From a virus: a DNA stretch of 22,650 nt. The stretch is taken from positions 1 through 22,650 of the IMG/VR virus record IMGVR_UViG_3300011445_000071. One strand, 5' to 3'. Positions 1-22,650 of this stretch are shown here, piece after piece. A model generated the notes under the pieces. That model was not told the DNA's origin. It made no database searches and worked only from the letters and a program-made list of their open reading frames with translations. Both the position numbers and the translations under genes were made by a program. Numbering within the stretch: position 1 is the stretch's first letter; every line of letters starts with the position of its first letter.

Positions 1-2374
1 GCACCAGCACCCGCCTGTTGCCATCGGTGTCCTGGTACTGGAAGTACAAAATGTCGTTGACCACCGAGAGCCGCACGACCTTCGGGAAGTCGAAGTCGAT
101 CGGCGAATAACCATTCCAACTCTCGCCGCGGAACAACCGTTGAATCTCTTCCGACACGACCTGCTCGGCGCCGCCGCTCGTCACAAACAGCGCGTCCTTG
201 CTCACGCCGTAGATCCCGCCGACGCCAATCGCCCATGCCGTGCGGCTGACAATCCCGCGGCGGCAGGCGGTCGTCGCCACCGACACCGAGAGCGCACTGC
301 CCAAGTTCGGGTAGACCGCATAGAGGCGCTCGCGGCTGAAGCAGAAGGGCTGCGGGCCATACATGAGGCCAGCCATCAACTCTTCCGACGGTGAGCACAC
401 TTCGTAGTTGTTGTTGACGCCCCAGTGATCGGGTTGGTCGGGGGTACACCAGTACAGGTGTCCGGGGCGGTACTTATCGCCCAAGCCGAAGAGCATGCCG
501 TTCACCGGGCCGAACAGCGTATGCACGGGTTCAGCGAGCACCGTGTCGCCGTTCTCGTCGATCGTGGCGACCGGCTGGTAGTGATCCAAATCGAGCGTGC
601 CGGCGGCGTTCGCCTCCTCGTCGCTCATGTCGTAGGTGAAGACGCCGCCATCGCTCGCATTCACGCCGGCGAAGAACCAATCCGTGGTCAGTGAGCCGCC
701 GCGCACGTACACCCGCTGCCGGAGGGCGCTGTCACCAGCAGGGCCAGGGTCCACCAGGATCGATCGGCGCAAGGTGTCGATGTAATCCTCCGCGTCCATC
801 TCCGGGGAGGGGTTACTTTCAGCGCCTGTCCTCGGGTCGTAGTCGGTGTAGCGGAAGTCGTACGGCTGCGAGCCAGGCTCACCGGTATCAGGCTTCGCGC
901 CGCCAGTCACGTAGAAGTTACCCATGCGGACGGCAATCGGCCCGGGGCCAGAGTTCGGCCCGCTCTTGATCAGCACCACCAGCCCGGTGATGGTCGACCA
1001 ATCCCTGTTCGGCGTCGTGCCCATCCGCATGAAGTCGCCGCGTCGCAGGGGAATCCCCACGATGCCGATCTCTTTCCACTGATCGGACCCCGCTGGCCCC
1101 GCCACCGTCGTGGATCGCGACGGGTCGTTCTGGGCGTACTGCACTTCGAGCGGCGTGTTCGGGATGACCGTGCGGTTCGGGTTGATGCCAAGCGCGGCGG
1201 CCTCAGCGGAGGTGGCGCGACGATAGCGCGGCGGCACGGGCGTGTACGCCGGGTTGGGGATGACGCGACGCTGCGGCTGGTTCGGGTCACGAATGTACCG
1301 CTGCGTGGCGTAGCCGCGTGCGACCGATTGATCCTGCAGGCCCGCGTCGCGCGCCGCATGCACACGCGCCAACTCGCCTGCACTCACCAGATCCGCTTGG
1401 GCTTGGAAAAATTGTGCGAAGTCGTTCGCCGAGATCACCTTCACATAGGCGTCGATATTGTTGCCGGCACTGTCAGGAATGCCCGGCAGCACACTCGGTG
1501 AGAAGGAACTCGAACACACCACATAGACCCGGAACTCGACGACGTGTTGTGGGTGCGAGAAGTTCACCCAGAGGTGCATGTAGTCGTTGTCGGTGATGTC
1601 GAGGCCGCCGCCGAAGGTCGACAGATCACGAGTGATCGGCACGCCGAAGTAGACGTAGTCACCGGTGGGGCGCGGAGTCGAGGCGATGCGGCCGAAGTGA
1701 ATACCTGCCGCCGAGTCGCTATCCGGTGAGCTGACTTCGAGAATCTCCGGTGGGTCGGTTGCCACGGGCGGGTCGTCATAGGTGTAGCCCGCGTTCGGCG
1801 TCCACACGGCGGGGTCGGTGTCACTGCCGACGACGAAGTCTGCGATCGTTTTCAGGTTGCGTGTGCCGAGTGAGACGATCGGCGCGGAGCCAGGCGCCGG
1901 CAAGCCAATCTGCAGATCCAAGCCGTCCGCCCGCACCTTCCGCATGCGCTGCCGATCCGCGACGAACATCCACGGGTCGCCTGAGAGCGGTGGCCGGTGC
2001 GGCAGCAGCACGAGTGGGTCGCCGGAGTAGCCGGTGTCGATCGACGAGAGGGCACCACTCTGCCCCCGGTAGAGCGACTGATCGATCCCCCAGATGCGTG
2101 TGTAGGTACTATCTTCAGGGTCGTTCAGCCGCCGCACTGAGTGGTGGTTGGTGCCAGCCGAGGCGAACTCGGTCAGCCCAGGGCGCGGCGACAATCCCCG
2201 GTCGTGCGTGTGAATCAGGTTCGTATGCCGCGCGAACTGACCGACTTTGATCGCGTCGTGCTGATCCTTGAGGTTGAGGCCGCCCAGTCCGAACGGCCAG
2301 ATCTCCGTCTGAAAGGGCTGCTCGAACGGCGAGGTGGTGACGACGAGGGCGCGGGAGGACTTCTGTTCGGGCAT
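1..2374 (-). CDS. Large tail protein, nozzle-like (3' end outside window)
   Basis: An open frame of 791 codons runs without a stop from an ATG at 2374 to the left edge, so the C-terminus is missing. The ATG overlaps the TGA of the upstream adaptor-like gene (TGATG), with GAAGGGTGGG upstream as a plausible ribosome site. The protein is beta-rich and low in Lys. Near the N-terminus it has a segment with RPGLTEF, VRRLNDPED, GYSGDPLVLLPHRP and FVADRQRMRKV. Further on it has ERLYAVYP and GIYGVSKDALFVTSGG, a pattern of short beta blades. Large beta-propeller-like proteins placed after adaptor genes form the tail nozzle in short-tailed phages (T7 gp12, P22 gp10 class), and I infer that role from size, composition and position. 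It could instead be a large tail-hub or fibre-base protein. The frame and its virion nature are much surer than the exact role. Confidence 0.65.
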   Translation of the reverse strand, partial: MPEQKSSRALVVTTSPFEQPFQTEIWPFGLGGLNLKDQHDAIKVGQFARHTNLIHTHDRGLSPRPGLTEFASAGTNHHSVRRLNDPEDSTYTRIWGIDQSLYRGQSGALSSIDTGYSGDPLVLLPHRPPLSGDPWMFVADRQRMRKVRADGLDLQIGLPAPGSAPIVSLGTRNLKTIADFVVGSDTDPAVWTPNAGYTYDDPPVATDPPEILEVSSPDSDSAAGIHFGRIASTPRPTGDYVYFGVPITRDLSTFGGGLDITDNDYMHLWVNFSHPQHVVEFRVYVVCSSSFSPSVLPGIPDSAGNNIDAYVKVISANDFAQFFQAQADLVSAGELARVHAARDAGLQDQSVARGYATQRYIRDPNQPQRRVIPNPAYTPVPPRYRRATSAEAAALGINPNRTVIPNTPLEVQYAQNDPSRSTTVAGPAGSDQWKEIGIVGIPLRRGDFMRMGTTPNRDWSTITGLVVLIKSGPNSGPGPIAVRMGNFYVTGGAKPDTGEPGSQPYDFRYTDYDPRTGAESNPSPEMDAEDYIDTLRRSILVDPGPAGDSALRQRVYVRGGSLTTDWFFAGVNASDGGVFTYDMSDEEANAAGTLDLDHYQPVATIDENGDTVLAEPVHTLFGPVNGMLFGLGDKYRPGHLYWCTPDQPDHWGVNNNYEVCSPSEELMAGLMYGPQPFCFSRERLYAVYPNLGSALSVSVATTACRRGIVSRTAWAIGVGGIYGVSKDALFVTSGGAEQVVSEEIQRLFRGESWNGYSPIDFDFPKVVRLSVVNDILYFQYQDTDGNRRVLV

Positions 2375-3006
2375 CAGGCCCACCCTTCAAGAATGAGCTT
2401 GGCGATCTCCACACCCATATTGAAGCGGTGTTCGCAGTACTGCGCGCGGCCGAGGTCCTGCCCGCGGCCATCCTTCTGCAACAGATCGACGAGGGCGCCG
2501 TACTTCACCACCGGCATGAGTTCATCCGGCACCACGAGGATCTCGCCGTTGCCGTTGAGCACGGTGCCGAGTGGGACGTACAAGAGATCCAAGGTGCCTG
2601 CCCCAATCGGCGCTGGCCCAATCTGCACCTGCCCGAGCGGCGCTTCCTCCTCCATGTACACCAGCGGCGCCACGGTATCGGTGTCCTCCCACGTCGAGAT
2701 CATGTGGTCGGCTTCGAAGCTATCCGAGCGGAGCAGCTCGCGGACGACACTGCCGCGCCAGACCACTGTCACGAGTCGGATGCAATCGGTGGGGAGGTCA
2801 ATCCGCGAGGCACTCGCCAGCACCGCCACATTCGCTGCGCCGACGAGCAGCATCGTGTCGTGGAGGAGGGTGTTCTGTCGCTGGTTCGCAATGTTGAGGA
2901 CCTCGTCGCGTGTCCAGACGCCAGAGGGCCACGTCTGCCCACCATTGGGGGGTTCGAGCAAGGAGTACTGCAACTGTTGCATGAGGGCTTGATCGGTGGT
3001 CGCCAT
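2374..3006 (-). CDS. Adaptor-like head-tail/tail protein (210 aa)
   Basis: The ATG at 3006 overlaps the TGA of the preceding gene by one base, and its own stop overlaps the next ATG the same way, so the three genes look translationally coupled. The N-terminal third is helical (WTRDEVLNIANQRQNTLLHD). A beta-rich middle follows, then a helical C-terminus (MPVVKYGALVDLLQKDGRGQ, then a helix ending LILEGWA). This helix-beta-helix layout, the length near 200 residues and the place just before a nozzle-like protein suit a tail adaptor or gatekeeper that joins the portal to the tail. It resembles the next gene upstream (3006-3716) in overall layout, so the pair may be paralogous. No enzymatic motif is seen. 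Virion function is likely; the precise role is inferred. Confidence 0.7.
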   Translation of the reverse strand: MATTDQALMQQLQYSLLEPPNGGQTWPSGVWTRDEVLNIANQRQNTLLHDTMLLVGAANVAVLASASRIDLPTDCIRLVTVVWRGSVVRELLRSDSFEADHMISTWEDTDTVAPLVYMEEEAPLGQVQIGPAPIGAGTLDLLYVPLGTVLNGNGEILVVPDELMPVVKYGALVDLLQKDGRGQDLGRAQYCEHRFNMGVEIAKLILEGWA

Positions 3007-3716
3007 CAGCCTTGCCCACGAATAATCTGTTGCAGCAACGGTACCCCGGTGTCGCGGAAGGGCTTCTGATCGCGGCGGTCCAGCCCCATGTAGCGGCGGT
3101 AGAACTGCGATGTCTTGATCAGGTCGTTGAGATCCGCCGCGCCTTCGAGGAAGAAGGTGAAGTACGGCATCGTCGCCGCGAACGCCGGGCCGCCCTTCTT
3201 GAAGGTGAGCACATGCAAGGAGTACCCGAGCAAGGTGGTGAGGTCTTCCTCACCGATATCGACCGTGTCGCCGTCCTCGACCACCACCGGCGTGGCGCTC
3301 ACGCCGTCCACCGTCAGCGTCCCACCACCCACCGCATCGGCCGGCCAGATGTAGATCAGCTGCAGCGACACCGGTGCCCACAGCACAGGCCGTGTGGGGA
3401 CATCCCCGCCGGACGCCGTGGTCTCTGATCGCCACGTGTGCCGGCCGTTGTTGAGATCTTCCCGGCCTGACGGGGTGAGCGGCAGGTTGTTGTAGGTGAT
3501 CCGCATGCGGTAGAGCATCGTGGCCGAGAGGGCGTACTCGTACTGGTTCGCCACCGTCGGCAGGGTGATACGACGCTTCCACATGCCGGTGAGCAGGTTC
3601 CACGTCAGCAGCGCCTCGTTGAACGCATCACGCGCTTCGGTCGCATCCCAGAACGGTTTCGACTCCACCCGCTCCTGCAACCGCTGCCGAATCGTCGACC
3701 ACGTGTAGTCGGCCAT
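3006..3716 (-). CDS. Adaptor-like head-tail/tail protein (236 aa)
   Basis: The ATG at 3716 directly follows the TAG of the preceding gene, and the end overlaps the next start as TGATG. Residues 1-50 form a predicted helical segment with WSTIRQRLQERV, FWDATEARDAFNEALLTWN and LLTGMW. A beta-rich core with WAPVSLQLIYIWPAD follows, then a helical end with DLNDLIKTSQFYRRYMGLDRRD. Proteins of this kind, opening with a helix that carries EAxxxxNEAL and containing a central beta domain, are frequent among neck and adaptor proteins of uncultured tailed phages. The neighbouring gene downstream has the same layout at similar length, suggesting duplication. Together they probably form the ring(s) between portal and nozzle. 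The assignment rests on architecture and gene order, not on a signature motif. Confidence 0.7.
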   Translation of the reverse strand: MADYTWSTIRQRLQERVESKPFWDATEARDAFNEALLTWNLLTGMWKRRITLPTVANQYEYALSATMLYRMRITYNNLPLTPSGREDLNNGRHTWRSETTASGGDVPTRPVLWAPVSLQLIYIWPADAVGGGTLTVDGVSATPVVVEDGDTVDIGEEDLTTLLGYSLHVLTFKKGGPAFAATMPYFTFFLEGAADLNDLIKTSQFYRRYMGLDRRDQKPFRDTGVPLLQQIIRGQG

Positions 3717-4067
3717 CTACGGTGCGGCCGAGGTGAACTTCCTCCACCCAGAGGCGCCTGAGCAGAAGTACAGCAGATCGTTCGTCGAGTCCCAGTAGAT
3801 CTTACCGACCTCACCCGCGGCGTCACAGGCCGTGCTCTCCGGCGCGGCGGTGTTCACCGTGGTGACTTGAATGTCGACGGCGAATGTCTGCGCGACCGAC
3901 CATGTGTTGACGCGATCGAGCAGGCGGAGTACCTGTGCGGAAAGTGTGTCCTGCGCTACGACAGCGGGCGGTACATTCAGCGACCATCCCAAGGCGACAA
4001 ACAAAATCGCGAGCCACGCTAACAAATAGGTACGAGGGTTACGCATAGGCAGGATTTTACACCTCAT
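3717..4067 (-). CDS. Small phage protein with N-terminal signal or anchor segment (116 aa)
   Basis: The frame starts at ATG 4067, overlapping the end of the upstream gene by 11 bases. A second ATG at 4046 (giving 109 aa, MRNPRTYLL...) leaves no overlap, and neither has a strong ribosome site. The N-terminus is basic, then has a hydrophobic run (YLLAWLAILFVALGW) and a VVAQD stretch that could be a signal-peptidase site; alternatively it is a membrane anchor. The remainder contains TWSVAQTFAVDIQVTTVN and a C-terminal motif ACDAAGEVGKIYWDSTN followed by LLYFCSGASGWRKF. Tail-fibre-like proteins often carry a comparable C...VGxIYxDxTxxxLYxCSGxxGW ending. A secretion signal on such a protein is unusual for a virion component assembled in the cytoplasm. 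The two cysteines flanking the VGKIY strand could pair if exported. Function unknown. Confidence 0.75.
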   Translation of the reverse strand: MRCKILPMRNPRTYLLAWLAILFVALGWSLNVPPAVVAQDTLSAQVLRLLDRVNTWSVAQTFAVDIQVTTVNTAAPESTACDAAGEVGKIYWDSTNDLLYFCSGASGWRKFTSAAP

Positions 4068-4896
4068 CCGGGCACCCGGACGGCGGCGTCACCGGCAGCA
4101 AGGGCACCGTCGCCGGACACCCTGGTTCGCCCGTCGGCGGCACGGGTCCCGGCTCACACGAGAAGGTGTAGAACACCGTGCGAATCATCTGCGTCACACG
4201 CGCCTCAGCCGGTTCGCTGTAGTAGACCTGCTTCGGCATCTGCGACACGCGCAGGCCAGACGTATCAGGGATTTCGCTGTAGGAGATGGTGAGTCCTGCG
4301 TAGCCGGTACTCCCAGCGGAGGTCGGCGTCGGGTTGGTGACTTCGACCCCGGCGGTGATGCGGCTCATCACGTAGGAGGAGTTCACCCCGGTGTTGCCGC
4401 TGCGCTGTGTGTAGCCCGCCGGAGGGCTGATCGTGATGACCGCTGAGCCAATCCGCCCGACGCTGATCACCAGCTCCACGCCGAGGGTGGTGATCGAGCC
4501 GTGCGGGAACGAACTCACCGCGGGGGTGCTGCTCGCGCTGTTCTGTTGACTGACCGCCAGCGTCTGCCCGACGGCCGTCGAGATCTCAATGCCTGTGATG
4601 CCGACGCCCGACTTGCCGCCGTTGAAGGTAATCGTGAGCGTGGACGCCCCACCCACCACCCCCGTGCTGCGCCAGATCTCCGCCACGCGCGAGGACAGCG
4701 TGACGCGCTTGTCGAGCGAGAACGCATTCCCGAGGTTGTCAACGACGCTCGTGACGACGATGCCGTTACTGGTGTAGGCGAGACACGCGAGGACGTTGTT
4801 GCCGGTGGTGAGCGGGGTGGTGATCGCGAAGGTGAAGGAGGTGGACCCTCCGCCCTGTGCGGTCGCGGCGTTCGACTGGACAACCGCAAACGCCAC
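4057..4896 (-). CDS. Beta-sandwich phage appendage protein (279 aa)
   Basis: The GTG start at 4896 lies two bases after the TAG of the LamG-like gene; no clear ribosome site is seen, so coupling to the upstream gene is likely. Residues 1-210 are Gly/Ser/Thr-rich beta strands with TPLTTGNNVLACLAY, VVDNLGNAFSLDKRV and STLTITFNGG. This is the look of the Ig-like or jelly-roll modules common in phage tail appendages. About residues 212-235 carry LRVSQMPKQVYYSEP and ARVTQMIRTVFYTF, a short internal near-repeat (RVSQM/RVTQM). The last 40 residues are Pro/Gly-rich with three cysteines (CEPG, GCPATV, GCPDEV). No catalytic motif is visible. A receptor-binding or appendage structural role is inferred from its neighbours. 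Confidence 0.75.
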   Translation of the reverse strand: MAFAVVQSNAATAQGGGSTSFTFAITTPLTTGNNVLACLAYTSNGIVVTSVVDNLGNAFSLDKRVTLSSRVAEIWRSTGVVGGASTLTITFNGGKSGVGITGIEISTAVGQTLAVSQQNSASSTPAVSSFPHGSITTLGVELVISVGRIGSAVITISPPAGYTQRSGNTGVNSSYVMSRITAGVEVTNPTPTSAGSTGYAGLTISYSEIPDTSGLRVSQMPKQVYYSEPAEARVTQMIRTVFYTFSCEPGPVPPTGEPGCPATVPLLPVTPPSGCPDEV

Positions 4897-4898
4897 GG

Positions 4899-5945
4899 CT
4901 AGGAGACGATCTCGATGCCACCTTGCATCGCGTTGACTTCAGCCGGGGTCCACGCAAGCCCGGTGAGCGGGTTGAGTGCGTACATCTGATCGTAGTAGGC
5001 GTAGTCGGTAAGTGCGATCGACTGGGCATCGCCTTGGTCGTCACTGCCCGCAGAGCGAATGAGCGTGGCAAGCTGCCGCCCACCCGGGCTGGTCTTCACC
5101 GCATTGGCGAGGAGCTGCAGGCCGTAGACGGTGACGCCGAGCGGGATGGTCGGGTAGAGGAAGAGATCCTTCTGGCCGATGGTGGAGGAGCCGAGGTAGT
5201 CGGTGCCATCGTTCGGCGGCGTTTCATCGACCAGCGCGCCGTGATCGGTGCCAGTCGAGGGCGTCCACTGCTGATAGAACCCGCCGCCGCCCACCGCGTC
5301 GGTGTAGGGGACGTCGTCCCGCACGCGGATATCGCCGAGGAAGGCGTTGTCGGGCGCCGAGCCAGAGAGATCGCCCCAGTAGGTGTCGCACATGTACCCA
5401 CGCGGCTGGGGGTAGATGAGGTTCCACTGGCCGAACGTCGACGGGTTCGTGCTGTCGATGTTGCCGGAGTCGTACTGTTCCACGCCGTCGACAAAGATGC
5501 GGAAGAAGCCCGTCGAGGCGTGGATCTTCCACTCGTAACCGATGTGAATGTAGTGATTGAGCGAGACTAGCCCAGCGGGGGTGCTGCCAACCAGCGCGCC
5601 GATCGAGGTGTTCGCCCCATTCCACGCACTGATCGAGCCGTTCGCGTTGATCACGAAGAAGGCGAGGATGTTCACGGTCGAGGTGCTGCAGAGGTCGAAC
5701 ACCGAGGTGACGTTGAAGCTCTCCGCTTTGACGGCATGGCCGAAGTAGCCCCCAGCGTTACTGGTCGTGACGCCCTTGAAGCAGCCGTTGCCCGCCGCCG
5801 CGTTATTGTAGAAGGCGGATCCGCCGCAGCGCCCCGCACCGGGGACGACGGAGGAGTTGGCGAGATCCACCCCCTGCCAGTAGCTCTCTACCTTCGCGAC
5901 GCTGTTGCCGTACTTGTTCCAGCCGTCACCACTCAGGAGTGCCAT
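4899..5945 (-). CDS. LamG/concanavalin-A-like tail appendage protein (348 aa)
   Basis: The ATG at 5945 overlaps the stop of the upstream gene by one base (TGATG). The first 200 residues look like a LamG-type beta sandwich: alternating strands, a NHYIHIGYEWKI strand and the typical hairpin GFFRIFVDGVEQYDSGNID. The middle has CDTYWGDLSGSAPDNAFLGDIRVR and WTPSTGTDHGALVDETPPND. The end carries LNPLTGLAWTPAEVNAMQGG, a C-terminal pattern I associate with LamG-like minor virion proteins of many tailed phages. Such proteins are presumed to bind glycans or sit on appendages. There is no hydrolase signature. The role as a carbohydrate-binding virion protein is inferred; the fold call is fairly strong. 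Confidence 0.8.
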   Translation of the reverse strand: MALLSGDGWNKYGNSVAKVESYWQGVDLANSSVVPGAGRCGGSAFYNNAAAGNGCFKGVTTSNAGGYFGHAVKAESFNVTSVFDLCSTSTVNILAFFVINANGSISAWNGANTSIGALVGSTPAGLVSLNHYIHIGYEWKIHASTGFFRIFVDGVEQYDSGNIDSTNPSTFGQWNLIYPQPRGYMCDTYWGDLSGSAPDNAFLGDIRVRDDVPYTDAVGGGGFYQQWTPSTGTDHGALVDETPPNDGTDYLGSSTIGQKDLFLYPTIPLGVTVYGLQLLANAVKTSPGGRQLATLIRSAGSDDQGDAQSIALTDYAYYDQMYALNPLTGLAWTPAEVNAMQGGIEIVS

Positions 5946-6337
5946 CAGACCTCTCCGAGATTCCGCACGGTGACGATGAGTTCATGCTTCCCGAATTTGG
6001 TCGCGCCCGCCCAGCCCCATTCCCAGAGCGCGATGTGCCGCTCGTAGGGCAGCGCTTCAACGAGGGTCGTGTCGGCGACCTGCATCGACCAGGTGAGGAG
6101 GCCGTTCGCATCCACCGTGACGTTGTTCAGGTTGAGGACGTCTTGCGCGTTGCGGCTGTTCACGTAGCCGGTCGTGCCGTCGCTTTTGATGACGTAGAGG
6201 GTGAGCGCCAGCGAGGACAGCGAGGCGGCTGGAATGGCATTGCCTGCGTCGTCGGTGATCGTCGCCGTGTACTTGGGTGTGGTTTGTTCGAGGCAGTCGA
6301 CGGTCGACGGCTCCCCCGCGACGAGTGGGTTCAGCAC
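5945..6337 (-). CDS. Ig-like/BppU-type tail or baseplate accessory protein (130 aa)
   Basis: The start is GTG at 6337. It overlaps the stop of the preceding gene as GTGCTGA and is preceded at 6341-6348 by GAGGAGGA, a strong ribosome site that decides it. Residues 18-60 read YTATITDDAGNAIPAASLSS then LALTLYVIKSDG, with NAQDVLNLNNVTVDANGLLT and WSMQVADTTLV further on. This is one compact beta sandwich resembling the N-terminal domain of BppU-type baseplate proteins and other phage Ig-like modules. The last part (LWEWGWAGATKFGKHELIVT) completes the sheet. It probably mediates attachment between virion appendages. The resemblance is by eye; the similarity to BppU could be superficial. Confidence 0.75.
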   Translation of the reverse strand: MLNPLVAGEPSTVDCLEQTTPKYTATITDDAGNAIPAASLSSLALTLYVIKSDGTTGYVNSRNAQDVLNLNNVTVDANGLLTWSMQVADTTLVEALPYERHIALWEWGWAGATKFGKHELIVTVRNLGEV

Positions 6338-6972
6338 AGATCCTCCTCGGCGAGGGTGGGCACGGTGAACGTCTCTTCAGACAAGGTGGAGCTGACGCCC
6401 GTCTCGCCGGTGAACGACGGCGTGACGAAGGTCTCGCTGCCCAGTTCGAGGCAGAAGGCGGCGTTGATGAGCGTAGTCGGGTCGACGTTCCACAGCCCTT
6501 GGCCGGCAGGCGCAGGCTTCTTTCGCCGCAGGAGATCGGGGTAGCGAGGCCGCCAGCCGCGTGTGATCGGCACGTCCAACACGCTACTAATTTCGAAGCC
6601 GTTGTCCGGCTGCTCCGCGAGGCGGCGAGCAGGAAACCTGTCCGGGTAGCGTCCTCGCCAGTAGAGATCACTCTGCGGGCGCAGCGGCATGATGGGCGTG
6701 ACCTGCCGGTGTGCGGCCTTGAGCGTCGTGCGTGACGGCACCTGTGCCGGAAAGGTCGGCATCGGCGGCATTTCCGTCGGCAGCGGCGGGTTCACGATCG
6801 GGCTGAGATTGTGAATAAAGTGCCGCTGCGACGCCGTGCGAATGCTCGTCTTGCCGTAGACGCGATCGGGAAAATGCGGCAGCCAGCGCACGTCCCCTTC
6901 TTCGAGGAGGAGGTTGTCTCCGTTCTCCAAGAGCAGCGCGTCACCAGTTTCGAGAAGGAGGTTGCTCGGCAT
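6331..6972 (-). CDS. Repeat protein: LLLE repeats plus WxxxYPD repeats (213 aa)
   Basis: The ATG at 6972 follows the upstream stop after four bases. The N-terminus (residues 4-27) is three tandem octapeptides of the form xLLLExGD. After it come copies of a W-x3-[YF]-P-D unit with W at residues 30, 105 and 140 (WLPHFPD, WRGRYPD, WRPRYPD), plus a degenerate copy near residue 74 (FPAQVPSRTTLKAAHRQ). The C-terminal 35 residues contain a two-fold repeat (ETFVTPSFTGE and ETFTVPTLAEE) and end in Cys. The same W/YPD unit occurs three times in the gene at 8148-8642. Its place among tail-appendage genes suggests a virion or appendage-assembly protein. I know no biochemical function for it. Confidence 0.8.
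   Translation of the reverse strand: MPSNLLLETGDALLLENGDNLLLEEGDVRWLPHFPDRVYGKTSIRTASQRHFIHNLSPIVNPPLPTEMPPMPTFPAQVPSRTTLKAAHRQVTPIMPLRPQSDLYWRGRYPDRFPARRLAEQPDNGFEISSVLDVPITRGWRPRYPDLLRRKKPAPAGQGLWNVDPTTLINAAFCLELGSETFVTPSFTGETGVSSTLSEETFTVPTLAEEDLC
6493..6900 (-). repeat. Wxxx[YF]PD repeat region, copies in second gene
   Basis: Three full copies (W30, W105 and W140 of the 213-residue protein) and one degenerate copy near residue 74 share the core W-x3-[YF]-P-D, usually followed by R or L and a hydrophobic residue. Spacing is irregular here (75 and 35 residues). The family also occurs in the gene at 8148-8642 with regular spacing. Confidence 0.75.
6892..6963 (-). repeat. Three tandem octapeptide repeats, xLLLExGD
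   Basis: Residues 4-27 of the 213-residue protein read NLLLETGD, ALLLENGD and NLLLEEGD. Each unit is 24 bases and the codons differ between copies, so this is a protein-level repeat rather than a fresh DNA duplication. Runs of LLLExGD at the N-terminus are a recurring feature of phage structural proteins. Confidence 0.85.
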
Positions 6973-6976
6973 CTAG

Positions 6977-7579
6977 CTACGCCACCCGCCGTGCGGTCAG
7001 AAAACTCCCCGCCTTCACCGTCGTGTTCGTACCATTCGACGTTTCTTGCGCCCACATGAGCGTCACATTTCCGGCGTTCGCCCCGTTTCGGACGTATCCT
7101 CGGAGGCGCACGGTTGCCTGATTCGTATCGGCACCAAACGGTTGCCCCGCCACAGCAGAGGACGTGCTATGCAGCATCGTCAGCGCTGTCGTGTCGGTAC
7201 TCGTCCCGGCCCCATTCGCGACAGTTCCCTGCATCGGGCCGAACAGGTCGTAGCTAATTTCTGTCGGCGTGGTCGGGAACGTGAGGCCACAACGGAACTC
7301 TCCGGTTGTGTTTCCGAGATAGTACACGACAAACTCAAACTCCCACACCTCATTCGCACCGATGGCGAAGAGCAGTTCGTCATCGGCTTGGAGGGCTGTA
7401 CTTGTGTTAAGCGACTCATCCCCCGTCTTATAGACAAACTTGGTCAACAATCCTGCGAGCTGCAACAGCGTCATCTTCCGACTGAGCGGGCTGCCGGACG
7501 GATCATCGACGAGGTACAGCAGGTCTTCAAACGCTGGCGTGCCAATCGCCGTGAGATCGGTGAGTTTGGTATCAGCCAC
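6977..7579 (-). CDS. Tail-fibre-type structural protein, 'MADTK' N-terminus (200 aa)
   Basis: The start is GTG at 7579, overlapping the end of the preceding gene by eight bases. Residues 1-45 (ADTKLTDLTAIGTPAFEDLL then YLVDDPSG...LSRKMTLLQLAGLL) match the N-terminal pattern of many phage fibre and appendage proteins, where KxTDLTA...P...DLLYxVDDP...KxTLxQL is a short attachment module. The rest is a beta domain with YKTGDESLNTSTALQADDEL then LFAIGANEVWEFEFVVYYLG and a C-terminal AGSFLTARRVA. The second domain recurs in tail and decoration proteins of uncultured phages. Probable virion appendage component; receptor binding is inferred. Confidence 0.8.
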   Translation of the reverse strand: MADTKLTDLTAIGTPAFEDLLYLVDDPSGSPLSRKMTLLQLAGLLTKFVYKTGDESLNTSTALQADDELLFAIGANEVWEFEFVVYYLGNTTGEFRCGLTFPTTPTEISYDLFGPMQGTVANGAGTSTDTTALTMLHSTSSAVAGQPFGADTNQATVRLRGYVRNGANAGNVTLMWAQETSNGTNTTVKAGSFLTARRVA

Positions 7580-7817
7580 GGCGAATCACCCGGTGCCAGA
7601 GCCACTTCCACCACGCGACGTGCCGACGCCAATAGGCGAGGGGCGTCTGCTGCTCCAGCCGCGCGATGCGATCTTCGAGCACACGAACCCACGATTCCAG
7701 CGCCTCGACCGACAACGGGACTTCCTCTCCGCCATCGGGATAGGGCTGTTCGAGGACGACGATCGGATCCCCGAGCCGCGCCTCATTACTCACGACAAAC
7801 GGCGGATGCTCGATCAT
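7572..7817 (-). CDS. Small protein with coiled segment and Trp-rich basic end (81 aa)
   Basis: The ATG at 7817 overlaps the upstream TGA (ATGA), and the end overlaps the following GTG by eight bases, which supports a real gene. Residues 1-35 are acidic/neutral (LGDPIVVLEQPYPDGGEEVP). Residues 36-57 (SVEALESWVRVLEDRIARLE) have heptad spacing and may form a short coiled coil. The last 24 residues are strongly basic and aromatic, with five Trp in AYWRRHVAWWKWLWHRVIRR, which would be amphipathic and membrane-seeking. No domain is recognised. It could be a chaperone or clamp for the neighbouring fibre, a membrane-active accessory, or a minor virion protein; the sequence does not decide. Confidence 0.7.
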   Translation of the reverse strand: MIEHPPFVVSNEARLGDPIVVLEQPYPDGGEEVPLSVEALESWVRVLEDRIARLEQQTPLAYWRRHVAWWKWLWHRVIRRG

Positions 7818-8146
7818 GCGATGAGCACACTCACGATGACGCCGTCACCGAGCGTGATGACGTCGATGTACAAATCCGCGAGGTTGATCGCGTTCGGCGC
7901 GAGGGTGAGCGCCGCGGTGAAGCTCGGGATGGTGTTCACCGTCGGCACGGCGAGCTGCGCGTACAACCCCTCATCGGTCGCCGCGACCATGTCGCGATTG
8001 CCGACGAAGGCGTAGCCTACGTTCGCGCGGCGCGCTTGAATCAGCACACCATGCACCGGTTCCGGGTAGCCGGACGGCGGCAGCAGACTCACGACGGCGA
8101 CAGGGGTGCCAGGCGTCGGGTTGATCTTGCCAAGGGGTCGCAGCAT
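7814..8146 (-). CDS. Small beta-rich phage structural protein (110 aa)
   Basis: The ATG at 8146 lies one base after the upstream stop (TGACATG); a longer frame to 8233 would run back into the previous gene and is not used. The end overlaps the next start as ATGA. The sequence is almost all beta: GTPVAVVSLLPPS, HGVLIQARRANVGYAFVGN, SFTAALTLAPNAINLADLYI, DVITLGDGVIVSVLIA. This resembles small single-domain phage proteins of about 100 residues that sit with neck and decoration genes and contain VxxxxxxxxxxGxxYVGN followed by NAxNLADLYxDV. It is probably a virion surface or neck decoration. No catalytic residues are apparent. Confidence 0.8.
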   Translation of the reverse strand: MLRPLGKINPTPGTPVAVVSLLPPSGYPEPVHGVLIQARRANVGYAFVGNRDMVAATDEGLYAQLAVPTVNTIPSFTAALTLAPNAINLADLYIDVITLGDGVIVSVLIA

Positions 8147-8147
8147 G

Positions 8148-8642
8148 TCAGCTCCAGGTACTCGATCCGCCAATGGACGGATAGGCCGGCGTTTCGATCG
8201 ACTGATTCTGCCCGATGAGCACGCGGTCTTCAATCAGCGCGGTGCCTTGGGGGTTCGGAATCGGCACCAGCGGCCCCAGGAAGAAGAACGGCATCCCCGC
8301 AGGCGGCAGCGTGAGCTGAGCAATCCGATCCGGGTAGATCGACGCCCATGCGCGATCGGGCACGGCCGGGTTCGTCGCCGTCGTCGGCAGGGCCAGCGCC
8401 AGTTGCGCGGCGGTGAGCAACTGGAGCCGATTCAGGGCGTCTGGATAGACCCCTCGCCAGACGAGGCCGTCAGGGAGGAAGCCCGAGGGAATCGACCCAG
8501 TGGTGAAGGCGGGATGCTGTCCCGCGAGGAGCTTCAACCGGAGGATGCGATCCGGATAGCTCGGCACCCACGGCAGCCCATCGGGCGCGAAGGTCGTGTC
8601 GAGAAGCGGGATGGCTTTCGATTGGTACTGCCAGTGTGACAT
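8148..8642 (-). CDS. WxxxYPD triple-repeat protein (164 aa)
   Basis: The ATG at 8642 follows the upstream TAG after one base. The core is three tandem units with Trp at residues 25, 62 and 99, exactly 37 residues apart: PDGLPWVPSYPDRI, PDGLVWRGVYPDAL and VPDRAWASIYPDRI, each followed by a Leu-rich stretch (LRLKLLAGQ, NRLQLLTAAQ, AQLTLPPAG). The C-terminal 40 residues have a Pro-rich linker and QNQSIETPAYPSIGG. The same unit appears in the 213-residue protein at 6331-6972. The even spacing suggests a repeat solenoid or three equivalent binding loops. Genomic position implies a tail-appendage role. I do not know a characterised homologue. Confidence 0.8.
   Translation of the reverse strand: MSHWQYQSKAIPLLDTTFAPDGLPWVPSYPDRILRLKLLAGQHPAFTTGSIPSGFLPDGLVWRGVYPDALNRLQLLTAAQLALALPTTATNPAVPDRAWASIYPDRIAQLTLPPAGMPFFFLGPLVPIPNPQGTALIEDRVLIGQNQSIETPAYPSIGGSSTWS
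8259..8591 (-). repeat. Three tandem 37-residue WxxxYPD repeats
   Basis: Residues about 18-128 of the 164-residue protein hold three 37-residue (111-base) units. The cores are WVPSYPD, WRGVYPD and WASIYPD, and two units share a preceding PDGL. The units have diverged in sequence, so this is an old duplication. Confidence 0.85.
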
Positions 8643-8643
8643 G

Positions 8644-10020
8644 CTAGTAGCCTACCCGTCCGCCACGATCCATGACCTGTGCGTTGGTCACAGAGACCAT
8701 GAAGACATCGCCACCCCCTGCATCTTCGTGCTGCAACGCGCCGATGTCGTGATAGCCGGTGCCGCCAACGGGCAGCACGCCTGGATAGCCCACCGCGCGC
8801 GCAGCCGCGCCTGCTCCAGCCGTCGCGTTGAGCGAAAAGTCCTGCCCGGCGGCATTCGTGAAGAAGGAACCGGTGCCCGTCACGAACGCTGTACTGGTCA
8901 CGGCGAAGCCCGTGCCAAGGGCGGTGTTGCCACCCGTGTTACTGAAGGCTGCACAGTGCATGAGTTCAACGGCCGAGTTATTAACATTATCGAAGCCAAT
9001 TCCCGTATTGGATTCCGCGATGCAGTTCTCGAAGAACGCAGGGCCGTCACCGAGGCGGAACCCGTCGCGGCCATTGCCGTAGGCCACGCAATCGATCATC
9101 GTCGCGAGTTGTGCGGTCGTGATAAAGCCGTCTGTGGTCGCCCCACTATTGCTGTCTGAGATACAACGGATACAGGTTGCCGCCACGGAAAATCCAGCGA
9201 CGGTGTTCTCGTAGGCGACGCAATCGACCGCCTGCGTAAATGCTGTGAATGGGCTAATCGTTGCACACCCAGTCGCCGTGCAGCGATAGAGCGAATGCGA
9301 GTTCGAGACGACAAACCCCCCGTTGTTACAGTTTGCGACATGGCACGCCACGAGAAGCCCGCGCTGGAGGAAACCACGGCTGGACGTGAGGGAAGCCCCG
9401 TCAGCGGAGAGGTTACAAATGAAGCTGCGTGCTCCTGTCATCGTCCAGATCGCAAACGTCGAAATCCCACTCGCTTGAAAGAGTGGCTTCGTACCTCTAT
9501 CGCCGCGGGTTGTTTGGTAGCCCTCCACGTAGAACGGCCCAGTCCCTGTGAAACAGCCCCCGCTGACGTTCGTAGAAGCTGACGTGATGGAATACGTGCC
9601 GCTCTTGATCCACGCGCGGACCCCGCCAGTCGCCAGCGCCAAGCCGAGTTGCCCAATGGACCCCAAGGCCCCACCAATGTTCATGGTGATGCCCGTGCCG
9701 GCGGCCACGTTGCGATCCACCGTGATGGACGTTGACGACGTAAAAATGGTGACTTGGTAGTAGCCGGCGGCCAATCCGCCAGAGCCTCCAGCGAGATAAA
9801 TCACGTTGCCGACGATATCGGCAGTGAATGACGCGGTGACAGACGTGATGACGCCCGTGCCGACCGCCACGGCGTCGGCGGTGGAACTGTTATTCCCGCC
9901 GCTGTTGGCAGCATCCTGCTGAGAAAAGTCCACCCCTGCGGCACCCGCAACAAATCCGCCGCCGTTAGTATCGGCACCAGCGGTGCGAACTTCCCAAATT
10001 GTGCTGGAGGAAACCGCCAT
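8644..10020 (-). CDS. Right-handed beta-helix tail appendage protein (458 aa)
   Basis: The ATG at 10020 lies four bases after the upstream stop. The N-terminus (SSTIWEVRTAGADTNGGGFV, then SQQDAANSGGN) matches the capping segment of many beta-helix proteins of uncultured phages. Residues 220-372 form successive turns that each carry a Cys at a similar place: CHVANCNNGGF, CTATGC, CVAYENTVAGF, CISDSNSGATTDGF, CVAYGNGRDGF, CIAESNTGIGF and CAAFSNT...GTGF. The C-terminus has VGGTGYHDIGALQHED. Parallel beta-helices of this kind act as tailspikes or glycan-binding/degrading fibres. I see no certain catalytic residues, so lyase or hydrolase activity is possible but unproven. It sits directly after a probable lyase and a small protein. 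Confidence 0.85.
   Translation of the reverse strand: MAVSSSTIWEVRTAGADTNGGGFVAGAAGVDFSQQDAANSGGNNSSTADAVAVGTGVITSVTASFTADIVGNVIYLAGGSGGLAAGYYQVTIFTSSTSITVDRNVAAGTGITMNIGGALGSIGQLGLALATGGVRAWIKSGTYSITSASTNVSGGCFTGTGPFYVEGYQTTRGDRGTKPLFQASGISTFAIWTMTGARSFICNLSADGASLTSSRGFLQRGLLVACHVANCNNGGFVVSNSHSLYRCTATGCATISPFTAFTQAVDCVAYENTVAGFSVAATCIRCISDSNSGATTDGFITTAQLATMIDCVAYGNGRDGFRLGDGPAFFENCIAESNTGIGFDNVNNSAVELMHCAAFSNTGGNTALGTGFAVTSTAFVTGTGSFFTNAAGQDFSLNATAGAGAAARAVGYPGVLPVGGTGYHDIGALQHEDAGGGDVFMVSVTNAQVMDRGGRVGY
8908..9345 (-). repeat. Beta-helix rungs with a cysteine ladder
   Basis: Within the 458-residue protein, cysteines at residues 226, 247, 267, 286, 311, 333 and 356 recur every 19-25 residues, most within C-x-A-x-x-N-x-x-x-G-F. 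This fits stacked coils of a parallel beta-helix with Cys stacked in one face. Confidence 0.75.
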
Positions 10021-10024
10021 CTAG

Positions 10025-10345
10025 TTAGTACTGCTCAGGATTCACCGCGATTTTGAGTGCTCGATTCCGTCGCACGTTGCTCGCCGCTTCCATGTCCGTG
10101 ATAAACGTTGAGACATCGGTAATAAAGGAGGCGACATCGGCATCCGTGATGATCGACCGTCCATCTGTAGCTGAACCGTCCACGAGGATGTTGCCTGCCC
10201 CGCCAGCGAACATCGCCGTCCACCCCTCAGCCACCGCCTCGGCTTGAAGAGATTTGCAGAGATTGAACAGTTGACCGAAGCGATCGGCGAGCGGCCGGAT
10301 CTTGGTATTCGCAACGAGAATGGCTTGCGGGTTGGTGTTCGGCAT
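10025..10345 (-). CDS. Small conserved-type phage protein (106 aa)
   Basis: The ATG at 10345 is preceded by AGAGGA four bases upstream, a good ribosome site. The protein opens with PNTNPQAILVANTKIRPLAD and a helical segment (FGQLFNLCKSLQAEAVAEGW). It then has AMFAGGAGNILVDGSATDGR, TDADVASFITDVSTFITDME and a basic end (NVRRNRALKIAVNPEQY). Phage proteins of this size and pattern (N-terminal ADRxxQLYxxxK helix, then DGxxxDGRxxITxxDV) are frequent beside tail-fibre genes. It may be a chaperone or small linker between the lyase upstream and the beta-helix downstream. Function unknown. Confidence 0.8.
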   Translation of the reverse strand: MPNTNPQAILVANTKIRPLADRFGQLFNLCKSLQAEAVAEGWTAMFAGGAGNILVDGSATDGRSIITDADVASFITDVSTFITDMEAASNVRRNRALKIAVNPEQY

Positions 10346-10387
10346 AAGTTCCTCTCAGGTTGTTACTGTGCCGCTGTCAGACATCAC

Positions 10388-12481
10388 TCACCATGTGAAC
10401 CGCGCGTCCCACACACCACTCCCGCCGATGAGTGTGAGCGCCCATTCGCTGGCTTCGAGCGCCCCGCCCGCCTCCGTCCAGAACTGATTATCTTTCGGAA
10501 AGTTCTGCACGAAGTCGTTGTCGTCCACCCACCGATGTGAGGGGCCGCCGACGATCTTCAGCCGTGCACCAGGCGCAGAGAGAATCTGCATCGTCACTGG
10601 ACCGATGACGATCTCGTCAGGCAGGGACATCTCCGTGAAGCCATCAGGCACCGACACCCCGTTGATCACCGGGCGAAAGGCGGGATACCACCGCTGCCAC
10701 GCCTCCATCCCCGGTTGCAGATCGAGATCCTCCAGCACGCGCAGGAAGTCGTCGCCCCATTCGTACGTTCGCACGTAACGGGTCACGCGGGTGGCGAGAT
10801 AGTGCTTCGTGAGGTCGGCGACGGCGCGTCCCGGCGTCCACGCCTTAATCCCGCCAAGGTCATCTTCCGGACGAATCTGCGGCACGATCCGCGCTTGCGT
10901 GTAGGTACCGCCGTACCCGCCGGAATACCCGGTGATGGGCAGATCCGGCACGCCCACCTGGTAGACCCGCATGGCATTCTGTCCGTAGGCGCCTTTGGCT
11001 GAGTCTCGATAGTCACCGACGTGCTTGACAAGAACTGGAACACCCTCTGCCGTGAGCGTGACGCCAAGGGGAATGGCTTCACGCGGACCCCCACCTTGCG
11101 CGGCCCAAGTATGCCCAATCAAGTAGACCGGCGGCGCTCCCATCGTGATCTGTGTCTTGTCAGCCCGGTTCACCGCTACAAGCCCGTAGGCTTCGCTAAA
11201 CCAGGTAAAGTCTTTAGGAGGTTCGACAGGGACTACTTCCGGATTGGCTGTCAGCATCGTCTGGAGGTAGTACGCCGCTGGCATCCCGGTGGGAATCGGG
11301 CCGCCGAGGAAGGCCGCCCACTGCGCTTCAATACCGTCCAGCACCCCCGTAAGCATTTGCATCACGTCTTTGGAGATGCCCAGCGGCGCGGCGGAAGTTC
11401 CGAAGGGAATCAGCGCACCTGGCTTGTGAGGTTTCTGTGTCGCAATGGCCGTCCGTACCCAATTCCTCGCCCACGACCCGGCATTGATGTAGTCCGTGCC
11501 GGTCGCGATCTTCCAGGCGTGCATCGTGAGGATGATCCGTGTGTAGTACCAATTCCCATACGCCCCGAGCACGCGCTGGCCGAAGTCGCCGCGCGATTCA
11601 TAGTTGAGAAGATCCAGCCACGATCCGTTCAGCCATTGCACGGGGAAGCTATCCAAAAGTTGCTGGCACTGCGCTTCCGCAAATCCCGACCAGCGAATAG
11701 CCAGGCCGTAGTAGGCGTAGTGATGATCCTCAGACCCTGGTGATTTCTCCAAGGCGTATGGCACCGTCGTCAGTGCCGAGCCGAAATGCAACGTGGTATT
11801 CCCCAGCCATTCCGCGACGGCCTGCTTGTCCGCAGCGGTAAACCCGGGATAGTCCCAGAGGAACCCCAACGCACGCGCGACGCACGCAACCGACTCATCC
11901 TGCGAATGGAACGGATGGTTGACCGCGCCCCACAACTGATCACCTGACAACGGCTGCACGACCTGAAGGCGTAAGAGGCGGATGGCTTCTTCCGCTGCCG
12001 CCGTCGGTTCCGTCTTCGCGCCGTACGTGATGCCTGGAACCACTCCGGCAAACCACGACCATGCGTAGAGGTCAGCGAGTTCACCTGGGTACTTGGGCGG
12101 CTTCTTGGGCGGCACATTGAGTGCGCCGATGAACGACTGCCACTGGGCGTTCCACACCCCAGTCAGCCAGCCTTGGAACCGCGTACGCTGCTCGGTGGTG
12201 TAATGCAGCGGTTGCACACCTGTCACGACCACGATCGGGCGTGTTTCGGTGTCGGTTTCTACAGATGGACCGGCGCACTCTGCTCCCCCGTTCCCGGCTG
12301 GGATGTCAATCGTGCGCGAGCGCGATCGAGAACGACTCTCCGTGCCATCGCCGTTCGGCGTCCACGCAGACCAGTCAGACCACGCAGACCACGCTGACCA
12401 GACGCAATCAATTGGAGGTGCGAGGTGCGCGTTGAGATCCGCCTGGAGCTGAAGGAGAAATTCGCGATCTGTCATCGTCAT
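10388..12481 (-). CDS. Thrombospondin-1-like domain fused to heparinase II/III-like lyase (697 aa)
   Basis: The start is the ATG at 12481, overlapping the upstream stop as ATGA; a second ATG lies six bases on. The open frame extends to 12592 but that part overlaps the zinc protein gene. Residues 26-71 resemble a thrombospondin type-1 repeat: C26, Trp at 28, 31, 34, 37 and 40 in WSxW steps, then GDGTESRSRSRSRT and NGGAECAGP. From about residue 95 to 410 the chain is helical with many Trp (alpha/alpha toroid style), including SEDHHYAYYGLAIRW at 250-264. A beta-sandwich follows with YLIGHTWAAQGG at 453-464, GVPVLVKHVGDYRDSAKGAY and QNAMRVYQ. These correspond in order to the H..D, GxPxLxxxGxY and HNxxxV features of heparinase II/III-like polysaccharide lyases. 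It probably degrades or binds host surface glycans. Substrate and catalytic residues are not established. Confidence 0.75.
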   Translation of the reverse strand: MTMTDREFLLQLQADLNAHLAPPIDCVWSAWSAWSDWSAWTPNGDGTESRSRSRSRTIDIPAGNGGAECAGPSVETDTETRPIVVVTGVQPLHYTTEQRTRFQGWLTGVWNAQWQSFIGALNVPPKKPPKYPGELADLYAWSWFAGVVPGITYGAKTEPTAAAEEAIRLLRLQVVQPLSGDQLWGAVNHPFHSQDESVACVARALGFLWDYPGFTAADKQAVAEWLGNTTLHFGSALTTVPYALEKSPGSEDHHYAYYGLAIRWSGFAEAQCQQLLDSFPVQWLNGSWLDLLNYESRGDFGQRVLGAYGNWYYTRIILTMHAWKIATGTDYINAGSWARNWVRTAIATQKPHKPGALIPFGTSAAPLGISKDVMQMLTGVLDGIEAQWAAFLGGPIPTGMPAAYYLQTMLTANPEVVPVEPPKDFTWFSEAYGLVAVNRADKTQITMGAPPVYLIGHTWAAQGGGPREAIPLGVTLTAEGVPVLVKHVGDYRDSAKGAYGQNAMRVYQVGVPDLPITGYSGGYGGTYTQARIVPQIRPEDDLGGIKAWTPGRAVADLTKHYLATRVTRYVRTYEWGDDFLRVLEDLDLQPGMEAWQRWYPAFRPVINGVSVPDGFTEMSLPDEIVIGPVTMQILSAPGARLKIVGGPSHRWVDDNDFVQNFPKDNQFWTEAGGALEASEWALTLIGGSGVWDARFTW
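12269..12406 (-). repeat. TSP1-like segment with WSxW repeats
   Basis: The stretch encodes WSAWSAWSDWSAW, the SRSRSRSR run and NGGAEC of the lyase protein. The Trp ladder, Arg run and flanking cysteines (residues 26 and 69) match the layered W-R core of thrombospondin type-1 modules, though most disulfide cysteines are absent. The DNA of 12362-12400 is a diverged 9-base repeat as a consequence. Confidence 0.7.
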
Positions 12482-12780
12482 GGAGATACGCCACCCCTTC
12501 GTTCCTGTTGATCGAGCCATTTTTCGAGCGGCAGACACGTCCCGAGATCGTGACAGCGCAGACAGACCGGCTTGCCCCCACAGGTCCAGCACCCAGCCCC
12601 CGCTTCTTCCATCCAGATGAGGAGTCCTTCGGGCGTCCGCTGCTGGATCAAATACGTGGTCGACACGGAGTTCGGCTTGGTGAAAATAATCGTGCCGCAG
12701 TGGGCACAGGTGATCGTGTCGTACTCGCCGAGCGGGCGATCCGGGTCGATGATCGTCGCATAGCCCTGCGCGTGCCGCAT
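12478..12780 (-). CDS. Zinc-binding small phage protein with three CxxC pairs (100 aa)
   Basis: The ATG at 12780 follows the upstream TAG after five bases, and the end overlaps the next ATG as ATGA. It begins RHAQGYATIIDPDRPLGEYD, then TCAHCG (C25, C28). A second half holds GCWTCGGKPVCLRCHDLGTC (C64, C67, C73, C76, C82), then an amphipathic end (LPLEKWLDQQERR). The spacing fits one or two zinc ribbons. Small proteins of this pattern (opening with a GYA...DP...EYDT strand, then CxxC and CxxC...CxxC...GC) are frequent in structural operons of tailed phages. They may help assembly or sit at the neck, but I know no proven function. The zinc-binding call is strong; the role is open. Confidence 0.85.
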   Translation of the reverse strand: MRHAQGYATIIDPDRPLGEYDTITCAHCGTIIFTKPNSVSTTYLIQQRTPEGLLIWMEEAGAGCWTCGGKPVCLRCHDLGTCLPLEKWLDQQERRGGVSP

Positions 12781-12785
12781 GGCCG

Positions 12786-13028
12786 CTACCCGACCGAGAA
12801 GGAGAGGGGGACGTCGTCGAAGGGTTCGGGGAGCGGTGGGGTGCCGAGCGTGCCGAGGAAGGGTTCAGCCGTCAGTCCTTCGACATCGCCGCTGACGACA
12901 CGGAGGGCATGAATAATCGCCCCCTGCGCGGTATCCGCATGGACCATCAGCTCGATCACCTCGCGGCGAACGAGTGGGTGATCCGGTTGATAGATCACCA
13001 CCCGAGGAAACGAAACACGCCACGTCAC
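12786..13028 (-). CDS. Small phage protein, unknown function (80 aa)
   Basis: The likely start is GTG at 13028, seven bases after the upstream stop; the frame is open further up but that part overlaps the preceding gene. No clear ribosome site is seen, so reinitiation is likely. The sequence has a beta-like N-terminal half (TWRVSFPRVVIYQPDHPLVR then REVIELMVHADTAQGAIIHA) and a Pro/acidic C-terminal half (LGTLGTPPLPEPFDDVPLSF). No motif identifies it. Its tight packing between a probable structural gene and the zinc protein supports that it is expressed. Confidence 0.7.
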   Translation of the reverse strand: MTWRVSFPRVVIYQPDHPLVRREVIELMVHADTAQGAIIHALRVVSGDVEGLTAEPFLGTLGTPPLPEPFDDVPLSFSVG

Positions 13029-13035
13029 AACGCGC

Positions 13036-13485
13036 CTATTGTTCGTCGACGTGAATTTGGGTCGCGATCGCCACCACACTGGAGGTCGGCGACTGCACGC
13101 CAATCCCGTTCGACGCGGTCGCTGGCGAGACCAGTTCCCCACCTGGCGCGGCCACCCAGCGGAAGGTCGCCCGCTGATTGAGCGCGATGTTGAGGAGGAT
13201 CTGCGCCGAGGTATAGGTCGGCTCGATTGTGTGGTTCTCACCCGCGTCGGCTTCGGTCGCCGCATCGGCCGGGTCGAGCGGCTGCGGGACGACGGCGGTG
13301 GCAGTCCCGGCGGTCGTGCAGCGCTGAATCGTGTACAGGAAGGGGTTATCGCCTACTGTACCTTGTGCGCCGAAGATGATGTCGTACCACTTCAGCCGGC
13401 GGGGCCGGGTCGCGTCGGCCGTGATGTTGCCCACCGAGAGGGTGGTCGAGGCCGTGCGGAGCAGGTCTACAGCATATTTTGCCAC
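13036..13485 (-). CDS. Probable small virion structural protein (149 aa)
   Basis: The start is GTG at 13485, fixed by GAAGGAG at 13494-13500 with eight bases of spacing; the frame is open much further upstream but overlaps the preceding gene. The protein begins AKYAVDLLRTASTTLSVGNI, then RRLKWYDIIFGAQGTVGDNP and FLYTIQRCTTAGTATAVVP. It ends with LNIALNQRATFRWVAAPGGE and NGIGVQSPTSSVVAIATQIHVDE. The beta-rich pattern with a central FGxxGTxxDNxxxYxIxRxTxAGT and a C-terminal FRWVAxPGGE is typical of small surface or decoration proteins of uncultured phages. Role inferred from location in the head-to-tail segment. Confidence 0.85.
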   Translation of the reverse strand: MAKYAVDLLRTASTTLSVGNITADATRPRRLKWYDIIFGAQGTVGDNPFLYTIQRCTTAGTATAVVPQPLDPADAATEADAGENHTIEPTYTSAQILLNIALNQRATFRWVAAPGGELVSPATASNGIGVQSPTSSVVAIATQIHVDEQ

Positions 13486-13499
13486 GTCAAAATCTCCTT

Positions 13500-13829
13500 C
13501 TAATACTCCACAATGCCAATCATCAGGCGTTCGTTTGCAGTGCCGAGTGCCCAGATCTCCGAGAGCTTCACTGGCCCCGCATTGAACGGGCCAATCGACA
13601 CCGGCCCCTGCGAGGCTTGCGTCGGATCGAGCGAGAAGGCGTGCGAGGTCGCCGACACGACTGGCGACGCCCCGCCGACGTACACCACCGCGGTGTTCGC
13701 CGGGTCCGCGGCGAGGAGGATCTGCCGACAGGCGACGTCCTGCGTGCCGCCGGGTTGCGTGTCCCCGAGCACCGACGACAACCGTTGGGCAGATCCAGAG
13801 AGCGTCAGTGCGTAGTGGCGCCACGACAT
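13500..13829 (-). CDS. Probable small virion structural protein (109 aa)
   Basis: The ATG at 13829 is chosen over a TTG two codons upstream because AAGGAG at 13836-13841 sits six bases before it. The sequence reads SWRHYALTLSGSAQRLSSVL then GTQDVACRQILLAADPANTA. It continues with VVYVGGASPVVSATSHAFSL and ends with SIGPFNAGPVKLSEIWALGT then ANERLMIGIVEY. It is a compact beta protein: the VYVGG turn followed by GPxxxxPVxLxEIWxxGxxxxxLxIxxVE is a layout I associate with small virion proteins near neck genes of tailed phages. No enzymatic residues are visible. It and the 149-residue gene downstream are separated by 14 bases. Confidence 0.85.
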   Translation of the reverse strand: MSWRHYALTLSGSAQRLSSVLGDTQPGGTQDVACRQILLAADPANTAVVYVGGASPVVSATSHAFSLDPTQASQGPVSIGPFNAGPVKLSEIWALGTANERLMIGIVEY

Positions 13830-13839
13830 ACCCAACTCC

Positions 13840-14124
13840 TTACCGGCGGTCGATCGTGCCGGGGCTGCGATCCGTCAGGTCCGGCGGCGGCTCGGGCGTA
13901 TCCGACGGCTCCCAGCGCGAAGGGGTGCGCGGCAAGCCGGAGACCGGATTGTCCGTTTCGCCGCCACCGGGGGCGGTGACAGGCGCGTCTCCCCAGACCG
14001 GTTGCAGGCCCGAGGTGCCGCCCGTGTCGATCAGCGGATCGCCACCGCGCTCACGAATGAGATCGCCCCCGGGGTCCGGCGGCGGCATCGCGGGGTCGGT
14101 GTAAGGTGTTTTGAGATCGCCCAT
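13840..14124 (-). CDS. Proline-rich, probably disordered small protein (94 aa)
   Basis: The ATG at 14124 is preceded by AGGAG seven bases upstream. The product is rich in Pro, Gly, Asp and Thr (DPAMPPPDPGGDLIRERGGD, VTAPGGGETDNPVSGLP, PSDTPEPPPDLTD) and has no predicted fold or known motif. The opposite strand is also open here, but the ribosome site and its place in a chain of minus-strand genes favour this frame. It may be a flexible linker or neck accessory. Function unknown. Confidence 0.6.
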   Translation of the reverse strand: MGDLKTPYTDPAMPPPDPGGDLIRERGGDPLIDTGGTSGLQPVWGDAPVTAPGGGETDNPVSGLPRTPSRWEPSDTPEPPPDLTDRSPGTIDRR

Positions 14125-14140
14125 AGCAGTACTCCTGTCC

Positions 14141-15085
14141 TCAGTAGTAGTCGTACACCGTCGCGTCGGTAGAGCGTAACAGATTCGTGGTCTCGGTGAT
14201 CACGCCGTACCCGAGCGCAAAGTTGACCGTCACGTAGTCTTCGGGAAACTGGTTGTCGTCCGCGAGGCTCACGCGCTGCAGCTGCAGATCCCAGTCGCGC
14301 TGCAGGCGGTCGGAGAGCGCCAGGTTGAAATAGGGGTTGGGAAGGTCTTTCGTCCCCGGGAACTTCGACGCGGCGAGGAGCGACCCCAGCTTGAAGAGAT
14401 CGGCGCGATTGCTGAAGACGCCTGGGAACACCGAGGTGTCCGCGAGGCGCTCGGCTTGACGATAGTACAGGTACGGGAAGTGCCGCTCTGACGTCGGCGT
14501 CGGCCAAAACTCATAGCGCGTTTGGCCGAGGGTCGCGGTGGCGGGGGAGACATCGCGTGCGACGAGGTAGCGCGGCCCTGTGTCGGAGTTGGTGCGCGCC
14601 GGGTCCGCCGTGCCGATTTGATCCTGATTGAACCAGTACGGCAACAAGCGCTGGTTGTACCGATCGACGATGATCAGAAAGCGGTGAAAGTCGGCTGGGG
14701 TCGTGAAGTAGGCGTCGAGAATGGACGCGGTTTCGGCCCCACCGGTCTCGGCGTAGTTGCGGTCGAGGACGATCGTCGAGGCGTCGGTGACGGAGATGAT
14801 GGTGTAGATCGGGTAGCCGGTGACACGGATCTGCCGCCCGGCGTCGGTGGCGACAAAGAGCGCTGCGGAAGTGACGGTGGGTGAGCCTTGAGTGAAGGTG
14901 ACGGTGAGCGAACGGCTCGCCAAGGTGTCGATCGAGGCTTCCTTCCGCAGAAAGCCCCAGCCGCCACCCCGGTACTCGCACGCTTGGGTATAAGCGTCTT
15001 GTACCCAGTCGCGCACGAGCAGCGGCGGGACGCCAGGAAAGGCGTTGCGTGCCCGCCGCCAGGCTGCTTCAAAGGTCTCGGCCAC
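14141..15085 (-). CDS. Head-completion/neck-like virion protein (314 aa)
   Basis: The start is GTG at 15085 with AGGAG about nine bases upstream. The N-terminal 55 residues are helical (ETFEAAWRRARNAFPGVPPL then VRDWVQDAYTQACEY). A beta domain follows at about 58-130 with LTVTFTQGSPTVTSAA, RQIRVTG, YTIISVTDASTIVLDRNY. The C-terminal half has ADFHRFLIIVDRYNQRLLPY, FPYLYYRQAERL, and a helical stretch (NPYFNLALSDRLQRDWDLQL). A helix-beta-helix layout of about 300 residues in the head-to-tail part of the operon suits a connector or neck protein that docks below the portal. Alternative: minor capsid protein. Head-to-tail role is inferred. Confidence 0.75.
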   Translation of the reverse strand: MAETFEAAWRRARNAFPGVPPLLVRDWVQDAYTQACEYRGGGWGFLRKEASIDTLASRSLTVTFTQGSPTVTSAALFVATDAGRQIRVTGYPIYTIISVTDASTIVLDRNYAETGGAETASILDAYFTTPADFHRFLIIVDRYNQRLLPYWFNQDQIGTADPARTNSDTGPRYLVARDVSPATATLGQTRYEFWPTPTSERHFPYLYYRQAERLADTSVFPGVFSNRADLFKLGSLLAASKFPGTKDLPNPYFNLALSDRLQRDWDLQLQRVSLADDNQFPEDYVTVNFALGYGVITETTNLLRSTDATVYDYY

Positions 15086-15097
15086 AGGAGCAGGCTC

Positions 15098-15412
15098 CTA
15101 CTTGCCGATCGCTTCGAACCGCGCCGTGTAGGCCGACAGGTCGGTGCCGTTGGCGATCTCGTCACCTGCCATGTCGAAGAACTTCAGCTTGCCGTTGGTG
15201 ACGTCGTACTTCGCCAAGCGGATGACCGTGCCGTTGCTGAAGGGTTCCAGCAGCAGCAGGTCGACCTTCCCCATGCCGAACTGCTGCGCGGGGAGCGTCT
15301 CGCCGTTGGTCGCGTACGAGGAGGACGCCGTCAGGAGTCCGATTTTTCGAATGAACGATCCCGACCGATCGTGATAGTCGCCAATCGTCCGTGTAATGGC
15401 CATCGCACCCAT
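15098..15412 (-). CDS. Small capsid/decoration-type protein (104 aa)
   Basis: The ATG at 15412 is fixed by AAGGAGG at 15420-15426, seven bases upstream; an internal ATG three codons in is less favoured. The sequence reads AITRTIGDYHDRSGSFIRKI then GLLTASSSYATNGETLPAQQ. It continues FGMGKVDLLLLEPFSNGTVI and KFFDMAGDEIANGTDLSAYT, ending ARFEAIGK. This is a familiar layout for small capsid-gene-linked proteins of uncultured tailed phages: GxYxxxxGxFIRKIGLLTASSSYxTxGE, then a GMGxVDLL strand, then FFDxxGxEIANxTDLSxYxARFE. Two genes downstream of the capsid gene, it probably decorates the capsid surface or head vertices. The structural call is good; the exact site on the virion is unknown. Confidence 0.85.
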   Translation of the reverse strand: MGAMAITRTIGDYHDRSGSFIRKIGLLTASSSYATNGETLPAQQFGMGKVDLLLLEPFSNGTVIRLAKYDVTNGKLKFFDMAGDEIANGTDLSAYTARFEAIGK

Positions 15413-15443
15413 GACTGCTCCTCCTTCGTCCGCTGACTCCTAC

Positions 15444-15472
15444 AAAACCTAGCGTCGTGCTGTGGGCTAGGT
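15444..15472 (-). terminator. Hairpin with T-run after the decoration gene (weak terminator or attenuator)
   Basis: On the minus strand ACCTAGC (15466-15472) pairs with GCTAGGT (15447-15453) as a perfect 7-base-pair stem with a 12-base loop, immediately followed by TTT (total T-run 15444-15447). The stop codon of the decoration gene lies in the 5' arm. The short T-run suggests partial rather than full termination, which would lower expression of downstream genes relative to capsid genes. No termination data exist here. Confidence 0.5.
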
Positions 15473-16021
15473 GGTTTCCGGCACGTCGAGATCGACGACC
15501 GCTTCGGCTTCCATCGCGTTGTACGCGCCAGACGACACCCCCAGCGCGGGGTAGGTCGCTGCGGATCCGGCCGCCAGACAATCGGCCTTGCCTGCGGTGG
15601 CCGACGGAATGACGAACAACCCGGCAGCCGTCGGGGCCGCCGTCGGTGCATCCACGAACTTGACCGTGGCGGGGCCGTGCGTCTGCACACAGCCGTAGTA
15701 CCCGAGAGTGATCGCGTTCTGGAAGACGCCGGCGATCCGGCCTCGTCCAAGTGCGGTCGGCGAGGTCGTCACGAGGTACTGCGTCTTGTCCGACCACCAC
15801 GCGACGGCCCCGCGGAAGGGCGCCACCGACATGGTGGAGTCGGTCTTGATCAGCTGGTACGTCTTCGAACGACCAGCTTCCGCCCCCGCGGGTGAGCGCG
15901 TCGGCTGAATGACGGTGAAGCGTGCCCCGAGCGTGCCCGGGGCATGGAGGGTCGGCGTGTTCTCTTGTTCAGGGTCGCCGGACTGCAAATAAACCGGCGG
16001 CATTTCCCAGCGATTCGGCAT
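15467..16021 (-). CDS. Probable head decoration protein (184 aa)
   Basis: The ATG at 16021 is preceded by AAAGGAG at 16029-16035 with seven bases of spacing. The gene lies directly after the capsid gene, the usual place for a head decoration or stabilisation protein. It is rich in Ala, Thr and Gly: TLGARFTVIQPTRSPAGAEA, YQLIKTDSTMSVAPFRGAVA, FQNAITLGYYGCVQTHGPA and VSSGAYNAMEAEAVVDLDVP. The GYYGCVQTHGPATVKF segment resembles the beta core seen in small head proteins next to capsid genes. No enzymatic motif is visible. The start codon is embedded in overlapping inverted repeats (16012-16054), so expression may be tuned at translation. Function rests on gene order plus composition. Confidence 0.75.
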   Translation of the reverse strand: MPNRWEMPPVYLQSGDPEQENTPTLHAPGTLGARFTVIQPTRSPAGAEAGRSKTYQLIKTDSTMSVAPFRGAVAWWSDKTQYLVTTSPTALGRGRIAGVFQNAITLGYYGCVQTHGPATVKFVDAPTAAPTAAGLFVIPSATAGKADCLAAGSAATYPALGVSSGAYNAMEAEAVVDLDVPETT

Positions 16022-16054
16022 GATCCGTCTCCTTTCGGCAGCTCTGGCCGAATC
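16012..16054 (-). promoter_or_regulatory. Mutually exclusive hairpins around the decoration-gene start
   Basis: On the minus strand GATTCGGC (16047-16054), directly after the capsid gene stop, can pair with GCCGAATC (16012-16019), whose first base is the G of the ATG. This makes an 8-base-pair stem with a 27-base loop. The same arm can instead use TTCGGC (16047-16052) to pair with GCCGAA (16034-16039), a 6-base-pair stem with a 7-base loop ending just before AGGAG. Only one can form at a time. A translational effect is inferred. Confidence 0.45.
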
Positions 16055-17125
16055 CTACGACGTGAACCCGTGGAGCACGCGCGACAGGCGCAGTGCCTTG
16101 ACGATCGGCCCGTTCCCTCCGAAGAGAATCTGGCCGGACACCTGGTTGTCTTCCCGCGCGCCCTTGAAGCCGGTGAAGCCAAACGCGAACTTCGCCGACT
16201 GGGCGATGTAGAGCCGGATGTACGCGTCGTCGCCGGTCGGCCCGAAGTTCAGCCACCAGAAGGTCTCGCCCGCCGCGTTGTAGTTGCCGAGGTCGGCATC
16301 GTTGACGCCGTCCTGCCCCGGGCAGTAGTCGGACATCATCACGGTGGCGCGGTCGAACTTGATCCCAGGCCACGCGATTTCCGGCTGGGTCGTGTCGATC
16401 ACCTGATGGGGCAGGAAGTTCTCCGAGATGAACCCCATGCCACGCCGTGTGGTCAGACCCGTGTCGGGGGCCTGGTTGCCGATGCAGCAGGACAGGTACG
16501 AATGGCGGAGGACCCGGTAGGACATCGAGCCGAGATACGGCGCGGCGCCGATGTTCGGCGAGGCGACGAGACCGGTCGGTGGCGTCAGCGCGGGTGCCAC
16601 GTCTGCGCGCGTCTGTCCACCGTAGGAGGGGAAGAGGTTCCCCGCCCATGAGGCGTTCGTGCCGTCGTTCAGCGCTTCTTCGAGGCCGTTCAATTCGAGT
16701 GAGCGGTTGTCGCCGGCGAGGTTCTGCCCATGATGGAACGCGGCGATTTCGAGGATCGCCGACATGGTGAGGGCCGCCTGTGCCATGTCGGTGCGAATGA
16801 CCGAGAAGGCCGCGTTCGGCCCCGCCATCTCGACTTCGAGGTCTTCGAGGAACTCGGTCACGTTGACCTGGTAGTACTTGGGGCCGAAGAGCATGCCCGC
16901 ACGGGTCTGCCGGCGGGTCACGTCGAAGGAGGCGCCTTTCGCGTAGGCCCCGCCCTTCATCGGCTTGAACATGAAGTTTTCTTGAATCTGGGGACCGATC
17001 CACTTGCGGGTGAAGCGGCGACGGCACATCGCGATCAGGGGACCGGATTTGAAATAGCCGTCGACGACACCCGGTTGGATGTCCTTGGTGACAGTGGTGT
17101 TGACATCATCGAGCAGCAGGGCCAC
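16055..17125 (-). CDS. Major capsid protein (356 aa)
   Basis: The start is GTG at 17125, fixed by TAGGAGGT at 17133-17140, the strongest ribosome site near any start here, as expected for the most abundant virion protein. The protein begins ALLLDDVNTTVTKDIQPGVV then DGYFKSGPLIAMCRRRF. It has MFKPMKGGAYAKGASFDVTR, KYYQVNVTEFLEDLEVEMAG, a helical AALTMSAILEIAAFHHGQN near residues 125-145, and an aromatic/Gly-rich C-terminal half (ETFWWLNFGPTGDDAYIRLY, FAFGFTGFKGAREDNQ). Size, position just after the scaffold gene and the helix-rich N-terminus followed by a beta-rich half are those of an HK97-fold capsid protein. No N-terminal protease-processed delta domain is apparent; a separate scaffold gene replaces it. 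Confidence 0.88.
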   Translation of the reverse strand: MALLLDDVNTTVTKDIQPGVVDGYFKSGPLIAMCRRRFTRKWIGPQIQENFMFKPMKGGAYAKGASFDVTRRQTRAGMLFGPKYYQVNVTEFLEDLEVEMAGPNAAFSVIRTDMAQAALTMSAILEIAAFHHGQNLAGDNRSLELNGLEEALNDGTNASWAGNLFPSYGGQTRADVAPALTPPTGLVASPNIGAAPYLGSMSYRVLRHSYLSCCIGNQAPDTGLTTRRGMGFISENFLPHQVIDTTQPEIAWPGIKFDRATVMMSDYCPGQDGVNDADLGNYNAAGETFWWLNFGPTGDDAYIRLYIAQSAKFAFGFTGFKGAREDNQVSGQILFGGNGPIVKALRLSRVLHGFTS

Positions 17126-17174
17126 GGGAACTACCTCCTACGGCTCGCACCGGTCGCCAGATCAAGCGGTCGAA

Positions 17175-17972
17175 CTAGACAGCCGCGCGCGCGTCTTGCA
17201 GCTTCTGGTAGTACGCGGCTGCGGTGTCGGCGGTGTGCTGTTCGGGCTTGTCGGACGAGGACGGGTCGAGCGCGTCGAGTGGGGAGCCGGTACTGCCGCG
17301 CACCGGGAAGGGCTGCGTCTGCATCCCCTTCAGGCGTTCGGCCACACCCGCATCCACGAGTTTGTTGATTTCAGCGTCCTTGCGCGCTTTGTCGCGCTCG
17401 GCAATTTTCTCGGCGAACTTGTCGTGGTACGCATCGAGCAGCCCGAAGACCCGACCATCGGGGAGTTGGCTGCCGAGGCGCTTGTCGGTGAGGAGGACGC
17501 GCGTGTCCAAGACCTCGCCGAAGTCTTTGTAATGCGAGAGGGTGAGCGTGTTCTGCAGCCCGAGGTAGTTCGCCGCATCCATCTGCTGCTGCCGCATGGT
17601 CTCGTTGAACGTGTCGCGATCGATGTACTTCGCGGGATCGAGCGCGGGCGGTGTCACCGGCGGCGTCACGGGAGGTGTGGGTGTCCCTCCAGCTTTCCGC
17701 AGCCGATCCAGTTCATCGAGGTCGGTCTTCCGCTCGGCATACCAGGCGTTCAGCCGGGTGTAGTCCTCGGTCAGCGTGTCTTCCTTCTTCTTGAGATCGT
17801 CCATGTGTCGGCTGTAGTCCGAACGGGCGAGCACCGATTCCCCCACGGTGACGAGGGCGTCTGATGCCTCCGCGGCGGCCAACACGGCTTCCAGCGGCTG
17901 ATTCCTCAAGTTCTCGGGCAACTTGGCGAGAATCCCTTTCAGGAAGTCGGTTCCGGTTTCTTTGGCTCCCAT
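17175..17972 (-). CDS. Capsid scaffolding protein (265 aa)
   Basis: The ATG at 17972 has GAGGAGG at 17979-17985, overlapping the stop of the preceding gene, with six bases of spacing. The protein is highly charged and helical: RHMDDLKKKEDTLTEDYTRL and KTDLDELDRLRKAGG form a coiled segment at about residues 55-95. A Pro/Thr hinge (TPTPPVTPPVTPPALDP) follows, then a second helical region with FAEKIAERDKARKDAEINKL. The Ser/Asp-rich segment near 225-245 precedes a basic-tipped C-terminal helix (AAAYYQKLQDARAAV), where scaffolds usually contact the capsid protein. Charge, coiled coils and position immediately before the capsid gene are classic for a scaffold that is removed as DNA enters. It should bind the capsid protein in the procapsid. 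Confidence 0.85.
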   Translation of the reverse strand: MGAKETGTDFLKGILAKLPENLRNQPLEAVLAAAEASDALVTVGESVLARSDYSRHMDDLKKKEDTLTEDYTRLNAWYAERKTDLDELDRLRKAGGTPTPPVTPPVTPPALDPAKYIDRDTFNETMRQQQMDAANYLGLQNTLTLSHYKDFGEVLDTRVLLTDKRLGSQLPDGRVFGLLDAYHDKFAEKIAERDKARKDAEINKLVDAGVAERLKGMQTQPFPVRGSTGSPLDALDPSSSDKPEQHTADTAAAYYQKLQDARAAV

Positions 17973-17983
17973 TGCTGTCCTCC

Positions 17984-18376
17984 TCAGATTGCGCCAGAGC
18001 CTGCAACCCCACGATCAAACGCCGCCGGGAATTGCTGTCCGGTGGCGGTGGGTGTGGTTGCGCCAGCTCCTGCACTGAGTAACTGCGCGAGTACTTGTTG
18101 GAGATGATCTTTGACTTGTGCGAACTGCACCGCATGGGCAGGAATCGCCTGTGCGTACGAGTCGAGCATCGACCCGATTTTTTCCGCCGAGCTGAGAATC
18201 GCCGAGAGCATCTCGGGCGGCATTTGATCCGGTGCGACCGGTGGGGCCACGGCGGAGAGCGAGAAATTGGTCGGCGCGCCTGTGGGGCCAGCCCCGACCG
18301 ATTGCGGCGAGGGCGGCGGGCCGTTCAAGGGATCTTGCGAGGCGCCGGTCGAGGCACTGCGCGGTGGAAAGGCCAT
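17984..18376 (-). CDS. Small helical head-region protein (130 aa)
   Basis: The ATG at 18376 is two bases after the upstream stop and has AAAGGA about nine bases ahead; the frame remains open to 18586 but that part lies in the two preceding small genes. The N-terminal 55 residues are Pro/Ser/Gly-rich (PPPSPQSVGAGPTGAPT). Residues 56-105 are helical (PEMLSAILSSAEKIGSMLDS, then HAVQFAQVKDHLQQVLAQLL), and the end is again low complexity. A disordered arm plus one helical hairpin, located between portal and scaffold, suggests an accessory of head assembly or a minor scaffold-like protein. No known family is recognised. Confidence 0.8.
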   Translation of the reverse strand: MAFPPRSASTGASQDPLNGPPPSPQSVGAGPTGAPTNFSLSAVAPPVAPDQMPPEMLSAILSSAEKIGSMLDSYAQAIPAHAVQFAQVKDHLQQVLAQLLSAGAGATTPTATGQQFPAAFDRGVAGSGAI

Positions 18377-18378
18377 CG

Positions 18379-18564
18379 CTATCGGCGTCCTTTCGCGGTG
18401 AACGATCGCCAGCCGGATTTGATGCGTTCGAAATTGGAGGCTTTCTTGTCCACGAGTTTGTGGCCGACCTCGACGGAGCGCCGGCGGGCTTCGAGGGCGT
18501 GCGTGGCGATGCGCGGATCGACCTTGCCCGATTCGTTTGGCAGGGTGATGTCGCCGCGGGCCAT
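18379..18564 (-). CDS. Small basic protein, unknown (61 aa)
   Basis: The ATG at 18564 overlaps the TGA of the 27-residue gene by one base (TGATG). The product is rich in Lys and Arg with a central helix (RIATHALEARRRSVEVGHKL, then KKASNFERIKSGWRSF). The net charge is strongly positive, so it may bind nucleic acid or the acidic scaffold. No motif identifies it. Close overlap with both neighbours supports expression by coupled translation. Confidence 0.75.
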   Translation of the reverse strand: MARGDITLPNESGKVDPRIATHALEARRRSVEVGHKLVDKKASNFERIKSGWRSFTAKGRR

Positions 18565-18647
18565 CAGCAGGCGCGTCCGCGGCCAAACTTCTTACTGCCC
18601 GTCATCTTCTTGCCGCCCTTCACGGGCTTGCCTTTGCTGAATGCCAT
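18564..18647 (-). CDS. 27-residue Lys/Gly-rich microprotein
   Basis: The ATG at 18647 is preceded by GGAAAGG about nine bases upstream, and the stop overlaps the next ATG. The peptide reads MAFSKGKPVKGGKKMTGSKK then FGRGRAC. It has 11 Lys or Arg in 27 residues, many Gly, no acidic residue and a terminal Cys. It is the first gene after the 184-base gap and lies just behind the long hairpin. The good ribosome site and coupling argue that it is a gene and not chance. Basic Gly-rich peptides of this size could bind RNA, DNA or capsid surfaces. It might also serve as a leader that couples translation of the next gene. Confidence 0.6.
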   Translation of the reverse strand: MAFSKGKPVKGGKKMTGSKKFGRGRAC

Positions 18648-18662
18648 GGTGGTGAGCCTTTC

Positions 18663-18778
18663 CGTGTCAGACGAGGGGTTGGGGTTCGAGACGAGGCGAA
18701 CAGAGCAGCCGTCCCCCGACAAACTGCGCGGATCGCCTCGTCACACCTCAACCAGACGAGCAAGGATGCGCTGACACG
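18663..18778 (-). promoter_or_regulatory. Long structured RNA element upstream of the head gene cluster
   Basis: The gap 18648-18830 holds no convincing gene. On the minus strand three nested stems can form. Stem 1 is CGTGTCAG (18771-18778) with CTGACACG (18663-18670). Stem 2 is GGTTGAGGT (18745-18753) with ACCCCAACC (18677-18685), 8 of 9 pairs. Stem 3 is GACGAGGCGA (18733-18742) with TCGCCTCGTC (18690-18699), 10 perfect pairs. The apical 33 bases can add GCAG/CTGC and GTC-GGGG-GAC. The 3' end abuts GGAAAGG, the ribosome site of the 27-residue gene. It lacks a T-run, so it is not a standard terminator. It may be an RNase III processing site, an mRNA stabiliser or a translation regulator; these are inferences. 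Confidence 0.6.
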
Positions 18779-18830
18779 ACTCATGTTGTCAAGGGGGAAG
18801 GCGACAAAAGTCTGCCCGAGGACGGATTTG

Positions 18831-21038
18831 TTACTTGTCGGAGGTGGTCGTGGTGGTGCGCGTGCCGCCCTTGCCGTCGGACTTGGACTCGCCCTTGGGC
18901 GGGGCGTCGTTGCTGGCTTTGCGGCCTTGGGCGTTCGCCATCATGCCGAGGCCGAGCATTTGCTGCGCCTGGAGGCGCTCGGTGATCGTCGTGGGTGAGC
19001 GGAGTTCGAGGATCTGCCCCGACATCGGATCGAGCAGCATGACGCGGCCGTCAGGGAGCTGTACGGGACCGGGACCGGGCGGCATCGGGGAGCCAGCACC
19101 GGACGGACTCTCAGGACTCGCGGACATGGGAGGCATCCCACCCATCATCGCCTGCTGCTGCAGCTGGATCTGCATCATCGCCTGCTGCAGGATGAATTGC
19201 TGCTCCTCGGGCGTGACGGGCTTGAGCGGGGGCAGCGGGATCGCCGGCGGCGCACCGACGTTCGGGGTTTCGAAGACCTCGTGGTAACTCCAGAAGTCGA
19301 GGTAGCCCATCGTCGCTTGCTGCTGCGCGACCATCTTCCGCTCGGTCGAGTTCATCGCGAGGATGGAGTTCGGCGCCACCACGAAGACGAACTGTTTGTG
19401 GAAGGCTTGCGCGCGTTGATCCGCGGTGGTCAGGTTGGCGTCGAGTTCGGGGATGTAGCCCTCCTGCCCTGGCAACAACGCAGGTACCAAGGTGGCAGGG
19501 TCGGCATCCATGTCTTCGAGGACGACGGCGGCTTCCCCGAGGATCATCCGGCGTTTGGTCTGCGACAGGAACTGGAAGTAGTTGACCTTCGTCATCTCCG
19601 AGAGGTCGCGCATGAAGGATTCAACCTGCCGCGCTTCCTGACGGATTTCTGGAGTGAGCGCTTCGTAGTACTTCTGGATCGTGTCGGCCGAGGGCATCTG
19701 CCGCAGTTGCAAGAGCGCGGCGAGATTGGCCGTGCCCGAGAGATCGTTGTGCTTCGTGGTGAGCTTGTCCCAGAGTTCGGAGGCCATCGCGAGGATCTGC
19801 GGGTTCGGGCCGTCCAGCTTTTCGTACGCTTCGCCAAAGCCCGGTTGCACTTTGATGCGCTTGCCCGGGCGCTGCGGGTCGAGCGAGCGCATCGTGGCTT
19901 CTGACACCGCGTTGCGGTTCCACTTGACGTCGTAGTTCAGCCACTGCCGGATGCCGAGCCGAATGTCTTGAACCGTGTCGTTGATCGCGTCCTGCACGGG
20001 CAGGAGATCGTTGAACAGCGGGATGCCGAGGAACTGCCAGGGCACCGACCACAGGCGCATGCGACACAGGGGGAAGAGGCCGTGCCAGTAGGTATTGGGG
20101 CCGTCGAAGAGAATCATGTCGTCGGTCGAGACGATGAGGCGTCCGCGGGGGTACAAGGCCGCTTCGGGTGCGACGCTGTACGCCCAGTTCGTGCCAGGCA
20201 TGCCCATCGGAATCGGCTTGCCCGTGAGGTTGCGCGTGCGGTCTTTGACGTAGGTGCGGTACAGGGCAATGTTGCCCGAGCGCGGTTGGCGAGAGTGGAC
20301 CGAGTCCTGCCCGAGGCGGTCGAGCGGGTCGGCTGGGGTCAGGAGGTGCGACATCACCGAGCGGAAGCGCCCCTTCACCTTATCGATCACCGAATCAATC
20401 GAGGGCCGGAAGAGTTGCGCCTTCCCGGGGTACATCGCTTTGAGGGCGTTGACCGTGTGCTCTTCGCGCAGGGTCAGCCCTTCCCAGAGCTGGGGCGAGC
20501 GCGCGTGCGAGGGGCGGAAGGGCAGCGTGTCGCGCGGGTCACGTGGCGAGAAGCTGTGCGCACCACCAAAGGGCGCGTGCGGATCCCAGTCGACGACGAA
20601 GTCGCCGGTGCCGGCCGCGAGCGCGATCTTCACGCAGTCGCCGAGATCGACGTCCGCGAGGGTCGTGACCCACTCGGCGAGGGCGTACTGATTCAGGAGA
20701 TCGGCTTGGCGCTGATAGGCGGTGTTGAGCGTCTTCCAGCCGAACAACGGTTTGATGTCGGTGAGGGCGGAGACGTGCGCCTGCATCGCCTTGCGGGATT
20801 CGTTGATGACGACTTTCGGGAGGTACTTGAGCTTGCGCCGTTCGGGATCGAGTTGCTCGCCGACGACGTAGCGGAGGGCCGGTTCGATTTGGTCGTAGGA
20901 CGGGTCGGAGCGGTTGATTCTGTCGCCGTCCTCGCGGAGTTCGCGCAGCCAGCCGATGACGCGGGGGTCGCCGTACTGCAGGGATTCGGCGGAGGTGGCC
21001 GGAAGGCCCGCGAGGCCAGATGGACTAAATTCGGCCAC
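18831..21038 (-). CDS. Portal protein (735 aa)
   Basis: The start is GTG at 21038, one base after the stop of the zinc-ribbon gene. Residues 1-150 contain LKYLPKVVINESRKAMQAHV. The centre has PNTYWHGLFPLCRMRLWSVP and WQFLGIPLFNDLLPVQDAIN, the 'hG.(F/L)P...(V/Y)PW.F.G...D..P.Q..IN' pattern typical of portal proteins. It is followed by ATMRSLDPQRPGKRIKVQPG and a long helical clip/wing portion. The C-terminal 130 residues are Gln/Met/Pro-rich (FILQQAMMQIQLQQQAMMGG) with a Lys/Thr end (GGTRTTTTTSDK), probably the barrel and disordered tail. The length suits large portals of short-tailed phages (T7 about 536, P22 725). The dodecameric portal sits at one head vertex, binds terminase during packaging and adaptor proteins afterwards. 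Confidence 0.85.
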   Translation of the reverse strand: MAEFSPSGLAGLPATSAESLQYGDPRVIGWLRELREDGDRINRSDPSYDQIEPALRYVVGEQLDPERRKLKYLPKVVINESRKAMQAHVSALTDIKPLFGWKTLNTAYQRQADLLNQYALAEWVTTLADVDLGDCVKIALAAGTGDFVVDWDPHAPFGGAHSFSPRDPRDTLPFRPSHARSPQLWEGLTLREEHTVNALKAMYPGKAQLFRPSIDSVIDKVKGRFRSVMSHLLTPADPLDRLGQDSVHSRQPRSGNIALYRTYVKDRTRNLTGKPIPMGMPGTNWAYSVAPEAALYPRGRLIVSTDDMILFDGPNTYWHGLFPLCRMRLWSVPWQFLGIPLFNDLLPVQDAINDTVQDIRLGIRQWLNYDVKWNRNAVSEATMRSLDPQRPGKRIKVQPGFGEAYEKLDGPNPQILAMASELWDKLTTKHNDLSGTANLAALLQLRQMPSADTIQKYYEALTPEIRQEARQVESFMRDLSEMTKVNYFQFLSQTKRRMILGEAAVVLEDMDADPATLVPALLPGQEGYIPELDANLTTADQRAQAFHKQFVFVVAPNSILAMNSTERKMVAQQQATMGYLDFWSYHEVFETPNVGAPPAIPLPPLKPVTPEEQQFILQQAMMQIQLQQQAMMGGMPPMSASPESPSGAGSPMPPGPGPVQLPDGRVMLLDPMSGQILELRSPTTITERLQAQQMLGLGMMANAQGRKASNDAPPKGESKSDGKGGTRTTTTTSDK

Positions 21039-21039
21039 G

Positions 21040-21561
21040 CTAGGTGTCCCCGAGCGCGGAGGTGTTGCTGTCGTTCACGCCGGGACCATAGGCGAACTCT
21101 GGCTCGCTGCCGTCGGCTTCGACATGCGCCGCTTTCGTGTTGCCCCGCAGTCCCCACTTCCGCTTGACGTCATCGGGAATCTTCTCCGAAGGCGGCTCGC
21201 CGAAGGTGTTCGACTGCATGTTCGAGGCGTTCTGCGAGAAGCCGCGGAAGCGAATCGGCTGCCCGAGACCATCCGCCGCCATCTTTTCGGATTCGCGCTC
21301 GACCTCACGGAGTTTGTGCAGCGAGTCGATCTCGACCACACGGTTCAACCCGTCCCGGCAGGTGAACTTCTGGAAGGTCTCGCCAGAAGCCCCGTCGCCG
21401 TCGGTGCGAAGGTCCATGCGCGGGCGGGGCACCACCCAGATCATCGGGTAGCCGCAGTGCTGGCAGTCAGGGAGCTGTGCCTGCCCGCCGACCTCAATAG
21501 ACCTGTACTGATCGCGGAGGGTGAACTTACACGATGGGCAAAAAAAGTCGTGGTTCGGCAC
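21040..21561 (-). CDS. Zinc-ribbon protein between terminase and portal (173 aa)
   Basis: The start is GTG at 21561, directly after the TAG of the preceding gene. C8-x2-C11 and C33-x2-C36 (FFCPSCKF, DCQHCGYP) form a zinc ribbon. The middle has ETFQKFTCRDGLNRVVEIDS then LHKLREVERESEKM, a helical region. The end has PIRFRGFSQNASNMQSNTFG and PPSEKIPDDVKRKWGLRGNT, which resembles the C-terminal tail of other phage zinc-ribbon proteins near portal genes. It may help terminase or portal assembly, or bind DNA; the four-Cys ribbon is certain, the job is not. The remaining two-thirds has no further recognised domain. Confidence 0.8.
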   Translation of the reverse strand: MPNHDFFCPSCKFTLRDQYRSIEVGGQAQLPDCQHCGYPMIWVVPRPRMDLRTDGDGASGETFQKFTCRDGLNRVVEIDSLHKLREVERESEKMAADGLGQPIRFRGFSQNASNMQSNTFGEPPSEKIPDDVKRKWGLRGNTKAAHVEADGSEPEFAYGPGVNDSNTSALGDT

Positions 21562-22020
21562 CTACGCAGACGTCCACAAATCTTGTGTGAGCTTCTTCAC
21601 CAGCTGCTGCATGTACACCAGCACCGTTTGCCCGCGCTTGCGTGCGCGATGGGCCAACTCGTCCCACTGCGCGACCGAGAACTCGACCTCCACCTTACCA
21701 ATCGACAGTGATGCGAGCTTGCGGACAGCGGCCATGAGGGCAGCAGAATCGCGCGTGGTACCAAACCCAAGGACTTTCTCCAAGGTCGCACGGTCGTCTG
21801 GCGCCAGTGAGAGGCCGGGCTGCGGCGTGAGTTCGTACGCCTGCTCGAAGAGGGTCTGGGGCATGACGTCCAGCACGACGCCTGAGCGCAGAATCACCCA
21901 GTCGTCGGGCGCGGCGTGGAGTTGCTGCCCACCCAAGGCCGAGAGCATCGCGTGGTCGATGGTTTGGTAGGCGGTGAGGTCCGTTTGGCCGGTGCGCGCG
22001 CGAATCTGGACCGGGCGCAT
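21562..22020 (-). CDS. Probable ribbon-helix-helix protein after terminase (152 aa)
   Basis: The likely start is ATG at 22020, 40 bases after the terminase stop; earlier ATGs at 22143 and 22152 would overlap terminase and give a Pro/Thr-rich, out-of-frame-looking extension, so I reject them, although the ribosome site at 22020 is weak. The first 95 residues (PVQIRARTGQTDLTAYQTID, then WVILRSGVVLDVMPQTLFEQ) have no known motif. The last 45 residues read KVEVEFSVAQWDELAHRARK then RGQTVLVYMQQLVKKL. A beta strand, helix, turn with G, helix is the ribbon-helix-helix pattern of MetJ/Arc-type DNA-binding proteins. It might bind phage or host DNA near the packaging genes, perhaps as a small-terminase substitute or repressor; this is inferred. 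Confidence 0.65.
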   Translation of the reverse strand: MRPVQIRARTGQTDLTAYQTIDHAMLSALGGQQLHAAPDDWVILRSGVVLDVMPQTLFEQAYELTPQPGLSLAPDDRATLEKVLGFGTTRDSAALMAAVRKLASLSIGKVEVEFSVAQWDELAHRARKRGQTVLVYMQQLVKKLTQDLWTSA

Positions 22021-22060
22021 CGCCTGCCGACGATCCGTACCTGGCGTCGTCGGCGGGAGG

Positions 22061-22650
22061 TCAGTAGTCGCCGCCACTCCCAGCCCCGTGACGCGGGTCG
22101 AAGTAGACCCCGGCGTCGTCGGCGTGGAGGGCGAGGTCGTCATCTCCTTCATCATCGATCCCTTCGTTGGCCGCATCGGCCGTCGCTGAGGAGTTCCGCC
22201 AGTCGAGCAGCGGGGCGCCGGAGACCTGTTGCTGTTGGAGCATCGAGGCCCGGCGGCGCCGACGTTCGGCAATCGGTTCGGACTCCCCGCCACTCAGGCG
22301 GTACGCCACATAATACGCGATCGCCGACGAGAAGATCGCATCGTCGTGTTGGCCCTTGGCGTGTTCGGCTTCCCCGAGCAAGCCTTCGGTCACGAAAAAG
22401 CGGAGTTCATTGCGCGTCACGGGCGAGTTCAGGCGGAAGTCGGCGATGCCCGAGATCGGGTCGGTGGTGGTAACGGCGTCGCGGAACTTCTCCAAAAGAA
22501 TCGGCCGCGTGCGGGTGGTGGTCGACCAGCCGATGCGCTTGGTGTAGCGCGCGGAGGGGTCGGCCGCATCGACGACTTCCCAGACGTAGAAGTTCGAATA
22601 CTGCAGGTGCAGTTGGAGGAGGTCTTGAACAGTCGCCCCGTGGTTGTTCA
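22061..22650 (-). CDS. terL: Terminase large subunit, C-terminal nuclease domain (5' end outside window)
   Basis: The frame is open to the right edge; 195 residues of the C-terminus are visible. They contain YSNFYVWEVVDAADPSARYT then KRIGWSTTTRTRPILLEKFR. This is the strand-turn-TRPxLL/I region found before the last nuclease strand of large terminases. It is followed by DFRLNSPVTRNELRFFVTEG and KGQHDDAIFSSAIAYYVAYR. The HDD near residue 102 is the third metal-binding acidic cluster of the RNase-H-fold nuclease that cuts concatemeric DNA. A low-complexity tail (GIDDEGDDDLALHADD) ends the chain. The ATPase domain must lie to the right of the window. Its place at the start of the operon, before portal, is standard for tailed phages. 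Confidence 0.88.
   Translation of the reverse strand, partial: NNHGATVQDLLQLHLQYSNFYVWEVVDAADPSARYTKRIGWSTTTRTRPILLEKFRDAVTTTDPISGIADFRLNSPVTRNELRFFVTEGLLGEAEHAKGQHDDAIFSSAIAYYVAYRLSGGESEPIAERRRRRASMLQQQQVSGAPLLDWRNSSATADAANEGIDDEGDDDLALHADDAGVYFDPRHGAGSGGDY

Follow-up and report, generated by a model that had tools for sequence, protein, structure and literature searches.

An Exchangeable Phage Cassette Encoding a Two-Cysteine TSP1 Module and a Putative Surface-Glycan-Active Region

Introduction

The locus studied here raises the question of whether a tailed phage, so far seen in metagenomes alone, encodes a protein that binds and cuts the glycans of its host. Surface polysaccharides are the phages' route to the host, and cassettes for adhesins or depolymerases are an established type of phage element. 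In this study, the gene P0001 (10388..12481, minus strand, 697 aa) was analyzed in a 22,650-base stretch of viral DNA from IMG/VR, referred to as the window. An initial annotation of the same DNA had described P0001 as a thrombospondin type 1 (TSP1)-like segment fused to a heparinase II/III-like lyase, which would act as a bind-and-cut depolymerase on the phage tail.

Results and Discussion

Gene and Genomic Context

P0001 begins with an ATG at 12481; four bases (ATGA) are shared between its start and the end of the upstream gene, including the stop of the latter. An alternative, longer GTG start at 12592 lies inside that upstream gene. P0001 is part of a co-directional run of structural-region genes, and the gene order of this region is common to related contigs. 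The window encodes a portal-like protein (phrog_156 in PHROGs, E = 1.7e-10) and a conserved 356-aa protein that is, by position, probably the major capsid protein; searches with these two proteins gave some 75 related contigs. The upstream neighbor (12478..12780, minus strand) encodes a Cys-rich protein of 100 aa, is kept in relatives, and is the last gene ahead of the cassette described below. The protein has CxxC-type pairs and gave only weak matches to DUF7576/DUF7577. The N-terminal 25 residues of P0001 (MTMTDREFLLQLQADLNAHLAPPID; 12407..12481, minus strand) showed no signal peptide by eye, and no relatives of this segment were found.

TSP1 Module of P0001

Residues 26–85 (12227..12406, minus strand) contain a Trp ladder, an Arg/Ser run, NGGxxC, and ETRPIVV. 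The WSxW ladder is formed by W28, W31, W34, W37, and W40; the Arg/Ser run lies at about residues 49–56, and NGGAEC occupies residues 64–69. The single-sequence Pfam match to TSP1_spondin (E = 0.011, 16.5 bits) was below the curated cut-off of 41. This cut-off was taken as a naming threshold, and the TSP1 assignment rests on profile, relatives, and fold. In the PDB, the segment weakly matched the TSP1 domain of UNC5D (E = 0.0026).

Relatives of the module were collected by searching IMG/VR for the codon pattern of D-C-V-x-S-x-W-S-x-W-S-x-[W/C]. Thirty-six stretches matched. On translation, about 32 of them gave TSP1-like sequence, in many cases as tandem copies, and four proved to be chance frames. 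TSP1 modules were thus obtained from about 30 other phage contigs. Since the search pattern fixed the ladder, a profile built only from the part of the phage modules after the Trp ladder was used as an independent test. It scored 19.5 bits on residues 41–90 of P0001, and the maximum in 5000 shuffles was 13.1 bits, which excluded a chance low-complexity origin of the signal. The TSP1-like segment seen in the initial annotation therefore stood clear of low-complexity background. In whole-record searches, the phage modules matched residues 21–117 at E = 2e-12. Residues 26–85 shared 42–51% identity with the nearest phage modules, the best being 51% (contigs L095 and L099).

The AlphaFold model of the module, for which the related modules served as the input alignment, had a pLDDT of 89. 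The 29 best PDB structural matches of the model were TSP1-bearing proteins, with UNC5D, ADAMTS13, C9, C8, and properdin at the top. Query TM scores were 0.29–0.49 and Foldseek E values were above 0.05, as expected because the domain is so small. When the phage-module profile was compared with the PDB, nearly all 30 matches were named TSP1-bearing proteins, including complement C6–C9, F-spondin, thrombospondin-1, UNC5, properdin, and MIC2. Residues 26–85 of P0001 are a genuine TSP1 module, despite the Pfam score below the cut-off.

Most phage TSP1 modules have four cysteines. The modules of P0001, L095, L099, L103, and L121 have only the first (DCV) and the third (NGGxxC), with Trp and a non-Cys residue at the second and fourth positions. 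In P0001, Cys26 and Cys69 are retained, and the other two are replaced by Trp and Arg. This variant is consistent with the joint loss of one disulfide, under the presumed pairing. The Trp ladder is longer in P0001 than in the other four modules. The ladder falls within 4.3 tandem copies of a 9-bp repeat (12362..12400), in which its successive (Ser-Ala/Asp-Trp) steps are encoded, and replication slippage would thus be a simple source of the additional length. Compared with TSP1 repeats in general (PF19028 TSP1_spondin and PF00090 TSP_1), P0001 shares the Trp ladder, the Arg layer, NGGxxC, and the predicted fold, whereas it differs in its Pfam score below the cut-off, in having two of the four cysteines of the phage module, and in its longer ladder.

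TSP1 Modules in Other Phages

The initial annotation had regarded TSP1 as best known from animal and protist surface proteins. The motifs that it named (WSxW, the Arg/Ser run, and NGGAEC) were borne out; the module is common in phage proteins and is not confined to animals and protists. Pfam matches above the cut-off were obtained for L094 (five repeats, E = 1.6e-58), L109, L089, L099, and L103; the close module relatives L099 and L103 passed it with 41.3 and 43.1 bits. Tandem TSP1 proteins were observed at L094:3-1262, L109:12600-13487, L101:2-2410, and L090:4381-10107. Arrays of TSP1 thus recur in phages. The presence of TSP1 in tailed phages is also already known, being named in the public BFVD entry A0A6J5N7M8, 'Thrombospondin type-1 (TSP1) repeat (Fragment) [uncultured Caudovirales phage]'. 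Within the literature collection searched, no paper on TSP1 modules in phage proteins was found. A tblastn search of the phage collection with TSP1 modules gave no matches, which low-complexity filtering may conceal.

The module of P0001 recurs in L095, L099, L103, L121, and A0A6J5N7M8; the Trp-for-Cys variant is common to the four contigs among these. The module is located close to the C-terminus in these proteins, or else next to PKD/Ig, propeller-like, or CEMIP beta-helix regions, whereas a counterpart of P0001 residues 118–697 was absent from all of them.

Exchangeable Cassette in Related Phages

The sister contigs L003 and L011 share 92% DNA identity with the window up to 12491, in the last bases of the gene preceding P0001, and are unrelated beyond this position. 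The slot of P0001 is occupied in L003 by a protein of 824 aa that matches G8 (E = 1e-5) and CEMIP_beta-hel (E = 7e-11). Next come the gene for a 199-aa protein and a homologue of the 458-aa gene at 8644..10020 (minus strand) of the window, which closes the replaced block in L011. The 824-aa protein (L003:8425-10899, equal to L011:6001-8472) had a signal-peptide-like start by eye, and no relative of it was found in the phage collection.

Relatives more distant than L003/L011 lack the P0001 gene: in L005/L006, the homologue of the 106-aa downstream gene (10025..10345, minus strand) directly follows the homologue of the upstream neighbor; therefore, the TSP1 gene is missing there. Neither P0001 nor TSP1 was found in any relative of the searched related-contig group. 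The equivalent downstream regions of relatives encode collagen, Laminin_G_3 (lectin-like), beta-helix, and BppL_N proteins. In a further relative, L010:20417-22123, downstream of the same conserved gene, encodes a protein with collagen-like repeats (Pfam Collagen, E = 1.6e-24). The GC3 of cassette genes was 0.65–0.72, compared with 0.80–0.87 for most core genes. These results showed that the P0001 gene is in an exchangeable cassette, a fixed slot whose content is swapped between close relatives. The window also contains a member of the phrog_2448 family (4899-5945). Relatives carry one to three members of this family close to the cassette, and it also occurs in Brevundimonas, Mesorhizobium, and Pseudomonas phages.

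Animal relatives of the CEMIP-type beta-helix are described as depolymerizing hyaluronan (PMC10276149). Proteins of this G8/CEMIP kind (PF10162, PF24606) not only occupy the slot of P0001 in L003 but are also fused to a TSP1 module of the same kind as that of P0001 in L121. There, a Trp-type TSP1 module and CEMIP_beta-hel (E = 6.5e-19) are combined in a 1258-aa protein (L121:8050-11823), whose beta-helix part shares 29% identity over 703 aa with the L003 protein. TSP1 of this type therefore travels with a glycan-enzyme-like domain. The start of the L121 protein was also signal-peptide-like by eye, and the protein gave a weak thrombospondin type 3-like match. The G8/CEMIP proteins belong to another fold class than P0001, which has no beta-helix signature.

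C-Terminal Region and the Heparinase Question

Residues 96–697 (10391..12196, minus strand) form one or more orphan domains. No family match was obtained in Pfam, NCBIfam, the PDB, or PHROGs. Homologues of P0001 or of its C-terminal part were not found in phage records, with peptide patterns or the D-H-H-Y-x-Y-Y-G pattern in IMG/VR, or in genome contigs, nor were P0001 homologues found in about 1,570 sampled genomes of Bacteroidota, Verrucomicrobiota, Planctomycetota, Pseudomonadota, and Actinomycetota; these searches reach only fairly close relatives. A few matches at E values of about 0.002–0.006 were short or off-target and were all judged to be chance (three of six inspected). Candidate polar sites are D252-H253-H254-Y255, H457, G489-D490-Y491, and Q501-N502.

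The initial annotation had read this region as a heparinase II/III-type polysaccharide lyase (PF07940), with an alpha toroid, a beta sandwich, and His/Tyr/Asn catalysis, from the order of its His, GxPxLxxxGxY, and QNxxxV features. By eye, the features of residues 425–600 do come in the order known from the C-terminal domain of Hepar_II_III, with FxExxGLVAVNR, H457, GVPVLV..GDY, GQN, and R-x-R..D..L.V.EDL. However, the quoted GxPxLxxxGxY is not present in P0001; the motif reads GVPVLVKHVGDY, that is, GxPxLxxxxGxY, one residue longer. A relaxed pattern, H...GxxL..GxY...QN..V, occurred in 1.3% of shuffles, in 8 of 1187 unrelated ORFs, and in 5 of 36 true Hepar_II_III proteins, and is not specific for this family. 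The active-site motifs of the family are HxHxD...DxGxY...HN. P0001 has only HxW, GxY, and QN of this set in similar order, and HxHxD, present in 17 of the 36 members, is absent.

Profile comparison did not recover the similarity either. A profile built from 36 full-length proteins with Hepar_II_III_C matches, taken from bacterial genomes, scored −2.6 bits on the C-terminal part, below many shuffles. The hhalign probability against Hepar_II_III was 0.2%, inside the shuffle range, although the best, non-significant segment fell at the matching place of the profile. The single-sequence AlphaFold model of residues 96–697 was helical before residue 410 and strand-rich after it, the only source of a helix-then-strand order. 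With a pLDDT of 34 this model was unusable, and its layout was dropped as evidence, as was the residue-propensity profile, which was flat. Every sequence test of heparinase II/III identity thus failed; by eye, a few residues stand in a loosely similar order. A lyase of this type joined to TSP1 is possible, with the balance against it, and a toroid/beta-sandwich heparinase-like fold of residues 96–697 is likewise possible at about the same, lesser likelihood. The lyase explanation overlaps with the preferred reading given below, and the likelihoods attached to the different explanations in this study therefore do not add up to one.

Proposed Function of P0001

Within the structural region of this phage, P0001 is probably a swappable cassette of the adhesin/depolymerase kind. 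The protein would consist of a short N-terminal segment, the two-Cys TSP1 module, and about 600 further residues. The TSP1 module probably binds or positions, and its target may be a glycan or a protein. The C-terminal region of about 600 residues would most likely act on host surface polysaccharide, putatively as an enzyme. P0001 may be carried on the virion; the location on the phage tail given in the initial annotation follows from gene position. Binding or cutting of surface glycans is favored because a CEMIP-type protein occupies the same slot and because TSP1 and CEMIP are fused in L121. The bind-and-cut depolymerase of the initial annotation therefore gained indirect support, and the absence of a detectable catalytic family in residues 96–697 counts against its enzymatic part.

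In other phage proteins TSP1 adjoins PKD/Ig modules and repeats, and so it may be a mere spacer. P0001 could then be a non-enzymatic receptor-binding or spacer protein, in which TSP1 serves as a linker or rigid rod and the large domain is a head that only binds. The lectin-like and collagen-like proteins in the equivalent region of relatives agree with this explanation. It is nevertheless rather unlikely, as the sister phage has, directly in the place of P0001, a CEMIP-type beta-helix protein, whose animal relatives are described as hyaluronan depolymerases (PMC10276149).

Judging from the signal-peptide-like starts of the L003 CEMIP protein and the L121 protein, the proteins encoded in this slot might be secreted and not part of the virion. 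P0001 would in that case be an accessory gene (moron) within the structural operon, or one for a secreted or cargo enzyme. The insertion relative to L005/L006 and the lower GC3 would also fit this explanation, but it is the least probable one, given that the P0001 start is not signal-peptide-like and that the gene overlaps its upstream neighbor within the co-directional structural run.

A further proposal is more speculative and improbable at present. Residues 96–697 might represent an undescribed family of polysaccharide-active enzymes, coupled to a disulfide-poor TSP1 module and interchangeable at one locus with CEMIP-type, hyaluronidase-like enzymes. Such a family would be part of a toolkit against hyaluronan-like or glycosaminoglycan-like coats.

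Discussion of TSP1 modules usually concerns animals and protists, but they recur in phage proteins. TSP1 in phages and the cassettes themselves are known; the combination of an orphan 600-residue domain, a disulfide-poor module, and a CEMIP-type swap is a variant that merits structure determination and assay. The locus at which the TSP1-orphan protein and the CEMIP protein replace each other is a natural pair for asking what TSP1 and the large domain bind or cut.

Follow-up and report, generated by a model that had tools for sequence, protein, structure and literature searches.

What is the role of a long hairpin that lies between the portal and head genes of a phage and ends at a ribosome site? 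This question is raised by IMGVR_UViG_3300011445_000071, a 22.65-kb virus record from a soil phage whose late genes lie on the minus strand; the whole of this stretch is referred to here as the window. The portal gene (18831..21038, minus strand; PHROG 156) lies upstream of the gap that holds the hairpin, and the gene for the major head protein (16055..17125, minus strand; PHROG 9953) lies downstream. Within the gap, the hairpin is located between the portal stop and a 27-codon gene (18564..18647, minus strand; MAFSKGKPVKGGKKMTGSKKFGRGRAC), an ORF with a Shine-Dalgarno sequence that is the first gene behind the structured region. The three nested stems originally predicted from the letters of the DNA are all present on the minus strand: an outer stem of 8 bp (18778-18771 with 18670-18663), a middle stem of 8 bp with one mismatch (GGUUG-GGU, 18753-18745, with ACC-CAACC, 18685-18677), which encloses the rest of the leader hairpin (18677..18753), and an inner stem of 10 bp (GACGAGGCGA, 18742-18733, with UCGCCUCGUC, 18699-18690; 18690..18742 overall). 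In the predicted fold, a further stem closes an apical C-GGGG-G loop at 18718-18713 (GGGG, 18717-18714). The 3' arm of the outer stem (18663..18670) adjoins the Shine-Dalgarno sequence GGAAAGG (18663-18657, minus strand), and no U-tract follows the hairpin; both features had likewise been noted at the outset.

Folding calculations show how far this structure departs from expectation. The 116-nt hairpin (18663-18778, minus strand) has a minimum free energy of -56.3 kcal/mol, as compared with -40.6 +/- 3.6 kcal/mol for dinucleotide-shuffled controls (z -4.33; 1 of 200 as low), and an independent shuffle returned a z of -3.88, bearing out the expectation that the fold would exceed such controls. 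The 201-nt context that had been proposed for folding gave a weaker signal (z -2.05; 6 of 200 as low) and is only mildly special. When the whole window was scanned on both strands in 116-nt windows, 5 of 1504 reached a z of -3.5 or lower, placing the hairpin among the top few per thousand: its fold signal is unusual, but not unique. Two other segments, 6721-6836 and 14911-15026, have equally extreme folding energies (z -3.9 to -4.3) and fall in coding regions. Searches of Rfam at gathering and loose thresholds returned no family for the window hairpin.

To place the hairpin in context, relatives were gathered from IMG/VR by their portal and head proteins; single-protein searches yielded 9 and 60 loci, and alignment searches 80 and 78, with much overlap among them. 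Two Tunturiibacter phages, with 23-25% identity, come closest among named phages, and no prophage relatives appeared among 84,980 bacterial genomes. In most of these relatives, a TTGACA-N17/18-NAYNCT element follows the portal gene. Within the relatives' DNA, about 1.3 Mb in all, a strict pattern (TTGACN-N17/18-NAYNCT) matched at 30 distinct places, nearly all of them behind the portal gene on the late strand and only 2 on the opposite strand. On either strand of the window the strict pattern has a single match, TTGACAACATGAGTCGTGTCAGCGCATCCT, at 18792-18763 on the minus strand (TTGACA-N18-CATCCT), which comprises a predicted -35 box (TTGACA, 18787..18792) and a predicted -10 box (CATCCT, 18763..18768). 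The window's 18-nt spacer and CATCCT fit the set found in the group's other phages, in which CATCCT, CACCCT, CACACT and GATCCT occur. The -10 box departs widely from TATAAT, and a general sigma-70 scan did not call a promoter at 18792-18763. Recurrence of the element at one genomic position nonetheless suggests that it may act as a promoter, with transcription starting, as a guess, at about 18756.

Such a promoter would alter the boundaries of the structure. The 5' arm of the outer stem (18771..18778) lies inside the promoter spacer and would be absent from promoter-started RNA, so that only transcripts reading through from the portal gene can form the outer stem. The single 116-base transcript hairpin of the original prediction therefore needs revision for a promoter transcript, the bounds of which would be about 18756-18657: promoter-started RNA is predicted to carry the inner two stems only, within a 5' leader about 92 nt long. 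Judged from the promoter and from conservation (see below), the predicted leader of the head-gene transcript occupies 18657..18756 on the minus strand and ends with the Shine-Dalgarno sequence. Folding indicates that the middle stem also forms in promoter-started RNA, and the part that would be transcribed (18756-18670) retains a z of -4.18 against shuffles. The two transcripts differ in the predicted state of the ribosome site, with the Shine-Dalgarno sequence unpaired at 0.57 in promoter-started RNA versus 0.24-0.27 in read-through RNA; because it is more unpaired there, translation may be better from the promoter-started message. We also considered a switch in which two CCUCGUC copies (18696-18690 and 18676-18670) compete for GACGAGG, and rejected it as an equilibrium alternative, the distal pairing being about 17 kcal/mol worse.

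These comparisons bear on a reading in which the promoter match is irrelevant and the hairpin works only in portal read-through RNA, as a processing or stabilizing element of the sort first suggested, such as an RNase III site or a 5' end protector. The full 116-nt fold with its outer stem has the best energy, and the lower accessibility of the Shine-Dalgarno sequence in read-through RNA would fit such a role. However, no other strict promoter match exists in the window, relatives have the promoter at the equivalent position, and the outer stem adds just 8 bp of a kind that arises easily; we regard this reading as improbable.

The hairpin itself is kept in one relative only, L002, whose portal protein is 98.7% identical to that of the window; an exact search of IMG/VR with part of the hairpin matched the L002 contig alone. 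Over the segment that runs from the promoter through the hairpin and takes in the Shine-Dalgarno sequence, the two phages differ at 1 of 136 positions, as compared with 51 of 587 (8.7%) in flanking coding sequence (Fisher p 0.0003), a low rate that rests on a single relative and that could also stem from recent exchange of the segment. The sole change, C to U at 18666, converts G-C to G-U within the outer stem and retains the pair; being the only change in the hairpin, it does not allow the fold itself to be tested. Near-identity of the segment and its position exactly behind a conserved promoter both argue against a functionless stable hairpin arising by chance in GC-rich DNA, an explanation for which the five comparably extreme windows and the modest score of the 201-nt context can be cited, and which we consider quite unlikely. 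Also at odds with the comparison to L002 is the idea that the leader codes for protein. A nearly leaderless ORF of 43 codons opens with TTG near 18751 (MRCDEAIRAVCRG...), about 4 nt past the predicted transcription start, and leaderless starts (within 6 nt) are common in the group; but the C-terminus of the ORF is not kept in L002, the one change present gives no pattern of synonymous substitution, and the 27-codon gene, with its good Shine-Dalgarno sequence, overlaps the frame. We give a coding leader almost no credence.

The 27-codon gene (18564-18647) has a homolog in L002 that has diverged from it at 17 of 84 aligned nucleotides. Its product is very short and rich in lysine and glycine; small basic genes are seen near the equivalent place in L002, L025, L063 and phage Tunturi_2. 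L002 also carries about 90 nt at the end of its portal gene (L002:1785-1870) that are extra relative to the window and that contain an inverted repeat (AAGACGAAAC...GTTTCGTCTT).

Comparison of 86 portal-head gap sequences, some of them near-duplicates, revealed what commonly occupies this position in the group. Behind the promoter, 26 relatives have a structured leader of 62-119 nt and then, shortly before the first head gene, a strong hairpin with a T-run, that is, an intrinsic terminator. These phages share 39-70% portal identity with the window, some of them only 39-50%. About 29 others are nearly leaderless, with the start codon 0-6 nt behind the predicted transcription start, as in the head-operon mRNAs predicted for L020, L034, L062 and L124. 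Terminator-type hairpins occur elsewhere in the same DNA at about 0.3 per kb, a rate at which chance alone would place only about 3 of them behind some 60 promoters. In the window, the intrinsic terminator with a U-tract that these 26 relatives have before the first gene is absent. As a rule, the relatives with a leader and terminator have no second TTGACA promoter close behind the terminator; with a terminator standing between promoter and head genes and usually no further TTGACA promoter, head-gene expression in these phages would need read-through. The gap of Tunturi_2 was rejected as a leader of this kind, since by eye its terminator precedes a promoter-like site, after which comes a small lysine-rich gene.

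A promoter and a terminator that bound some 60-120 nt also have the form of a small-RNA gene, which in relatives would accord with a regulatory RNA acting in trans. The window, however, has no terminator; the relatives lack a second TTGACA promoter before the head genes and often have a start codon close behind the U-tract, such that read-through would be needed anyway; and the sequences are too variable for a common target. A trans-acting RNA is thus very unlikely.

Ten of the relatives' leaders share a common layout, which consists of CGUCCGUACUGACGCG, a hairpin that mostly bears a GGGG apical loop, CCACCGUC and the terminator. A covariance model built from four of these P1-P2 leaders (R1) and searched in 325 kb found five held-out leaders (E 3e-5 to 0.013), each match falling at the leader, and a second model (R2) found that of L055 (E 0.007). 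Across nine of the ten leaders, aligned, 11 of 16 pairs have changed on both sides with pairing kept. The covariation score is 0.66, against 0.17 +/- 0.04 for shuffled alignments and no more than 0.15 when partners are slid, in an alignment that was fitted to the model and so favors the structure. Each searched record has one copy of the family, L040 having a second, weak match beside its main one. A search for more members with a degenerate DNA pattern returned five contigs, all from this phage group; matches to a second degenerate pattern in L224 and L225 were rejected as chance occurrences in coding DNA. Rfam yielded no match for the leaders, the hits for L030 being weak and unrelated. The P1-P2 leaders thus share a covarying RNA structure that has no Rfam match.

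The window's hairpin lies where these leaders do, in the portal-head gap and immediately after the TTGACA promoter. It also shares with them GACG..CGGGGG..CGUC, a closing helix and C-GGGG-G loop, through which its inner stem resembles their P2 hairpin; this likeness was noticed post hoc, and since these phages contain the pattern roughly once in every 100 kb, it is suggestive only. The covariance models do not join the two. Neither R1 nor R2 found a significant match at the window hairpin with filters off, R3, which models the window hairpin, found no other leader, and membership of the window hairpin in the P1-P2 family by covariance model was accordingly rejected in both directions. The family's conserved letters, CGUACUGACG and CCACCGUC, are likewise missing from the window. 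These results weigh on the view that the leader is a cis element still at work, either an antitermination RNA similar to put or an attenuator read by a protein of the phage or its host, and functionally equal to the P1-P2 leaders. Shared position, the common helix and loop, and strong conservation in L002 would all be expected of such an element; failure of the family models to recognize it, loss of the conserved letters and the lack of a terminator directly downstream on which it could act make this view doubtful.

With the covariance models missing the window hairpin, the case for descent rests on position, promoter and the portal tree. On that tree, the window, L002, L003 and L004 form a supported clade (100/99), which L061 and L100 join with weaker support (86/67). 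L004, L061 and L100 have a leader and terminator, and the gap of L003 is taken by another ORF; all members of the clade with a readable gap, other than the window and L002, are therefore of the leader-and-terminator type. The L003 gap (L003:4747-5129) holds the beginning of an ORF that reads ISIYTLCDPTTGEVRYLGLSRNP... and by eye resembles a GIY-YIG endonuclease. Over the whole tree, the leader-and-terminator state requires about 7 changes, as compared with 17 when labels are shuffled, and with midpoint rooting it reaches the deepest branches. In the simplest account, the window's lineage lost the U-tract of its terminator or swapped its leader, while the promoter and a structured leader were kept.

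The hairpin thus looks like a control leader of the head genes from which the stop signal is missing. On balance, we lean toward the explanation that it is the structured 5' leader of a head-gene transcript made from a late promoter, and that it derives from an ancestral attenuator akin to lambda PR'-tR' whose U-tract has been lost here. Under this explanation, the TTGACA-N18-CATCCT element between the portal and head genes would start the head-gene transcript. Ancestors would have had the same promoter and, between it and the first head gene, a leader RNA that folds and a strong intrinsic terminator. In ancestors and relatives alike, this layout would leave read-through or antitermination as the only way to the head genes. 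In the window's lineage, where the terminal hairpin lacks a U-tract, polymerase would enter the head genes constitutively, and the leader would persist as a stable 5' UTR hairpin beside the ribosome site, where it might affect transcription, RNA stability or translation. The control role for the capsid transcript contained in the original prediction is likely in kind: structured RNA does precede the head genes, and the fold, the conservation in L002 and the relatives' leaders all point toward such a role. A bolder proposal, which we advance only as a long shot, is that a large group of uncultivated soil phages controls the head genes through a dedicated late promoter and that the leader RNA made there, a new covarying structure, determines passage through a promoter-proximal terminator with no known Q protein, either by an RNA-based mechanism or by another factor; the window would be a natural terminator-loss variant whose leader still works.

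Lambda PR' makes a terminated leader RNA. The relatives' arrangement is similar in that their late structural genes are preceded by one promoter, about 100 nt of leader and an intrinsic terminator; it differs in that the unit lies between the portal and head genes, whereas that of lambda lies before the lysis genes, and in that the structure of the leader RNA is conserved in part of the phage group. The window itself departs further from lambda by having no terminator. Antitermination in lambda depends on Q. At PR', a promoter-proximal pause is where Q loads (PMC7171158). The Q families PF03589 and PF06530 were absent from 12 related records in searches with positive controls, the window record being too short to judge; a PF06323 search of the same 12 records was also negative, albeit without a working control.

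A second comparison is with the put RNA of HK022, which is about 70 nt long, structured, located just downstream of a promoter and ahead of terminators, and active as nascent RNA (PMC9378689). Its two-stem structure is bound to the beta' zinc-binding domain and acts without protein factors. By description only, the window's leader is similar in being a structured RNA just behind a promoter; put differs in serving early genes and in having two stem-loops with a triplex (PMC9378689), and Rfam links neither the window nor the leaders to any such family. The window's predicted fold also puts a stable hairpin close to the 5' end, with a Shine-Dalgarno sequence behind it. Stabilizing hairpins of this sort are found in the 5' UTRs of bacterial and phage mRNAs, such as the ompA leader and T4 gene 32; in contrast to these, the window's hairpin sits in a clade with an attenuator-like unit at that place.

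Should the favored explanation be right, the head-gene operon of a widespread soil phage group would be controlled at one mappable point, and the attenuated relatives would carry a new structured RNA. The three natural states of the gap, which are attenuated, leaderless, and with a structured leader but no terminator, would offer a comparison for the timing and amount of capsid protein.

Two smaller features accompany the relatives' leaders and terminators. A GTAC motif, mostly GTGTAC or GCGTAC and usually 7-9 nt past the start of the T-run, is present in 15 of the 26 leader-and-terminator phages (among them L047, L055, L064, L121 and L135), with a chance expectation of about 6% each; the motif is absent in the window. 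In many of the leader-and-terminator phages, including L004, L049, L058, L061, L064 and L069, a small gene of similar reading (RYTG..., ending near QIRLT) terminates over the -35 box.
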